NCBI RefSeq assembly: GCF_900105765.1
Contig: NZ_FNTX01000001.1
Span: 372,001 to 436,000 of the forward strand
DNA: 64,000 bases
Source of the DNA: Ruania alba
Lineage (GTDB): Bacteria; Actinomycetota; Actinomycetes; Actinomycetales; Beutenbergiaceae
Direction: 5' to 3'
Part shown: piece after piece, positions 1-64,000 of the stretch
Position numbering within the stretch: position 1 is the stretch's first letter
Layout of the letters: each line of letters opens with the position of its first letter
Notes under the pieces: generated by a model
The model's database searches: none
What the model was told of the DNA's origin: nothing
What the model saw: only the letters and a program-made list of their open reading frames with translations
Translations under genes and position numbers: made by a program

Positions 1-1266
1 GACGAACGCCCGGGTGACGGAGACGTACATGTAGTAGATGTAGAGCCACAGGCCGAGCCCCCAGAGGATCGACTGCCACCGGGTGGCCCGCGGTTCGCAC
101 GTCGCGCGGTAGATCGGTCCCCACATGGCGAACGGGGCGACGCTCATCAGGAAGAACAGCGCGAGCAGCCACCACGAGCTCGCCAGCCAGTTCACGACCC
201 CACCCGGTACCTGCAGGGTCCCGCTCACGGTGAGCACCGCCAGCGTCGGCCACAGGAACAGGCCGAGCATCTGGATGAACGGCAGCATCAGGTAGTACCC
301 GGACTCCAGGACTCCGCCGGAGGTGAAGTGTGGTGACCGCACGATCTGCGGCAGGTACTTGATGCACTGGATGTTTCCCTGCGACCACCGGGTGCGTTGG
401 GTGAACAGTCGCTTGAGGTCCGTCAGCCCCTCCTGGGAGACGTAGCTGTCGGCCACGAACCGGATCTCGTGGCCGGTGAGCAGCACATGCACACCGAGCT
501 CGAAATCCTCCAGCAGGGCGCCGTGCCACGGCCGCCCCGCCTGGGTGGCGATCGCGTCGAGCACCGTCAGGCGGGTGAACTGACCGTTGCCGCCCAGTCC
601 GACGCTGCGGGTCTGGGTGCGTAGGGCCTGCATCGCACAGATCGAGGTCCGGAACTCGATGTCCTGCATCCGCACCAGGTACCGGGATAGGGCGTTCGCG
701 GCCCGCCCCTTGCTCGGCCGGGGTCGGTGATCGTCGCGGTTGCGCATCTGTACCGAGATTTGTGCGGCACCCACGCGTGGGTCGCCGAAGACCTTCGTCC
801 CCGCGACGTGGTCCAGTGCGTCGCCCGCCATCTGTCCGTCCGCATCGACCACGCACACGATCACCCGGGTGCGGTCACAGCCGGCCGGAAGGAACGCGTT
901 CAGGCGGTGGTAGGCGGAGTTCAGCGCGTCTCCTTTTCCGGTGCGGGCGTGCGGACGGCGCCGCTGCACCAGGTGCACCATCGGGTCGGTCGCAGCCCGG
1001 GAGCGCACCACGTCCGCGGTGGCGTCGTCACTGTCGTCATCGATCACCCACACGTGTGCGCCGGCGAAGGTGGCGCGAAGGCGATCGATCGTGGCGCCGA
1101 TGACCACGTCCTCGTCCCGGCACGGAACGAACATGTGCCACTCGAACGCCTCCGCATCGCCGGGCTGGTCCGGCAGGCGGCGAAAGAAGGCCCGGGCGAT
1201 CGTGGCCAGGTAGGACAGGAACGTCACCACGATCACCAACGAGATGCCGATCAGGAGTGAACCCAT
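1..1266 (-). CDS. Family 2 membrane glycosyltransferase (3' end outside window)
   Basis: Reading the minus strand from ATG at 1266 gives 422 uninterrupted residues that run off the window. An N-terminal membrane helix (about residues 2-24) is followed by a GT-A domain with TGKGDALNSAY, VVDADGQM (DxD), a catalytic ED in LLEDFELG, and the QRTRW motif (QxxRW) of processive GT2 enzymes. Several C-terminal membrane helices follow. This is the PgaC/hyaluronan-synthase-like arrangement, so it probably polymerises or exports a surface polysaccharide; the sugar cannot be told. The upstream 50-residue gene overlaps it by one base (TGATG), so the two are translationally coupled. Confidence 0.88.
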   Translation of the reverse strand, partial: MGSLLIGISLVIVVTFLSYLATIARAFFRRLPDQPGDAEAFEWHMFVPCRDEDVVIGATIDRLRATFAGAHVWVIDDDSDDATADVVRSRAATDPMVHLVQRRRPHARTGKGDALNSAYHRLNAFLPAGCDRTRVIVCVVDADGQMAGDALDHVAGTKVFGDPRVGAAQISVQMRNRDDHRPRPSKGRAANALSRYLVRMQDIEFRTSICAMQALRTQTRSVGLGGNGQFTRLTVLDAIATQAGRPWHGALLEDFELGVHVLLTGHEIRFVADSYVSQEGLTDLKRLFTQRTRWSQGNIQCIKYLPQIVRSPHFTSGGVLESGYYLMLPFIQMLGLFLWPTLAVLTVSGTLQVPGGVVNWLASSWWLLALFFLMSVAPFAMWGPIYRATCEPRATRWQSILWGLGLWLYIYYMYVSVTRAFV

Positions 1267-1418
1267 CAGTGCTCGACCCGCTTCAGATGTGCGGTGCGGA
1301 CGAGCAGCAGACCGGCGATGATCACCACGAGCGCCACCAGCAGGTAGAACCCGGTGGCGACACCGGTGTAGGCGAGGGCGGCAGTTGCGCCGATCCCTGG
1401 CCCTCTGCTCGCGTACAT
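1266..1418 (-). CDS. 50-residue single-pass protein with LAYTG sorting-signal-like sequence
   Basis: A small reading frame from ATG at 1418 to TGA at 1266-1268, whose last base is the first base of the glycosyltransferase ATG. AAGGAG lies 12 nt upstream. The product is a short N-terminus (MYASRGPGIGATAA), then LAYTG, a hydrophobic stretch of about 20 residues, and the basic tail RTAHLKRVEH. That order (LAxTG, helix, positive tail) is what class E sortases recognise in Actinobacteria, but there is no signal peptide or mature domain in front of it. It may instead be a plain membrane-anchored partner of the glycosyltransferase. Function unknown. Confidence 0.7.
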   Translation of the reverse strand: MYASRGPGIGATAALAYTGVATGFYLLVALVVIIAGLLLVRTAHLKRVEH

Positions 1419-1516
1419 GAGCTGCTGTGTCTCCTTGCGTATCTAACGTCCACGGCCGGCGCCCTCGCCGACCAGTCCTTCGGTCAGCTCACGGTGGCAA
1501 GGCACCGACGACGTCG

Positions 1517-1566
1517 GGTCACCGCGCGGTCACCGGCACGCACACCCCGGTCACCGGGCGGTCAAC
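1517..1566. repeat. Phased direct heptamers GGTCACC (four copies)
   Basis: GGTCACC occurs at 1517-1523, 1528-1534 and 1549-1555, and GGTCAAC at 1560-1566. Offsets are 11, 21 and 11 bp, so all copies fall on nearly the same face of the helix. OmpR-type winged-helix activators, including SARP proteins and PhoP, bind such 11-bp-phased heptamers. The neighbouring SARP-like genes are the obvious candidates, by inference. Confidence 0.6.
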
Positions 1567-1633
1567 AACGGGTCGGCCACGCCGCCGGCACCGCCCGGCA
1601 GCACCTCGAACTGCCCCCTGCCCACTCGCCCCT

Positions 1634-1651
1634 GGTGACCCGGCGGTGACC
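1634..1651. promoter_or_regulatory. Opposite-strand pair of the same heptamer at the regulator promoter
   Basis: GGTGACC, the reverse complement of GGTCACC, occurs at 1634-1640 and 1645-1651, again exactly 11 bp apart. The second copy lies where the -35 box of the TACGCT -10 (1672-1677) would be. This is the usual place for an OmpR-type activator site and suggests autoregulation of the gene at 1776. Confidence 0.5.
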
Positions 1652-1775
1652 GAGGGAGCCAGCGGCCCGGCTACGCTGACGGCCGGCGACCGGCGCGGCG
1701 ATCGTGCCGATGACGATCCGTGGAGGGAGCAGGGGCCGGCTCAGCGAGCGTGCGAGTGAGTACCCCGGACAGCGA

Positions 1776-2456
1776 ATGGTGCGTATCGATGTGCTCGGCC
1801 CGCTCAGGGTCACCTCCGGGCGGCGGCCGGCCGACATCGGCGGACAGCGTGTGGAACTGCTCGCCTGGCTCGTGATGCACGCGAACCGCCCCCTTCCGAT
1901 CGGCGAGGTCTCGCGCATGCTCGGCGATGGCGCTCGCCACGGCACGGCCCCACAGGTCCGGATTCAGTTGCGCAGGTTGGCGGTCGCACTGCCCAACGGC
2001 GTGGTGCAGGTGGACGAGGCGACCGTCCGGCTGGTCCTTACTGAGGACGCCGTCGACGCGTCCCGGTTCTCCGCGCTGGCCGCCGCAGCGCGCCGCCATT
2101 GGCGGGAAGGAAGGCACGAGCGCGTCGCCGCGGACGTCGACGGTGCGCTGGCGTTGTGGCGTTCGGACCCATATCCGGAGCTTCTCCGGTACAGCGCCGC
2201 GATTCCGGAGATTCAGCGCCTGCGGCGCCTCCGGCTGGGGGTTCTGGAGATGCAGCAGGAGCTCGCCATGGATGATGGCGTGGACTTCACCACGGTGTCC
2301 ACGCTGCGCCACCTGATCGCTGCGCACCCCGAGAGACTGGGCTTCCGGTTGATGCTGGCGCGTGCTCTGCACCTGATGGACCGTCAGGTGGACGCGCTCG
2401 AGGTGCTGCGCCGGGCGTCCGCCGACCTCGGGGGCATCCGGCCTCACAACGACTGA
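1776..2456 (+). CDS. Small SARP-like regulator (winged helix plus BTAD)
   Basis: 226 residues from ATG 1776, chosen because the product then begins MVRIDVLGPLRV, the usual start of the SARP winged-helix domain; no good Shine-Dalgarno sequence is seen. Residues 1-85 resemble the OmpR-type DNA-binding domain and residues 90-220 the helical bacterial transcriptional activator domain (BTAD). It has no ATPase or TPR part, so it is like short activators of the DnrI/RedD type. It lies head-to-head with the glycosyltransferase operon and upstream of a much larger SARP-type gene, which points to a local regulatory pair. Confidence 0.72.
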   Translation: MVRIDVLGPLRVTSGRRPADIGGQRVELLAWLVMHANRPLPIGEVSRMLGDGARHGTAPQVRIQLRRLAVALPNGVVQVDEATVRLVLTEDAVDASRFSALAAAARRHWREGRHERVAADVDGALALWRSDPYPELLRYSAAIPEIQRLRRLRLGVLEMQQELAMDDGVDFTTVSTLRHLIAAHPERLGFRLMLARALHLMDRQVDALEVLRRASADLGGIRPHND

Positions 2457-2632
2457 CGGATCTGATCGTGCACCGTGACCCCCAGGTCGCTGATTTGTCC
2501 GTGATCGATACCGTCGAGCAGTCGCCGTGAGCGGCTCTGGGCCACCCGCCCGGACCGCCGATGGTGTGGCGTAGGTCACACTTGACGTAGCCCCTGCGCC
2601 TATACGCCCGACCAGTCCGGTGAGTAGGGTCG

Positions 2633-5600
2633 GTGTGCGTGGGCCACAGGGGGACGGGGGAGTTCGAGCGCGGACTCCCTGTGCCGCCCGGTGCAGCCTC
2701 GCCGGCTGCTGCCGCGCCTGTGCAGATCGGACTGTTGGACCGGCTCAGCGTGTGCGTGAACGGCGTCGACGTCACACCCCAGGGGCCGACCCAGCAGCGC
2801 CTGGTCATCGCTCTGGCGGTCGCCGCGCTCCATGAGCAGCGCCCATCGGTCGACGAGCTGGTCGACGCGGTCTACGGAGAGGAGCTGCCGCCCAGGCCCC
2901 GTCGGTCGGTGGCCACGTTGGTGTGGCGCCTCCGGAAAACATGGGGTACGGAAGCCATCTCCTCCGACCCGTACGGATACTGGCTGGTCGCGGCCTGGTG
3001 CAGCATCGACGTCCGTGAGTATGAGGGTCTGCTGCAGCGCGGGCACACCCTGGCCCGCGACGGCGACCGGACGGGTGCGGTCGCTGCGCTGACGCAGGCG
3101 CTGTCGACGTGGCCCAGCGCCGGCGAACCACGGGCCGCTCTACCGCCGGCCGAGGCCGAAAGGTTCACGGAGCTGCGCCTCGGAGCGATGGAGCGCCTCG
3201 GCGAGCTGCTGTCCGGTACCTCTCGGCGAGACGAAGCGATCAGGCTCCTTGAGCACGTCACGACCGAACGGCCCGCGTGGGAGCACAGCCAGGCACTGCT
3301 GATCGGCTGCTACCTCGACCTCGGCAACCGCGCCGACGCCAACCGCAGCTGTGACCGGGCACGACGGGCGCTGATCGATCAAGGCGTCGAACCAGGCCCG
3401 GAACTGTCCGGCATCATCGCACGCCTCGGCCGCGCCGAATCGGCCGAAGCACCATCAGCCGCCCGCCCCGTGGAGCCGGCCGGGCAGGTTCTGGAGCCGG
3501 AGCCACTGATCGGACGATCCCGCGACCTGGAGGCGGTCTCCGCTGCTGTGCGCACGGCGATCCAGAGCACGACACCCAGCGTCGTGGCGGTCAGCGGCGA
3601 GGCAGGTATCGGAAAGAGTGCCCTGGTGCGGGCTGTGCTCGCCAGGTTCGCCGAGGAAGGTGGGCCACGCGCGCTGACGCTGCAGTGCGATCCGCGCCGC
3701 ACCCTCCCGTACGCGGTGTTCGCCCCGCTGGCTCCGCCGGACGATCAGACCTCTCCGCTGAGCAGACTCCTCCGCGGAGACGCGCTGGCCGACCCCGCCG
3801 CCAGCATCGACCTGCTGCACACCGCGTTGTCCGAGCAGCTGCGCAGCATCGCCGACCCCACGGGGCTGGTGCTGGTGGTCGAAGACCTGCACTGGGCGCC
3901 GCCCGCCACCGTGGAGGCGGTCGCCGCGTTGTTGGGCGCCGCCCACACCAGTGCGCTCGCCGTGCTCATCACCACACGGACGCGCACGCTGCCAGACCAG
4001 CTGACCCGGTGGGTCCAGCAGCGGACCCGGCTCTCTGGCCTGAGCATCGACGCGGTGGCGCAGCTGATCGGAAGCGAGAACGATCCCGCCCTCGCGGTGG
4101 ACCTCCGGCGGCGTACGGGCGGCAACCCGCTGTACGTGCGCCAGCTCCACCAAACCGGACACATCGGTACCTCCGACCTGCCGGATGATCTGAAGGCAGC
4201 CATCGACGCCCACCTGCAGCTCATCCCCGACGAGGTGCTCGACACCCTCCGGGTCGCGTCCGCCGTCGGCGATACGTTCACTCTTGTCACCCTCGCGGCG
4301 CTGCCCGGCGAGATTCGCCAGGACCTGCCCACCTGGCGCGGCCAGCTGGCCACGGCGGCTAGCCACGGGCTGGTTCGAGCGGATCCGGGCGAACCGGGCA
4401 GGTACGACTTCGTGCACACCCTCATCCGGGAGCACCTGTACGACCAGATCGAGGCCGACCACCAGACCCGGATCCACGCCGCCATCGGCCGGGCGTTGCA
4501 GCGCCTGGCGCTCAGCCGGCCCTGCCCAGCGGACATTCTCGCCCACCACTACGTGCGCGGCTGGCCGGAGACCAGCACGGATGAGGTTGTGGACACCCTC
4601 ACGGCTGCGGCCCAAGCCGCCAGCGCACAATTGGACTTCACGCAGGCCGCCGCCCACTATCGGGCGGCGCTGGACCATCTGGCGATGGATCCGCAGCGCG
4701 AGCAGGACACCCGCACCGCCCAGTTGCTCGGTGCGGCCGCCGGGGCGTGTGCGGCAGCGGGCCAGTTGCACATGGCGAACGAGCTGTACCAGTCGCAGCT
4801 GCGGCTGGCAGATGCCACGGGGATGATCCGGTGGCGCCTGTTCGCTGCGCTCGGGATCCTGCGCACCCAGTACACCAGGCGGGTCGGCCCGGAGGTCACC
4901 GACCATCTGGTGGCAGCCGTGTCCGAGGCGTGCGCCAGCGGTGAGCTCGCCGCACTGCCTGAGCTCGTGGGTGAGGCGCTCGCGGCCATCCAGGTCTATC
5001 GGCCTGCTCGTGCCGCTGAGCTCCTCGACTCGACCTGCCAGATCGCCCCCGTGATGCGAGGAAGGTTCCGTCTGGAGGTCTGGGAGCATCAGGCGGTGCC
5101 GGACCAGCTGCTCACTGCCCGCGCGCTTGTCGAGGACGACACCGCCGATCCGATCGGCTCGTGGCTCCGGCTCTGGGTCAGCGAGGTTGCGGCCGGGATG
5201 CGCGCCATCGACGATCAGCCACCGTGTCCCGTGCCGCTCAACGATGCCGATGATCAGACCCGATTCGACCTCACCCAGTGGCGCATCACAACGATGATCG
5301 CCGCCGGAGACGTGGGGCGGGCATACCGGCTGATCGACGAGGCGCTTGCGGCGCCGCGACACCCGGACCCGGCGGAGAACGCCCGACGGGCGGCCAGCTT
5401 CTACGGGCAGCGAACGTACCTGGCGCTGCTCACCGGCGACCTCGACGCGGCGCAACAGTCGCCGTTGCTGGCCCACCCCACGTGGGCCAGCCGGCACCCG
5501 ATCATGAGGTACGTCGCCGCCTACCTGCCGGCGGTGGCGGGGGCGGCCTCGGCGCGCGAGTTGTGTGCCGACCTGGTCGAGGAGATCCGCGACGAGATCA

Positions 5601-5950
5601 TCCCCGACAGCGACATCGTGCCACGGCTGCTGCTCCTCGCCGGCACGTGCCGACGCACGGAGCATCGGGCGGGCCTGGAGGTCTGCCTGGAGCATCTGCA
5701 GCGGCACCGCGGCGAGCACGGCATCTTCCGATTCGGCCAATACTGGGGCAGTGCCGACGGTACGATCGGCGATCTGCACGTGGCCCTCGGAGATCTCGAG
5801 GCTGCAATCGAGGCCTACCAGTGCGCCATCGCCGGTTACGAGATCGTCCATGCATACCGTTACTTGCCGTCGGCACGGCGTGCGTTGGCGCGGACTCTCG
5901 AACGACTTGGCCGGCCGACGGCGTCCGGTCACCTGACCTCTGGGAGGTGA
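2633..5950 (+). CDS. Large SARP/AfsR-like regulator: winged helix, BTAD, STAND ATPase, TPR-like region
   Basis: 1105 residues from GTG 2633; GTG 2639 is also possible, and a TAGGGT -10 at 2625-2630 suggests almost no leader. Residues 25-115 form the winged-helix domain and 120-265 the BTAD. A STAND/AAA-type ATPase follows, with Walker A SGEAGIGKS near residue 320 and Walker B-like LVVEDLHWA near 412. The rest is helical and TPR-like with no C-terminal LuxR helix-turn-helix. Such proteins are ATP-dependent transcription activators. The C-terminus (PTASGHLTSGR) and the stop codon lie inside a 20-bp palindrome, so the native end may have been replaced. Confidence 0.83.
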   Translation: MCVGHRGTGEFERGLPVPPGAASPAAAAPVQIGLLDRLSVCVNGVDVTPQGPTQQRLVIALAVAALHEQRPSVDELVDAVYGEELPPRPRRSVATLVWRLRKTWGTEAISSDPYGYWLVAAWCSIDVREYEGLLQRGHTLARDGDRTGAVAALTQALSTWPSAGEPRAALPPAEAERFTELRLGAMERLGELLSGTSRRDEAIRLLEHVTTERPAWEHSQALLIGCYLDLGNRADANRSCDRARRALIDQGVEPGPELSGIIARLGRAESAEAPSAARPVEPAGQVLEPEPLIGRSRDLEAVSAAVRTAIQSTTPSVVAVSGEAGIGKSALVRAVLARFAEEGGPRALTLQCDPRRTLPYAVFAPLAPPDDQTSPLSRLLRGDALADPAASIDLLHTALSEQLRSIADPTGLVLVVEDLHWAPPATVEAVAALLGAAHTSALAVLITTRTRTLPDQLTRWVQQRTRLSGLSIDAVAQLIGSENDPALAVDLRRRTGGNPLYVRQLHQTGHIGTSDLPDDLKAAIDAHLQLIPDEVLDTLRVASAVGDTFTLVTLAALPGEIRQDLPTWRGQLATAASHGLVRADPGEPGRYDFVHTLIREHLYDQIEADHQTRIHAAIGRALQRLALSRPCPADILAHHYVRGWPETSTDEVVDTLTAAAQAASAQLDFTQAAAHYRAALDHLAMDPQREQDTRTAQLLGAAAGACAAAGQLHMANELYQSQLRLADATGMIRWRLFAALGILRTQYTRRVGPEVTDHLVAAVSEACASGELAALPELVGEALAAIQVYRPARAAELLDSTCQIAPVMRGRFRLEVWEHQAVPDQLLTARALVEDDTADPIGSWLRLWVSEVAAGMRAIDDQPPCPVPLNDADDQTRFDLTQWRITTMIAAGDVGRAYRLIDEALAAPRHPDPAENARRAASFYGQRTYLALLTGDLDAAQQSPLLAHPTWASRHPIMRYVAAYLPAVAGAASARELCADLVEEIRDEIIPDSDIVPRLLLLAGTCRRTEHRAGLEVCLEHLQRHRGEHGIFRFGQYWGSADGTIGDLHVALGDLEAAIEAYQCAIAGYEIVHAYRYLPSARRALARTLERLGRPTASGHLTSGR

Positions 5951-5964
5951 CCGGACGCCGTCGG
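5915..5964. terminator. Perfect 20-bp palindrome at the end of the regulator gene
   Basis: Left arm 5915-5934, 10-nt loop 5935-5944, right arm 5945-5964. The right arm is AGGTGACCGGACGCCGTCGG and pairs perfectly with the left. It spans the stop codon at 5948-5950 and sits between two converging genes, so it may stop transcription in both directions. The right arm recurs inside genes at 17171-17190 and, in shortened form, at 51761-51778, so it also belongs to a dispersed repeat family. Confidence 0.8.
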
Positions 5965-5974
5965 GGCTCAGCGC

Positions 5975-8521
5975 TCAGGATCGCCGTGACCGCTCCTGAG
6001 CGGTCAGTGCCCGCTGCATGTCGTCCAGCCCTTCGCGCACGTACCGCTTCGCGGCCGGGTTCGCCGATGATGTGGCCAGCCACTGGGTGACCCGGTCCAC
6101 CGCCTCAGCGGAGGCCAGGGGGAGCGGGAACATGTAGGTCAGCGCCGTCGAGGCCCGCTGCACGCCCTTGTCCTCCCAGATGCTCTCCGCCATGGTGAGG
6201 TACTTCTCCAGGTAGGGCGCCAGCAGGTCGGCCTGCCCGAGGGTGGCGAAGCCCAGGGCGGTCTGCCGCTGGGTCTCGTTGGCCACGTCGTCGCGTTCGA
6301 CGGCGTCCCGCCAGGCCTGGGCCTTGGCTGCAGCGTCGGGGCGGACAGCGCGCGCCATCCCCGCACGCTCCTGACCGGAGATCGTGTTGTCCCGCTCCAG
6401 TTCGGCAGCGATCTGCTCCTCACCGGCACGGCCAGTGCGGGTGAGCGCGGTCAGCAGTGCCCAGCGCAAGTCGGTGTCCACGGTCAGCCCGTCCAGCGCG
6501 GTCGATCCGTCCAGAAGAGCCGAGATCAGGTCCAGGCTGGCCGGAGTCTGCGCCGCACCGGCGAGGGCGCGAGCGAAGGCCAGCTGGTGGTCGCTGCCCG
6601 GTTCCGCGCCGGTGAGCAGGTCACGCAGCCCGGACTCCCAGGTCTCCCGCAGCCCGTCCCGCCGGGCCGGCTCGGTGTAGAGCTCGATCGCTGCGCGCAC
6701 CGACGCGGGCAACCGGCCGACGGCGGTGAGGTCGGTCTCGGTGCCGATCCCGGCCAGCACCAGGTCCACGAAGGTCGCCACCGGCATCTGCGCATCGCGG
6801 GTCATGTCCCACGCCGCGCCCCACAGCAGGGCCCGAGTGAGGGAGTCCGGGGAATCCTGGATGTGAGCGACCGCAGTGGCCAGAGATCGCTCGTCGAGGC
6901 GGATCTTGGCGTAGGTGAGGTCGCCGTCGTTGAGCAGCAGCAGGTCCGGCTGCGCCTCGCCCACTAGTTCCTCGATCACGGTGAGCTCGCCGCGTACGTC
7001 CACCTCGACCCGCTCCCGCAGAGTGAGGGCGCCGCCCGTCAGGTCGTACAGGCCGATGCCGATCCGGTGACGGCGCAGCGTGGGGAACTCTGATGCCGCA
7101 CCTTGGTGCACGGCGAAGGTCTCGTACGCTCCGCCGTCGGAGATCGTGAACTCGGGGGAGAGGACGTTCACCCCAGAGGTCTTCAACCACTCGTCCGCCC
7201 ACCCAGCCAGCTCACGACCGGAGGATGCCTCCAGCGCACGCAGCAGGTCCGCGAACTCGGTGTTGCCGAAGGCATGCTCGGTGAAGTAGGCGCGCAGGCC
7301 GGCGAGAAACTCCTCCAGACCCACCCAGGCCACCAGCTGCTTCAGCGTGGAGGCGCCCTTGGCGTAGGTGATCCCGTCGAAGTTGACCTCCACGGCCTCC
7401 AGGTCGTGGTTGTCCGCGGCGATCGGGTGCGTGGACGGCAGCTGGTCCTGCCGGTAGGCCCAGTTCTTCCGGGCATTGGTGAAGGCGGTCCACACCTCGG
7501 TGTACTCGGTGGCGCTGGCCATCGCGTGGTGCGAGGCCCACTCGGCGAAGGACTCGTTCAGCCACAGGTCGTCCCACCACTTCATGGTGACCAGATCGCC
7601 GAACCACATGTGCGCCATCTCGTGCAGGATAGTGTTCGCGCGCTGCTGGTAGAAGGAGTGGGTCTGCCGGGAGCGGGGCAGGTACTCGTCGCGGAAGGTG
7701 ACGGCGCCGGCGTTCTCCATCGCGCCCATGTTGTACTCCGGCACGTACAGCTGGTCGTACTTGCCGAAGGCGTAGGGGACGCCGAAGGTCTCCTCGAAGA
7801 AGGCGAAGCCCTGCTTGGTGACGTGCAGCAGCGTCTCGACGTCCAGGTGCTCGGCCAGGGACTGGCGGCAGTAGTGGCCGAGTGCAATGGCGCCGTTCGC
7901 GCCTTGGTAGGAGTCGAGCACCTCGTGGTACTCCCCGGCCACCAGAGCGGTGATGTACGTGGACATCCGCTCGGTGGTGGGGAAGGACCAGGTGGCGGTG
8001 CCCTCGGCGGCAGGCGCTGGCTCCGGCGTGGCGGCGTTGGAGATGACCCGCCACTGATCCGGAGCCGTGACGGTGAAGGTGAAGACCGACTTCAGATCGG
8101 GCTGCTCGAAGGTGGTGTACACCCGTCGGGCGTCGGGCACCTCGAACTGGGTGTAGGTGTAGACGCGCCCGTCGGCGGGGTCGACGAACCGGTGCAGTCC
8201 CTCACCGGTGCGGGAGTAGGGGAGCGTGGCCATCACGCGCAGCTCGTTCTGCGCTGCCAGGTCGCGCAGCAGGATCCGGGAGTCGGCGTAGACCTCGGCC
8301 GGGTCCAGGGCGGTGCCGTTCAGGGTGATCTCGTGGACCTCGGCGCCGACCAGGTCGGCGAAGGTGGCGGCGCCGGGCTGCGAGCAGGAGAACCGGATCA
8401 CGGTGGTGCTCGCGAAGTGGGTGTCCGAACCGGTCAGGTCCAGATCGATGGCGTAACTGTCGACGGAGAGGAGGGCGGCGCGGGTAGCGGCCTCGTCCCG
8501 GGTGAGGTTGGTTCCAGGCAT
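5975..8521 (-). CDS. pepN: Aminopeptidase N (M1 zinc metallopeptidase)
   Basis: 848 residues if started at ATG 8521 (MPGTNLTRDEAATRA), the usual start in actinobacterial PepN; ATG 8533 would add four residues. The substrate-binding GAMEN motif lies near residue 263. The zinc site is HEMAH at 300-304 with the third ligand in NESFAEW near 323. The C-terminal half is the helical ERAP1-like domain. It removes N-terminal residues from peptides in the cytoplasm. Length is normal for the family. It converges with the large regulator and is followed by that gene's palindrome. Confidence 0.95.
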   Translation of the reverse strand: MPGTNLTRDEAATRAALLSVDSYAIDLDLTGSDTHFASTTVIRFSCSQPGAATFADLVGAEVHEITLNGTALDPAEVYADSRILLRDLAAQNELRVMATLPYSRTGEGLHRFVDPADGRVYTYTQFEVPDARRVYTTFEQPDLKSVFTFTVTAPDQWRVISNAATPEPAPAAEGTATWSFPTTERMSTYITALVAGEYHEVLDSYQGANGAIALGHYCRQSLAEHLDVETLLHVTKQGFAFFEETFGVPYAFGKYDQLYVPEYNMGAMENAGAVTFRDEYLPRSRQTHSFYQQRANTILHEMAHMWFGDLVTMKWWDDLWLNESFAEWASHHAMASATEYTEVWTAFTNARKNWAYRQDQLPSTHPIAADNHDLEAVEVNFDGITYAKGASTLKQLVAWVGLEEFLAGLRAYFTEHAFGNTEFADLLRALEASSGRELAGWADEWLKTSGVNVLSPEFTISDGGAYETFAVHQGAASEFPTLRRHRIGIGLYDLTGGALTLRERVEVDVRGELTVIEELVGEAQPDLLLLNDGDLTYAKIRLDERSLATAVAHIQDSPDSLTRALLWGAAWDMTRDAQMPVATFVDLVLAGIGTETDLTAVGRLPASVRAAIELYTEPARRDGLRETWESGLRDLLTGAEPGSDHQLAFARALAGAAQTPASLDLISALLDGSTALDGLTVDTDLRWALLTALTRTGRAGEEQIAAELERDNTISGQERAGMARAVRPDAAAKAQAWRDAVERDDVANETQRQTALGFATLGQADLLAPYLEKYLTMAESIWEDKGVQRASTALTYMFPLPLASAEAVDRVTQWLATSSANPAAKRYVREGLDDMQRALTAQERSRRS

Positions 8522-8580
8522 GGTGGTGAGCATGCCATGCCGGACCGACAGGACTGAACCCTCAGGACGGGACCGGCCCG

Positions 8581-8713
8581 GGTAGGTGCCGCTCGTCGTC
8601 GGTGTCGTGAGCCGAAACCGACGACGGGTGGCATCTACCGGAGCCGGGCTGGTCGGTGGGTGCCGGTCGTCGTCGGTGTACTGGCAGCATGACGACAACG
8701 GATGGCACCTACC
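8581..8713. repeat. Two tandem copies of an imperfect palindrome (74-bp unit)
   Basis: Copy 1 has arms 8581-8603 and 8617-8639; copy 2 has arms 8655-8677 and 8691-8713. Each begins GGT(A/G)GGTGCC and contains CGTCGTCGGT, and each is roughly self-complementary. The copies start 74 bp apart. They fill most of the gap between pepN and the GNAT gene, both on the minus strand, and could act as terminator of the GNAT gene or as REP-like elements. Confidence 0.7.
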
Positions 8714-8744
8714 GGCCGGTGCTCGTCGCCGTACGGCCAGCGCC

Positions 8745-9242
8745 TCAGTTGTGCCGGAGCACCAGCTCGTCCACCACCCGGCCACGGTCGGGTATGTACC
8801 CGGTCTCCTCGCCCACGGGCATGAACCCGTTCTTGCGGAGCACCACCAGCGCCGCCTCATTGTGCCGCGGAACCCGCGCGAACACCGGCCGATGCGGTAC
8901 CTCGTCCAGGAATGCTCCGAGCGCCCTGGTGGTGATCCCGCGGCCCCAGTACTCACGATCGATCCAGAACGAGACGCGGTGCTCGTCGGACTCGTTCCGT
9001 CCTCGGATGTGGCCAATCACCCGCGGTCCGGCGTCGTCGTCCACCTCGATCGTGCGCAGGTGGGCACTGGGGTCTGCCCGTAGGTGGCGCCAGTGCGCGT
9101 CGAACGCTTGCCGTTCGTCCGGTGCCTCGAACATGTCGCCCGCCAGATTGGCGGCGTCAGGATCACGCAATTGGGCGAAGAAGGCATCCAGGTCGGAATC
9201 ATCGACTTCACGCAGGACCACAACCGTCTGCTGCTGCGTCAT
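8745..9242 (-). CDS. GNAT-family N-acetyltransferase
   Basis: 165 residues from ATG 9242, chosen because GGAGG sits 7 nt upstream; the open frame extends further but without a ribosome site. The sequence fits the RimJ/RimL-like group (Acetyltransf_3): FFAQLRDPDAANL near the start, then VIGHIRGR, VSFWIDREYWGRGITTRAL (the acetyl-CoA loop) and the ending NGFMPVGEE. It would transfer an acetyl group to an amine; the substrate is unknown. It stands alone between ackA and pepN. Confidence 0.85.
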   Translation of the reverse strand: MTQQQTVVVLREVDDSDLDAFFAQLRDPDAANLAGDMFEAPDERQAFDAHWRHLRADPSAHLRTIEVDDDAGPRVIGHIRGRNESDEHRVSFWIDREYWGRGITTRALGAFLDEVPHRPVFARVPRHNEAALVVLRKNGFMPVGEETGYIPDRGRVVDELVLRHN

Positions 9243-9317
9243 CTCGTCACCTCCCCGTGGAGGACCATGGTAGATCTCTGTGACCCAGGTCACCAGGGTC
9301 TGGGGCTATGCAACTGC

Positions 9318-10517
9318 TCAGGCAGTGATGACGCCGACCGTCTCGCGGGCGATCTCCCACTCCTCGTTCGTCGGCACCACGAGCACCGCCACCGGGGAGT
9401 CCGGGGTGGAGATCCGCACGGTTCCGCGTTCCTCGTTCGCCGCCGGGTCCAACCGGATGCCCATGCCCTCCAGCCCTGCCAGCGCACCCGCACGTACCGG
9501 CGCGCTGTTCTCCCCGATCCCGGCGGTGAACACCACGGCGTCCACCCGGCCGAGCACCGCCGTGTAGGCGCCGATGTACTTGCGCAGGCGATAGCAGTAC
9601 ACCTCCAGCGCCAGGCTCGCCCGCTCGTCACCCGCCTCCACCGCAGACACCACGTCCCGCATGTCATTGCTGCCGGCGAGCCCGAGCATCCCGGACCGGC
9701 GGTTCATGATCGTGTCGATCTCGTCGATGTCCATCCCGGCCGTCCGCGCCAGGTGGAACACCACCGCCGGGTCGATGTCCCCGGTGCGGGTGCCCATCAC
9801 CAGCCCCTCCAACGGGGTGAGCCCCATCGAGGTGTCCACCGACCGCCCGTTCGCCACCGCCGTGGCCGAAGCGCCGTTGCCCAGGTGCAGCACGATCAGG
9901 TTCGCCTGCTCGGGTGCGATGCCGAGCTCGTGGGCCGCCGCGCGGGCCACGTACTGGTGCGAGGTGCCGTGCGCGCCGTAACGACGGATGCGGTGCTTCG
10001 TGGCCACCTCCTGGTCGAGCGCGTAGGTCGCTGCACGGGCGGGCAGGGTGCGGTGGAAGGCGGTGTCGAAGACGGCCACCTGCGGCAGATCGGCGAACGT
10101 CTCCCGAGCCGCACGGATACCCGCCAGGTTCGGCGGGTTGTGCAGCGGCGCCAGGTCGGAGACGTCCTCGATCGCCGTCTCCACCTCAGGGGTGATCAGG
10201 ACGGACTCGGTCAGGTCCGGCCCGCCCTGCACCACCCGGTGCCCCACCGCTACCAGGTTCGCCTCAGCGAGGTCCGGGCCGAGCTCAGCGAACGCCTCGC
10301 TCATCGCTGCCATCGCGGCCCCGTGGTCGGGCACGGCCACCTCACGCTCGTGCTCGGCGTCCCCGACGGCGTGGCTCACCAGCCCGTTCGGCTCGCCGAT
10401 CCGCTCGATCAGTCCGGTGGCCAGAGCCGCCCCGGAGGTGGCATCGACCACCTGGTACTTGAGCGAGGAGGAGCCGGCGTTGATGACCAGCACGTGCTGC
10501 GCCGTCGGGCCGTTCAT
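9318..10517 (-). CDS. ackA: Acetate kinase
   Basis: 399 residues from ATG 10517. It interconverts acetyl phosphate plus ADP with acetate plus ATP. Family motifs are complete: VINAGSSSLKY at the N-terminus, HNPPNLAGI, FDTAFH, YGAHGTSH, LHLGNGAS, MGLTPLEG and FTAGIGENS. The ATG overlaps the pta stop by 4 nt (ATGA), so translation is coupled and the two enzymes form the acetyl-CoA/acetate overflow pathway. Confidence 0.97.
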   Translation of the reverse strand: MNGPTAQHVLVINAGSSSLKYQVVDATSGAALATGLIERIGEPNGLVSHAVGDAEHEREVAVPDHGAAMAAMSEAFAELGPDLAEANLVAVGHRVVQGGPDLTESVLITPEVETAIEDVSDLAPLHNPPNLAGIRAARETFADLPQVAVFDTAFHRTLPARAATYALDQEVATKHRIRRYGAHGTSHQYVARAAAHELGIAPEQANLIVLHLGNGASATAVANGRSVDTSMGLTPLEGLVMGTRTGDIDPAVVFHLARTAGMDIDEIDTIMNRRSGMLGLAGSNDMRDVVSAVEAGDERASLALEVYCYRLRKYIGAYTAVLGRVDAVVFTAGIGENSAPVRAGALAGLEGMGIRLDPAANEERGTVRISTPDSPVAVLVVPTNEEWEIARETVGVITA

Positions 10518-12580
10518 TCGGCACCCCCCTCGGCCTGGATGGCCGTGATGGCCACCGTGTTCACGATGTCCTGCACCAGCGCACCCCGGGAGAGGTCGTT
10601 CACCGGTTTCCGCAGACCCTGCAGCACCGGCCCGACGGCGACCGCACCGGCACTGCGCTGCACCGCCTTGTACGTGTTGTTGCCCGTGTTCAGGTCCGGG
10701 AAGATCAGCACCGTGGCCCGCCCCGCCACCTCGGAGTCGGGCATCTTCGTGCTGGCCGTGGTCGGGTCCACGGCGGCGTCGTACTGGATCGGGCCCTCCA
10801 CCACCAGGTCCGGGCGCCGGCGCCGTACCTCGGCGGTGGCCTCGCGCACCTTGTCCACGTCCGCCCCCGAGCCGGACTCGCCCGTCGAGTAAGAGAGCAT
10901 CGCGATCCGCGGCTCCACTCCGAACTGCGCGGCGGTCGCCGCCGAGGAGATCGCGATGTCGGCCAGTTGCCCGGCGTCCGGGTCGGGGTTGACGGCACAG
11001 TCGCCGTACACCAGTACCCGGTCGGTCAGGCACATGAAGAACACCGACGAGACGATGGAGACGTCCGGCAGTGTCTTGATGGTCTCGAACGAGGGCTTGA
11101 TGGTGTGCGCCGTGGTGTGCCGGGCGCCGGAGACCATCCCGTCGGCGAGACCCTCGTAGACCATCATCGTCCCGAAGTAGGACACGTCGGTGACGATCTC
11201 CCGGGCCCGCTCGACGGTCATCCCCTTGTGCTCGCGCAAGCTCGTGTACGTCGCGGCGAAGCGTTCCCGCAGGTCCGCATCGGTGGGGGAGAGCACTGTG
11301 GCTGCAGCGATGTCCAGGCCGAGCTCGCTGGCCCGGGCCCGGATCACCGACTCGTCCCCGAGCAGCGTGATCGCCGCCACCTCACGGGCCAGCAGGGTGC
11401 TCGCCGCCCTCAGGATCCGGTCGTCCTCACCCTCGGGCAGCACCACGTGTTTCGCGCCCGCCCGGGCCCGTTCCAGCAAGGTGTGCTCGAACATCAGCGG
11501 GGTCACCACCTCGCTGCGCGGCACGTTCACGGCGTCCATCAGCGCTTCCGCATCGACGGCCTGCTCGAAGGTGGACCGGGCCAGGTCCAGCTTGCGCTGG
11601 GAGCCGGTGGAGAGCAGCCCCGGGGTGCGGGCCGCCCGGCTCGCCGTCTCGAACGTGCCGTAGGAGGTGGTGATGATTGGCAGCTTCTGCCGCAGCCCGT
11701 CCACCAGGCGAGTGGTCTGTTCGGATGGTTCGAAGCCGCCGTTCAGGATCAGCCCGGCCAGGGACGGGAAGTTCTCCGCCGCGTGCGCCGCCACCAGGGC
11801 CAGGATCACCTCGGAACGGTCCCCGGGCACGATCACCACGGCACCGTCGGAGAGGCGCTCCAGGATGTGCTCCATCGTCATCCCTCCGACGATGAGCTCC
11901 TCGGCCTCCCGGTCGAGCAGCTCCGAGTCCCCGGTCGCGAGCGACCCGTCCACCGCTCCCATCAGGTCCCGCACGCTGGGTGCGGCCAGCAGCGGCACAT
12001 CCGGCATCACCCACGCCGGTACGTCGAGGTCGGTGAACGCTGCGCGGATCGGGTCGAGCCGCTCCGGTGCCGCACGGTTGGCCACCACGGCCACCAGGCG
12101 GGCGTGCGCAGCGCCCAGCTCTGCGGCCGAGACGTCCACCATCTGCCGGACATCTGCGGGGTCACGATCGACGGCGGAGACCACCAGCACCACCGCCGAC
12201 CCCAGGTTCGCCGCCACCCGGGCGTTGAATGCGAGCTCGGTGGGTCCGGCCACATCGGTGTAGTCCGAGCCCACGATCACCACCGCCTCGCACCGGTCGG
12301 CCACCTCGTGGTAGCGGTGCACGATCGTGGCCAACGCCGCATCCGGGTCCGCGTGCACGTCCTCGTAGGAGACGCCCACGCAGTCCTCGTAGTCGAGGTC
12401 CACGGCGTCATGGCTGATCAGCAGCTCCAGCACCGGGTCCCGGTCGGAGTCCCCGCGGGTGATCGGCCGGAACACGCCCACCCGGGTGACGCGCCGCACG
12501 AAGGACTCGACCAGCCCCAGCGCTACCGACGACTTCCCGGTATGGCCCTCCGGGGAGGTCACATAGACACTGGTCACCAT
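10514..12580 (-). CDS. pta: Phosphate acetyltransferase (long form)
   Basis: 688 residues from ATG 12580 (MVTSVYVTSPEGHTGKSS), with GAGGAG upstream; upstream codons in the frame look non-coding. An N-terminal P-loop/DRTGG-type region with GHTGKSSVAL precedes the C-terminal PTA_PTB catalytic domain (VVLPEGEDDRILRAA, SGARHTTAHTIKPSF, FPDLNTGNNTYKAVQRS). It makes acetyl phosphate from acetyl-CoA. A -10 TAGCGT on the minus strand (12659-12664) predicts a leader of about 72 nt. Overlap with ackA shows one operon. Confidence 0.96.
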   Translation of the reverse strand: MVTSVYVTSPEGHTGKSSVALGLVESFVRRVTRVGVFRPITRGDSDRDPVLELLISHDAVDLDYEDCVGVSYEDVHADPDAALATIVHRYHEVADRCEAVVIVGSDYTDVAGPTELAFNARVAANLGSAVVLVVSAVDRDPADVRQMVDVSAAELGAAHARLVAVVANRAAPERLDPIRAAFTDLDVPAWVMPDVPLLAAPSVRDLMGAVDGSLATGDSELLDREAEELIVGGMTMEHILERLSDGAVVIVPGDRSEVILALVAAHAAENFPSLAGLILNGGFEPSEQTTRLVDGLRQKLPIITTSYGTFETASRAARTPGLLSTGSQRKLDLARSTFEQAVDAEALMDAVNVPRSEVVTPLMFEHTLLERARAGAKHVVLPEGEDDRILRAASTLLAREVAAITLLGDESVIRARASELGLDIAAATVLSPTDADLRERFAATYTSLREHKGMTVERAREIVTDVSYFGTMMVYEGLADGMVSGARHTTAHTIKPSFETIKTLPDVSIVSSVFFMCLTDRVLVYGDCAVNPDPDAGQLADIAISSAATAAQFGVEPRIAMLSYSTGESGSGADVDKVREATAEVRRRRPDLVVEGPIQYDAAVDPTTASTKMPDSEVAGRATVLIFPDLNTGNNTYKAVQRSAGAVAVGPVLQGLRKPVNDLSRGALVQDIVNTVAITAIQAEGGAE

Positions 12581-12756
12581 CGCACGTCTCTCCTCGGTCG
12601 ACGCAGGCCCCGGCACGGTGGGTGTGCGGGTCCCTGGGCTCCTGGTCAGGCAGAGCACACGCTACCCGGCGGTGGCCGCCCGGGGCGGGCCGTTGGTCCT
12701 GTGTGGCGACCCCACTGCCGTCACCGGTGTGTCCGGTACCGCCGTACCCTGGAGGG

Positions 12757-13605
12757 GTGACTATGGGTGGGCGGCAGGCCGATCGCGCGGCGGGCCCGGC
12801 GCGCATCGGCCGGGACTGGGTGCGGGCCGCCACCCGGCCGCGTCTGCTCGGCATCCTGGTGATCCTGCTCGCCGGGGCGCTGCTGTGTATCCGTCTCGGC
12901 GCCTGGCAGCTCGACCGGGCCCAGATCCGCGGAGATCAGGAAGCCGCGGTCGCTGCGTCGGAGCGTATGGACGGCCCCGCCCGCCCCCTAGCGGACGTCC
13001 TCGTCCAGGGCACCGGACTTACCCAGGAGCAACTCGGCCAACGGGTGCAGGTGCAGGGCTCCTTCGAGCCGGACCTTCAGCTCTTCGTCACCGGTCGTGG
13101 GTATGACGGCGAGCCCGGAGCCTATGTGCTCAGCGCCGTGCGGGTCAGCGGTGGGCCCTCCGACGGTGCCCTCCTGCCGGTGCTGCGTGGTTGGGTGCCT
13201 GAGGCCGCGGAGGCCGCGTTGATCGTCCCCGAGGGTGAGGTGCAGCTCACCGGATTCCTCGCCGGACCGGAGCCCGCTGAGCACGGGATCGATCCTGAGA
13301 CGAGCTCCGGCGGCGAGGTGGAGACGATCAGCCCGGCGCAACTGGTGAACCACTGGGGCGGGCCGATGTACTCGGCGTACTTGCGCCTGGCCACCCAGGA
13401 GTCGGATGCGGCGAGCTTGGCAGGTGCCGTCTCGCCCACCCCGGTCGGACCACCGGAGATCACCGGCGGCGGCCTCAACGTCCGCAACCTCGCCTATGCG
13501 GCGGAGTGGTGGATCTTCGGCGGCTTCGCGATCGTGCTGTGGTGGCGGATGGTGCGCGACGAGGTGCGCCACCTACGCGAGGAGCGTTCCGCCGTCGGCG
13601 GATGA
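12757..13605 (+). CDS. SURF1-family membrane protein
   Basis: About 282 residues. Start is a choice between GTG 12757, placed for a leaderless mRNA (TACCCT -10 at 12745-12750), and ATG 12763, which has GGAGG 7 nt upstream. SURF1 proteins help assemble cytochrome c oxidase. The pattern fits: a first membrane helix (LLGILVILLAGALLCIRLGAWQ, the GxWQ signature near its end), a periplasmic domain with LRGWVP and a final membrane helix (WWIFGGFAIVLWWRMVRDEV). It diverges from pta. No oxidase subunit gene is near. Confidence 0.85.
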   Translation: MTMGGRQADRAAGPARIGRDWVRAATRPRLLGILVILLAGALLCIRLGAWQLDRAQIRGDQEAAVAASERMDGPARPLADVLVQGTGLTQEQLGQRVQVQGSFEPDLQLFVTGRGYDGEPGAYVLSAVRVSGGPSDGALLPVLRGWVPEAAEAALIVPEGEVQLTGFLAGPEPAEHGIDPETSSGGEVETISPAQLVNHWGGPMYSAYLRLATQESDAASLAGAVSPTPVGPPEITGGGLNVRNLAYAAEWWIFGGFAIVLWWRMVRDEVRHLREERSAVGG

Positions 13606-13627
13606 CCTGACCGGCCGTGCGCGCGGG

Positions 13628-14470
13628 TTACTGACCGAGCTCGGCCCCGAACACGGCAACGGCCTCGTCCACCTGCTGCTCGAGGCCAGCCAGGTGGCTG
13701 GTCACCACTGCGGCCACCGCCGTCTCCACTGCGCCGGTATCGGCCGCGTTCGCGTCCACCTCACCGGAATCCACGACGGCGGACGCCCAAAGGGACTGGT
13801 CCGTCGCCATGTTCGGGCTCTGGCCGCCCAGCGCGCGCGCTGCACCGGCCGTAGCGGTGCACGTCGCCTCGAGCGTCGGGACCGGGCACTGCACGGCCAG
13901 GGCGTCCGCCACCGCCTGGTTCGCCTCGGCGCCGTCGGTCGTGCCGTGGGCCAGGATCAGGGCCGGGTAGGTGCCGCAGAACTGGCGGATTGCGGAGATC
14001 GGTTCGCTCACGGCCGAGCGCAGGTCGGCGAGCGCGGCGGAACCGCGCTCGAACGGTGCTCGGTCCTGGTCGGTCAGCTCCAGGTCGGTCGGGGGAGCGG
14101 GCGGTTCGGGAGCGACGTCCACGGACTCGGCGTACGCCGTCAGGGCTGTGCACGCGGTGTTCACCTCGTCCAGGGAGTCCGCAGAACTGTCCGGGTCTGC
14201 CGCGTCCGGCCAGGCGGGGCGCAGGGCCGTTCCGCCGACCGCATCGGAGAGGGACACTGCCCCGTCCGGCAGAGCCACGCCGGCGCCGATGCCGGCGAGC
14301 CGGTCGGACTCCCAGGACGCGAACTGGGTGTCCCAGTCGCTCACAGCGGCCTCATGCTCGGCCTGCTGTCGGTTCTCCCGGACGACCAGGACGATCACCA
14401 CCGCCGCGACGGCGAGGGCCGCTACCACCGCCACAGTCACCCGGGAACGCAGGTTGGAGTTGGCACGCAC
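13628..14470 (-). CDS. Unknown membrane-anchored extracytoplasmic protein
   Basis: About 280 residues. I prefer GTG 14470 (VRANSNLRSRVTV) because a TACGGT -10 overlaps the alternative GTG 14479, so a transcript from it would begin near 14470. One N-terminal helix (VTVAVVAALAVAAVVIVLVV) is followed by an Ala-, Asp- and Glu-rich region predicted to lie outside the cytoplasm. It has several cysteines (such as NTACTAL, RQFCGTYP, AVQCPVPTLEATCTAT) that could form disulfides. No family recognised. It converges with the SURF1 gene and diverges from the DUF3817 gene. Confidence 0.65.
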   Translation of the reverse strand: MRANSNLRSRVTVAVVAALAVAAVVIVLVVRENRQQAEHEAAVSDWDTQFASWESDRLAGIGAGVALPDGAVSLSDAVGGTALRPAWPDAADPDSSADSLDEVNTACTALTAYAESVDVAPEPPAPPTDLELTDQDRAPFERGSAALADLRSAVSEPISAIRQFCGTYPALILAHGTTDGAEANQAVADALAVQCPVPTLEATCTATAGAARALGGQSPNMATDQSLWASAVVDSGEVDANAADTGAVETAVAAVVTSHLAGLEQQVDEAVAVFGAELGQ

Positions 14471-14529
14471 ACCGATCACCGTAGCGCGGGAGTGTCGAGC
14501 CAGCCGCCCACCGGTGAGAGACTGAGCGT

Positions 14530-14937
14530 ATGACCGACCCCGAGGCGACCACCCCTGATCCCGCCCCGTCGGACGCGCAGGACATGCGGGACCGCGGCGC
14601 GTTCACCCGCTACCGGATCATGGCGTTTGTGACCGGCGGCATGCTGCTGCTGCTCTGCCTGGAGATGATCCTCAAATACGTCGTCAAGGTGAACGGCGTC
14701 GACGTCAACGGCGACGCCCTGCCCGTGATCGGGTCCTGGGTGGCGTTCGTGCACGGATGGATCTACGTGGTCTACGCCGTCACGGTGTTCGACCTGTGGA
14801 GCCGGATGCGGTGGAGCTTCGGCCGGATCGCCCTGCTCATCGCCGGCGGTGTGATCCCGGTGCTCTCCTTCGTGATGGAGCAGAAGGCGCACGGCTGGGT
14901 GGAGCACACCCTCGCGGCGCGGCAGACCGCGGACTGA
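14530..14937 (+). CDS. DUF3817 integral membrane protein
   Basis: 135 residues from ATG 14530. The N-terminal 25 residues are polar; three membrane helices follow (FVTGGMLLLLCLEMILKY, WVAFVHGWIYVVYAVTVFDLW, IALLIAGGVIPVLSFVME). The HGW and SFVMEQKAH segments fit the DUF3817 family, which in Actinobacteria is typically found just upstream of guaA, as here. Function is not known. Confidence 0.8.
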   Translation: MTDPEATTPDPAPSDAQDMRDRGAFTRYRIMAFVTGGMLLLLCLEMILKYVVKVNGVDVNGDALPVIGSWVAFVHGWIYVVYAVTVFDLWSRMRWSFGRIALLIAGGVIPVLSFVMEQKAHGWVEHTLAARQTAD

Positions 14938-14979
14938 ACGCTGGCAGGCGGCGCCGTCGGCGGCCATTATCCTGCTGTG

Positions 14980-16563
14980 GTGAGCGCACCCACCTCCCCC
15001 TCCACGCCCCGGCCCGTGCTTGTCGTCGACTTCGGCGCGCAGTACGCCCAGCTCATCGCCCGCCGGGTGCGCGAGGCGCACGTGTTCTCCGTGATCGTGC
15101 CGCACACGATGCCGGTGCCCGACATGCTCGCCAAGGACCCGGCCGCCATCATCCTCTCCGGCGGACCCGCGTCCGTGTACGCCGAGGGAGCGCCCTCGGT
15201 CGACCCGGCCCTCTTCGAGGCCGGGGTCCCGGTACTCGGCATCTGCTACGGCTTCCAGGCGATGGCCCGGGCGCTCGGCGGCACCGTCGCGCACACCGGG
15301 ACCCGGGAGTACGGCGGCACCACGGTGAACGTGGACGAGGCCGGCACCCTGCTGCACGGGTGCGGCCAGGCGCAGACCACCTGGATGAGCCACGGCGATG
15401 CGGTGCACGAGGCACCGGCAGGGTTCCAGGTGCTGGCCACCTCGCCGGGGTCGCCCGTGGCGGCCTTCGAGCACGTCGAGCGCCGGCTGCACGGCATGCA
15501 GTGGCATCCCGAGGTGAAGCACTCCGAGCGGGGCCAGCAGGCACTGGAGAACTTCCTCTATCGCGCCGCGGGTATCGAGCCGAACTGGACGGCCGGGAAC
15601 GTGATCGCCGATCAGATCGCCGCGATCCGTGACCAGGTCGGGGACGCGAAGGTCATCTGCGCGCTCTCCGGCGGGGTGGACTCCTCCGTGGCGGCGGCGC
15701 TGGTGCAGCAAGCCATCGGTGACCAGCTCACCTGCGTGTTCGTCGACCATGGGCTGTTGCGCACCGGTGAGGCCGAGCAGGTGGAGACCGACTTCGTGGC
15801 CGCCACCGGGGTCAAGCTCAAGGTGGTCGACGCCGAGCAGCGCTTCCTCACCGCACTGGCCGGGGTGAGCGACCCGGAGACCAAGCGCAAGATCATCGGC
15901 CGCGAGTTCATCCGTGTGTTCGAGGATGCTGCCCGTGAGGTGGTCGCTACGGAAGGAGAGGGGGGCGGGGAGGTCAAGTTCCTCGTTCAGGGCACCCTCT
16001 ACCCGGACGTGGTCGAATCCGGCGGCGGTGAGGGCGCCGCGAACATCAAGTCCCACCACAATGTCGGCGGGCTCCCGGACGACCTGCAGTTCGCGTTGAT
16101 CGAGCCGCTGCGCACCCTCTTCAAGGACGAGGTGCGCGCCGTCGGGCTCGAGCTCGGCGTGCCCGAGGCGATCGTCTGGCGCCAGCCGTTCCCCGGGCCG
16201 GGGCTGGGCATCAGGATCGTCGGTGAGGTGACCGCTGAGCGGCTCGAGACGCTCCGCGGCGCGGATCTGATCGCCCGGGAGGAGCTCACCGCTGCGGGTC
16301 TGGACCGCGAGATCTGGCAGTGCCCGGTGGTACTGCTCGCCGATGTGCGCTCGGTGGGCGTGCAGGGCGATGGTCGTACTTACGGCCACCCGGTCGTGCT
16401 GCGCCCGGTCTCCTCCGACGACGCGATGACCGCCGACTGGACCCGCGTGCCCTACGACGTGCTCGCGCGGATCTCCACCCGGATCACCAACGAGGTGCCC
16501 GACGTGAACCGGGTGACGGTGGATGTGACCAGCAAGCCGCCGGGCACCATCGAGTGGGAGTAG
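14980..16563 (+). CDS. guaA: GMP synthase (glutamine-hydrolysing)
   Basis: About 527 residues. GTG 14980 is preferred over GTG 14977 because TATCCT at 14968-14973 places the transcript start exactly at 14980 and no ribosome site is seen. The enzyme converts XMP to GMP using glutamine and ATP. The N-terminal class I glutaminase has the nucleophile in [10 protein letters not shown] (Cys near residue 89) and the WHPE motif. The PP-loop ATP site [12 protein letters not shown] follows near 229, and the C-terminal dimerisation domain ends KPPGTIEWE. Complete. Confidence 0.97.
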
Positions 16564-16595
16564 TCCTCTGACCGCACCCAGTTGAGGGGGCCATC

Positions 16596-17798
16596 GTGCG
16601 CATCGTCCATGTCTCCGACTGCTACGCGCCGCGCGTGGGTGGGATCGAGAGTCAGGTCGCCGACCTTGCTGCGCACCAGGTGAGCCAGGGGCACGCCGTG
16701 CACGTGCTCACCGCCACCGCGGCAGAGACGGGCACCACCACGCTGGGCCGGTACCGGGAGACGATCACCGAGCCGTCCGGGGTGCGGGTGCACCGGATCG
16801 CCTCCCCGGTCTCCCTCGGCCTGCCGGTGCACCCGCGCGGGCAGGCGTTGATCCGCCGCGCGTTGGCGCTGCTGGAACCGGACGTGGTGCACGTGCACGC
16901 CGGCGTGGTCTCCCCGTTCGCCCACGACGGCGCCCGTGCGGCTCGGGCGGCGGGCCTTCCGTTGGCCATCACGTGGCACTGCATGCTGGACGGCGTTGAA
17001 CCGGCACTTGCGCTCGGCGCCCGGGCCACCGGGTGGCGGTCCGCTCGGTTCGCCCCGAGTGCGGTCAGTGGGGTGGCCGCCGAACGGGTCGCCGAAGCGC
17101 TCGGACGCACGGACGTGTCCGTGATGCCGAACGGACTGGACCTGACGCCGTGGCGCGCCGTCGCGACGGGAGGTGACCGGACGCCGTCGGGAGTGTCTGC
17201 TCGCCGCGGCGGTGGCGGTCCGCTGCGGGTGGTGGCCACCCAGCGGCTCGCTCCGCGTAAACGGGCCGTGCCGTTGGTGCGGACCGTGGCGCAGGCGCAC
17301 GAGCGGCTGGGCCGGGACACGGCGGGACGCCCACGGATCCTGCTCACGATCGCCGGCGGCGGACCGGCCGAGCACGCGGTGCGCGCCGAGGTGGCCGCCG
17401 GTGACCTGGATGACGTGGTGACCGTGCTGGGCCGGGTGCCGCGGCAGACGCTGCCGACGCTGTACCGCGCCCAGGACGTCTTCGTGGCGCCGGCGCTGCT
17501 CGAGGCGTTCGGGGTCGCGGCTTTGGAGGCACGTGCCGCCGGGCTTGCGGTGGTGGGGCAGGCCGGTACCGGGGTGAGCGAGTTCGTGCAGCACGAGCGG
17601 GAGGGGCTGCTCGTCGACGGTGACGAGGCTGCCACCGATGCTCTGGTGCGGCTGGCCGAGGACGGCGAGCTGCTGGCCGGGATCCGCGCACACAACGCGG
17701 CGGTTCCGCCGTCGATGTCTTGGGCCGAGGTGATCGGTCGAGCGAACCGGGTATACGCGCGAGCCCGGGAGGCGGTGGGCCTCCCGGGCTCGGTGTGA
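16596..17798 (+). CDS. GT4 glycosyltransferase (GT-B fold)
   Basis: 400 residues from GTG 16596 with GAGGGGG upstream. The N-terminus VSDCYAPRVGGIESQV and the C-terminal nucleotide-sugar site PALLEAFGVAALEARAAGLAVV (the EX7E motif) are those of family 4, and RLAPRKRAV and GGGPAEH also fit. Likely membrane-peripheral, adding a sugar to a lipid or polysaccharide; acceptor unknown. Odd point: a 24-bp copy of a dispersed palindrome arm (17168-17191) encodes residues of about 192-199 in a loop (ATGGDRTPSGVSARRGGGG) before PLRVVATQR. It reads through in frame and looks like an insertion. Confidence 0.85.
   Translation: MRIVHVSDCYAPRVGGIESQVADLAAHQVSQGHAVHVLTATAAETGTTTLGRYRETITEPSGVRVHRIASPVSLGLPVHPRGQALIRRALALLEPDVVHVHAGVVSPFAHDGARAARAAGLPLAITWHCMLDGVEPALALGARATGWRSARFAPSAVSGVAAERVAEALGRTDVSVMPNGLDLTPWRAVATGGDRTPSGVSARRGGGGPLRVVATQRLAPRKRAVPLVRTVAQAHERLGRDTAGRPRILLTIAGGGPAEHAVRAEVAAGDLDDVVTVLGRVPRQTLPTLYRAQDVFVAPALLEAFGVAALEARAAGLAVVGQAGTGVSEFVQHEREGLLVDGDEAATDALVRLAEDGELLAGIRAHNAAVPPSMSWAEVIGRANRVYARAREAVGLPGSV
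17168..17191 (+). repeat. In-gene copy of the AGGTGACCGG palindrome arm
   Basis: A 24-nt identity to 5942-5965, with core AGGTGACCGGACGCCGTCGG at 17171-17190. Only the right arm is present; no matching left arm is seen nearby. It lies inside the GT4 gene and keeps the frame. Confidence 0.85.
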
Positions 17799-17831
17799 TG
17801 CGCTGACGGTGACGGTGCTGCGGTGTCAGCG
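17762..17831. terminator. Hairpins at the end of the GT4 gene
   Basis: A perfect 11-bp stem, AGCCCGGGAGG (17762-17772) with CCTCCCGGGCT (17780-17790), lies over the last codons of the GT4 gene. A second weaker stem CGCTGAC...GTCAGCG follows in the gap to the converging gene. Neither has a clear T run. Together they probably end transcription. Confidence 0.55.
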
Positions 17832-18149
17832 TCCTCGTGCCGCGGAGACCAGTGCTCCGATGAGCAGCGTGGCACCGGCGATCGCGAGGATGCCGATGAA
17901 GACGACGGTCGGGTCGAGCTGGACGCCCATGCCGATGGCGATCACCACGGCACCGAGCAGGATCAGCACCAGACCCCACACGACGGTGCGCAGGCGCGGC
18001 CCCCGCTCCTGGGGCTGGGCGGGATCGGCTGCGCCACCGTAGCTGACGGAATTCATGGTCTCCGTCTCGTGCACGGAACTCGCAGGACTGGTGGACATGG
18101 TGGGTTCCCCCTCCTCGACAGTGGGACGTTCTTCGTGTTCCGTGCTCAT
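17826..18149 (-). CDS. Small membrane protein coupled to the PspC-domain gene
   Basis: 107 residues from ATG 18149, which overlaps the stop of the upstream gene by 4 nt (ATGA). The first 60 residues are polar and rich in Glu, Thr and Ser. Two membrane helices follow (VVWGLVLILLGAVVIAIGMGV and VVFIGILAIAGATLLIGALVSAA). No known family is certain. Its coupling to the PspC-domain gene suggests a role in the same envelope-stress response. Confidence 0.75.
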   Translation of the reverse strand: MSTEHEERPTVEEGEPTMSTSPASSVHETETMNSVSYGGAADPAQPQERGPRLRTVVWGLVLILLGAVVIAIGMGVQLDPTVVFIGILAIAGATLLIGALVSAARGR

Positions 18150-19879
18150 GACTGTTCCTCGATGACGATCTCGCCGAACCCGAGGTCGACCTGGAGCTCG
18201 AGGGCTTCGGAGTCGACTGACTCTGGGGACGAGAGGGTGACCTCCCGGCCGCCTCCGATGCGCCACCCGACGTTGAGGTCGCCGTCGTCTATCTGGGCGG
18301 ACCGGCCGTCCACCACAGCGGTCCAGTCGTCGAGATGGCGTGTGGTGACCTCTCCGGTCACGGAGCCCTCGATCGTGATCGGCATCCCGTCCGGGACCAC
18401 GACGGTGACCTGTCCCGCTCCCATCTCGACGGTCACGGGCTCGGGCACCGTTGCCCCGTCCAGCTCGGTCAGATCCACCTCGAGCGAGCCGCCGGCGAGG
18501 TCGTCGAACCCGGCCTGCGCCTCTGTGGCTGTGGTGGGGCGCCAGATCTCGTCGTTGTAGGCGCTGGAGTCGTTCCAGTCGAAGCGGTGCACCACGTCAG
18601 CCGAGTGCACCATCGCCCAGGGGACAGCGACGAGCGCCACCAGGGTGCCCAGCACGCCGAGACTCCCGGACCGGCGGCTCATCAGACCGGCGACCACGGA
18701 GCCGAGGCCGAACAGGACCACCGCAGCACCGATGGCGACCAGCGGGATGCTCCACGCTGGGCCAAGATCGGAGGGACCGAACCAGGGCCCGGTCCATGCG
18801 CTCCCGACCCCGGTGTAGCCGACGAAGAGCACGACCGCGACCACGAGGAGGATCAGACCGAGGGTGACCCGCACCAGCGTGGCACCCGGGCCGGGAACCC
18901 GTGGTTTCGGTGGTGGTGGCGGCGTCGGCGGTTGTGGCACGACCGGTGGTTGTGGCCCGGCTGGTGGACCAGGTGGTGGGTCCTTCGGCGGTTGGCCGGC
19001 TGCCGAGGCGGTGCTGGTGGTCGACATCGGGGTCCCGTCGTCGGGGGGTGGGAGGACGTGGGTCTCGTGGTCGGCCGGGTCGGTCGGGTCTGCCGGCTCG
19101 GTCGGGTCGGTCGGGTGAGGTGTCTCGGCCGACGGGTCGTCACCGGCGTCGGAGGGGGTGTCCGCGCTGGTGGCCTCGCTCTCGGTGGCGTCCTCGCTCT
19201 CGGCGGTCGGCTCTCCGGCGGGCGCCGGCACAGTTCCTGCCGCACCTGCGGCGAACGCCACGGTCGTTCCCGGTGGGCCGGGGGTGCCCGCCGGGGGAGG
19301 GGGCGGGGTGGCACCGGAGCTCCAGGGCCCGCCGGCACCACCCGACTCCTCGGTCCACTGCGTCCCGCTCGGACCACCAGGACCAGCAGATCCGGGTGAA
19401 TCGCCGCAGGGTGTGCCCGACGGACCGGTGCCGTTGTCCTTGCGCCCCTGCTGGATCGCGACGCCGATCACCACCACGAGAGCAATCAGTGCGATGACGC
19501 CGAGGCTGACCGGCAGGCCGCCCCAGCCGCTCCACCAGAATCCGGCACGGGAGAGCCCGATCACGGTGAGCAGGATCGCTCCGGCCAGCGCGGCGTCGAA
19601 CCGGCCGCGGAACGCCTCCTGCAGGTGGATCCGGCCGTCGGCCTGCTCCGGCAGCAGCGCCCAGGCCACCCCGTAGACGAGCAGCCCGAATCCGCCGAAC
19701 AGGGTGATCAGCAGGAACGCGCCACGCACGATCAGCGGGTCGATCCCCAGCCGGTGGGCGATACCCGCAGCCACGCCACCGATCCAACGGTCTGAGGTGC
19801 GGGGGAGACCGGTGCGGCGCAGGGAGTCGAAGAAGCCGTCGGCCGCAGAGGCCTCCGGGTCAGGTGCGTTCGAGTTCAT
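18146..19879 (-). CDS. PspC-domain membrane protein with long low-complexity linker
   Basis: 577 residues from ATG 19879. An N-terminal PspC domain (about 15-75: RTSDRWIGGVAAGIAHRLGIDPLIVRGAFLL) is followed by further membrane helices. A low-complexity stretch of roughly 190 residues rich in Pro, Gly, Thr, Asp and Glu follows, then three more helices and a C-terminal beta-rich region resembling DUF4097-type adhesin folds (VTVEMGAGQVTVVVPDG). PspC domains sense envelope stress. It diverges from a histidine kinase that itself starts with a PspC domain, so the three genes form one signalling locus. Confidence 0.8.
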   Translation of the reverse strand: MNSNAPDPEASAADGFFDSLRRTGLPRTSDRWIGGVAAGIAHRLGIDPLIVRGAFLLITLFGGFGLLVYGVAWALLPEQADGRIHLQEAFRGRFDAALAGAILLTVIGLSRAGFWWSGWGGLPVSLGVIALIALVVVIGVAIQQGRKDNGTGPSGTPCGDSPGSAGPGGPSGTQWTEESGGAGGPWSSGATPPPPPAGTPGPPGTTVAFAAGAAGTVPAPAGEPTAESEDATESEATSADTPSDAGDDPSAETPHPTDPTEPADPTDPADHETHVLPPPDDGTPMSTTSTASAAGQPPKDPPPGPPAGPQPPVVPQPPTPPPPPKPRVPGPGATLVRVTLGLILLVVAVVLFVGYTGVGSAWTGPWFGPSDLGPAWSIPLVAIGAAVVLFGLGSVVAGLMSRRSGSLGVLGTLVALVAVPWAMVHSADVVHRFDWNDSSAYNDEIWRPTTATEAQAGFDDLAGGSLEVDLTELDGATVPEPVTVEMGAGQVTVVVPDGMPITIEGSVTGEVTTRHLDDWTAVVDGRSAQIDDGDLNVGWRIGGGREVTLSSPESVDSEALELQVDLGFGEIVIEEQS

Positions 19880-20036
19880 GCCTCCAGTGAACAGGCGCAG
19901 CAGGCGTCGCGGTATCGGGGAGACCCTGAACCGGCCCTGAGATCGCCCGCCGTTCTGCCACCGTCCACCCTGATCTCTCCCCTGAGCATGGGCCCTGACC
20001 CTCCTGCGGCGGCCAGCCGCGTGCCACGATGTTCCG

Positions 20037-21311
20037 GTGACCCCACAAGCCCCGACCGACTCCGATGCGCACTGGACGCATCGCGTCGGCGCCGTGCCGT
20101 TGCGCCGCCCTGTGCAGGGGCGGCGCGTCCTCGGCGTGTGCACAGGGCTGGCGAGACACCTCGGATTCTCGACGACCGCCGTCAGGTGGGTGTTCGTGCT
20201 CCTGGCACTGCTGCTCGGCGCGGGGATCGTGCTCTACGTCTGGTTCGTGCTCACGGTGTCGGAGGGAGATCCCGAGGAGGCGGCCGCTGAGGAACGCCCC
20301 ACCCGGTTGACGCGGCTGGTGCCGCGGCTGCGTGCCTCGACCGCGGCGACGCCGGTGCCGGACCTGGTGATCGGCGCGGTCCTGCTCCTGATCGCCGCGG
20401 CGCTGCTCGCCAGCCAGGTGCAGCCGGGGCTGGAGGCTGCCTGGCTGCTCCCGGTGGTGGTGCTCGTGGCGGGAGCGGCGCTCGCGTGGAGCCAGCTCGA
20501 AGCGGTCGAACGGCACCGCCGGACCGGTGAACCCGTGCGGCGCGGTGCGGTGGTGCTGCGGGTGGGAGGCGGCCTGGCGCTCGCGCTGATCGGGGTGATC
20601 ATCTTCGTGGCACGCGGACGCCCGCTCGGTGACGTCGTCAACGGGGTCCTCGCCGGGCTCGCGATCCTGGCCGGCACCGCCTTCGTGCTGGCGCCGCTCG
20701 GGCTGCGGATGTGGCGCGACCTGGTCTCCGAACGTGCGGCGCGTGCGCGGGAGGCGGAGCGCGCTGACATCGCCGCCCACCTGCATGACTCGGTTCTGCA
20801 AACCCTCTCGTTGATCCGAGCCCGCGCCGACGACCCGGTGTTCGTGCGGCGGATGGCGCGTGGGCAGGAACGCGAGTTGCGCGAGTGGCTCTATGCCGAC
20901 CGCCCCGACGAAGGGGACTCGATCGCCCAAGCGGTGCGCCAGTCCGCCGCCGAGGTGGAGGACGCGCACGGGGTGCCCATCGATGTGGTGACGGCGGGAG
21001 ACGCCGTGCCCGATGCCGGCACCGGTGTGCTGACCGCCGCCACCCGGGAGGCGTTGACGAACGCGGCGAAGCACGGTGCACCCCCGGTCTCGCTGTATGT
21101 GGAGGTCGACGGTGAGGCGACTGAGGTGTTCGTCCGGGACCGGGGTGCGGGCTTCGACCCGGAGAGCATCGATGACGACCGGCACGGGGTGCGGCACTCG
21201 ATCGTGGGCCGGATGCACCGGCACGGCGGCACCGCGGACATCCGCAGCGATGCTGAGCGCGGCACGGAGATCCGGCTGCGGATGCCACATCAAGGAATGG
21301 GAGAACGATGA
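20037..21311 (+). CDS. Histidine kinase with N-terminal PspC domain (HisKA_3/HATPase)
   Basis: 424 residues from GTG 20037, which lies 6 nt after CACGAT, a weak -10 consistent with a leaderless mRNA. Residues 15-75 form a PspC domain (RRPVQGRRVLGVCTGLARHLGFS), then about four membrane helices. The dimerisation box AERADIAAHLHDSVLQTL carries the phospho-accepting His near residue 254. The ATPase part has EALTNAAKHG (N box) and VRDRGAGFDPE (G1 box). Its stop overlaps the ATG of the response regulator (ATGA). Confidence 0.9.
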   Translation: MTPQAPTDSDAHWTHRVGAVPLRRPVQGRRVLGVCTGLARHLGFSTTAVRWVFVLLALLLGAGIVLYVWFVLTVSEGDPEEAAAEERPTRLTRLVPRLRASTAATPVPDLVIGAVLLLIAAALLASQVQPGLEAAWLLPVVVLVAGAALAWSQLEAVERHRRTGEPVRRGAVVLRVGGGLALALIGVIIFVARGRPLGDVVNGVLAGLAILAGTAFVLAPLGLRMWRDLVSERAARAREAERADIAAHLHDSVLQTLSLIRARADDPVFVRRMARGQERELREWLYADRPDEGDSIAQAVRQSAAEVEDAHGVPIDVVTAGDAVPDAGTGVLTAATREALTNAAKHGAPPVSLYVEVDGEATEVFVRDRGAGFDPESIDDDRHGVRHSIVGRMHRHGGTADIRSDAERGTEIRLRMPHQGMGER

Positions 21312-21958
21312 TGTTGCGTGTGGTGCTGGTGGACGACCACCGGATGATCCGGGCCGGAGTGCGGAGCGAGCTGGCCGCGGACCTGCAGGTGGTCGGTGAG
21401 GCGGCCGACGTGCCGACCGCGATCGCCGCTGTGCACGAGCTGCGCCCGGACGTGGTGCTGCTCGATGTGCACCTCCCCGGTGGCCAGGGCGGTGGCGGCG
21501 CGGAGGTGCTGCGCGACTGCGCCGATCTGCTCGGTGACGTGCGCTTCCTGGCGCTGTCGGTCTCGGACGCCTCCGAGGACGTGGTCTCGGTGATCCGGGC
21601 TGGCGCTCGCGGGTACGTGACCAAGGCGATCGCCGGCAACGACCTCTCCGACGCGATCCGTCGGGTGGCGGGGGGAGATGCGGTGTTCTCGCCCCGGCTG
21701 GCCGGCTTCGTGCTGGACGCCTTCGGCACGGGGGCCACCGACGTGGCCGTGACCGACGATGAGCTGGACCGGCTCTCCGCACGGGAGCAGGAAGTGATGC
21801 GCCTGATCGCCCGGGGATACACCTACCGGGAAGTGGCCGGGGAACTCTTCATCTCCATCAAGACCGTGGAGACGCACGTCTCGGCGGTGCTGCGCAAGCT
21901 GCAGCTCTCCTCCCGGCACGAGCTCACCCGGTGGGCAGCGGTGCGCAAGCTGCTCTGA
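21308..21958 (+). CDS. NarL/LuxR-type response regulator
   Basis: 216 residues from ATG 21308, overlapping the kinase stop. The receiver domain has the acidic pair in VVLVDDHRM, the phospho-accepting Asp in VVLLDVHLPGG (near residue 54), and the conserved Lys in GYVTKAI. The C-terminal LuxR helix-turn-helix is complete (LSAREQEVMRLIARGYTYREVAGELFISIKTVETHVSAVLRKL). It should act on the divergent PspC gene pair, by analogy with similar actinobacterial loci. Confidence 0.94.
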   Translation: MMLRVVLVDDHRMIRAGVRSELAADLQVVGEAADVPTAIAAVHELRPDVVLLDVHLPGGQGGGGAEVLRDCADLLGDVRFLALSVSDASEDVVSVIRAGARGYVTKAIAGNDLSDAIRRVAGGDAVFSPRLAGFVLDAFGTGATDVAVTDDELDRLSAREQEVMRLIARGYTYREVAGELFISIKTVETHVSAVLRKLQLSSRHELTRWAAVRKLL

Positions 21959-21977
21959 GGCGCGGGGCTCGCATCGC

Positions 21978-22055
21978 ATTCGAACGGGCTTCCGGCGCTG
22001 GAACGGGCTTCCGGGCGGCCGGTACCCCGTTCGAGCGACGGTACCCCGTTCGAAT
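21978..22055. terminator. Nested palindrome after the response regulator gene
   Basis: An outer perfect 11-bp stem, ATTCGAACGGG (21978-21988) with CCCGTTCGAAT (22045-22055), encloses an inner stem GAACGGG (22001-22007) with CCCGTTC (22026-22032). The left side also repeats GAACGGGCTTCCGG directly at 21982 and 22001, so it looks like a duplicated arm. A terminator or REP-like element. Confidence 0.65.
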
Positions 22056-22109
22056 GGCCCAGGGCCCATGGGGCTGGGGGTCTGGGCCGTCGCGAGGTAG
22101 CGTGGAGGA

Positions 22110-22760
22110 ATGAGTCGAGTCGCCATCATCGGCGGGCACGGGAAGATCGCCCTGCTGCTCGCGAAGGTCCTGACCGGCCGTGGGGACGAGGTCACCTCGG
22201 TGATCCGCAACCCCGCGCACGTGGCGGACGTCGAGGCCACGGGCGCCTCCGCCGTCGTGGCTGACGTGGAGCACCTCTCGGCCACCGAGATCGCCGAGGT
22301 CGTGGGTGGACACGAGGCGATCGTGTGGTCGGCCGGTGCCGGTGGTGGCAACCCGGACCGTACCTACGCGGTGGACCGGGACGCCGCGATCCGGACGATG
22401 GATGCGGCCCAGCTGACCGCGGTGCTGCGCTTCGTCATGGTGTCCTACCTGGGCGCGGGGCCGGACCACGGGGTGCCCGAGGACTCCACCTTCTTCCCGT
22501 ACGCCGAGGCGAAGGCAGCAGCCGACGAGCACCTGCGCTCCAGCGCGCTGGAGTGGACGATCCTGCAGCCCAGCCGTCTGACCGACTCCCCGGCCACCGG
22601 GACGATCGCCCTGAGCGAGGAGCGCGGCGAGATCTCGCGGGCCGACGTGGCCGAGGTGGCCGCGCAGGTGCTACGCCGCAAGGACACCATCGGGACCACG
22701 GTGCCCTTCATCGACGGTGACACCCCGATCGCGCAGGTGCTCGACGCCGTCACCGGCTGA
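22110..22760 (+). CDS. NAD(P)-binding atypical short-chain dehydrogenase
   Basis: 216 residues from ATG 22110. A -10 TAGCGT at 22098-22103 puts the transcript start at the ATG, and GGAGG lies too close to be a normal ribosome site, so the mRNA is probably leaderless. The Rossmann motif is AIIGGHGKIALLLAKVL, and AEAKAAADEHLRSSALEWTILQPSRLTD fits the YwnB/NmrA-like NAD(P)H-binding group. Substrate unknown; possibly a quinone-sensing or isomerase role. Confidence 0.8.
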   Translation: MSRVAIIGGHGKIALLLAKVLTGRGDEVTSVIRNPAHVADVEATGASAVVADVEHLSATEIAEVVGGHEAIVWSAGAGGGNPDRTYAVDRDAAIRTMDAAQLTAVLRFVMVSYLGAGPDHGVPEDSTFFPYAEAKAAADEHLRSSALEWTILQPSRLTDSPATGTIALSEERGEISRADVAEVAAQVLRRKDTIGTTVPFIDGDTPIAQVLDAVTG

Positions 22761-22821
22761 CGCCGCCGAGCACACCGCGTCCCGCCCCGAGCCCGACCGG
22801 CAGGAGAGGCGGACGCACCCC

Positions 22822-23370
22822 TCAGGAACGTAGATCGGCGATCTCCTGGGCGAGCGTGACCAGGTCCTCCACCTCGGACGCTGCCAGCGGCGGGTGCCCG
22901 GCCGCGCGGCGCACCTCTGCATCGGCGGCCAGCCCGTCTGCCATGTGCACCAGTGCCCGCACGAGCGTGGGGTGCGGCACGCCCTCGGCGAGCGTTTCCT
23001 TCCAACTGGCCTGGGCCCGGACGAGGGCCTCGGCAGCGCCGGCGTGCGACCCCCGCGCCAACGTGGCGACCGCCCCGTAGATCAGCTCGAACTCGGAATC
23101 GGCGTGCGCCGACGTGCGCACCAAGTACGCGACTGGCCCTTCCGGGTCAGCGCGCATCTGCTCGGTGTCGGCGGCCACGAGCTCACCGAGGTAAGCCGCG
23201 ATCCCCTCCACCAGGGCCTCCTTGGTGGGGAAGTGATAGAGCAGGCCGCCCTTGGAGACCCCGGCGCGCTCTGCCACCGCATCCAGCGTGGCCGCGCGCT
23301 CACCCTGGCTGACCAGGATCTCGGCGAACGCGTGCAGCACCTTTGCGCGTGCTGCCGGGGGAGGCGGCAT
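22822..23370 (-). CDS. TetR-family repressor of the divergent MFS gene
   Basis: 182 residues from ATG 23370. The N-terminal helix-turn-helix is typical: ATLDAVAERAGVSKGGLLYHFPTKEALVEGI. The C-terminal ligand-binding half is helical and Ala-rich. A TACCCT -10 on the minus strand (23378-23383) leaves at most one leader base. It is divergent from an efflux pump across a 30-bp near-perfect inverted repeat, so it should repress that pump and release it on binding a drug-like ligand. Confidence 0.88.
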   Translation of the reverse strand: MPPPPAARAKVLHAFAEILVSQGERAATLDAVAERAGVSKGGLLYHFPTKEALVEGIAAYLGELVAADTEQMRADPEGPVAYLVRTSAHADSEFELIYGAVATLARGSHAGAAEALVRAQASWKETLAEGVPHPTLVRALVHMADGLAADAEVRRAAGHPPLAASEVEDLVTLAQEIADLRS

Positions 23371-23404
23371 AGCAGTCAGGGTACGCGGGTGAGCGATCTC
23401 ACGT

Positions 23405-23434
23405 GTTACTAAACCGTCCAGCCGGTATAGTAAC
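23405..23434. promoter_or_regulatory. TetR-type operator over the MFS promoter
   Basis: Half-sites GTTACTAAACCG (23405-23416) and CGGTATAGTAAC (23423-23434) are inverted repeats matching at 11 of 12 positions around a 6-nt spacer. The right half contains TATAGT (23426-23431), the likely -10 of the MFS gene, so bound repressor would block RNA polymerase. Confidence 0.75.
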
Positions 23435-23459
23435 GAGGGTTCGGAAGGAGGTGGAGGTC

Positions 23460-25001
23460 ATGACGGACACGACGCACACCCCGGTGGAGCTCCCGCCGCA
23501 GGTCGACGCGAACCCGCTGGGCAAGCGCGCACGATGGGCTGCCCTGGTGGTGCTGATGCTGCCGGTGCTGCTGGTCGCGATCGACAACACGGTGCTCAAC
23601 TTCGCGCTCCCGCAGATCTCCGAAGCGTTGCGGCCCTCCGGGACCCAGCTCCTCTGGGCCATCGACATCTACCCGCTGGTGCTCGCCGGACTGCTCGTGC
23701 CGATGGGGGCGACGGCGGACCGGTTCGGCCGGCGGCGCATGCTCATGATCGGCTCGGCCGGCTTCGCCGCCGTGTCCCTGCTCGCGGCCTACGCGCCCTC
23801 GATCGAGGTGCTGATCGGCGCGCGTGCGCTGCTCGGCTTCTTCGGCGCGATGCTGATGCCGTCCACGCTCTCGCTGCTCCGGCACGTGTTCACCGACCGG
23901 GACGAGCGCCGGACGGCGATCGCGGTCTGGGCGGCCGGGTTCGGTGCCGGCGCGGCACTGGGGCCGATCGTCGGCGGGTTCCTGCTCGAGCACGCGTGGT
24001 GGGGCTCGGTCTTCCTGATCGCGGTGCCGGTCCTGGTGCTGCTCCTGCTGCTCGCTCCGGTCTTCCTGCCGGAGTCGGGCGACCGGCACGCCCGGCCCAT
24101 CGACCTCGCCTCCGTGGTACTGGTCCTGGTGGCGATGACCTCGCTCGTGCTCGCCATCAAAACCGTCGCGAAGGACGGGGTGACGACGCTCGCGATCGGG
24201 ACCTTCGCCGTCGGGCTGGTGCTCGGGGTGACTTTCGTGCGCCGGCAACGCCGGCTGGTGTATCCGATGATCGAGATGAGCCTGTTCCGCCACGGCGCGT
24301 TCTCCGGGGCCGTGGCCATCAACCTGCTGTCGGTCTTCGCGATGGTGGGGTTCCTGTTCTTCGCCTCCCAGGACCTCCAGCTCGTGCACGGGCTGAACCC
24401 GATGCGGGCCAGCCTGGTCCTGGTGCCTGGCGTGGTCGGCACGATCGCCGCCGGGCTGCTGGCCGCTCGGTTGGTGCGCCGGGTCCGGCCGGTGCTCGTG
24501 GTCGCCGGTGGGCTGCTGCTCTCGGCGAGTGGATACCTGATGGTCGCCGCGGGCGACGGCGGTACCTCGCTGGGCGCGTTGATGGCTGCCTTCGTCCTGG
24601 TCGCCGTGGGTGTCGGAGGGGCGGAGACGATCTCGAACGACCTGATCCTCTCCGCCGTGCCCGCGGACAAGGCCGGCGCCGCGTCCGCTATTTCCGAGAC
24701 CGCCTACGAGGTGGGCTCGGTGCTCGGCACCGCGGTGCTCGGCGGGCTGCTCACCAGCGCCTACGCCCGGAACGTGGTGCTTCCGGAGGGTGTTGCCGCG
24801 GCCGATGCGCAGGCCGCCGGTGAGACCCTCGGGGGAGCGGTGGAGGTGGCCCGGTCGCTTCCGCCCGGGCAGGCGGCGGAGCTGGTGGCCTCCGCGCAGG
24901 CGGCATTCACCAGCGGCGTCGGCCTGACCTCGCTGATCGGGGCAGTGCTGGTACTGGTGGCGGTCGGGATCGCGCTCAGCACCCTCCGGCGCGCGAGGTG
25001 A
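23460..25001 (+). CDS. MFS drug efflux transporter (DHA2, 14 TM)
   Basis: 513 residues from ATG 23460, with AAGGAGG upstream; upstream codons in the frame fall in the operator. The motifs WAALVVLMLPVLLVAIDNTVLNFALPQI (with the acidic residue in helix 1), GATADRFGRRRML (motif A) and WAAGFGAGAALGPIVGGFLLE (motif C) place it with the EmrB/QacA/SmvA proton-driven multidrug exporters. About 14 membrane helices can be counted. Substrate unknown; expression should depend on the divergent TetR protein. Confidence 0.92.
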   Translation: MTDTTHTPVELPPQVDANPLGKRARWAALVVLMLPVLLVAIDNTVLNFALPQISEALRPSGTQLLWAIDIYPLVLAGLLVPMGATADRFGRRRMLMIGSAGFAAVSLLAAYAPSIEVLIGARALLGFFGAMLMPSTLSLLRHVFTDRDERRTAIAVWAAGFGAGAALGPIVGGFLLEHAWWGSVFLIAVPVLVLLLLLAPVFLPESGDRHARPIDLASVVLVLVAMTSLVLAIKTVAKDGVTTLAIGTFAVGLVLGVTFVRRQRRLVYPMIEMSLFRHGAFSGAVAINLLSVFAMVGFLFFASQDLQLVHGLNPMRASLVLVPGVVGTIAAGLLAARLVRRVRPVLVVAGGLLLSASGYLMVAAGDGGTSLGALMAAFVLVAVGVGGAETISNDLILSAVPADKAGAASAISETAYEVGSVLGTAVLGGLLTSAYARNVVLPEGVAAADAQAAGETLGGAVEVARSLPPGQAAELVASAQAAFTSGVGLTSLIGAVLVLVAVGIALSTLRRAR

Positions 25002-25065
25002 GCCCACGGGCGCCCGATCGATATGCGATTTCGTCTCCAGAGGGAACTGACGTAATGTCAGCATC

Positions 25066-25413
25066 ATGGAGATCGTCTATGGGATTCTGCTGGTACTGCA
25101 CCTGATCGGCTGGGCCCTGGTGCTCGGCGGCGCCGTCTACGGGATGCGGCCGGTGAGCCTGAACAAGGGCATGCTGCACGGCATCCTGACCGCACTGATC
25201 GCCGGGATCCTCATGGTGGGTCTCGCCTCGGCAGGACTGGCCGCGGACGAGCCGAACAACATCAAGATCGGCGTGAAGCTGGTGATCGCGCTCGTGGTGA
25301 CTGGGCTGATCATCTTCGGTAACCGGAACTCTGAGAAGGTCACCCGCGGCTACCTCGGCGCTATCGCCGGCCTGACCACGGTGAACATCGCCATCGCGGT
25401 GCTCTGGAGCTGA
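25066..25413 (+). CDS. Four-helix membrane protein of unknown function
   Basis: 115 residues from ATG 25066, almost entirely four membrane helices (IVYGILLVLHLIGWALVLGG, GILTALIAGILMVGLASAG, VKLVIALVVTGLIIFG, LGAIAGLTTVNIAIAVLWS) with short loops. TAATGT at 25053-25058 places the transcript start within one base of the ATG. This -10 overlaps a small palindrome, TGACGTAATGTCA. No family recognised with confidence. It stands alone between two transporters. Confidence 0.75.
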   Translation: MEIVYGILLVLHLIGWALVLGGAVYGMRPVSLNKGMLHGILTALIAGILMVGLASAGLAADEPNNIKIGVKLVIALVVTGLIIFGNRNSEKVTRGYLGAIAGLTTVNIAIAVLWS

Positions 25414-25480
25414 CACGGTCGGGGTGCCCGCGGGCTCTCGAGGCGGGAATTCGTGCCACCTGAGTGACCCCGATCACGTC

Positions 25481-25498
25481 GTTCACCTGTTGTTCACC
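25481..25498 (+). promoter_or_regulatory. PHO box (PhoP binding site)
   Basis: GTTCACC at 25481-25487 and again at 25492-25498, separated by 4 nt. This 11-bp direct repeat is the PHO box known from Streptomyces PhoR-PhoP. A -10 TAACGT (25499-25504) follows at once. It indicates phosphate-limitation control of the downstream phosphate transporter. Confidence 0.75.
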
Positions 25499-25579
25499 TA
25501 ACGTTTCCGTGAGGACGGACGCGAGGCATCGTCGTCCCCGGTTCACTGGTGGTGTGCACTCGAATGACGGGACCGGCCG

Positions 25580-26851
25580 ATGAGCCAGCAGACCCCAGTT
25601 CGCGACAGCGACCTCCTCGGGGACGCGCACCTCGCCACCCTTGAGGTGCCGAGCTCGTCCCTCCGTACATCGACGGCGTCGACGCCCGTCGAGCCGCCAC
25701 TGCGTGGCCCGTTCGACTCCCTCGTCCCCGCAGGCACCGCGCGATCGATCGTCAACTGGCTCTCCGTCGTCGTCAGCGTCTACCTGCTGATCTCCGCCGT
25801 CGGCGTGATCGGAGCCGGCTTCAAGGTCGCCACCGGAGGTCACGCGGAGACGCTCTTCGCCTTCGCCAGCAACCCGATCGTGGCGCTCATGGTCGGTGTC
25901 CTCGCCACAGCGGCCACCCAGTCCTCCTCCACGACGACGTCCATCACCGTGGGCCTGGCGGCCGGCGGTCTCCCGCTGGAGATCGCCATCCCGATCATCA
26001 TGGGCGCCAACATCGGCACCACGCTCACCAACACCCTGGTCAGCGTCGGCATGATCCGGAACAAGGATGACTTCCGGCGGGCGTTCGCGGCCGCGACGGT
26101 GCACGACGTCTTCAATCTCATCGCCGTGGCGATCCTGCTGCCACTGGAACTGGCCACGGGCTTCCTGGAGCGGCTCTCCGGCAGCCTCTCCGGCGCCCTG
26201 ACCGGCGTGGGCGGCGTAGACACCGACAGCATGGACGTTGTGGGTGCCGCCACCGCACCACTGAAGGAGCTGATGGGCGCCCTGACCGGGTCTCTGCCGG
26301 CGTTGTGGGCTGGATTGCTCACGATCGGTGTGGGCGTGGCGCTCATCCTGGTCTCGATCGCCTTCGTCGGGAAGGTGCTCAAGGTCCTGATGGTGGGGCG
26401 TGCCAAGCAGGTGCTGCACGCCGCGATCGGGCGCGGCCCGATCAGCGGCATCACCTCCGGTGCCGTGGTGACCGCCATTGTGCAGTCGTCCTCGACGGCG
26501 ACCTCGCTGATGATCCCGCTCGCGGGGTCCGGCACCTTCACGCTCCGCCAGGTCTACCCGTTCACCCTGGGCGCCAACATCGGGACCACCATCACGGCCC
26601 TGGTGGCTGCGCTGGGCCTGAGCGGGATGGAGGCGACGCTCGGTCTGCAGGTGGCGCTCGTGCACCTGCTGTTCAACCTCACGGCCACCCTGGTGATCTT
26701 CGGGCTCCCGTTCCTGCGCCTCCTTCCGGTCCGGGCCGCGCAGTGGCTCGCGGACCGTTCCGCCGAGCAGAAGTCCTTCGCTGCCCTGTGGGTGCTCGGG
26801 GTGTTCGTGGCCGTGCCCGGCCTGCTGATCCTCGCCACCTCGATCTTCTGA
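25580..26851 (+). CDS. Na+/phosphate symporter family protein (NptA-like)
   Basis: 423 residues from ATG 25580. The two inverted halves each carry the hallmark QSSS motif: ATQSSSTTTSITVGLAAGG and VQSSSTATSLMIPLAG, each followed by GANIGTT. About 8-9 membrane helices are seen, and there is no C-terminal PhoU domain. Sodium-driven phosphate transport is likely, and the PHO box upstream supports it. A small coiled-coil gene follows after 6 nt. Confidence 0.9.
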   Translation: MSQQTPVRDSDLLGDAHLATLEVPSSSLRTSTASTPVEPPLRGPFDSLVPAGTARSIVNWLSVVVSVYLLISAVGVIGAGFKVATGGHAETLFAFASNPIVALMVGVLATAATQSSSTTTSITVGLAAGGLPLEIAIPIIMGANIGTTLTNTLVSVGMIRNKDDFRRAFAAATVHDVFNLIAVAILLPLELATGFLERLSGSLSGALTGVGGVDTDSMDVVGAATAPLKELMGALTGSLPALWAGLLTIGVGVALILVSIAFVGKVLKVLMVGRAKQVLHAAIGRGPISGITSGAVVTAIVQSSSTATSLMIPLAGSGTFTLRQVYPFTLGANIGTTITALVAALGLSGMEATLGLQVALVHLLFNLTATLVIFGLPFLRLLPVRAAQWLADRSAEQKSFAALWVLGVFVAVPGLLILATSIF

Positions 26852-26857
26852 GGCACG

Positions 26858-27250
26858 ATGGTCACCCGGACTCCGCACGACGACGGCCCGGAGCACGCTC
26901 CACTCGAGGGCTCTTCCGAGGAGGCGGACGCGCCCCGCTCCCTCGACGAGATCGACGCCGCACTCGTCCGGCTGATCTCCGAGACCGAGGAGACGGTGTG
27001 CCGACTGCGTGCCGAGCTCGCCGAACGTCGCCTGCACCAGGCCCAGCACGCTGAGATCGAACGGCTCGAGCACCACCTGGCCGAGGCCACCGTCAGCTGG
27101 TCGAAGGTCCGGGAGTTCTTCGAGGAGGCGCTGCAGGAACTGACCGGGCACAGCGGCAGCGTCCCCGATGTCCAGGGCGAGTCCGGCGAGGAGCCCAGCG
27201 TTGAGGGGACCTCCGATCCGGACTGCGGGTCGCCGCCTGTGGACCGATAG
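26858..27250 (+). CDS. Small helical protein next to the phosphate transporter
   Basis: 130 residues from ATG 26858, 6 nt after the transporter stop, so probably cotranscribed. Residues 28-90 are predicted helical and charged, with heptad-like spacing (LVRLISETEETVCRLRAELAERRLHQAQHAEIERLEHHLAEA), consistent with a coiled coil. The last 35 residues are acidic and disordered. Not recognised. It might replace the PhoU domain that the transporter lacks, but the length is too short for a normal PhoU. Confidence 0.6.
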   Translation: MVTRTPHDDGPEHAPLEGSSEEADAPRSLDEIDAALVRLISETEETVCRLRAELAERRLHQAQHAEIERLEHHLAEATVSWSKVREFFEEALQELTGHSGSVPDVQGESGEEPSVEGTSDPDCGSPPVDR

Positions 27251-27288
27251 GGGAGATGTCGGTCCGACCGCTTAGGCTCGGTCTCGAC

Positions 27289-29787
27289 ATGACTTCACTG
27301 TTCGACGATCTCCCGCTGTTCCCGACCGCGACCGTGCCCGAGGGCAGCGATTCGCACCTCCCCTCGATGCCGGCGCGCGAGCGCACCGGTGCAGTGGGAG
27401 AGATGAGCGATGACGCAGCCGGCACCCGCTCCGACGGCGAGGGGCCGCCGTCGTTGGCTGCCGAAGCCTTGCTGGACGGGTTGAACCCGCAGCAGAAGGC
27501 TGCGGTGGAGCACACCGGCGGGCAGCTGCTCATCATCGCCGGTGCAGGCTCGGGCAAGACGCGGGTGCTCACGCACCGGATCGCCCACCTGCTCGCCACC
27601 GGTCGCGCCCGGCCGGGGCAGATCCTCGCGATCACCTTCACGAACAAGGCGGCCGCGGAGATGCGCGAGCGGGTGGCCGAGCTGGTCGGCCCGCGCGCGG
27701 CCACCATGTGGGTCTCCACCTTCCACTCGGCATGCGTGCGCATCCTGCGGCGCGAGGCCAAGACGTTGGGGATCCGCTCGTCGTTCTCCATCTACGACGC
27801 GGCCGACTCCCAGCGGCTGATGACCCTGGTGTGCCGCGAGCTGGACCTGGACCCGAAACGGTTCCCGCCGAAGGCCTTCAGCCACCGGGTCTCGGACCTG
27901 AAGAACGAGTTGATCGACCCGGACGACTACGCGGGCACCGTCAGCGAGTCGAACCCGTTCGAGCAGAATCTCGCCGCCGCCTATCGCCTCTACAACGAGC
28001 GGCTCCGGCAGGCGCACGCCCTCGACTTCGACGACATCATCATGTCCACCGTGAACCTCCTGCAGGCATTCCCGGCGGTGGCCGAGCACTACCGGCGCCG
28101 GTTCCGGCACATCCTGGTGGACGAGTACCAGGACACCAACCATGCCCAGTACGTGCTGGTGCGTGAGCTCACCGGGGTCACGGCCGAGATTGCCGACGGC
28201 GCAGGTTCCGTTGCCGAGGAGGGGGCCCTGGCCACGGTGCCGCCGGCCGAGCTGACCGTGGTGGGCGACTCGGACCAGTCCATCTACGCCTTCCGTGGTG
28301 CCACGATCCGCAACATCGACGAGTTCGAGGCCGACTACCCGAACGCGCGCACCATCGTGCTGGAGCAGAACTACCGGTCCACCCAGACCATCCTGTCCGC
28401 CGCGAACGCGGTGATCGTGAAGAACCCCGAGCGGCGGGCGAAGAAGCTCTGGACCGACTCCGGTGCCGGACCCCAGATCGTCGGGTACGTGGCCGACAAC
28501 GAGCACGAGGAAGCCCGGTTCATCGCCGAGGAGATCGACCGGCTGATCGACGCCGGCGAGCTTAGTCCTCGCGACGTCGCCGTGTTCTACCGGACCAACG
28601 CGCAGTCCCGTGCCCTGGAAGAGGTGCTCATCCGGGTGGGGCTGCCGTACAAGGTGGTCGGCGGCACGCGCTTCTACGAGCGCAAGGAGATCAAGGACGC
28701 GATCGCCTACCTGCGCGCGATCGCCAACCCGGACGACTCGGTGAACCTGCGCCGCATCCTGAACGTGCCCAAGCGTGGGCTGGGGGACCGCGCCGAGGCG
28801 ATGCTCGCCGCGCACGCCGAGCGTGAGCGCGTCTCCTTCGGCGCCGCGATCGACGACCTCGACAATGTGCTGGGCCTGGCCACCCGGTCCATGACGAACG
28901 CGCGCGCGTTCGCCGAGCTGATGGCAGGGCTCCGTGAGCTGGCCGCCGGAGACGCCAGTCCCGCCGATGTGCTCGACGCCGCGCTGGACCGGTCCGGCTA
29001 CCTGGCCGAGCTGCGCGCCAGCAGCGACCCGCAGGACCACTCCCGGGTGGAGAACCTCGCCGAGTTGCATGCGGTGGCTGCTGAGTTCTCCGAGTCCGAT
29101 CCCGAGGGGGATCTCGGCGACTTCCTGGAACGCGTCTCGCTGGTGGCCGACGCCGATCAGATCCCCGACGACGATCAGGGCATGGTCACGCTGATGACCG
29201 TGCACACCGCCAAGGGCCTGGAGTTCCCGATGGTGTTCGTCACTGGCCTGGAGGACGGTACCTTCCCGCATCAGCGATCGCTCGCCGACCCGTCCGAGCT
29301 GGCCGAGGAACGGCGCCTCGCCTACGTCGCCCTGACCAGGGCGCGGCAGCGGCTGTACCTGACCAGGGCCGCCGTCCGGACCACCTTCGGCCTGCCGAAC
29401 GAGCTGCCGGCCAGCCGGTTCCTGGCCGACGTTCCGGAGGAGCTGATCGACTGGAAGCGCGCCGAGTCCTCGATGTCCACTCTGCGTGCCGGCGGGACCG
29501 GGTTCAGCGGCCCGCGCTCGGGTCGGGTGCGGCACGGTTCCCGTGGCCCGTCCGCGCCGGTGCAGACGACCACCCGCGGAGAACGCCCCGCTACCTTCGG
29601 TTCAGCCACCCCGCGCGGGGACGTTCCCACGCTGGACATCGGCGACCGTGTCACCCACGACGCCTACGGGATGGGACGGGTGGTGGCCCTGGAAGGAACG
29701 GGTAGCAACGCCGTCGCGAAGATCGACTTCGGGGACAGTGGCGTGAAGCGACTGCTGCTGCGCTACTCCCCGGTCACCAAGCTCTGA
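27289..29787 (+). CDS. pcrA: UvrD/PcrA-type superfamily 1 DNA helicase
   Basis: 832 residues from ATG 27289 (MTSLFDDLPLF); TAGGCT at 27273-27278 predicts a leader of a few bases. After a variable N-terminus come motif Q/I (LNPQQKAAVEHTGG, AGAGSGKT at 84-91), Ia (ITFTNKAAAEMRER), II (LVDEYQDTN), III (GDSDQSIYAFRGA), IV (LEQNYRST), V (VTLMTVHTAKGLEFPMVFV) and VI (VALTRARQRLYLT). The C-terminus ends in a Tudor-like region (DIGDRVTHDAYGMGRVVAL) as in PcrA. It unwinds DNA with 3'-5' polarity in repair and replication. Confidence 0.95.
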   Translation: MTSLFDDLPLFPTATVPEGSDSHLPSMPARERTGAVGEMSDDAAGTRSDGEGPPSLAAEALLDGLNPQQKAAVEHTGGQLLIIAGAGSGKTRVLTHRIAHLLATGRARPGQILAITFTNKAAAEMRERVAELVGPRAATMWVSTFHSACVRILRREAKTLGIRSSFSIYDAADSQRLMTLVCRELDLDPKRFPPKAFSHRVSDLKNELIDPDDYAGTVSESNPFEQNLAAAYRLYNERLRQAHALDFDDIIMSTVNLLQAFPAVAEHYRRRFRHILVDEYQDTNHAQYVLVRELTGVTAEIADGAGSVAEEGALATVPPAELTVVGDSDQSIYAFRGATIRNIDEFEADYPNARTIVLEQNYRSTQTILSAANAVIVKNPERRAKKLWTDSGAGPQIVGYVADNEHEEARFIAEEIDRLIDAGELSPRDVAVFYRTNAQSRALEEVLIRVGLPYKVVGGTRFYERKEIKDAIAYLRAIANPDDSVNLRRILNVPKRGLGDRAEAMLAAHAERERVSFGAAIDDLDNVLGLATRSMTNARAFAELMAGLRELAAGDASPADVLDAALDRSGYLAELRASSDPQDHSRVENLAELHAVAAEFSESDPEGDLGDFLERVSLVADADQIPDDDQGMVTLMTVHTAKGLEFPMVFVTGLEDGTFPHQRSLADPSELAEERRLAYVALTRARQRLYLTRAAVRTTFGLPNELPASRFLADVPEELIDWKRAESSMSTLRAGGTGFSGPRSGRVRHGSRGPSAPVQTTTRGERPATFGSATPRGDVPTLDIGDRVTHDAYGMGRVVALEGTGSNAVAKIDFGDSGVKRLLLRYSPVTKL

Positions 29788-29870
29788 GCGGTCACCTGCG
29801 AGGGTGCGGCGTGTGATCGGTGGAACGCCCCTGAGCTGTCTTACGCTGAGCATCGACAGCGGGAGGACCC

Positions 29871-31748
29871 ATGGTGAGCACGGCAACGCAGGATCGGGGG
29901 CGGATCGAGGGCCTCGACGGTGTTCGCGCGCTCGCGATCGTGGCGGTGCTCATCTTCCACCTGCGTCCGCTCAGCCTGCCCGGCGGGTACCTGGGTGTGG
30001 ACGTCTTCTTCGTGGTCTCCGGGTTCCTGATCACCACCCTGCTGGTGCGTGAGCTGCGCGCGAACCGCGAGCTCGACCTGACCGCCTTCTGGACCCGGCG
30101 CGCCCGCCGACTGCTGCCTGCCCTCGCCACGGTGGTGGCGGCGTCGGTGGCGCTGGCGTTCTTCGCCGGGGACGACCTGCTGGTGAACATCGGCCGGCAG
30201 GTGGTCGGGGCTCTCACGTTCTCCAACAACTGGCTCGAGATCAGCGCCGGGTCCAGCTACTTCAACGCGACCTCGCCCCAGCTGTTCGTGAACTTCTGGT
30301 CGCTGGCGGTGGAGGAGCAGTTCTACTTGCTCTGGCCACTGCTGTTCGTGCTGATCATGGCGACCACGCGCACGGGCCGGCAACGGGTGGGGGTGGTGCT
30401 TGGTCTGGCGGCCGCCTCCGCGCTCCTGATGGCGCTGCTGTACACCCCGGGCGAGGACGCCACCCGCGTCTACTACGGCACCGACACCCACGCGTTCGGG
30501 CTGATGATCGGCGCCGCGCTTGCGCTCAGTGCCGCCGGCGAGTCCTGGAACCTGCTCGCGCAGACCTGGTACCGCCGCGCCCGGGTGCTGCTCGCGCTCG
30601 GCGCGCTCGGTGGCCTCGTGGCCCTGATGCTGGTACTCGACCCGACCCAGCCGATGGCCTACCGGGGCGGGATCCTTGCCGCCTCCCTGCTCACCGCCCT
30701 CGTGCTCGGCGCGCTGCCCGGGCCCACGAACCTGTTGCACCTGATCTTCCGGCTGCGCCCGGTGGCGTGGATCGGCGAGCGCTCCTACGGCATCTACCTG
30801 TGGCACTGGCCGGTGATCTTGCTGATCGCCGCCTTCGCTCCGCCGACGGCGCCGGACTCGGTGGCCAGCTGGGTGCAGCGCGGGGCTGCCCTGGTGCTCA
30901 CTCTTGCCGTGTCGGCCGCCTCCTACCGGTGGATCGAGATGCCCGTGCGTCGGGATGGCTTCCGCGCCACCGGGCGCCGGGTGCTGGCGGCACTCACCGC
31001 ACCCGGTGGGCTCACCCCGCCGCGGGTGGCGTTCCTGAGCACGACGGCGGTCCTCGCCCTGTTCGCGGTGGCTGTCGCCACCGCTCCGGACCGTTCCCAG
31101 GTGCAGATCGCGATGGATGAGGCCTCGGGTGTGGTGGAGGCCTCCGGTGGGGAGTCGGGCAGCGTGGCCGGGAGTACCGAGAGCCCGCAGACCGGCAGCG
31201 GAGAGACCGACGGTGAGAGCTCGGAGACGGACGGCGGCCAGACCGTCGATGGTGCGGCCGAGGGGCCGGGGGCACAGATCAGCGGGTTCGGGGACTCGAT
31301 GATGTACGTGGCCGCTCCAGGCCTGAGCGCCACGTTCCCGGGAATGTCCATCGATGCCGAGTCGAACCGGCAGTGGCCCGCAGTCGCCGAGACGGTGGCG
31401 GCTGCCCTGGACGAGGGCACGGTGCGCGATGTGGTGGTGATCGCCGCAGGAACCAACGCCGGTGTCCGCGAGCCCGAGATCGTGCGCGAGACACTCGATC
31501 TGCTCGGCCCGGACCGGGAGGTGGTCTTGGTGAACATCTACGGATCCTCCTTCTGGGTGGAGGAGTCGAACGAGAACCTCGCCGAGATCGCCGCCGACTA
31601 TCCGAACGTGGTGATTGCAGACTGGCACCAGGCAGCGCTCGACCACCCCGAGGACCTGCAGCCGGACCGCATCCATCCGGACATGGAGGGGATGTACCTG
31701 TACGCCGACATCGTGCAGGCAGCGCTGGAGGAGCTCGGAGTCGGTTAG
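29871..31748 (+). CDS. OafA-type membrane acyltransferase with SGNH domain
   Basis: 625 residues from ATG 29871, with GGGAGG upstream. The N-terminal acyltransferase-3 domain has about ten membrane helices and the motifs EGLDGVRALAIVAVLIFHL (catalytic His), GGYLGVDVFFVVSGFLIT, FWTRRARRLLPAL and NFWSLAVEEQFYLLWPL. A low-complexity Ser/Gly/Glu linker leads to an extracytoplasmic SGNH-like esterase domain (ISGFGDSMM near the start, DRIHPDMEG near the end). Such proteins O-acetylate cell-wall or surface polysaccharides. It follows pcrA by 83 bases. Confidence 0.9.
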   Translation: MVSTATQDRGRIEGLDGVRALAIVAVLIFHLRPLSLPGGYLGVDVFFVVSGFLITTLLVRELRANRELDLTAFWTRRARRLLPALATVVAASVALAFFAGDDLLVNIGRQVVGALTFSNNWLEISAGSSYFNATSPQLFVNFWSLAVEEQFYLLWPLLFVLIMATTRTGRQRVGVVLGLAAASALLMALLYTPGEDATRVYYGTDTHAFGLMIGAALALSAAGESWNLLAQTWYRRARVLLALGALGGLVALMLVLDPTQPMAYRGGILAASLLTALVLGALPGPTNLLHLIFRLRPVAWIGERSYGIYLWHWPVILLIAAFAPPTAPDSVASWVQRGAALVLTLAVSAASYRWIEMPVRRDGFRATGRRVLAALTAPGGLTPPRVAFLSTTAVLALFAVAVATAPDRSQVQIAMDEASGVVEASGGESGSVAGSTESPQTGSGETDGESSETDGGQTVDGAAEGPGAQISGFGDSMMYVAAPGLSATFPGMSIDAESNRQWPAVAETVAAALDEGTVRDVVVIAAGTNAGVREPEIVRETLDLLGPDREVVLVNIYGSSFWVEESNENLAEIAADYPNVVIADWHQAALDHPEDLQPDRIHPDMEGMYLYADIVQAALEELGVG

Positions 31749-31996
31749 GCCTCGGCGCGCTGGGGAAGGTGTGTGCCGGGAGACGGCGGGAATGGCGATT
31801 CGTGAGCTGTGGTGAGAGCGCACCGAGGGGAGCCAGCGGCCGCCCGCACGCGTGAGGTTCCCCACACGGGCGCCGTTCCTGGCGGATAGCGCTTACCTGC
31901 GCCTCGCCGAACGCGCACGGCGCGGTAGGGTTGCCGGGAAAAGTCTCGATGTCGAGGCAAAATCTCATCGCGTGACGAGAGAAGGGCGAGGCGCAG
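31749..31996 (+). promoter_or_regulatory. sucCD promoter region
   Basis: A 248-base gap. TAGGGT (31926-31931) is a likely -10, giving a leader of about 60 nt. The leader carries the small inverted repeat GTCTCGATGTCGAGGC. No gene or riboswitch recognised. Confidence 0.4.
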
Positions 31997-33172
31997 GTGG
32001 ACCTGTTCGAGTATCAGGCACGAGATCTCTTCGAGAAGCATGGTGTACCCGTGCTGGGCGGCGTTGTCGCCACAACCCCGGACGAAGCACGGGCGGCGGC
32101 CGAGCAGCTCCTCGGAGCCGGTAGCAGCGTCGTGGTCGTCAAGGCCCAGGTGAAGGTGGGCGGCCGCGGGAAGGCCGGCGGCGTGAAGATCGCCAAGTCC
32201 GCCGACGAAGCCGCTGAGCTTGCCGGGCAGATCCTCGGCATGGACATCAAGGGGCACACCGTGCACCGCGTGATGATCGCCGCGGGCGCAGATATCGCCG
32301 AGGAGTACTACTTCTCGCTCCTGCTCGACCGCTCCGAGCGTCGCTACCTGGCGATGTGCAGCGTCGAGGGCGGCGTGGAGATCGAGCAGCTCGCTGTGGA
32401 GCGCCCCGAGGCGCTCGCCAAGGTCGCCGTGGACCCGCAGGTCGGCGTGGACGAGGCCAAGGCCGCCGAGATCGCTCAGGCCGCTGGGTTCTCCGCCGAG
32501 GACGCCCCCAAGGTTGCTGACGTGATCCGCACCCTGTGGACCGTGTTCTCCGCCGAGGACGCCACGCTCGTCGAGGTGAACCCGCTGGTGAAGGCCGGTG
32601 CGGGGGAGATCGTGGCCCTGGACGGCAAGGTCACCCTGGACGCCAATGCCGACTTCCGTCACCCGGAGCACGCCGAGCTCGAGGACAAGGCGGCCGCCGA
32701 CCCGCTCGAGGCCAAGGCCGCTGAGAACGACCTCAACTACGTCAAGCTCGACGGCGAGGTCGGCATCATCGGCAACGGCGCGGGTCTGGTCATGTCCACC
32801 CTCGACGTGGTCGCCTACGCCGGGGAGAACCACGGTGGGGTCAAGCCCGCCAACTTCCTCGACATCGGCGGCGGCGCGAACGCCCAGGTGATGGCCGCGG
32901 GTCTGGACGTCATCCTCGGCGACGAGCAGGTCAAGTCCGTGTTCGTGAACGTCTTCGGCGGAATCACTGCCTGTGACGAGGTCGCCAATGGCATCGTCGG
33001 AGCCCTCGACCTGCTCGGTGACGCTGCGACGAAGCCTCTGGTCGTCCGCCTCGACGGCAACAGTGTCGAGAAGGGGCGCGCCATCCTCACCGAGCGCAAC
33101 CACCCGCTCGTGACCCTCGCCGAGACCATGGACGGCGGCGCCGACAAGGCAGCCGAGCTGGCCAACGCCTGA
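31997..33172 (+). CDS. sucC: Succinyl-CoA synthetase beta subunit
   Basis: 391 residues from GTG 31997 ([22 protein letters not shown]). ATP-grasp domain first ([37 protein letters not shown]), then the CoA-ligase domain ([10 protein letters not shown]-like [36 protein letters not shown]). With SucD it converts succinyl-CoA, ADP or GDP and phosphate to succinate in the TCA cycle. sucD follows after 27 bases. Confidence 0.96.
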
Positions 33173-33199
33173 CAGACCTGCGGAAAGAGACTCTGACAC

Positions 33200-34093
33200 A
33201 TGTCGATCTACCTGAACTCTGATTCGAAGATCATCGTCCAGGGCATCACCGGCGGGATGGGTGCCAAGCACACCGCCCTGATGCTCGAATCGGGCGCGAA
33301 CATCGTCGGTGGTGTGAATGCGCGCAAGGCCGGCACCACGGTGAGCCACACTGACAACACTGGCAGCGAGGTCGTTTTGCCCGTGTTCGGCTCCGTCGCC
33401 GAGGCGATGGCCGAGACCGGTGCGAACGTCTCCGTACTGTTCGTGCCGCCGGCCTTCACCAAGGACGCCTGCATCGAGGCCATCGACGCCGGCATCGGAC
33501 TCATGGTGGTCATCACCGAAGGGGTCCCGGTGCAGGACAGTGCCGAGGTGTGGTCCTACCTCGAGGGCAAGAAGACCCGCATGATCGGCCCGAACTGCCC
33601 CGGCATCATCACTCCGGGTGAGTCCCTGGCCGGGATCACCCCGCACACCATCACCGGCGCCGGCCCGATCGGACTGGTCTCCAAGTCCGGCACGCTGACC
33701 TACCAGATGATGTACGAGCTGAAGGACCACGGGTTCTCCACGGCCATCGGCATCGGTGGTGACCCGGTGGTCGGGACCACGCACATCGACGCTCTCGAGG
33801 CGTTCGAGAACGACCCGCAGACCAAGGTCATCGTGATGATCGGTGAGATCGGTGGGGACGCCGAGGAGCGTGCCGCCGCCTACATCGCCGACCATGTCAC
33901 CAAGCCGGTCGTCGGCTACGTGGCCGGGTTCACCGCCCCGGAGGGCAAGACCATGGGCCACGCCGGCGCCATCGTCTCCGGCTCCGCCGGCACCGCGCAG
34001 GCCAAGAAGGAAGCGCTCGAGGCCGTCGGCGTCAAGGTCGGCAAGACCCCCAGCGAGACGGCGGAGCTCGCCCGCCAGCTCCTCGCCGGCTGA
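33200..34093 (+). CDS. sucD: Succinyl-CoA synthetase alpha subunit
   Basis: 297 residues from ATG 33200. The CoA-binding Rossmann domain ([15 protein letters not shown]) and ligase domain ([24 protein letters not shown]) are complete, and the phosphohistidine is in [12 protein letters not shown] (His near 254). It forms the catalytic heterodimer with SucC. A long hairpin 20 bases after the stop ends the operon. Confidence 0.97.
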
Positions 34094-34114
34094 CGCCTCA
34101 CCCCAGCCGGGCAA

Positions 34115-34176
34115 CTGACACACTGAGCGCCGTCTGACCTACCTCCCGCGGTGGGTCAGACGGCGCTCGGTGTGTC
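34115..34176. terminator. Long hairpin after sucD
   Basis: CTGACACACTGAGCGCCGTC and the next few bases (from 34115) pair with the segment ending at 34176 (GGGTCAGACG to GTGTCAG). The stem is about 25 bp with one G-T wobble, and the loop about 11 nt. It has no T run, as is common for high-GC terminators. Confidence 0.75.
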
Positions 34177-34207
34177 AGACCAGTCGGAAGCACACCGTTG
34201 CCGCACG

Positions 34208-35490
34208 ATGGAGACGATGACTCCGCCTCCGGCCTCCGCGCCGCCCAGGATCGCCCCCCGTGTGGTCGAGCACGCCTCGAACAACCGGGTGCTACGCCTG
34301 CCCGAGGGGGCGCTGCGTGGTCTCCTCGCCGGTGCCGAGGCGGCGCTGCTGAGCTGGCTCGTGGTGGTGGTGCCCGCGATCGCCGCCTATGTGGCCACCG
34401 CCTCCGCGCCCGCCCTCGGCTCGGCCGGATGGCTCGAGGCCGCCCGAATCGGCACAGCCGCGTGGTTGCTCGGGCACGGTGCCGCCATCAGCGTGGGAGA
34501 GCTCTCCATCAACCTGGTGCCGCTCGGCATCACCCTGCTCGGTATCGCCCTGACGGCGGGCTCGGTGCGCCGCGCCCGGCTGGCCGGATGGATACCCGGC
34601 GCGATAGCCGCCGGTATCTACGTGCTGCTCGCGGTGCTCTTCGTCGCTTTCGCCGGGGTGCCCGGGGCGGCGCGCGCCATCGCCGGCGCTCTCGTCGTGG
34701 CTGTGCTGGGGGTGGCGGTAGGGCTGCCCGCTGCAGCCCGCCCTGCCTGGGTGACCTCCGCCGTCGGGACGATACCCGCGTGGGGCAGGATCGCGGTGCG
34801 GGCCGGCTGGCGCGCGCTCGCCGTCCATCTGGTGTTGGCCACAGCGGTGCTGGTGGCTGCGCTGGTGACTCAGCTCGATCAGGTACGTGAGCTGCACGAC
34901 GGGTTGGGCCCGGACCTGGTGAGCGCGGTGGTGCTGGTGCTGGCACAGCTCCTGGTGGTGGCCAACCTGGTGGTCTACGCCGCCGCGTTCCTGCTCGGAC
35001 CCGGCTTCTGGGTGGGGGCGGGCACGGTGTTCTCCCCGAGCGGGGTGGAGGCTGGTCCGCTGCCTCTGGTGCCGGTGCTCGGTGGCCTACCCGGACCGGA
35101 CCACCTGGCCGGCCAACTGCCCGCGCTCGGCCTGGTGGGACTGGTCGCTGGGGCAGTGGTGGGGCTGTGGTTGATGCGGGCGCTTCGTGAGCGTTCCCTG
35201 GGGGCCGCCGTGGCGGCCGTGATCCTGACGGCGGTGCTCGCCGCCGGGGGATGGCGCTGCTCACGCTGGTCGCCTCAGGTTCGGCCGGCCCGGGACGGAT
35301 GGCCGAGGTGGGCGCCGACCCGATTGCCGTGGGGGTCGCGATGCTGTGGCAGGTGGGCGCGCCCGCAGCGGTGTTCGTGCTGCTCGGGCACACTCGCACG
35401 ATCGGTGCGTTCGGGGTGCTGGCTCAGCGTGCTCGGGCAGCCGGTGGCTCGTGGTGGGAGCAGGTGCACGGGCGGCCGGTCGACGACTGA
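34208..35490 (+). pseudogene. DUF6350 (PerM-like) membrane protein, frameshifted
   Basis: From ATG 34208 the first frame encodes about ten hydrophobic helices up to VLAAGG near 35250. There the frame becomes nonsense (WRCSRWSPQVRPARDGW). The sensible continuation (MALLTLVASGSAGPGRMAEVGADP) is in another frame from 35251 to the stop at 35490. Adding one G to the run at 35246-35250 restores one protein of about 428 residues. The family normally sits between sucD and purN in Actinobacteria. Either a real loss of function or a sequencing error. Confidence 0.75.
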
Positions 35491-35521
35491 ACGGCGGCCG
35501 CTCCAGTTGCACCGCCGGTGC

Positions 35522-36058
35522 TCACTCGGTGCTGAAACGTTCCTCGAGTGCCTCGGTGTAGGCGTCCTGGCACCGCTGCTCTGCCGCCAGGGTCAGCGCC
35601 GAGTCCAGGCACTCCTGACGCTCGACCTGGGCATCCCAGAGCGCCAGCGGGGTGAGGGCGCTGAATGTGAGCACGCCGGCCATCCCTACGCCCAGGATCA
35701 GGAAGACAGAGAAGGACCCGGGGCCATTGATCCGGCGGTGGACGAGCAGGGCGCGGATGCCCAGTGCCGTGGCCACGCCGAAGAAGACCGGCGCCGCGAG
35801 CTGCCAGGGGATCGGCCACTGGAGGGCGAGCAGACCGCAGAGCATCATCACACCGAAGGTGAGGATGGACTTGCTCGCCGCGCGGGCCTCCTCCGGGGTC
35901 GGGGTGCGCCGCTCCCCGCCGTCGCCTTTCCTCGGTGGCTCGTTCTTGCTCTGGTCGCCCTGCTCCGCGTGGTGGCGCTTCTCGGCGTCCCGGTCTGGCC
36001 ACTCGCGCTTCGGCGGCGGGGGTGCGTTCGGGTCCGGCGGGGCGTACGGGTTGGGCAC
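35522..36058 (-). CDS. Membrane protein of unknown function with Pro-rich N-terminus
   Basis: 178 residues from GTG 36058, with GAGGAG 6 nt upstream. The first 60 residues are Pro- and charge-rich (PNPYAPPDPNAPPPPKREW). Membrane helices follow (SILTFGVMMLCGLLALQWPIPW, LAAPVFFGVATALGIRALLVH, FSVFLILGVGMAGVLTFSAL). The short C-terminal part has two cysteines (RQECLDSALTLAAEQRCQDAY) that may form a disulfide outside. Family not recognised. It converges with the broken DUF6350 gene. Confidence 0.75.
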   Translation of the reverse strand: MPNPYAPPDPNAPPPPKREWPDRDAEKRHHAEQGDQSKNEPPRKGDGGERRTPTPEEARAASKSILTFGVMMLCGLLALQWPIPWQLAAPVFFGVATALGIRALLVHRRINGPGSFSVFLILGVGMAGVLTFSALTPLALWDAQVERQECLDSALTLAAEQRCQDAYTEALEERFSTE

Positions 36059-36202
36059 TGCGCTCCTCGTGGTCGTCTCTGCGGGAGATTCTTTCAGATG
36101 CCCTCGGCCAGGTGCTTCCCGACGGTTCGACCGGTAACGATGTGAGAAGGTTCCATCACCGTCGGGCCGGTGTACGGGCGGCCCACGACGAGGGAGGACT
36201 GG

Positions 36203-37270
36203 GTGGAAGCAGGGTCGCGAGGGCGAGTCAGAGGGACGGTGGCGCGCGTGACGATCAGTGACGTCGCGCGGCGTGCGGGCGTCACCAAGAGCACCGTCTC
36301 GAAGTACTTGAACTCGTCCGCCGGGTACTACGTGGCCGCAGAGACGCGCGAGCTGATCGAGGCGGCGATCCGGGAGCTGGACTTCGAACCGAGCGTCATC
36401 GCCCGCGGCCTCACCCAGCACCGCACCATGACGATCGGGCTGGTAGCAGCTGACATCCGGAACCCGTTCTACCCCGACCTCGTGGCGGGCGTGCAGGAGG
36501 CTGTGGAACCGGCTGGGTACACGGTGGTGCTCGGCAGCACCGGTTCGGACCCGGAGCGGGAGCGGGCCATCGTTCGATCGATGATCCGTCGCCAGGTGGA
36601 CGGGGTCATCATGTGCTCAGCGCGCCTCCAGGTAGCCGAGATCGAGTCGCTGATGAGCTCGCGGACCCGGCTCGTCCTCGCCAGCCGGAACCTGCCCACC
36701 CTGGTCACCGACACCGTCGTCGTGGACAACCACGCCGGCGCCGGGATGGCTGTGGACCACCTCGCCGAGCTGGGCCACACCCGGATCGCGCACATCGCCG
36801 GGCCGCAGGACGTGGTCCCCTTCCAGGACCGGTTGATCGGGCACCGGGACGCGCTCGCCCAGCATGGCTTGGCGGCGGAAGAGCTGATCGTGGTGGCGGC
36901 AGGGTCCTCGACCGAGGCCGGTGCGGAGGCGATGGCCACCCTTCTGGACGGGGCGGCCCAGCCGACAGCAGTGTTCGTGGGCAATGACAACATGGCGCTC
37001 GGTGCCATGGACCTGGTGCGTAGCCGAGGGCTGAGCGTCCCGGACGATATATCGATCGTCGGGTTCGACGACATCGCCCTCGCCTCGAGCTCGTTCATCT
37101 CGTTGACCACGGTCGACTCGATGGCCGGTGTGATCGGTCGGGATGCTGCCCGCCTGTTGCTCGACCGTCTCGCAGCCAGGGAGGACGCCGCGCAGGACGA
37201 CCTGCGCGAGGTGGTGCACCAGCCGGTGCTGCGTGTTCGGGGCACCACAGGAGCGCCGTCGGCAGGCTGA
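36203..37270 (+). CDS. LacI-family regulator of the catabolic island
   Basis: 355 residues from GTG 36203, chosen for GGGAGG 5 nt upstream; GTG 36239 or 36248 would start closer to the DNA-binding helix. The helix-turn-helix VTISDVARRAGVTKSTVSKYLN is followed by the hinge and a periplasmic-binding-protein-like sensor (TMTIGLVAADIRNPFYPDLVAGVQEA; VFVGNDNMALGAMDLVRSRGLSVPDDISIVGFDD). It lies 110 bases before the importer genes, whose promoter carries a LacI-like palindrome, so it probably represses them until the substrate or an intermediate is bound. Confidence 0.9.
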   Translation: MEAGSRGRVRGTVARVTISDVARRAGVTKSTVSKYLNSSAGYYVAAETRELIEAAIRELDFEPSVIARGLTQHRTMTIGLVAADIRNPFYPDLVAGVQEAVEPAGYTVVLGSTGSDPERERAIVRSMIRRQVDGVIMCSARLQVAEIESLMSSRTRLVLASRNLPTLVTDTVVVDNHAGAGMAVDHLAELGHTRIAHIAGPQDVVPFQDRLIGHRDALAQHGLAAEELIVVAAGSSTEAGAEAMATLLDGAAQPTAVFVGNDNMALGAMDLVRSRGLSVPDDISIVGFDDIALASSSFISLTTVDSMAGVIGRDAARLLLDRLAAREDAAQDDLREVVHQPVLRVRGTTGAPSAG

Positions 37271-37316
37271 ACGGCACCTGAGTATGGCCAATCTGCGATC
37301 TCTACTTGCGCGATAG

Positions 37317-37328
37317 GAAACCGGTATC
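37317..37328. promoter_or_regulatory. LacI-type operator ahead of the importer operon
   Basis: GAAACCGGTATC is a 12-bp palindrome with one mismatched pair and a central CG, the usual form of LacI-family sites. It overlaps a possible -10 (TATCAT at 37325, or TACTCT at 37330), so bound repressor would block transcription. Confidence 0.6.
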
Positions 37329-37380
37329 ATACTCTCGGGGCCAAGGACGGCGACGACGCTGTCAGAACGGAGCTTCGATC

Positions 37381-38463
37381 ATGAACCAGCGCACAATGTG
37401 GGCAGCAGGTGCCCTCGTGGCAGTGACGGCCCTGGCCGCCGGGTGCACCGGCGCGGACGCCGGTACGAACGGAGGCGGTGCCGACGACGGGGCGGAGTCC
37501 GCCTACACCTACACCAGTGACCAGGACGGCATCGACACCGTCGAGGGCGTGGAACTGGCGGCCGGCGGCCCGGTGCCGGATGGCTCCGGCGAGACGATCG
37601 CCGTCGTGCTCAAGGCCCTCACCAACCAGTACTGGCAGGGCATCGAACTCGGCGTGAACGCGGCCGCTGAGGACTTCGACGTCGACGTCACCTTGCAGGC
37701 TGCCAGCTCGGAGAGTGCTCAGAATGAGCAGCTCACCATCGCCCAGACGATGGTGAACCAGGGGTATGACGCTTACATCCTGGCTCCGGAGAGCACGTCG
37801 AACCTCACCCCGGCGATCGAGACGATCATGGACCAGGGTGCACCGATCGTGAACGTGGACGATGCGCGCATCGCCGGCACCGTCTATGTCGGCCCCGACC
37901 ACACCCTGAACGGCACCCAGGCCGCCGACTACATCGCGCAGGCCAACCCCGACGGCGGCCCGGTCGCCCAGATCGAGGGACAGGCTGGCTCCAGCGCCGC
38001 GACGTTGCGCATCGCCGGATACACCGAGGGTGTGGAGGCGCACGACGATCTCGAGCTAGTGGCGAGTGTCCCCGGGAACTGGAGCGCGGACGAGGCGTTC
38101 GCCGCCACCAACCAGATCCTGCAGCAGCACCCGGACCTGGTGGGTATCTACGCCAACAACGACACCATGGCGATCGGTGTGGCGCAGGCGGTAGCCGAGG
38201 CGGGCTTGACCGACCAGATCACCATCGTCGGCACCGACGGCGTCCCGGAGGCGATCAGCGGCGTGCGCAGTGGCTCCATCGAGGCCACCGTGAGCCCCCT
38301 GCCGTACTACGAGGGCTACTGGGCCGTGGAGGCCGCGGTCCGGATGCTACGCGGCGAGGAGGTGGCGCCCTGGGTGGTGGCCCCCGCGCAGCTGATCGAC
38401 GCCGAGAATGTGGACGAGTTCTACACCGAGGACGGCCTCGTCGTCGAAGGACTCTACGAGTGA
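37381..38463 (+). CDS. CUT2-type sugar-binding lipoprotein
   Basis: 360 residues from ATG 37381. A lipoprotein signal peptide ends LAAGC (Cys22). The mature part is a class I (ribose-type) binding protein: IAVVLKALTNQYWQGIELGVNAAAEDF, YDAYILAPESTSNL, GIYANNDTMAIGVAQAV and TIVGTDGVPEAISGVRSGSIEATV. It should capture the substrate at the cell surface and deliver it to the permease. The stop overlaps the ATPase start (GTGA). The sugar or sugar-like ligand cannot be told from sequence. Confidence 0.92.
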   Translation: MNQRTMWAAGALVAVTALAAGCTGADAGTNGGGADDGAESAYTYTSDQDGIDTVEGVELAAGGPVPDGSGETIAVVLKALTNQYWQGIELGVNAAAEDFDVDVTLQAASSESAQNEQLTIAQTMVNQGYDAYILAPESTSNLTPAIETIMDQGAPIVNVDDARIAGTVYVGPDHTLNGTQAADYIAQANPDGGPVAQIEGQAGSSAATLRIAGYTEGVEAHDDLELVASVPGNWSADEAFAATNQILQQHPDLVGIYANNDTMAIGVAQAVAEAGLTDQITIVGTDGVPEAISGVRSGSIEATVSPLPYYEGYWAVEAAVRMLRGEEVAPWVVAPAQLIDAENVDEFYTEDGLVVEGLYE

Positions 38464-39959
38464 GTGTCACCACTGATGCGCCCGCCGTCACACCGTTGCT
38501 CGAGGCGCGTGACCTGGTCAAGACCTACCCCGGCGTGCGCGCCCTGGACGGGGTGTCCCTGCGGGTCTTCCCGGGGGAGGTGCACGCGCTCCTCGGCGAG
38601 AACGGGGCCGGCAAGTCCACGCTGCTGAAGGCATTGTTCGGCGCGCACCGCCCCGATTCCGGGACGATCGCCTTCGAGGGCGAGGAGGTCCAGCTCGCCC
38701 GCCCAGGTGACGCGATCGACCGTGGGATCGCGATGGTGCACCAGGAGCTCAGCCTGATCCCGCAGCTGAACGCGATCCAGAACGTGGTGCTCGGCCGGGA
38801 GGCCGGCAGCGCCGGGTGGATCGACTGGCGGCGGGCGCGCCGCGAGGCAGTACCCGCGCTCGCCAAGCTGGGCTTCTCCGCCTCGGCCGCCGTCCCGGTC
38901 GGGCGGCTCAGCGTGGCCCAGCAGCAGCTGGTCGAGCTCGCCCGAGCGGTGGCCGCTGGTGCCCGGCTGATCATCATGGACGAGCCGACGGCGTCCCTCA
39001 CCACGCACGAGTCCGACCAGCTCTTCGAGGTGATCCGCCAGCTGCGCAGCTCCGGGTGCGCGATCGTGTACGTCTCGCACCGGCTCCCGGAGGTGCTCGA
39101 CCTCGCGGACCGTGTCACCGTGCTGCGGGACGGGAGCACGATCGACGAGCTCGCCCGCAGCGAGATCACCGGTGAGGACCACCTGATCCGGCTGATGGTC
39201 GGCCGCGAGCTGGACGCCCTTGGTCTGCACGGCACCGCCGAGCCGGGTGAGCCCGGCCTGGAGATCGAGTCGCTCTCCGTACCGGGGCTGGTGCACCAGG
39301 TCTCCCTCACGGTGCGTCGCGGCGAGATCGTCGGCATGGCCGGGATGGTGGGCGCCGGACGCACCGAGCTCGCGCTCGGGCTGATCGGCGCGCTCCGGTC
39401 CCGGTCGCAGCAGGTCCGGGTGGCCGGCCGGAAGCACCAGATCTCCCACCCTCGGCAGGCGATCGACGCGGGCATCGCCTACCTGCCCGAGGATCGGAAG
39501 AGCCAGGGACTCGGGTTGCACATGTCCATCGCGGCGAACGTGACCCTGCCCGCTCCACCCGGGCGATGGGGCATGCTCGATCGGAATAAGCAGCGGCACG
39601 TTGCTGCCGACGTGATGACCAGGCTCGGGAGCAAGACCCCGGTTCGTGGCAAGGCCGGCTCCCTCAGCGGCGGTAACCAGCAGAAGATCGTCGTCGGGCG
39701 GTGGCTGCTCACCGATTCCGATGTGTACATCTTCGACGAACCGACGCGGGGTATCGACGTCGGTGCCAAGGGCGAGATCCACCGGCTGATGCGCCGGCTC
39801 GCCGACGACGGCAAGGCCGTCCTGATGATCTCCTCCGACCTTCCCGAGGTGCTCGGCATGAGCGATCGGATCCTGGTGATGCGGCGCGGCCGCATCGTCG
39901 CCGATCTGGATCGCCACGAGGCCACCGAGGAATCTGTCGTCGCGCACGCGGCGGGTTAG
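38460..39959 (+). CDS. CUT2 ABC importer ATPase (two nucleotide-binding domains)
   Basis: 499 residues from GTG 38460. The first domain has LLGENGAGKSTLLKALFG (Walker A), RLSVAQQQLVELAR and IIMDEPTASLT (Walker B). The second is degenerate in Walker A (GMAGMVGAGRTELALGL) but has LSGGNQQKIVVGRWL and IFDEPTRGIDVGAK. This RbsA/XylG-like tandem layout energises import by the adjacent permease. Start and stop couple it to the neighbours. Confidence 0.95.
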   Translation: MSVTTDAPAVTPLLEARDLVKTYPGVRALDGVSLRVFPGEVHALLGENGAGKSTLLKALFGAHRPDSGTIAFEGEEVQLARPGDAIDRGIAMVHQELSLIPQLNAIQNVVLGREAGSAGWIDWRRARREAVPALAKLGFSASAAVPVGRLSVAQQQLVELARAVAAGARLIIMDEPTASLTTHESDQLFEVIRQLRSSGCAIVYVSHRLPEVLDLADRVTVLRDGSTIDELARSEITGEDHLIRLMVGRELDALGLHGTAEPGEPGLEIESLSVPGLVHQVSLTVRRGEIVGMAGMVGAGRTELALGLIGALRSRSQQVRVAGRKHQISHPRQAIDAGIAYLPEDRKSQGLGLHMSIAANVTLPAPPGRWGMLDRNKQRHVAADVMTRLGSKTPVRGKAGSLSGGNQQKIVVGRWLLTDSDVYIFDEPTRGIDVGAKGEIHRLMRRLADDGKAVLMISSDLPEVLGMSDRILVMRRGRIVADLDRHEATEESVVAHAAG

Positions 39960-39966
39960 GACTGAC

Positions 39967-40977
39967 ATGAACGCCACCACACAGACGGCGCCCGACGTCG
40001 ACGGCGCCCTCCCGGACCTCCTCGGCGGGGTCTCCTGGGCCGACCGGATCCGCTCGGCCGCGCGCGGCGCCGGACTGGTCGCCGTGATCATCATCCTGTT
40101 CGTCGCCTTCACCATCGCCCGGCCCTCGTTCGGCTCCGGGGACAACATGGTCGCGATCCTGCTGCAGGCCTCCGTGGTCGGGGTGATGGCGATCGGGCAG
40201 ACGTACGTGCTGCTCACCGGCGGCATCGACCTCTCCATCGGTTCGATCGTGGCCGTCTCGGCGATCAGCGCCGGGATGTTCGCCCACTCCATGCCCGCAC
40301 CGGTGGCGATCCTCGGTGGTATCGCCGTCGGCGCGCTCGCCGGGCTCGCGAACGGACTGCTGATCACCCTCACCGGGATCACCCCGTTCGTGGTGACTCT
40401 CGGCACGATGAGCATCTACTCGGGTGTCGCGCTGATCATCGCCGGCGGCCGCGCCGTCTACGACATCCCGCAACTGTTCAAGGACCTGCTGGCCGGGCGG
40501 ATGGTCGGGGTGCCGATCCCCATCGTGCTGGTGATCGCGTTCGCCGTGGGCAGCGCCCTGGTGATGAAGTTCACCCGGTTCGGGGAGTACCTGATCGCCG
40601 TCGGCGGTAGCGCTCAGACCGCACGCCTCGCCGGCATCAACGTCAAGGGCATCACCACCGGCGCCTACGTGCTCTCCGGCGCCGGAGCGGGCCTCGCCGG
40701 CGCGATCCTGGTGGCCCGCCTGGGCGCCGCCGACCCCACCATCGGGGCGGACCTGCTCCTGACGGCGATCGCCGCCACGGTGATGGGAGGCACCAAGCTC
40801 TCCGGTGGGGAGGGCAGCATGTTCGGCGCCCTGTTCGGCGCCGTCCTGATCGCCACCCTCACCGCCGGGCTGACCGCACTGAACGTGCAGGCGTTCTACC
40901 AGCAGGTTGCCGTCGGTGCGGCGATCATCATCGCCCTGCTGGTAGACCGGATCGCGCGCCGGGAGCGGACCGCATGA
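39967..40977 (+). CDS. CUT2 ABC importer permease (RbsC-like)
   Basis: 336 residues from ATG 39967, 7 nt after the ATPase stop. Eight to ten membrane helices, with family motifs VLLTGGIDLSIGSIVAVSA, GLANGLLITLTGITPFVVTLGTMSIYSG, GINVKGITTGAYVLSGAGAGLAGAI and VMGGTKLSGGEGSMFGALFGAVLI. It presumably works as a homodimer with the ATPase. About 85 bases separate it from the crotonase gene; that gap shows only a ribosome site. Confidence 0.94.
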   Translation: MNATTQTAPDVDGALPDLLGGVSWADRIRSAARGAGLVAVIIILFVAFTIARPSFGSGDNMVAILLQASVVGVMAIGQTYVLLTGGIDLSIGSIVAVSAISAGMFAHSMPAPVAILGGIAVGALAGLANGLLITLTGITPFVVTLGTMSIYSGVALIIAGGRAVYDIPQLFKDLLAGRMVGVPIPIVLVIAFAVGSALVMKFTRFGEYLIAVGGSAQTARLAGINVKGITTGAYVLSGAGAGLAGAILVARLGAADPTIGADLLLTAIAATVMGGTKLSGGEGSMFGALFGAVLIATLTAGLTALNVQAFYQQVAVGAAIIIALLVDRIARRERTA

Positions 40978-41062
40978 GCGCGAGGAGCCCCCATGTAGGG
41001 ACGCCGAGGGACGAGGTGTACCGGAGTGAGGCACCGCAGTGGTCAGGCAGAAGGAGGACCGC

Positions 41063-41821
41063 ATGAGCGGCACCGTTGACGTCCACCACACCGACGGCGT
41101 CGGGCACCTCGTCCTGGACCGTCCGGAGAAGCTGAACGCCCTGTCCACCGAGATGATCACCGCCCTCGGTGACGGTGTGCGGGAGCTGACCGTTGCTGGG
41201 GTCGAGGTGATCCTGGTCCGGTCCAGCGGCCGGCACTTCAGCGCGGGGGCCGACCTGACTGAGTGGGCCGCACCCAGTGAGCAGGACGCGCACCGGATGT
41301 CCCGCGCCGGGGTGGACGCCTTCGCAGCGCTCGCCGAGGCGCCGATGCCGACGATCGCCGTGATCGACGGGGTGGCCGCCGGCGGCGGGCTCGAGCTGGC
41401 GCTGGCCTGCGACCTGCGTATTGCCACCACCCGCGCGCGGCTGGGGTTGCCGGAGGCGACCCTGGCGAACCTGCCCGCCTATGGCGGGATCACCCGCCTG
41501 ATGCACACCGTGGGAGCGGTGCGCGCCCGCGAGCTTCTGTTCACCGCCGACCTGGTCGAGGCCACCCGCGCCGAGCAGATCGGCCTGGTCACCCAGGTCG
41601 TCGAGCCGGACGGGCTCGACCACGCCGTCACTGCACTGGTGGGGCGGATCCGAGCGGCCGACCCGCGCGCGGTGTCCCTGGCCAAGGCGCTCACCGGAGC
41701 AGCGCCCATCGACGGTCTGCTCGCCCAGTTCACCTCCCAGACCCCCCAGTCCCGATCCCGCAAGGACGCCTTCCTGGCACGCCGTCAGGGATCCTCCGCC
41801 ACTGAAGGAGCACAGTCATGA
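41063..41821 (+). CDS. Enoyl-CoA hydratase/isomerase (crotonase) family protein
   Basis: 252 residues from ATG 41063 with AAGGAGG upstream. Oxyanion-hole segments are HFSAGADLTEW and GVAAGGGLELALACDLRIA, and a catalytic-type Glu is in LGLPEATLANLPAYGG. It likely hydrates, isomerises or decarboxylates an acyl-CoA made in this pathway. ATGA overlap with the next gene. Crotonases vary in reaction, so the exact step is uncertain. Confidence 0.9.
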   Translation: MSGTVDVHHTDGVGHLVLDRPEKLNALSTEMITALGDGVRELTVAGVEVILVRSSGRHFSAGADLTEWAAPSEQDAHRMSRAGVDAFAALAEAPMPTIAVIDGVAAGGGLELALACDLRIATTRARLGLPEATLANLPAYGGITRLMHTVGAVRARELLFTADLVEATRAEQIGLVTQVVEPDGLDHAVTALVGRIRAADPRAVSLAKALTGAAPIDGLLAQFTSQTPQSRSRKDAFLARRQGSSATEGAQS

Positions 41822-43367
41822 CCGCCCTCCTCCCCACCGATGTCACGCTCGCCGACCTGATCGGCGCCGCCGCTCACGTTCAGGACGATCGGACGGTGGC
41901 GAGCAGCCTGATCGGCGGCACCCCGGCCGCCGGCCCGGATGAGCCCACGGCCCGCCCCAGCCCCGGTGACCGGCACCTGACCTTCCACACCGCGGTGCTC
42001 GGCGCCGAGCAGGTGGACGCCGCCATCACGGCTGTGCGCCGCGGGTTCGACGACGGACCGTGGGGGCGCAGCACCGGCCGGGACCGGGCCCGGGTGCTCT
42101 GGCGCGCCGCCGAGCTGACCGCGGCCGCCACCGACCGGCTGGCCGACCTGCTCATGGTGGAGACCGGCAAACCTGTGCGGGAGGCCCGCGGCGAGGTGGG
42201 CGCCCTGGTGAACTCCCTGGAGTACTTCGCCGGACTGGCGCGCACCGTCGGCGGCCGCACCGAGTCCGGGATCAGCACCGATCTGCTCGCCATGACCGTC
42301 CGTGAACCTGCCGGGGTGGCCGGCCTGATCATCCCCTGGAACTTCCCCCTCGGGATCCTCGGCCAGAAGCTACCGCCCGCCCTGGCCGCCGGGAACACCG
42401 TGGTGCTCAAACCCAGCCCGCTGACCCCGCTGAGCGCCCTGGCCGTCGCGGAGATCCTGCTCGAGGCCGGACTGCCCCAGACGCCCTGAGCGTCGTGCTC
42501 GCCGGTGCCGAGGGCGGGGCGAGGATCGTCGAATCGGCGAGCACCGACGTCATCAGCTTCACCGGGTCCACCGGGGTGGGCCGCGCCATTGCCCGCAGCG
42601 CCGGCACCCAGCGGCTCAAGCCGGTGGCCATCGAGGCCGGCGGGAAGACGCCGGTGGTGGTGCTCGACTCCGCCGACCTGGAGTCCACGGTCGAGGGGCT
42701 GCTGTTCAGCGCCTACTTCAACCAAGGGCAGGTCTGTGTGGCCGGATCCCGCATCCTCGCCCAGCGCGGCATCGCCGACGAGCTCGCTGCCGAGCTTGCC
42801 CGTCGGGCGGCGCAGATCCGCCTCGGCGAGCCACGGGACGAGGCCACCGAGCTCGGCCCGCTGATCTCCGCCGACCACTTCGCCCAGGTCACCCGGATGG
42901 TGCAGCAGGGCGTCGACGGCGGCGCTCAGCTGGTGGCCGGAGGATCCCAGACCCTCACCGAGGTGGCGGCCGGTCCGTTCCTGGAGCCCACCATCCTGCG
43001 CACCGACGACGACACCAACCCGGCGATCTCCCAGGAGATCTTCGGCCCGGTCACCGCCGTGCAGACTTTCGACACCATCGACGAGGTGGCCGGGCGTGCC
43101 AACGCCCAGGCCTACGGTCTGGCCGCCTCGGTGTGGGGGCGTGACGTGGACGCCACCTTCGACCTGGCCGGCCGGCTGCGGGTGGGCACCGTGTGGGTGA
43201 ACGGGTCCACCGACTCCCACCCCGAGCTGCCACTGGGTGGGCGCCGCGACAGTGGCTTCGCCCCCGAGTTCGGCCGCGAGGGGATGGAGTTCTTCACCGC
43301 CCTGAAGACGATGATGGTGCGCACCGGCGGAGCCGGGGCGTCCTGGTACGGAGGGACAACCCGATGA
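41818..43367 (+). pseudogene. NAD(P)-dependent aldehyde dehydrogenase, frameshifted
   Basis: ATG 41818 opens a frame that reads as an aldehyde dehydrogenase through IIPWNFPLGILGQKLPPALAAGNTVVLKPSPLTPL and stops at 42489. The rest continues in another frame to 43367 with SFTGSTGVGR, IEAGGKTPVVV (general-base Glu), FNQGQVCVAGSRIL (catalytic Cys) and EIFGPVTAV. One extra C in the run at 42475-42478 would join them into about 516 residues reading LPPDALSVVLAG. Both ends overlap neighbours by 4 nt as in an intact operon. A sequencing error or a recent mutation. Confidence 0.82.
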
Positions 43368-44149
43368 CCACCCCCTGGACCCTCAGCTCGGGCTGGGACC
43401 CGCGCCCCCTTGCCGGCGAGGTCGCCCTGGTGACCGGCAGTCTCGGCGGCCTCGGACGGGCCATCACCACCGGGGTCGCCGCGGCCGGAGCGGCCGTGGC
43501 CGTGCACCATCTCGGTGAGAGGTGCGAGGCGGAGGCGCTCGCCGCGGAGCTGGCCGAGGCGGGTGCCCGCACCACCGTGGTGGAGGCGGACCTGACCGAC
43601 TGGGACGAGACCGATGCCATGGTGGAGCGGATCGCCACCGACCTCGGCGCCGTCTCTGTGCTGGTGAACAACGCCGGGATGATGCGCCAGCAGACGTTCG
43701 CCGAGATGGACCTGGCCGCCTGGCGGGAGACCCTCAGCATCGACCTGGACGGCGTCTTCATCGCCACCCGGCAGGTGCTGCCGGGGATGCTGGCAGCCGG
43801 TCGAGGGGTGATCGTGAATGTCGCGTCCCAGCTGGCCTTCAAGGGGGCCCACGAGTATGTCTCCTACAGTGCCGCCAAGGGCGGCATCGTCTCGATGACC
43901 CGGGCGCTGGCCCGGGAGGTGGGGCCCGCCGTCCGGGTGAACGCGATCGCCCCGGGGCCGATCGAGACGCCGATGACCGCGCCGCACACCACCCCGGAGT
44001 GGGTGCGTGAGCGCACCGCCGGGGCGGTGCTGCAACGGCTCGGCCGACCGGAGGAGATCGTCGCACCCGTGGTGTTCCTCGCCTCCGCCGGTGCCGAGCT
44101 CATGCACGGGCAGACGCTGCACCTCAACGGTGGCGGGGTGATGGCATGA
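43364..44149 (+). CDS. Short-chain dehydrogenase/reductase
   Basis: 261 residues from ATG 43364, overlapping the aldehyde dehydrogenase stop. The cofactor motif ALVTGSLGGLGRAI, the NNAG motif (LVNNAGMM), the active-site Ser (NVASQ) and YxxxK (YSAAK) are all present, as is APGPIETPM. The position suggests oxidation of a hydroxyl on a substrate or acyl-CoA, perhaps 3-hydroxyacyl-CoA, but this is inference. ATGA overlap with the CoA-transferase gene. Confidence 0.92.
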   Translation: MTTPWTLSSGWDPRPLAGEVALVTGSLGGLGRAITTGVAAAGAAVAVHHLGERCEAEALAAELAEAGARTTVVEADLTDWDETDAMVERIATDLGAVSVLVNNAGMMRQQTFAEMDLAAWRETLSIDLDGVFIATRQVLPGMLAAGRGVIVNVASQLAFKGAHEYVSYSAAKGGIVSMTRALAREVGPAVRVNAIAPGPIETPMTAPHTTPEWVRERTAGAVLQRLGRPEEIVAPVVFLASAGAELMHGQTLHLNGGGVMA

Positions 44150-45735
44150 CCCGCGGTGGAACAGCCAACGGGCCCACCTTCCTCACTCCCGAGCAGGCGG
44201 CCGCCGTCGTGCCCGACGGCGCGACGCTCGCCATCGGCGGCTCTGGCGGCGGCCTGCTGGAACCGGACGCCCTGCTGGCCGCACTCGGCAAGCACTACCG
44301 GAACACCACCCACCCGGCCGGGCTCACTCTGGTGCACACCACCGGGATCGGGGACCGGGCAGGCGGTGGGATGGACCATCTCGCTCACCCTGGGCTGGCC
44401 GACCGGGTGATCGCCGGGAACTGGGGGATGGCGCCGCAGATGAGCCGGATGGCCGCCGCCGGCGAGTTCGAGGCGTACAACTTCCCGCAAGGGGTGATGA
44501 GCCAGCTCTACCGGGAGATCGCCGCAGGGCGCCCCGGCTTGCTCACCCACGTGGGCCTGGGCACCTTCTGTGACCCGCGGGTGGAGGCGGGCCGGCTCAA
44601 CGACCGCAGCCTCGGTACCTACGTGGAGGTCGTGGAGCTAGCCGGGCGGGAGTGGCTGTTCTACCCCTCCTTCGACATCGACGTCTGCTTCATCCGCGGC
44701 ACCGTCGCGGACGAGCACGGCAACATCGCGATGGGAGAAGAACCGGCCCGGCTGGAGATGCTCGCCATGGCCCAGGCCACCCACAACCGGGGCGGCACCG
44801 TGATTGCCCAGGTGAAGTACGTCGTCGAGGCGGGCAGCCTGGACGCTCGCACGGTGGAGATCCCGGGCATCCTGGTGGACCATGTGGTGGCCTGCCCGGA
44901 CCAGCGCCAGCTGGTCACGCACGACTACAACCCCGGGTTCTCCGGCGAGCTCACCGTGGCACTGTCCACGCTGCCCGCCTTCGACCTGGACGAGCGCAAG
45001 GTAGTGGCACGCCGGGCCGTGCGTGAGATCCGTGCCGGGGACGTGGTGAACCTCGGCGTCGGCATCGCCGACGGGATCGCCTCCGTGGCCGCCGAGGAGG
45101 GGGTGTCCGGCCGGTTCACCCTCACCATCGAGCAGGGCCTGGTGGGCGGAATCCCGGCACGCGGGGTGATCTTCGGGGTCTCCACGAACCCCTCCGCCAT
45201 CCTCGACCAGCCCGCCCAGTTCGACTTCTACGACGGCGGCGGTCTCGACATCGCCTTCCTCGGCTTCGCCCAGATCGACGCAGTCGGCAACGTGAACGTC
45301 TCCAAGTTCGGCGGCCGGGTGATCGGCACCGGCGGGTTCGTGAACATCAGCCAGAACGCTGCCACCGTGGTCTTCTGCGGCACCTTCACCGCCGGTGGCC
45401 TGCAGGCCCACCCGGCCGACGGGGCGCTCACCATCGCCGCCGAGGGCCGGCACCGCAAGTTCGTGACGGCGGTGGATCAGATCACCTTCAGCGCCGCCGA
45501 GGCGCTGCGTCGTGGACAGCGGGTGCTGTACGTGACCGAACGCGCGGTGTTCGCCCTCACCGACGCCGGCCTGGAACTGGTCGAGGTGGCCCCCGGAGTG
45601 GACGCCCAACGGGACGTGCTCGACCAGCTGCCCTTCGCCGTCGGGGTCGGCGACGTGACCCCCATGGCCACTGACATCTTCCGGCCCGACCTGCTCGGCC
45701 TGGCCCACGACCTCGACCGATCGGACACACCATGA
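44146..45735 (+). CDS. Family I CoA-transferase (fused subunits, YdiF-like)
   Basis: 529 residues from ATG 44146. The alpha-like half has ATLAIGGSGGGLLEPDALLAAL, and the beta-like half has the active-site Glu in LTIEQGLVGGIP followed by AQFDFYDGGGLDIAFLGFAQID and NVNVSKFGGRVIGTGGF. These enzymes move CoA from a donor such as acetyl-CoA to a carboxylic acid. Here it could activate the acid made by the aldehyde dehydrogenase. Overlaps both neighbours by 4 nt. Confidence 0.92.
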   Translation: MTRGGTANGPTFLTPEQAAAVVPDGATLAIGGSGGGLLEPDALLAALGKHYRNTTHPAGLTLVHTTGIGDRAGGGMDHLAHPGLADRVIAGNWGMAPQMSRMAAAGEFEAYNFPQGVMSQLYREIAAGRPGLLTHVGLGTFCDPRVEAGRLNDRSLGTYVEVVELAGREWLFYPSFDIDVCFIRGTVADEHGNIAMGEEPARLEMLAMAQATHNRGGTVIAQVKYVVEAGSLDARTVEIPGILVDHVVACPDQRQLVTHDYNPGFSGELTVALSTLPAFDLDERKVVARRAVREIRAGDVVNLGVGIADGIASVAAEEGVSGRFTLTIEQGLVGGIPARGVIFGVSTNPSAILDQPAQFDFYDGGGLDIAFLGFAQIDAVGNVNVSKFGGRVIGTGGFVNISQNAATVVFCGTFTAGGLQAHPADGALTIAAEGRHRKFVTAVDQITFSAAEALRRGQRVLYVTERAVFALTDAGLELVEVAPGVDAQRDVLDQLPFAVGVGDVTPMATDIFRPDLLGLAHDLDRSDTP

Positions 45736-47408
45736 CTGCCACTTACGACTACGTCATCGTCGGAGCCGGCGCCGCCGGGTGCGTGCTCGCGAACCGGCTC
45801 AGTGCCGACCCCGCGGCGCGGGTGCTGCTGCTGGAGGCCGGGGGAGCGGACCTGCACCCGCTGGTGAAGATCCCCGCCGGGTTCGGCATGGTGATGGGCA
45901 CCGCGATGAACTGGATCTACGACACCGCGCCGCAACGCCACCTGGCCGACCGGTCGATGTTCCTCCCGCAGGGCAAGGTGCTCGGCGGGTCCACCTCGAT
46001 CAACGCGATGCTCTACGTGCGCGGCAACCGTGGCGACTACGACGGGTGGCGGGATGCCGGGTGCGAGGGCTGGGGCTATGACGACGTGCTGCCCTACTTC
46101 ATCGCGCACGAGCGCAACGAGCGGCTCGCCGACGCCTTCCACGGCACCGACGGGGAGCTGAACGTGGCCGACCAGGTGCAGCACAATCCGCTCTCGCGTG
46201 CCTTCGTCCGCTCGTGCCAGCAGGCCGGGATCCCGTTCACACCGGACCCGAACGGCGCCGACCAGACGGGCGTCTTCTACCACCAGGTCACCCAGCGCAA
46301 GGCCCGCCGGGAGAGTGCCGCGACGGCGTTCCTCAAGCCGGTCCGCTCCCGCCCCAACCTGACCGTGCTCACCGGGGCGGACGTGCGGCGGGTGCAGGTC
46401 TCCGACGGCGTGGCCACCGGTGTGGAGTACCGGCGCGGTGGCCGTGTGGTCACCGCCCGCGCCCGGCGTGAGGTGATCGTCAGTGCCGGGGCGATCAACT
46501 CGCCGCGGCTGCTGCTGCACTCCGGGATCGGCCCGGCCGAGGAGTTGCGGTCGATCGGGGTGCCGGTGGTGCATGACCTTCCCGGTGTCGGGAAGAACCT
46601 GCACGACCAGCTCGAGGTGTATATCACCGTCGACGCTGCGCAACCGGTCAGCTACACCGGTGAGGACCGGGGGCTGCGGATGCTGCGGCACGGCATCCAA
46701 TACACGCTGTTCCGGACCGGGCCGGCCACCGCCACGGTCACCGAGGCGGGTGCCTTCGTGCGCAGCGAGGAATCCGTGGCACAGCCGGACATCCAACTGC
46801 ACATGCTCCCTGTCACGGTGAAGTGGAAGGACGGTTCCCGCACCGCGGAGAAGGTGACCGGGCATGGGTTCACCATTCTCGCCTGCGCGATCCGGCCGAA
46901 GAGTCGCGGTGAGGTGCGGTTGACCTCGGCTGACCCGGCCGAGCCGCCCGTGGTGGACCCGAACTACCTGGCCGAGGAAGAGGACTGGCGGGTGTCGGTG
47001 GCGGGCCTGCGAAGGATCCGAGAGGTGCTCGCCCAGCCCGCATTCGCCCCGTACGTCGCCGCCGAGGACATGCCCGGGGCGGATGTGGACACCGACGAGG
47101 AGCTGCGGGACTACATCACCCAGTGGGGCAAGACCGACTACCACCCGGTGGGCACCTGCAAGATGGGCGTCGACGACATGGCAGTGGTGGACCCGCAGCT
47201 GCGCGTGCGTGGGGTGCAGGGGCTGCGGGTGATCGACTCCTCGATCATGCCGACCATCATCAGCGGCAACACACAGGCGCCGTCGATGATGATCGGGGAG
47301 AAGGGGGCGGCGCTGGTGCTGGGCTCTGACCGGCCGGTGGCCGGGCCGACGGCCGATGCCGCGCAGGTGCGCAACACTATCGACGGTCCTCAGCCACGCA
47401 CTGCCTGA
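45732..47408 (+). CDS. GMC-family FAD alcohol dehydrogenase/oxidase
   Basis: 558 residues from ATG 45732. FAD motif YVIVGAGAAGCVLANRLS, then the GMC signatures FLPQGKVLGGSTSINAMLYVRG and SAGAINSPRLLLHSGIGP. The catalytic His-Asn pair is in YHPVGTCKMG and ISGNTQAPSMMIGEKGA. Close to choline dehydrogenase and other alcohol dehydrogenases of this family. Probably the first oxidation step (alcohol to aldehyde) in the island. A nested hairpin overlaps its 3' end. Confidence 0.93.
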   Translation: MTATYDYVIVGAGAAGCVLANRLSADPAARVLLLEAGGADLHPLVKIPAGFGMVMGTAMNWIYDTAPQRHLADRSMFLPQGKVLGGSTSINAMLYVRGNRGDYDGWRDAGCEGWGYDDVLPYFIAHERNERLADAFHGTDGELNVADQVQHNPLSRAFVRSCQQAGIPFTPDPNGADQTGVFYHQVTQRKARRESAATAFLKPVRSRPNLTVLTGADVRRVQVSDGVATGVEYRRGGRVVTARARREVIVSAGAINSPRLLLHSGIGPAEELRSIGVPVVHDLPGVGKNLHDQLEVYITVDAAQPVSYTGEDRGLRMLRHGIQYTLFRTGPATATVTEAGAFVRSEESVAQPDIQLHMLPVTVKWKDGSRTAEKVTGHGFTILACAIRPKSRGEVRLTSADPAEPPVVDPNYLAEEEDWRVSVAGLRRIREVLAQPAFAPYVAAEDMPGADVDTDEELRDYITQWGKTDYHPVGTCKMGVDDMAVVDPQLRVRGVQGLRVIDSSIMPTIISGNTQAPSMMIGEKGAALVLGSDRPVAGPTADAAQVRNTIDGPQPRTA

Positions 47409-47441
47409 TGGGGCAGTGCGTGCGGTATGTCCGTCGATAGT
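47376..47441. terminator. Nested double hairpin ending the island
   Basis: Outer arms ACTATCGACGG (47376-47386) and CCGTCGATAGT (47431-47441) enclose an inner 11-bp stem CACGCACTGCC (47395-47405) with GGCAGTGCGTG (47412-47422). The left arms lie in the last codons of the GMC gene. It likely terminates the operon just before the purN promoter. Confidence 0.75.
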
Positions 47442-47465
47442 TCCTGGCCGGTAAGGTGACGCTCT

Positions 47466-48080
47466 GTGACTCCCGCCAAGCGACTCGTCGTCCTGATCTC
47501 CGGTGGTGGGTCCAATCTCGCCGCCTTGCTCGAGGCCACCGGTGACCCTGGCTACGGGGCGCAGGTGGTCGCCGTCGGGGCGGACCGGCCCAGCGCCGCG
47601 GGCCTGGACCTCGCGCGCGAGGTCGGCATCCCCACCTTCGTGGAGCGGGTGGGCGACCACCCCGACAGGGACGCCTGGGATGCGGCCCTGACGGACGCCG
47701 TCGGGCAGTACGAACCGGACCTGGTGATCTCGGCGGGATTCCTGAAGCTGGTGGGGGAGCGATTCCTCGACCAGTTCGGCGGGCGCTACCTGAACACGCA
47801 CAACTCGCTGCTGCCTGCCTTCCCCGGCATGCACGGGCCGCGGGAGGCGCTCGAGTACGGCGTGAAGGTGGCCGGCGCCACGCTGTTCGTGGTCGATGCG
47901 GGAGTCGACACCGGGGTGATCATCGCTCAGGTGGCAGTGCCAGTGCTGGACGACGACACCGAGGACACCTTGACCGAACGGATCAAGGTGGCCGAGCGGG
48001 CCCAACTGGTGGACTCCGTGGGCCGGCTGGCACGTGAGGGGTGGCGCGTCGAGGGGCGCCGGGTGATCGTTGGCGAGTAG
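47466..48080 (+). CDS. purN: Phosphoribosylglycinamide formyltransferase
   Basis: 204 residues from GTG 47466. TAAGGT (47452-47457) predicts a leader of about two bases. Motifs: VVLISGGGSNLAAL, the active-site region NTHNSLLPAFPGMHG, and VDAGVDTGVIIAQ. It formylates GAR with 10-formyl-THF in purine synthesis. purH follows, as is usual; in other actinobacteria purN often lies just after the DUF6350 gene, from which it is separated here by about 12 kb. Confidence 0.96.
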   Translation: MTPAKRLVVLISGGGSNLAALLEATGDPGYGAQVVAVGADRPSAAGLDLAREVGIPTFVERVGDHPDRDAWDAALTDAVGQYEPDLVISAGFLKLVGERFLDQFGGRYLNTHNSLLPAFPGMHGPREALEYGVKVAGATLFVVDAGVDTGVIIAQVAVPVLDDDTEDTLTERIKVAERAQLVDSVGRLAREGWRVEGRRVIVGE

Positions 48081-48102
48081 TGGACGCTCCCGCTGCGGCC
48101 GG

Positions 48103-48108
48103 TAGACT
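48103..48108 (+). promoter_or_regulatory. purH promoter -10 box
   Basis: TAGACT, with a possible -35 TGGACG at 48081-48086 (16-bp spacer). It puts transcript start near 48115, immediately before the riboswitch P1 stem. Confidence 0.55.
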
Positions 48109-48115
48109 GCTTCGC

Positions 48116-48200
48116 GGGCCGTGACTGGCGTCACGAGGTGGAGCACCACCGGGGAGCGGCCCGAGAAGCTGCGACTTCGTGCACCGGCCGCCTGGGTGCC
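48116..48200 (+). ncRNA. ZTP riboswitch (pfl motif) upstream of purH
   Basis: The conserved first half reads GTGACTGGCG, then GTGGAGCACCACCGGGGAGC; the P1 stem pairs GGGCC (48116-48120) with GGCCC (48158-48162). The second conserved part, GGCCGCCTGGG (48186-48196), forms the pseudoknot with the first. This is the pfl RNA, which binds ZTP/ZMP and turns on purine and one-carbon genes. A better sequence match than chance, and the gene context is the known one. Confidence 0.9.
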
Positions 48201-48262
48201 ACGTCCCGAGCCGGAAGCGACCCGCGACCGGAGCACCCCTCGAGACCCACCAGGAGTACGCC

Positions 48263-49846
48263 GTGACCGACCAGATTCCCGTACGCCGGGCCCTCCTCTC
48301 CGTCTTTGACAAGACCGGACTGGACGCGCTCGCCACCGGCCTGCATGCAGCGGGCGTGGAGCTCGTCTCCACCGGTTCCACCGCGTCGACGATCGAGGCC
48401 GCCGGTGTGCCGGTGACCCGCGTGGAGGACGTGACCGGCTTCCCCGAGTGCCTGGACGGGCGGGTGAAGACGCTGCACCCGCGGATCCACGCCGGCATCC
48501 TCGCCGACCGCCGTCTGCCCGAGCATGTGGCGCAGCTGGAGGAGCTGGACGTCGCCCCGTTCGACCTGGTGGTCGTGAACCTGTACCCGTTCGCCGACAC
48601 CGTGGCTTCGGGCGCCGAGGTGCAGGACTGCATCGAGAAGATCGACATCGGCGGCCCGTCGATGGTGCGGGCCGCCGCGAAGAACCACGCCTCGGTGGCG
48701 ATCGTGACCGCCGGTGCCGACTACGGCTCCGCCGTCACCGCCGCACAGGCGGGCGGGTACACCCTGGCTGAGCGGGAGCAGCTCGCCGCGAAGGCATTCG
48801 TGCACACCGCTACCTACGACGTGCAGGTCGCCTCCTGGATGGGCAACGTGCTCACCGACACCTCCGTGATTGATGGTGAGTCCACCGGGTTCCCCGCCTG
48901 GATGGGCACCGCGGTGGAACGCAACCAGGTGCTGCGCTATGGCGAGAACCCGCACCAGCGGGCCGCCCTGTACACCCACCCTGACGCCGGGGACAGCCTC
49001 GCCACCGCCGAACAGCTGCACGGCAAGGCGATGAGCTTCAACAACTACGTGGACACCGACGCCGCGATCCGGGCCGCGAACGACCACGGCGGCCGGCCGA
49101 CGGTCGCGATCATCAAGCACGCCAACCCGTGCGGGATCGCCGTGGGCGGCGATGTGGCCGAGGCGCACCGCAAGGCGCACGAGTGTGACCCGGTCTCGGC
49201 GTTCGGCGGCGTGATCGCCGTGAACGGCGAGGTGACCCGGGCGATGGCCGAGCAGGTGGCGGAGGTGTTCACCGAGGTGATCGTGGCCCCGGCGTTCGCC
49301 GAGGATGCCCTGGAGGTGCTGCAGCGGAAGAAGAACATCCGGATCCTGCGCACCGAGGGTCGCCCCGGCGGGCTGGACGTGCGGCAGATCTGCGGCGGGT
49401 TCCTCGTTCAGGCCTCCGACCAGATCGACGCCGACGGTGACGACCCGGCGGCCTGGACCCTCGCTGCCGGTGGTGCGGCCGACGAGGCGACCCTGGCCGA
49501 CCTCGCGTTCGCGTGGCGGTCCGTGCGGGCGGTGAAGTCGAACGCCATCCTGCTCGCCTCCGGCGGCGCCTCCGTAGGCATCGGGATGGGGCAGGTGAAC
49601 CGGGTGGACTCCTGCAAGCTGGCCGTGGAGCGCGCGAACACCGGTGACGTGGAGCGGGCCCGCGGCGCCGTGGCAGCCTCCGACGCGTTCTTCCCGTTCG
49701 CCGACGGGCTGCAGGTGCTGATCGACGCCGGCGTGCGGGCCGTGGTGCAGCCGGGTGGGTCGATTCGGGACGAGGAGGTCATCGCCGCCGCAAACGCCGC
49801 CGGGGTGACCCTCTACTTCACCGGGACCCGCCACTTCGCGCACTGA
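48263..49846 (+). CDS. purH: Bifunctional AICAR formyltransferase/IMP cyclohydrolase
   Basis: 527 residues from GTG 48263, with AGGAG 6 nt upstream. The MGS-like IMP cyclohydrolase domain is first ([28 protein letters not shown]-type [30 protein letters not shown]). The transformylase domain follows ([47 protein letters not shown]). It does the last two steps to IMP. Controlled by a ZTP riboswitch. Confidence 0.97.
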
Positions 49847-49913
49847 TCGCTGGCCCCTCCGCGCACGCCCCTCAGCGCTCGCCCCCTCTCCGCCGAACGC
49901 TCGCCCCCTTCCC

Positions 49914-49973
49914 GCCGAACGCAACCTTGTGCGGCAGAACGTGCCGCGAACGCCGCACACGGTTGCGCTCGGC
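49914..49973. repeat. Palindromic element copy 1 (before the Fic gene)
   Basis: Arms of 22 nt (49914-49935, 49952-49973) containing GCAACCTTGTGCGGC and GCCGCACACGGTTGC, paired with two mismatches around a 16-nt loop. It lies in the 181-base gap between purH and the Fic gene. Extra partial arms (CGCCGAACGC) occur just upstream. Related copies: 51250-51309 and 58529-58574. Confidence 0.85.
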
Positions 49974-49981
49974 AGCGCGCA

Positions 49982-50012
49982 AGATTATGAGCTACGCTGG
50001 AACTCATAATCT
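49982..50012. promoter_or_regulatory. Inverted repeat ahead of the Fic gene
   Basis: AGATTATGAG (49982-49991) and CTCATAATCT (50003-50012) form a perfect 10-bp inverted repeat around 11 nt. It is unusually AT-rich for this window and ends 15 bases before the Fic ATG. Probably an operator, perhaps for the winged-helix C-terminus of the Fic protein itself. Confidence 0.6.
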
Positions 50013-50027
50013 GGGGTGGGAGGTGTT

Positions 50028-51224
50028 ATGGATTCGTCTTCGACAGATGGTGCATGGCCTGCCCTCCAGTGGGAAGAGCGCGTCTGGACTCCCGCGGGCC
50101 AATGGGGTGTACAGGCGGCGAGCCGTGGCCGCGCGCAGGCGTATCTTGCGGCAGTGCCTGCCTCGGTCGCTCAACGTGTCCCTGCCCTCTCGACTGATGT
50201 CGAGGGCGCAGCGCGCGATGCTGAACGGGAGTTGAGTCGTCTCGATGCCGAGCTCGGAGTGCGTGTGAGTTCGTTCGCTCCGGTGCTGCTCCGGTCGGAA
50301 GCGGCGTCATCGTCCCAGATCGAGATGCTCACGGCTTCCGCGCGAGCGATCTTCAGCGCTGAACTGGGCCTGAGGACGGGCCGCAATGCCGAGCAGATCA
50401 CCGCGAACACGCGACTGTTGGAATCGGCGATCGCTCTGGCCGACGAGATATCGCCAGCAGCGATTCTGCAGATGCACGCTGTGCTGATGGAGAACCGGAG
50501 CGCGCACCCGAGGGGCCGTTGGCGCGACGAGGCGGTCTGGGTGGGCACCCGCTCGGACAGCGCTGTGGGTGCTGAGTTTGTGGCGCCGCACCATGCGCGG
50601 ATTCCCGCTCTCATCGACGACCTTGTCGCGCTCGCGTCACGTCGTGACATCTCGCCCGTGGTTCATCTGAGCGTGGTGCATGCGCAGTTCGAGACCATCC
50701 ATCCGTTCACGGACGGCAACGGCCGGACCGGGCGCGCATTGGCACAGGCGATGCTCCGGCACGCAGGAGTGACGCGCCACCTGGCTATTCCGGTCTCGGC
50801 CGGGCTGCTCGCGGACATCGAGGGGTATCACCGTTCACTCACGGCATTCCGCTCCGGCGACGTGGAGCCCATCGTGCTCGCATTCACCGACGCGATTGCG
50901 CGGGCCATTGCCAATACGCGGGCCCTGGTGGCCGAACTCGACGAGATCCGGGCACGCTGGGAGGAGCGACTGAGGGTTCGTCGGGACAGCCATGCGTGGC
51001 GGCTCCTGGACGTGCTGCTCCGCAGTCCGGTGGTGTCGGCAGCGCTGGCAGCCGACGAACTCGGCATCCGGCAGCCCAATGTGTATCCGCCACTGCGAGC
51101 GCTCACTGAGGCAGGAATCCTCGCCTCCAAGCGCGAGCACCAGCTCGGTCCGTTCTGGCGCGCCGACGAGGTACTGAGTGCTGTGGATGCGTTCGCGGAG
51201 CGGGCGGGACGGCGGGAAGGCTGA
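50028..51224 (+). CDS. Fic-domain protein with C-terminal winged helix
   Basis: 398 residues from ATG 50028, with GGGAGG just upstream. The core motif HPFTDGNGRTGR (residues 225-236) is intact, so AMP transfer to a target protein is chemically possible. An N-terminal inhibitory-type segment SSSQIEML (94-101) matches S/TxxxE but has Met where Gly or Asn is usual. The C-terminal 70 residues (LLDVLLRSPVVSAALAADELGIRQPNVYPPLRALTEAGIL) look like a winged helix. Lower GC than its neighbours, its own operator, and flanking palindromes suggest transfer. Target unknown. Confidence 0.87.
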   Translation: MDSSSTDGAWPALQWEERVWTPAGQWGVQAASRGRAQAYLAAVPASVAQRVPALSTDVEGAARDAERELSRLDAELGVRVSSFAPVLLRSEAASSSQIEMLTASARAIFSAELGLRTGRNAEQITANTRLLESAIALADEISPAAILQMHAVLMENRSAHPRGRWRDEAVWVGTRSDSAVGAEFVAPHHARIPALIDDLVALASRRDISPVVHLSVVHAQFETIHPFTDGNGRTGRALAQAMLRHAGVTRHLAIPVSAGLLADIEGYHRSLTAFRSGDVEPIVLAFTDAIARAIANTRALVAELDEIRARWEERLRVRRDSHAWRLLDVLLRSPVVSAALAADELGIRQPNVYPPLRALTEAGILASKREHQLGPFWRADEVLSAVDAFAERAGRREG

Positions 51225-51249
51225 CCAGGCTCAGCCCGCTATCACGTCC

Positions 51250-51309
51250 GCCGAACGCAACCCTGTGCGGTGTTTGGCGCGCGATGTGCCGCACCAGGTT
51301 GCGCTCGGC
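51250..51309. repeat. Palindromic element copy 2 (after the Fic gene)
   Basis: Arms 51250-51271 (GCCGAACGCAACCCTGTGCG plus two bases) and 51288-51309 (GCCGCACCAGGTTGCGCTCG plus two bases) around a 16-nt loop. Same orientation as copy 1. It lies between converging genes and may also act as a two-way terminator. Confidence 0.85.
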
Positions 51310-51312
51310 GGG

Positions 51313-52542
51313 CTAGATGACGGCGCGGCGCAGCGGCGTGGCCGGGTCGGCGGCGAGGGTGCGGTCCAACCGCGGCAGCGATCCGCGGCTGAGCAGCTTA
51401 CGCACCGCACCGACCTCCCGGGGGGCGTCGGCGATCACCGCGCCAACCAGGTGCTCACCGTCGAAACACAGCGTGGTCCACGCCTGGGTGAGGTCGCCGC
51501 GGGTGAGCTGGTCGTCGGTGAGCCGGCCGAACACAGTGAGATGGTGGCCGAGCTGGGTGGAGTAGACGTACGGGGCCGGTTCAGCCGTGTCCTCCGCGGG
51601 CGCATGCCCGACGAGAGCGCGTGCCAGCGGCACCGGGTCGGTGAGGGCGGCCGACCAGTGCCCACCGGGCACGGAGCCGAACAGCGGGTGGGTGCGGGCG
51701 GCGACGTCTCCGACCGCCCACACCCGCGGGTGCATCGACCGACCGGTCCCGTCCACCGGGAGGTGACCGGACGCCGTCAGGGGCATGGAGGGTTCCAGCC
51801 AGCCCGTGCTCGGGCGGGCGCCGATCGCGCACAGCACCACGTCCGCCGTCAGGACCTCTCCGGTGGCCAGGGTCACGACGGCGGACCGTACGCTGGCCAC
51901 GGGGGTGTCCGTGCGTAGCCGTACGCCCTGGGCGGCGTACCAGTCGATGGTGCGTGCCCCGAGCTCGGTGCCGAGCTGGCGGGCCAGGGGAGCGGGGCCG
52001 GCCTCCAGTACGGTCACGTCACAACCGGCGCCGGCGGCCACCCCGGCAACCTCGGCACCGATCCAGCCGGCCCCGATCACGATCAGGGATGCTCCCGGGA
52101 CCAACCGCGCCCGAAGGTCGGCGGCGTCCTCGAGGGAGTGCAGCGTGAAGGTGCCGGACCAATCCGCGGGCTGGACGGCGCGGGAGCCGGTGGCGGCCAC
52201 GACGGCGTCGGCCTCGAAGTCGCCACTGGTGGTCTGCACAATGACGGGGTCATCGGTGGTGGTCCCCACATGCAAGGCATCGGCGGTGGTGCTCAGGTGC
52301 AGATCGTCGGCGAGGGCGCTGAGGTCCTGGTCGAGATCGTCGGCGAGCCAGGTGGGCTCGGGATGGCTGAGCAGTTCCTTGGAGAGCGGGGGCCGGTCGT
52401 ACGGCAGGTGCGGTTCGGCGCCGATCACTCGGAGGTGGCCGGTGAACCCAGCCGCTCGCAGCTCAGCGGCGGTGCGCAGGCCCGCGAGACCTGCTCCCAC
52501 CACGAGGATCCGGTTCGGAGTACCGAGGCTGGAGTTGCTCAC
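51313..52542 (-). CDS. Ferredoxin-reductase-like FAD/NAD(P)H oxidoreductase
   Basis: 409 residues from GTG 52542. TAGCGT on the minus strand (52549-52554) places the transcript start exactly at this GTG, so it is leaderless. FAD motif ILVVGAGLAGLRTAAELRAAG, then RPPLSKELL, ATGSRAVQP, the NAD(P)H motif LIVIGAGWIGAEVAGVAAGAG and WAVGDVAAR. Similar proteins reduce ferredoxins of oxygenase systems, but no partner is near. Residues of about 255-262 (LTASGHLP) are encoded by a copy of the dispersed palindrome arm. Confidence 0.88.
   Translation of the reverse strand: MSNSSLGTPNRILVVGAGLAGLRTAAELRAAGFTGHLRVIGAEPHLPYDRPPLSKELLSHPEPTWLADDLDQDLSALADDLHLSTTADALHVGTTTDDPVIVQTTSGDFEADAVVAATGSRAVQPADWSGTFTLHSLEDAADLRARLVPGASLIVIGAGWIGAEVAGVAAGAGCDVTVLEAGPAPLARQLGTELGARTIDWYAAQGVRLRTDTPVASVRSAVVTLATGEVLTADVVLCAIGARPSTGWLEPSMPLTASGHLPVDGTGRSMHPRVWAVGDVAARTHPLFGSVPGGHWSAALTDPVPLARALVGHAPAEDTAEPAPYVYSTQLGHHLTVFGRLTDDQLTRGDLTQAWTTLCFDGEHLVGAVIADAPREVGAVRKLLSRGSLPRLDRTLAADPATPLRRAVI
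51758..51778 (+). repeat. Third copy of the AGGTGACCGG palindrome arm, inside a gene
   Basis: 21 nt identical to 5942-5962 (core AGGTGACCGGACGCCGTC at 51761-51778). It lies in the flavoprotein gene and is read antisense to the GT4 copy. No left arm is seen beside it. Confidence 0.8.
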
Positions 52543-52608
52543 CCGGCCACGCTACTCGCGCCGGGAACCTGCCGGGCGCAGCCTCGCAGCGGCGGTAGGC
52601 TCGCAGCG

Positions 52609-52917
52609 ATGACCACCCCCCGGCCCACCCCGCGGCCTGTCGAACCTGGCCACTGGCGCCGGTACGTCGTCATGTGGATCGCCCTCGCGTGGCTGCTCGC
52701 GGCCTTCGTGGTGATGATCGTCGAAGGAGCGCGCCCCGGTGCGCTGGTGATCGCCTCCGAGCTGGTGGTGCTCGGCTTTGTCCGTGCTGTGACTCGCAGC
52801 CCCGGGCCATACGGGATCACCAGCCGCTCGCGTGCCTTCGATGTCGCCGTCCTGATGCTCAGCGGGATCGGGATCGGCACGCTCGCGCTGATCGCGAGCG
52901 GCCTAGATCCCCTCTGA
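52609..52917 (+). CDS. DUF3017 small membrane protein
   Basis: 102 residues from ATG 52609. TAGGCT (52596-52601) puts the transcript start within one base of the ATG. Three hydrophobic helices (YVVMWIALAWLLAAFVVMIV, ALVIASELVVLGFVRAV, VAVLMLSGIGIGTLALIASG) with the R-rich loop fit DUF3017, an actinobacterial family often found between one-carbon or purine genes and mdh, as here. Function unknown. Confidence 0.78.
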   Translation: MTTPRPTPRPVEPGHWRRYVVMWIALAWLLAAFVVMIVEGARPGALVIASELVVLGFVRAVTRSPGPYGITSRSRAFDVAVLMLSGIGIGTLALIASGLDPL

Positions 52918-52919
52918 GC

Positions 52920-54041
52920 TCAGGCGCGAGGAGTTTCGCGCTCGTCGGGCTCACCGTCGTCCGTGCTCTCGGCACCAGCCTCAGGAGATGCCGCGTCCAC
53001 GTCGACGGTTTCCGTCTCGGTCGCCTCGTCGTCGAGCGCCGTCACGTCGTAGTCCTCGGTGAAGGCGTCGTCGCGCTCGGGAGTCGCTTCGTCCTCGGTG
53101 AGGACGACCGGGGAGTCGTCGGACTCGACGTCCTGATCGAGCACCTCGGTCTCATCGGTGAAGTCCTCGTCGATCTCGTCGTCACCCTCGTCCTCGTCGT
53201 CCCACGCGTAGGTGTCCTCCTCCGCGAGCGGCTCCGGAGCGAAGACCGTGAACATCAGTCCGGCGATCGCACCACCCAGCAGCGGTGCCACCCAGAACAC
53301 CCACAGGTCGCCCAGCGCCCAGCTTTCGGAGAAGATCGCGGCCGCTGTCGCACGCACGGGGTTCAGCGCCCCGCCGGTGAGCGTGTAGGTGGCCACAGTG
53401 AGTCCCGCATACGCCAGGCCGATCACCACGGGACCGCTGAGGACGCCACGGCGCAACCCGCGCCCCGCAGCCAGCGCGACCGCCACGAACAGCATGGTCG
53501 CGATCGCCTCCACCAGCAGCACCTGCACCAGATCGCTGGACACCTCACCGCCGGAGAGGCGCCCGAGGGTGGAGTTCTCGCCGATGCCGCTGGCGTTCGT
53601 GCTGAACATCGACCGGGTGGACCCCTGTCCGCTGGCCGTGGCCAGCGCCGTCGGGATTGTCACGAACAGCAGGGCCGCCGCACCGACGGCGCCGATCAGT
53701 TGCGCCACCCAGTAGGGCAGGATGTCCGCCCAGGAGATCCGGCCGGTGAGCGCGGCGCCAAGGGTGACGGCCGGGTTCAGGTGCCCGCCGGAGACGTGTC
53801 CGATCACGGCGATGGCGACGATCACGCCGGCTCCCCAGGCGAGGAGCTTGGCACCCTCGTCCGGGTTGACCGTGACCCCGGCATACAGGGTGACGCCGAA
53901 CCCGATGAACACGAGTAGGAAGGTGCCGAGGATCTCGGCGGCGAAGCGGATGAACAGAGGACGCTCGGCTGGGGTGACGTGGTCCTCGGCGGTGCCGGTG
54001 CGGTCGTCGGTCTCGACGGCCGGGGCGGTGGGGGTGGACAT
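52920..54041 (-). CDS. Aquaporin/glycerol facilitator with long acidic tail
   Basis: 373 residues from ATG 54041. Six membrane helices with the first pore box intact (SGGHLNPAVTLG) and the second changed to NPV (GGALNPVRATAAAI). It should pass water or small neutral solutes. Odd: after the last helix (near 265) comes an acidic tail of about 100 residues, rich in Asp, Glu and Thr (TYAWDDEDEGDDEIDEDFTDE), likely disordered and cytoplasmic. Typical family members end soon after helix 6. It converges with the DUF3017 gene. Confidence 0.88.
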   Translation of the reverse strand: MSTPTAPAVETDDRTGTAEDHVTPAERPLFIRFAAEILGTFLLVFIGFGVTLYAGVTVNPDEGAKLLAWGAGVIVAIAVIGHVSGGHLNPAVTLGAALTGRISWADILPYWVAQLIGAVGAAALLFVTIPTALATASGQGSTRSMFSTNASGIGENSTLGRLSGGEVSSDLVQVLLVEAIATMLFVAVALAAGRGLRRGVLSGPVVIGLAYAGLTVATYTLTGGALNPVRATAAAIFSESWALGDLWVFWVAPLLGGAIAGLMFTVFAPEPLAEEDTYAWDDEDEGDDEIDEDFTDETEVLDQDVESDDSPVVLTEDEATPERDDAFTEDYDVTALDDEATETETVDVDAASPEAGAESTDDGEPDERETPRA

Positions 54042-54083
54042 GCGGTTCCCATCGGGTCGGGCGTGGATAAGTCAGCACGGTGA

Positions 54084-55313
<1,230 letters not shown>

Positions 55314-55346
55314 TCGGCTTGTTCCGACCTCTCCTCACTGAACCAC

Positions 55347-55382
55347 CCGCGTGGCCGCACCGAACTCGGTGCGGCCACGCGG
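55347..55382 (+). terminator. mdh terminator
   Basis: A perfect 15-bp stem, CCGCGTGGCCGCACC (55347-55361) with GGTGCGGCCACGCGG (55368-55382), and a 6-nt loop, 34 bases after the stop. Confidence 0.85.
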
Positions 55383-55468
55383 CGCGTTAGGGGAGCGTCG
55401 ATCTTTCGCATCTCCCACGAACGACTACGTTGGAGCATGGCCGATGCCGTCCTACCCGAAGGTTGACC

Positions 55469-58400
55469 GTGCACGACACGACTGCCCGCACCGAGCACCG
55501 CCTGCGCCGCTTCATCTCCGAACGCCTGCTCCCGGCGAAGTACCGCGCCCGGGCGCCCCTGACGGTCACCGCTTGGGACGTCCCGGACGAACCGGTCCCG
55601 TTCACCGAGGCGGTGAGCCAGGAGTACCGCCCGTTCGAGGTCGGCACCCCGTGGGGCCGCCCGTGGAGCACCGCCTGGTTCCACCTCACTGGCTCGGTGC
55701 CCACCGACTGGGCCGACCAGATCGCCGCCGGTTGTGAGCTCGAGCTCGTGGTGGACATCGGTTTCACCGCGGCGCAACCGGGCTTCCAGGCCGAGGGTGC
55801 GCTCTGGTTGCCGGACGGGCGCATCCTCAAGGGCCTCGAACCGCGCAACCAGCACCTCGGCCTCGCCGCCGACACCCACGAGCTGGACGTGTACGTCGAG
55901 GCCGCGGCCAACCCCGACGTCCCGGACGGGCAGTGGATCAAGCCCACCCCGATGGGCGACAAGGCCACCGCTGGCACGGACCCCATCTACACCTTCACCG
56001 CCGCCGACGTGGCGCTGCTGGACACCGACGTCTTCGGCCTCACCGCCGACGTCCTCGCCCTGCAGGGCTTGATGCTCGAGCTGGACCCGACCTCCCCGCG
56101 GCGTGCGCAGATCCTCCGTGCCCTCGAGGACATGATGGACGCCGTCGACCCCGACGACGTCGCAGGCACTGCCGCGCAGGGCCGTCACCTTCTCGAAGGG
56201 GTGCTGAGTGCCCCGGCGACGGCGTCCGCCCACCGGGTGCACGCCGTCGGGCATGCGCACATCGACTCGGCATGGCTGTGGCCGGTGCGTGAGACCGTGC
56301 GTAAGTGCGCCCGCACGTTCTCCAACGTGCTGGACCTGATGGACCGTGACCCGGAGTTCACCTTCGCCTGCTCCTCCGCGCAGCAGTACGCCTGGATCAA
56401 GGAGTGCTACCCCGAGCTGTACGCCCGGATCGCCGAGCGGGTGCGTGAGGGGCGGTTCATCCCGGTCGGCGGCATGTGGGTGGAGTCGGACACCAACATG
56501 CCCGGCGGGGAGGCGATGGCCCGCCAGTTCGTGACCGGCACCCAGTTCTTCATCGACGAGTTCGGGGTAGAACCGCGCGAGGTGTGGCTGCCGGACTCGT
56601 TCGGCTACTCCGGTGCGCTCCCGCAGATCGCCACGTCCAGCGGGAAAGAGTACTTCCTCACCCAGAAGATCTCCTGGAACGACACCAACACCATGCCGCA
56701 CCACACCTTCGACTGGCAGGGTCTGGATGGCACCCGCATCTTCACCCACTTCCCGCCCGTGGACACCTACAACTCCATGCTGGATGGCCCCGAGCTTGCC
56801 CGCGCGGAGCGGCAGTACGCCGAGAAGGGCCGCGCGAACACCTCCTTGGCTCCTTATGGATATGGCGACGGCGGGGGTGGGCCGACCCGCGAGATCGTCG
56901 CCCAGGCGCGCCGGGTGGCGAACCTGGAGGGCTCGCCGCAGGTGGTGCTCTCCACACCGGACACCTTCTTCGACACCGCCCGCGCCGAATACCCGGATCC
57001 GCCGGTGTGGACCGGGGAGATGTATCTGGAGTACCACCGCGGCACCTACACCTCCCAGCACCGCACCAAGGCAGGGAACCGGCGCAGCGAGCACCTGCTC
57101 CGCGAGGCCGAGCTCTGGGCCGCTACCGCCGCGGTGCGCGTGGGCGCTCGCTACCCGGCCGAGGAGCTCCAGCGGCTCTGGCACCTGGTGCTACTGCAGC
57201 AGTTCCACGACATCCTGCCCGGGTCCTCGATCGCATGGGTGCACCGTGAGGCGGAGCGTCACTATGAGGAGATCGCCGCCGAACTGAACGAGCTGATCAC
57301 TGCCTCGATCTCCGCCCTGGTGGGCACCGGCTCCACGGAACTGTCCCTGAACGCGGGGCCCTACGCCGTCGAGGGGATCCCCGCTCTGGGCGGGGCAGCC
57401 ACAGCCGAACCGCACACGGACGTGCACCTGGAGGCGGCCGGCACCGACTGGGTGCTGACCAACTCGCGGGTGCGGGTGACTGTGGACGAGCGTGGGCTGA
57501 TCACGTCGCTGGTGGACCTGGCCACCAACCGTGAGGTGATCCCGGCCGGGCGGGCGGCGAATCTGCTGCAGCTGCACCGCGACATCCCGAACGAGTGGGA
57601 CGCCTGGGACATCGATGCCCACTACCGGCACGTCGTGACCGACCTGGTGGAGGCGGACGAGATCACCACCGAGACCCACGGGCACGCGGTCGTCGTGGTG
57701 GTGCGGCGCTCCTTCGGGGAGTCCACGATCACCCAGCGCATCGAGCTCCCTGCCGAGGGGGACGTGCAGATCACCACCGAGGCGGACTGGCACGAGCGGC
57801 AGAAGCTGCTCAAGGTGGCCTTCCCGCTGGACCTGGCCGCCGAGCGCGCCACGTCCGAGATCCAGTTCGGGCACATCCACCGCCCGACGGCGGTCAACAC
57901 CTCCTGGGACGCCGCACGTTTCGAGACGGTGGCGCACCGGTGGGTGCACGTGGGCGAGCCGGACTTCGGCGTCGCCGTGGCCAACGACGTGACCTACGGT
58001 CACGACATCCACGCCGACACCGACGACGCCGGTAACCCGATCACCGTGGTGCGGCAGTCGCTCCTTCGCGCCCCGCTGTTCCCGGACCCGGACGCCGACC
58101 AGGGTACGCACGTGCTGCGCACCACTCTCGCGGTGGGCGTCGGGATCGACGGCGCGGTGCGGGCCGGGTACGCCACCAACCTGCCGCTGCGGCGGGTCTC
58201 CGGTGAGCGTACGGTGGCGCCGCTGGTGGCCGTGGACCACCCGGGTGTGGTGGTGGAAGCCGTGAAGCTCGCCGAGGACGGTTCCGGTGACGTGGTGGTG
58301 CGGCTCTACGAGGCGCACGGGCGGCGTGCCGAGGCCGTGGTGGCCGCGGACTTCGAGACAGGCGGGGCGGTCGAGACCGACCTGCTGGAGCGGCCGGGTC

Positions 58401-58492
58401 CCACGCGAGCCGGCGTGCGTGCCAGTGGCAACCGCGCCCACCTGAGCCTGCGGCCGTTCCAGATCTGCACGCTGCGGTTCGCTCGCGCCTGA
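55469..58492 (+). CDS. GH38 alpha-mannosidase
   Basis: 1007 residues from GTG 55469, with GAAGG 6 nt upstream. The N-terminal beta domain is followed by the GH38 barrel: VGHAHIDSAWLWPVRE (zinc ligands His262/His264 region and Asp266), VGGMWVESDTNMPGGE, and the nucleophile in WLPDSFGYSG (Asp376). The C-terminal beta domains complete the usual length of about 1000. No signal peptide, so it probably acts in the cytoplasm on mannosides. It stands alone. A TACGTT -10 lies at 55426-55431. Confidence 0.94.
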   Translation: MHDTTARTEHRLRRFISERLLPAKYRARAPLTVTAWDVPDEPVPFTEAVSQEYRPFEVGTPWGRPWSTAWFHLTGSVPTDWADQIAAGCELELVVDIGFTAAQPGFQAEGALWLPDGRILKGLEPRNQHLGLAADTHELDVYVEAAANPDVPDGQWIKPTPMGDKATAGTDPIYTFTAADVALLDTDVFGLTADVLALQGLMLELDPTSPRRAQILRALEDMMDAVDPDDVAGTAAQGRHLLEGVLSAPATASAHRVHAVGHAHIDSAWLWPVRETVRKCARTFSNVLDLMDRDPEFTFACSSAQQYAWIKECYPELYARIAERVREGRFIPVGGMWVESDTNMPGGEAMARQFVTGTQFFIDEFGVEPREVWLPDSFGYSGALPQIATSSGKEYFLTQKISWNDTNTMPHHTFDWQGLDGTRIFTHFPPVDTYNSMLDGPELARAERQYAEKGRANTSLAPYGYGDGGGGPTREIVAQARRVANLEGSPQVVLSTPDTFFDTARAEYPDPPVWTGEMYLEYHRGTYTSQHRTKAGNRRSEHLLREAELWAATAAVRVGARYPAEELQRLWHLVLLQQFHDILPGSSIAWVHREAERHYEEIAAELNELITASISALVGTGSTELSLNAGPYAVEGIPALGGAATAEPHTDVHLEAAGTDWVLTNSRVRVTVDERGLITSLVDLATNREVIPAGRAANLLQLHRDIPNEWDAWDIDAHYRHVVTDLVEADEITTETHGHAVVVVVRRSFGESTITQRIELPAEGDVQITTEADWHERQKLLKVAFPLDLAAERATSEIQFGHIHRPTAVNTSWDAARFETVAHRWVHVGEPDFGVAVANDVTYGHDIHADTDDAGNPITVVRQSLLRAPLFPDPDADQGTHVLRTTLAVGVGIDGAVRAGYATNLPLRRVSGERTVAPLVAVDHPGVVVEAVKLAEDGSGDVVVRLYEAHGRRAEAVVAADFETGGAVETDLLERPGPTRAGVRASGNRAHLSLRPFQICTLRFARA

Positions 58493-58528
58493 GGTCGACC
58501 GCTCGGCCCCATCACCCTCCGCCGGCCC

Positions 58529-58574
58529 GCAACCTTGTGCGGCGTTGCAGCTCGCAGATGCCGCACAAGGTTGC
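58529..58574. repeat. Palindromic element copy 3 (after the mannosidase)
   Basis: GCAACCTTGTGCGGC (58529-58543) and GCCGCACAAGGTTGC (58560-58574) pair perfectly over 15 bp around a 16-nt loop. GCCGGCC and GGCCGGC extend it outside with a small bulge. It lies 36 bases after the mannosidase stop. Confidence 0.88.
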
Positions 58575-58687
58575 GCTCGCGGGCCGGCTGCAGCCGGGGA
58601 GCGCCGATGGTGGGGACGGTTTGTGGTGGGGAGTGCTGCCCAGGGACACCGGTGCGCAGGGGGTGGGTGGGTCGCTAGAGTGCTGGC

Positions 58688-59455
58688 ATGGCCCAGCGAT
58701 TCAATCCTCCTCCCGGCTGGCAGGTGCCCGCCGGCTTCGCACCGACCCAAGGGTGGCAGCCGGACCCGTCCTGGCCGCCGGCCCCTCCCGGGTGGAACTT
58801 CTGGGTGGATGACGCGGTAGGGACGTATGGTGCCGCCAGCCAACCCGGCTACGGCGCTCAGCAGCCGGGATACGGCGAGCAGCAGCCCGGCTACGGGGGC
58901 GCGAGCCAGCCGAGCGGGTACGGTCCGTCGAACCCGGGGGCTGCCGGACCGGGTCACCCGGGCATGCACAACGCCGGGACGCCCGGCGCGCACGGCGGGG
59001 GCAACGCCTATGACCCGTCCCCGACCACGGGGCAGGCCAACGCCTACGACCCGTCCCCGAACACGGGGCAGCCCGGTGCCTACGACCCCTCGATGGCGCC
59101 CGGGGGCGCGAGCATGGCGCTCGTCGAGAAGCAGGTCAAGGACGGTCGACGGAACATCTTGATCGGTCTCGGGGTCGCAGCGGTGGCGCTGGTGGTCTGG
59201 ATCGTCTCGTACAGCGCGGCCGGCCCGGGGGATACCTACCTCCGGCCCTGGTACTTCGTCCTCTTCGGTGTGATCTTCGGGATCCGCGGGATCGTGGAGT
59301 ACGTGAAGGCGAAGAAGCAGCTCGCCCAGGCCCAAGCCGCCGCCGGTGGTGGCCTGTACGGCACCGGGATGGGTGGCTCGGACATCCCCGGCTCCGGTAC
59401 CGGAGACTCGCCTTTCGGCGGCCCCAAGGGCAAGGGCGACGACCTATACCGCTGA
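58688..59455 (+). CDS. Membrane protein with PGYG and AYDPS repeats
   Basis: 255 residues from ATG 58688; TAGAGT (58676-58681) places the transcript start exactly on the ATG, so leaderless. The N-terminus has two or three GW-type repeats (PPPGWQVPAGFAPTQGW, PPAPPGWNFWVDD), then QPGYG repeats and three AYDPS repeats. Two membrane helices follow (NILIGLGVAAVALVVWIVSY and YFVLFGVIFGIRGIVEYV). The C-terminus is Gly-rich. Function unknown; Gly/Pro/Tyr-rich tails of this kind are common in actinobacterial membrane proteins. Confidence 0.8.
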   Translation: MAQRFNPPPGWQVPAGFAPTQGWQPDPSWPPAPPGWNFWVDDAVGTYGAASQPGYGAQQPGYGEQQPGYGGASQPSGYGPSNPGAAGPGHPGMHNAGTPGAHGGGNAYDPSPTTGQANAYDPSPNTGQPGAYDPSMAPGGASMALVEKQVKDGRRNILIGLGVAAVALVVWIVSYSAAGPGDTYLRPWYFVLFGVIFGIRGIVEYVKAKKQLAQAQAAAGGGLYGTGMGGSDIPGSGTGDSPFGGPKGKGDDLYR

Positions 59456-59469
59456 CGGATCCGGCAATC

Positions 59470-59607
59470 TCTCGACTCGCTAGGCGATGTTGTCTTGACT
59501 GAGGGGCCGATAGAGTCTCGACTGAGTCGACAGCAAGTTCTCGGCTGAGTGGCATGTATTTTGTCGACTGACTAGTCCACAATTTCTCGACTAGACGGTC
59601 GACAGAC
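59470..59607 (+). repeat. Six tandem units with an exact 23-bp period
   Basis: Units start at 59470, 59493, 59516, 59539, 59562 and 59585. Their first eight bases are TCTCGACT, TCTTGACT, TCTCGACT, TCTCGGCT, TGTCGACT and TCTCGACT; the following 15 bases vary, though GAGT often comes next. A seventh, degenerate unit (TCTAGAAT) at 59608 contains the -10 box. The array fills almost the whole 166-base gap ahead of the ATPase gene. Confidence 0.85.
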
Positions 59608-59615
59608 TCTAGAAT
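59587..59615 (+). promoter_or_regulatory. Promoter of the AAA_14 ATPase gene inside the repeat array
   Basis: TCGACT (59587-59592, in the last full unit) and TAGAAT (59610-59615) are 17 bp apart, like -35 and -10 boxes. The transcript would start at 59622, the A of the ATG, so it would be leaderless. Confidence 0.7.
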
Positions 59616-59621
59616 GGCCCC

Positions 59622-60884
59622 ATGAGTGCTGATTCGGGAGCGTACCTGCCGCGTGTGGTGGACGCGGAGCTGGAAGGCCTCCTGCGAATCTCGGGTGCCG
59701 TTCTCATCGAGGGGCCGAAGGCCTGCGGCAAGACGGAGACCGGGCGGCGGGTGGCCTCGAGTGAGGTGCGCGTGGACGTCGATCCTCAGGTCCCGGCAAT
59801 GATGGCCGTCGATCCCGCGTTGCTTCTGAGTGGCGGCACGCCGCGACTTATCGACGAGTGGCAGGGGCAGCCGCAGCTCTGGAATGTCGTGCGACGAGCA
59901 GTGGACGACCGCCAGGGCAAGGGGCAGTTCATCCTCACCGGGTCCGCGCAGCCGGTTGAGGATGCGCGTTTGCACTCAGGGGCCGGTCGGATCGCACGGC
60001 TGCGAATGCGGCCGATGACGCTCTGGGAATCGGGTCAATCGAGCGGTGAAGTGAGTCTCTGGTCGCTGCTCGCAGGGGAGCGCCCGTCGACGGTCGTCAC
60101 CGAGCCTGACCTGCCCGGGATCATCGACGCCCTCGTTCGCGGTGGATGGCCGAGCGTCCAGGGTGCGCCCCTCGCCGATGCCCGCACCCAGATCCAGCAC
60201 TATGTCGACCTTCTCGCCGAGGTGGACATCAGCGCTGTTTCCAATCGTCGACGGGACCCGAACAGAGTCCGCCAGCTGCTGAGCTCGTTGGCGCGAAGCT
60301 CGGCGACCGAGTCGAGCATTTCCACCTTGGCCACGGACGTGGGAGAGGGCACTGGCTCGTTTGCATGGGAGACCATCGTCGACTATCTCGACGCGCTCTC
60401 CCGGCTCATGGTGGTCGAGGATGCGCCGGCCTGGTCGCTGCATCTGCGGTCCAGCGCGACCCTGCGCAAGGCGCCCAAGCGGCACTTCGTCGACCCCTCC
60501 CTGGCCGTCGCCGCCCTGGGTGCTGGGCCGGAGGAGCTGATGCGCGATCTCAACTTTACCGGGCAGTTGTTCGAGTCGCTGGCAGTCAGAGATCTGCGCG
60601 TCTACGGTCAGCGCCACGGAGTCAGAGTGTTCCATGCACGAGACTCCTCCGGCCGTGAAGCAGACGCAGTCCTGCAGCGGCGTGACGGCGCATGGATGGC
60701 CGTCGAGATCAAGCTCGGGCCAGGTGCCGTCGACCACGCAGCGAGTTCTCTGCTGCGCTTTGCCGAGAACGTGGACGAGCGAACAGGCGAGTGCCTGGGG
60801 TTGCTCGTCGTCACGGGGTGGGGCCTCGCCCACCGTCGCGACGACGGTGTGAATGTCGTGCCTCTGACCGCCCTGCGGGACTGA
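59622..60884 (+). CDS. AAA_14/DUF4143 ATPase
   Basis: 420 residues from ATG 59622. Walker A is LIEGPKACGKT (residues 28-38), Walker B RLIDEWQ (75-81), then QFILTGSAQP. The C-terminal DUF4143 part has FESLAVRDLRVYG and a PD-(D/E)xK-like pattern, GREADAVLQR then MAVEIKLG. Proteins of this family are widespread, mostly uncharacterised, and often have the feel of accessory or defence-linked genes. It has no obvious partner here. Controlled by a leaderless promoter within a repeat array. Confidence 0.88.
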   Translation: MSADSGAYLPRVVDAELEGLLRISGAVLIEGPKACGKTETGRRVASSEVRVDVDPQVPAMMAVDPALLLSGGTPRLIDEWQGQPQLWNVVRRAVDDRQGKGQFILTGSAQPVEDARLHSGAGRIARLRMRPMTLWESGQSSGEVSLWSLLAGERPSTVVTEPDLPGIIDALVRGGWPSVQGAPLADARTQIQHYVDLLAEVDISAVSNRRRDPNRVRQLLSSLARSSATESSISTLATDVGEGTGSFAWETIVDYLDALSRLMVVEDAPAWSLHLRSSATLRKAPKRHFVDPSLAVAALGAGPEELMRDLNFTGQLFESLAVRDLRVYGQRHGVRVFHARDSSGREADAVLQRRDGAWMAVEIKLGPGAVDHAASSLLRFAENVDERTGECLGLLVVTGWGLAHRRDDGVNVVPLTALRD

Positions 60885-60887
60885 CAG

Positions 60888-61763
60888 TCAGCGGAAGACG
60901 ACCGTCCGGTGCCCGTCCAGTAGTACCCGGTGCTCGGCGTGCCAGCGCACCGCACGGGCTAGCACGCGCCGCTCCACGTCCTGACCCATCGCGATCAGGG
61001 CAGTGACGTCGTCGGAGTGGTCCACCCGCTCCACGTCCTGCTCGATGATCGGGCCCTCGTCCAGCGACGCGGTCGCGTAGTGCGCCGTGGCCCCGATCAG
61101 CTTCACCCCTCGGTCGTGCGCCTGCGCGTACGGGCGCGCACCCTTGAAACTCGGCAGGAACGAGTGGTGGATGTTGATCACCCGACCCGCCAGGGCGGTG
61201 CAGACGTCGTCGGAGAGGATCTGCATGTACCGGGCCAGCACCACCAGCTCGACGTCCATCTCGTCCACCAGCTCGAGCAGCCGCGCCTCAGCGTCGGCCT
61301 TCGTCGCCTTCGTGACCGGTACGTGGTGGAAGCCCGCGCCGTAGAACTCGGCGAGCGGCTGCAGCACCGTGTGGTTGGAGACCACGCCGACGATGTCCAC
61401 CGGCAGGCGCTGCGACTGCTGGCGGAACAGCAGGTCGCCCACGCAGTGTTCGGTGGTGGACCCGAGCACGAGGGTGCGCATCGGCCGCCCGACCCGGTCC
61501 ACCAGCCAGGTCATCCCGAACTGCTCGGCCACCGGGGAGAGCGAGGCCTCCAACTCGGACTGCGGAAGGTCCGCCTCGACCTGTACCCGCATGAAGAACA
61601 GCCCTGTCTCGGGGTCGCCGAACTGCTGGGACTCGGTGATGTTGCCGCCGCGGGTCGCGATCGCACCGGCCACCGCGTGCACGATGCCGGGCCGGTCCGG
61701 GCAGGAGAGGGTGAGCACCCACTGCGTGGGCGGGGTCGCGGATTCGGTGGCTGCGTTGGTCAC
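60888..61763 (-). CDS. purU: Formyltetrahydrofolate deformylase
   Basis: 291 residues from GTG 61763. On the minus strand TACTCT (61770-61775) puts the transcript start exactly at this GTG, so leaderless. An N-terminal ACT domain (WVLTLSCPDRPGIVHAVAGAIATRGGNI) is followed by the formyltransferase fold with INIHHSFLPSFKGARPY, IGATAHYATASLDEGPIIEQ and the catalytic-type Asp in GQDVERRVL. It hydrolyses 10-formyl-THF to formate and THF, balancing folate pools. It converges with the ATPase gene. Confidence 0.95.
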   Translation of the reverse strand: MTNAATESATPPTQWVLTLSCPDRPGIVHAVAGAIATRGGNITESQQFGDPETGLFFMRVQVEADLPQSELEASLSPVAEQFGMTWLVDRVGRPMRTLVLGSTTEHCVGDLLFRQQSQRLPVDIVGVVSNHTVLQPLAEFYGAGFHHVPVTKATKADAEARLLELVDEMDVELVVLARYMQILSDDVCTALAGRVINIHHSFLPSFKGARPYAQAHDRGVKLIGATAHYATASLDEGPIIEQDVERVDHSDDVTALIAMGQDVERRVLARAVRWHAEHRVLLDGHRTVVFR

Positions 61764-61853
61764 ACGCCGAGAGTAGTAGCCCGGCGGTGGCGGCCCGGAC
61801 ACGAGTGTGTGTTCGAGTACACACGAGTGCGCCGGGGATGGAAGGATAGGCAC

Positions 61854-62390
61854 ATGGATGAGCTGAAGATCGACGTCGTCGACGCCGACCATGCCGGTGA
61901 GTTGCTCACCGTGCGCCGTGCCGCGTTCGTGACCGAGGCCCAGCTCTACGACGATCCGCACATCCCCTCTCTCACCCAGACCCTGGACGAGCTCACCGAG
62001 GACCTGGCGCGTGCCGACGTCGTCACCCTCGGTGCCTGGATGGAGAACCGGCTGGTGGGCTCGGTGCGGGTGGGCCTGGAGGAGGACCGCGCGCTGCTCG
62101 GCCGCCTCGCCGTGGTGCCCGACCTGCAGGGCCAGGGCATCGGCACCCAGCTACTGATGGCGGTGCTGCACTACCTGCCCGAGCAGACCCAGGAGGTCTG
62201 GGTGTTCACCGGGCAGGACTCCAAGCAGAACCTCTCCCTCTACGCCAAGCACGGGTTCGAGCACCAATACGACCAGAACGCCGGTGACCTCACCTACGCC
62301 TACCTGCGCAAGATCCTCGGCGGGATGGCCGGTGATGACGACAGTGCCTCCGTCGACGTCCCAGGTGACGATCTGGGCGTCACGCGCTGA
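61854..62390 (+). CDS. GNAT-family N-acetyltransferase
   Basis: 178 residues from ATG 61854 with GAAGGA 7 nt upstream. The family loop LGRLAVVPDLQGQGIGTQLLMAVL (acetyl-CoA binding) and VFTGQDSKQNLSLYAKHGFEHQY are clear. About 20 C-terminal residues are acidic and probably disordered. Substrate unknown. It diverges from purU across a 90-base gap with the direct repeat ACACGAGTG. Confidence 0.88.
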   Translation: MDELKIDVVDADHAGELLTVRRAAFVTEAQLYDDPHIPSLTQTLDELTEDLARADVVTLGAWMENRLVGSVRVGLEEDRALLGRLAVVPDLQGQGIGTQLLMAVLHYLPEQTQEVWVFTGQDSKQNLSLYAKHGFEHQYDQNAGDLTYAYLRKILGGMAGDDDSASVDVPGDDLGVTR

Positions 62391-62408
62391 GGACAGAACG
62401 TTGAAGGG

Positions 62409-62891
62409 TTATGGGCGTTTGCCCGCCGGGTCAAACGTGGGAGTGGGGCCGAAGAGCACATTGTCCGTGGCTTCCCTCCTGCTGAGGTACCAGGAACCTC
62501 CAAGGCAGACGTACTCGTCCTGATACGTGCCGCCCCCGCAGAGCCAGTCGTCGGCCCAGCCTCCGAATGCCTGACCGAGTTGTGTCATCACAACGACGTC
62601 CGCCGTACCAGTGGCGGTGTCGCCTGAGACGGTGACGCGGTGATTCACTGTGGCGTGCTGCATCCGCGGAAACTGTGCCCACTGGTGCCGAACCGCGGCC
62701 TGAATCTCGCCCAGGCCGACGAACTCGCGGGCTGGGCCCACCTTCCAGACAGCGTTGGGGGACCAGACCGACTTCCACACGTCCGCATCACGGTGGTCCG
62801 CGCCCCAGCAATATCGGGCAGCAAGGTCGCGAATCTCCTCCAGCGATTCCAGGTGGTGCAGCCGTCGAGTGATCGATGCGAGTTCGTCCAT
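62409..62891 (-). CDS. SnoaL-like (NTF2-fold) protein
   Basis: 160 residues from ATG 62891. On the minus strand TAGTTT (62898-62903) places the transcript start on this ATG, so leaderless. The start LEEIRDLAARYCWGADHRDADVWKSVWSPNAVW and later GTADVVVMTQ fit the SnoaL_4 group of small NTF2-like proteins, which include cyclases, hydratases and dehydratases with an Asp/His/Tyr pocket. Reaction unknown. It converges with the GNAT gene. Confidence 0.85.
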   Translation of the reverse strand: MDELASITRRLHHLESLEEIRDLAARYCWGADHRDADVWKSVWSPNAVWKVGPAREFVGLGEIQAAVRHQWAQFPRMQHATVNHRVTVSGDTATGTADVVVMTQLGQAFGGWADDWLCGGGTYQDEYVCLGGSWYLSRREATDNVLFGPTPTFDPAGKRP

Positions 62892-62965
62892 CTGAGCAAA
62901 CTAGACCCGACCTGCGACATGACCGTCTCTGGCTGAGCCGTCGTCATATCGTCTAGGCTGGACCC

Positions 62966-63043
62966 ATCGCGACTGGCGCAGGTGGATCACCACCGGGGAG
63001 CGATGCAGAAGACGAGCCTCACGGTCGCCCGCCTGGGCCGCGA
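62966..63043 (+). ncRNA. ZTP riboswitch (pfl motif) upstream of glyA
   Basis: CGCGACTGGCGCAGGTGGAT then CACCACCGGGGAGC (62968-63001) and, after a variable stretch, CGCCCGCCTGGGCCG (63026-63040). The P1 stem pairs CATCGC (62965-62970) with GCGATG (63000-63005). A -10 TAGGCT at 62954-62959 starts the transcript near 62966. Same class as the element before purH. Confidence 0.92.
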
Positions 63044-63075
63044 GGGTACCGCCGATGCATCCACCTGGAGGATCC

Positions 63076-64000
63076 ATGACCCAGTCCGTGTCCGAGCAGG
63101 CCACCACGCCGGTGCGTGACCAGAGCCTCGCCGAACTCGACCCCGAGATCGCCGCCGTCCTCGAGGGGGAGCTGGGCCGCCAGCGCGACACCCTCGAGAT
63201 GATCGCGAGCGAGAACTTCGTCCCCCGCGCCGTCCTGCAGGCCCAGGGGTCGGTGCTCACGAACAAGTACGCCGAGGGCTATCCCGGCAAGCGCTACTAC
63301 GGCGGCTGCGAGCAGGTCGACATCGCCGAGAACCTCGCGATCGACCGGGCCAAGGCGCTCTTCGGCGCCGAGTACGCCAACGTGCAGCCGCACTCCGGTG
63401 CCACGGCCAACGCCGCGGTGCTGCACGCGCTGGCCACCCCGGGCGACACCATCCTCGGGCTCTCCCTGGCCCACGGTGGGCACCTGACGCACGGGATGAA
63501 GATCAACTTCTCCGGCAAGCTCTATAACGTCGCCGCCTACGGCGTGGACCCGGACACCTACCGGGTGGACATGGACGCCGTGCGCGATGCCGCCCTCGAG
63601 CACAAGCCCAAGGTGATCATCGCCGGCTGGTCCGCCTACCCGCGCCAGCTCGACTTCGCCGCCTTCCGTGAGATCGCCGACGAGGTCGGCGCCTACCTGT
63701 GGACCGACATGGCGCATTTCGCCGGTCTGGTGGCCGCGGGGCTGCACCCGAGCCCGGTGCCGCACTCCGACGTCGTCTCCACCACCGTGCACAAGACGCT
63801 TGGCGGGCCTCGTTCCGGCCTGATCCTCGCCCGGGACGCCGAAGGCTTCGGCAAGAAGCTCAACTCGGCAGTGTTCCCCGGCCAGCAGGGTGGCCCGCTG
63901 ATGCACGTGATCGCCGCGAAGGCGGTCGCACTCAAGGTGGCCGCCGGTGAGGAGTTCGCCGCGCGGCAGGCAGCCACCGTGCAGGGAGCGCAGATCCTCG
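63076..64000 (+). CDS. glyA: Serine hydroxymethyltransferase (3' end outside window)
   Basis: 308 residues are visible from ATG 63076, with TGGAGG upstream; the gene runs off the window. Motifs: [59 protein letters not shown] and the PLP lysine in [14 protein letters not shown]. It converts serine plus THF to glycine plus methylene-THF. The ZTP riboswitch links it to purine and folate status. Confidence 0.97.

What the first reader, a model, noticed from the sequence alone, without database searches (positions are those of the whole stretch)
59470..59615. Six-unit array with exact 23-bp period ahead of a leaderless AAA_14/DUF4143 ATPase
Octamers TCTCGACT, TCTTGACT, TCTCGACT, TCTCGGCT, TGTCGACT and TCTCGACT start at 59470, 59493, 59516, 59539, 59562 and 59585: the period is exactly 23 bp and the 15 bp between are poorly conserved. 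The last unit supplies a -35-like TCGACT, 17 bp from TAGAAT, which starts the transcript on the ATG. An array of this regularity that merges into the promoter looks like a cooperative operator (or iteron-like nucleation site) rather than chance. Possibly the ATPase, a family of unknown biology, or a small silencer binds it. The constant phase suggests a protein filament along the DNA.
Basis: seen in the sequence. Interest (0 to 1): 0.72.

Follow-up and report, generated by a model that had tools for sequence, protein, structure and literature searches.

The report
Defence-candidate ATPase reads its own array
A common but untested candidate anti-phage gene is usually preceded by a row of DNA repeats exactly 23 bases apart, and the letters of those repeats change in step with the DNA-reading helix of the protein itself, so the protein very probably binds in front of its own gene.

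Summary
The 23-bp array is real at the stated coordinates and unique in the 64 kb. A seventh, degenerate unit at 59608 holds the -10-like TAGAAT. The gene downstream is an AAA_14/DUF4143 ATPase. It matches PADLOC's candidate PDC-S01, reported as the fourth most common defence in prokaryotes (passages of PMC12988326).

Of 267 homologous upstream regions, 228 repeat best at lag 23 (211) or 46 (17). They span many phyla and three archaeal loci; the unit sequence differs from locus to locus.

Protein-DNA covariation over 255 loci picks out the start of the winged-helix recognition helix (residues 248-250) and the wing (280): top pair z 15.4, against at most 7.1 in 200 within-cluster shuffles. In held-out loci, R/K249 goes with majority G at unit position 16 in 26 of 27, other residues in 4 of 23.

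So the ATPase itself very probably reads the array. Autoregulation is the likely role; repression, cooperativity and a filament are inferred. Some distant relatives carry 22-bp arrays or inverted repeats. Ten paper searches showed no report of such arrays.

The parts
59470..59607 (+). six 23-bp units, octamers at 59470, 59493, 59516, 59539, 59562, 59585
59608..59615 (+). seventh degenerate unit TCTAGAAT with the -10-like TAGAAT (59610-59615), 17 bp after TCGACT (59587-59592)
   Evidence: promoter role inferred
59622..60884 (+). ATPase gene, 420 aa, AAA_14 + DUF4143, matches PADLOC PDC-S01
59712..59735 (+). P-loop (residues 31-38, GPKACGKT); G31, G36, K37 invariant in 54 sequences
   Evidence: name of motif recalled
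60363..60380 (+). residues 248-253, start of the predicted recognition helix (helix 249-261); 248, 249 and 250 covary with unit positions 15-20
60426..60476 (+). predicted wing loop (residues 269-285); residue 280 covaries with unit position 9
60624..60713 (+). PD-(D/E)XK-like core (residues 335-364; E346, D348, E362, K364); residue 342 covaries with unit positions 8 and 10
   Evidence: fold name from PMC12988326 passages and motif spacing, activity not tested

Best explanation
The array is a self-encoded, multi-site DNA target of the downstream ATPase. The winged helix in its DUF4143 part reads each 23-bp unit: the start of the recognition helix reads unit positions about 15-20 and wing residue 280 reads position 9. 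The protein loads onto several units in front of and over the -35/-10 region and thereby controls its own transcription, most likely by repression, keeping an ATPase with a PD-(D/E)XK nuclease-like part at low level until a trigger, such as phage infection, relieves it. SHOWN by computation: the array; its presence before most homologues; covariation of unit letters with the recognition helix and wing. INFERRED: physical binding, autoregulation, its negative sign, cooperativity, nuclease activity, defence role and trigger.
For: Array unique in the window. 228 of 267 homologous upstream regions repeat best at 23 or 46, over many phyla. Covariation of residues 248, 249, 250 and 280 with unit positions, above 200 within-cluster shuffles, without hand selection of loci. 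Rules written down beforehand: R/K249 to majority G16 26 of 27 against 4 of 23 in held-out loci, 9 of 9 against 2 of 13 when under 50% identical to any training protein. R249-G16 and R280-G9 are chemically sensible contacts. Array adjoins the promoter: ends a median 11 nt before the expected start (219 loci), and a TANNNT hexamer most often starts at unit position 17, 55 of 173 loci (partly because some units contain it). Gene and array come and go together next to one downstream gene: both in 2 of 8 genus genomes, neither in 3, a relic array in 1.
Against: No binding or expression data. 32 of 267 loci show another best lag, and 3 of 7 plasmid homologues lack a 23-bp array. Of the pre-stated rules, E/D250 to G19 did not separate (0.60 against 0.52), A/D248 to G19 was weak (0.59 against 0.45), N250 fell from 0.87 to 0.44 (4 loci), K248 had no case. 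In a stricter contrast of 84 sister pairs, residue 211 with position 15 came first (t 7.7), 250-19 second, 249-15 fourth, and 249-16 and 280-9 were not among the 25 pairs listed. Pair 282-11 stays below the shuffle maximum. Residue 342, outside the winged helix, also covaries.
Confidence: 0.75

Rival explanations
1. The array is an iteron- or centromere-like nucleation site: the AAA+ winged-helix protein assembles there for replication or partition, as plasmid Rep proteins on iterons or ParR/TubR on direct repeats do, and transcription control is a by-product.
For: Direct repeats of about 22-23 bp just before the gene of their binder; best Foldseek E-value to Orc1/Cdc6; 2 to 13 units. Properties of iterons and ParR/TubR are recalled.
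Against: Solitary gene found on chromosomes, up to 13 matches in one genome, patchy among relatives (21 of 39), no partner gene seen beside it in the window; some distant relatives have an inverted repeat instead.
Confidence: 0.08
2. The array is the recognition or cutting site of a selfish, homing-like element made of the ATPase-nuclease and its array.
For: Presence/absence of gene and array as a block and a relic array in the genus; homologues about 50% identical across phyla; conserved nuclease-type residues.
Against: The three short gaps without the gene (G001, G002, G005) show no array, so the array is not a target present before insertion; no insertion footprint was examined.
Confidence: 0.08
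3. Another DNA-binding protein (a small silencer or a global regulator) binds the array and regulates the ATPase.
Against: Unit letters covary with the ATPase's own recognition helix and such neighbours are not seen next to the window gene; the array differs between paralogues of one genome.
Confidence: 0.04
4. The array is an accidental tandem duplication of promoter parts; 23 bp equals a -35 hexamer plus a 17-bp spacer.
For: In the window the octamer resembles -35/-10 hexamers at that spacing, and a TTGACT-N17-TAGACT element exists elsewhere in this genome. Some loci have perfect tandem copies (L053).
Against: The same 23-bp period holds in Bacteroidota, whose promoters have another layout (recalled), and in units unlike -35 or -10, such as CTGCAAACACCCGG. 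Covariation with the protein is not explained.
Confidence: 0.02

Closest known systems
PDC-S01, PADLOC phage-defence candidate (ATPase fused to PD-(D/E)XK)
   Same: The window protein matches the model PDLC04790 over residues 7-418, E 2.6e-63; same domain make-up as described in PMC12988326 (passages).
   Different: Neither passages seen nor listings mention an upstream array; defence itself is untested.
RptR, repressor of a phage defence island (PMC12255303, abstract and passages)
   Same: Represses its own promoter by binding several direct repeats that overlap the promoter.
   Different: RptR is a separate small regulator, three 9-bp repeats with the palindrome TAGCTA; here the binder would be the ATPase-nuclease itself, period 23, sequence hypervariable.
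Iteron-type plasmid replication proteins (recalled)
   Same: Winged-helix protein and direct repeats of about 20 bp beside its own gene, often autoregulated.
   Different: No origin, no Rep homology found; AAA_14/DUF4143, mostly solitary chromosomal genes here.
Orc1/Cdc6 initiators and archaeal Walker ATPases (PDB 2qby, 2qen)
   Same: AAA+-type ATPase joined to a winged helix; best Foldseek E-value 2qby (4.2e-06), largest query TM-score among the 50 rows shown 2qen (0.42).
   Different: Weak global similarity (2qby query TM-score 0.27); no PDB sequence relative at E 0.01.

Membership tests
AAA_14 / DUF4143 family (Pfam PF13173, PF13635) | both Pfam domains above the curated cut-off | tested here: met
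   110.8 bits (cut-off 28.1) and 37.8 bits (cut-off 27)
PDC-S01 (PADLOC) | full-length match to a PDC-S01 model | tested here: met
   PDLC04790, residues 7-418 of 420, E 2.6e-63
PDC-S01 (PADLOC) | protects against phage | not testable with these tools
   no assay; validation pending for most such candidates according to PMC12988326
PD-(D/E)XK nuclease | conserved acidic and ExK active-site residues | tested here: met
   E346, E362, K364 invariant and D348 at least 90% in 54 sequences; cleavage not tested
autoregulatory operator array | binder encoded by the adjoining gene | tested here: inconclusive
   strong covariation, no binding assay
autoregulatory operator array | changes transcription of its gene | not testable with these tools
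   position only
iteron origin | replication initiator homology or plasmid origin features | tested here: inconclusive
   no Rep family among the Pfam matches; weak fold likeness to Orc1/Cdc6; origin features not searched

The most novel reading that the evidence does not exclude
The array is more than an operator: it is the parking and sensing scaffold of a self-recognising immune ATPase-nuclease. The protein assembles along its private array, which holds the nuclease inactive and silences the gene; an invader's disturbance of this assembly releases it. Helix and array diversify together, giving a hypervariable but code-like DNA-recognition family across bacteria and archaea.
Probability: 0.25. 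Interest if true: 0.95.

Novelty: new variant of a known kind. Interest (0 to 1): 0.86.

Why it matters
The family is one of the most numerous candidate defence systems (9986 archaeal and 29 494 bacterial instances in PMC12988326, passages), yet what it senses or binds is unknown. Here a usual companion DNA element and a readable protein-DNA code are found for it, so part of its DNA target can be predicted from sequence and tested directly. The array also helps to place start codons and to find relics of the gene, and the helix-array pairs are a natural library of recognition specificities.

Tried and rejected
One search printed nine loci with minus-strand matches in the wrong orientation, so they looked array-less; corrected and by tblastn.

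Selection for orthogonal arrays among paralogues of one genome: not supported. At equal protein identity within-genome pairs are no less alike than between-genome pairs; 2 of 122 within-genome pairs have a core similarity of 0.7 or more. Arrays seem to track protein divergence.

TTGACT-N17-TAGACT copies as rRNA promoters (guess in my note): Rfam found nothing in L124; the copy looked at lies before an ORF that looks like an HNH protein by eye. Two further stretches fetched for this (L342, L343) were not read.

Rows dropped; 19 loci named by hand as misplaced or weak arrays, and proteins under 330 aa (176 of 196 left; my note says 20, wrongly). One search started from those 176 plus 64 held-out and kept 219. 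One search repeats it without hand selection (255 loci, or 229 with a lag-23 filter) and gives the same leading pairs. Held-out rule test: 50 of 69 loci scored; the other 19 lacked a called array, a long enough protein or a lag-23 score of 25; 267 of 277 loci, 10 skipped (no N-terminus, under 100 nt upstream, or duplicate). Two viral contigs (L127, L132) have the same upstream region and are counted apart, once. Gene counts score only a few candidates per genome and are lower bounds.

Literature: ten searches. One search was badly worded and returned off-topic papers. DUF4143 is held in one paper (a table row, passage). The Payne 2024 preprint that named the candidates is not held and was not read, so absence from print is not established.

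Full report
THE OBSERVATION. Within the 64 kb no other place has six octamers as alike at any period from 15 to 40; five block-shuffled copies had none. Of 976 control windows, 9 had lag 23 as best lag and none scored 28 or more at lag 23; the array scores 30 of 46 at lag 23 and 31 at lag 46. In the whole genome, pairs of units with at most one mismatch occur only here; with two mismatches there are four places outside the array.

THE GENE. The 420-aa product has AAA_14 (26-136) and DUF4143 (201-365). PADLOC calls it PDC-S01, E 2.6e-63. The AlphaFold2 model is confident (pLDDT 92.2, pTM 0.92): an ATPase core, then helices 213-225, 233-241 and 249-261, strand 265-268, a low-confidence loop and strand 286-289, which I read as a winged helix with its wing, then an alpha/beta part with a PD-(D/E)XK-like residue pattern. 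G31, G36, K37, D78, E79, E346, E362 and K364 are invariant in 54 sequences and D348 is at least 90% conserved. Foldseek's best E-value is Orc1/Cdc6 (2qby, 4.2e-06, query TM-score 0.27); the largest query TM-score among the 50 rows shown is a Pyrococcus Walker ATPase (2qen, 0.42). No PDB chain is a sequence relative at E 0.01.

THE ARRAY GOES WITH THE GENE FAMILY. Homologues were found in 21 of 39 relatives, 52 of 149 genomes of the order and 80 of 296 of the phylum, so the gene is patchy. For each homologue I took the sequence before the start and asked at which lag (10-60) it best matches itself. First set: 106 usable of 114 loci, best lag 23 in 91, 46 in 4, another in 11. Genome contigs set: 79 usable of 80, from records named as Spirochaetes, Clostridia, Bacteroidetes, Gemmatimonadetes, Chloroflexi, Proteobacteria, Nitrospirales, Elusimicrobia, Actinobacteria and three archaeal MAG loci among others: 69 at 23, 4 at 46, 6 at another lag; one archaeal case (L178) is weak. 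Viral contigs: 5 at 23 and 2 at 46 of 7. Plasmids: 4 at 23 of 7; Thermus, Allochromatium and Subdoligranulum not (all). Held-out set: 47 at 23, 7 at 46, 15 other of 69. Pooled and de-duplicated: 267 loci, 211 at 23, 17 at 46, 7 at 22/44, 32 other; mean score 31.3 at lag 23 against 17.7 for lags other than 23 and 46. Arrays called have 2 to 13 units, median 4, and end a median 11 nt before the expected start (219 loci). The unit sequence differs from locus to locus, but an unsupervised register over 196 of 201 loci shows a common frame: a C/T-T-G-C-A-A-A tendency at positions 7-13, a variable block 14-21, and T at 22 in 68%.

THE PROTEIN VERY PROBABLY READS THE ARRAY. With units in this register and proteins aligned, mutual information with average-product correction was computed for each residue and unit position. 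First run (176 loci): leading pairs 249-16, 280-9, 250-19, 248-19, 250-18, 250-17, 249-15 and 342-8. The run with no hand selection (255 loci, 9108 pairs) gives 249-16 z 15.4, 280-9 11.5, 250-19 10.7, 250-17 9.2, 342-10 8.0, 249-15 8.0, 248-19 8.0, 342-8 7.5 and 250-18 7.1, while 200 shuffles of arrays within protein clusters reach at most 7.1; with coarser clusters in an earlier run the shuffles reach 8.3 against an observed 16.0. Residues 248-250 lie at the start of the recognition helix, 280 in the wing loop, 342 in a loop of the nuclease-like part. The code is chemically sensible (mean base fractions): R249 with G16 0.91 (71 loci), K249 with G16 0.85 (27), D249 with C16 0.54 (18), R280 with G9 0.81 (79), P250 with A19 0.97 (16), N250 with C19 0.87 (17). 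The window protein (W249, E250, A248, T280) fits the tables (no G16, no G9, G19), but it was in the training set.

HELD-OUT TEST. Rules were written down before 69 new loci were scored; 50 passed the array and protein filters. R/K249 with majority G16: 26 of 27; other residues 4 of 23 (Fisher p 5e-9). For proteins under 50% identical to any training protein: 9 of 9 against 2 of 13. T/S250 to A18: 0.65 (17 loci) against 0.27 (33). R280 to G9: 0.49 (36) against 0.15 (14). P250 to A19: 0.83 (2) against 0.17. N250 to C19: 0.44 (4) against 0.15. E/D250 to C18: 0.48 (5) against 0.28. Not separating or weak: E/D250 to G19 (0.60 against 0.52), A/D248 to G19 (0.59 against 0.45). K248: no case. The main rule is confirmed, the finer ones partly. 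A contrast of 84 disjoint sister pairs ranked 211-15 first, 250-19 second and 249-15 fourth, and did not list 249-16 or 280-9 among its top 25, so relatedness still adds noise.

VARIANTS. Among 35 distinct loci closer to a distant member (L275), best lag was 23 or 46 in 14, 22 or 44 in 10 and another in 11; clear 22-bp arrays are L313, L064, L065, L023, L288 and, with two units, L319, the fourth paralogue of this very genome. In 7 of 35 such loci the 90 nt before the start hold a 9-10 of 10 inverted repeat above all 20 shuffles (L316, L320, L323, L324, L326, L341, L286). A promoter-proximal repeat thus recurs in part of the larger family with more than one geometry.

THE LOCUS IN THE GENUS. 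Beside the same downstream gene, 2 of 8 genomes have gene plus array (G000, G004). G006 has about three array-like units but no gene, apparently a relic. G001, G002 and G005 have a short gap without array. G003 and G007 have another gene there. Gene and array come and go together; the direction of change was not worked out.

MECHANISM. Best reading: a self-encoded operator array with autoregulation. Binding by the ATPase rests on covariation (my estimate 0.9); autoregulation on place (0.8); repression, cooperativity and release by infection are inference. A filament is not shown; 23 bp is about 2.2 helical turns, so units wind around the helix.

WHAT IS KNOWN. PMC12988326 (passages) gives PDC-S01 as the fourth most common defence across prokaryotes, an ATPase fused to PD-(D/E)XK, with validation pending for most such candidates; PMC13356809 (passages) as the most frequent individual locus in rumen genomes. 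DUF4143 appears in one held paper (passage), COG1373, which I recall as the matching COG, in seven (listing). RptR (PMC12255303, abstract and passages) is a defence-island repressor on three 9-bp direct repeats, the nearest described regulator I met. No passage or listing seen mentions an array before this family; the Payne preprint was not readable here.

Noticed in passing
L291 (G006 genome), last 300 bases before the downstream gene: About three array-like units (TCTCGACT, TCTCGACT, TCGCGACT, 23 bp apart) without the ATPase gene: an orphan array, apparently a relic.
   Followed up: partly
L053, upstream of the homologue: Twelve 23-bp units printed, eleven of them identical and the twelfth nearly so, a sign of recent tandem expansion; L145, L186 and L212 also have perfect or near-perfect copies.
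   Followed up: no
L316, L320, L323, L324, L326, L341, L286: Distant AAA_14/DUF4143 genes with a strong inverted repeat before the start instead of a 23-bp direct array.
   Followed up: partly
L313, L064, L065, L023, L288, L319: Distant homologues with 22-bp rather than 23-bp arrays, one of them a paralogue in the window's own genome.
   Followed up: partly
G000:C1:526026, G000:C2:343304, G000:C1:2084482: Three near-identical 31-mers TTGACT-N17-TAGACT with the window array's spacing; the one read (L124) lies before an ORF that looks HNH-like by eye.
   Followed up: partly
window 59002-59073: A 36-bp direct repeat (92% identical copies) inside the upstream ORF 58688-59455 that codes for a repeated NAYDPSP motif.
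   Followed up: no
G006, G128, G044, G141, G154 genomes: Twelve or thirteen matches to the gene per genome, while many relatives have none: strong uneven expansion.
   Followed up: no
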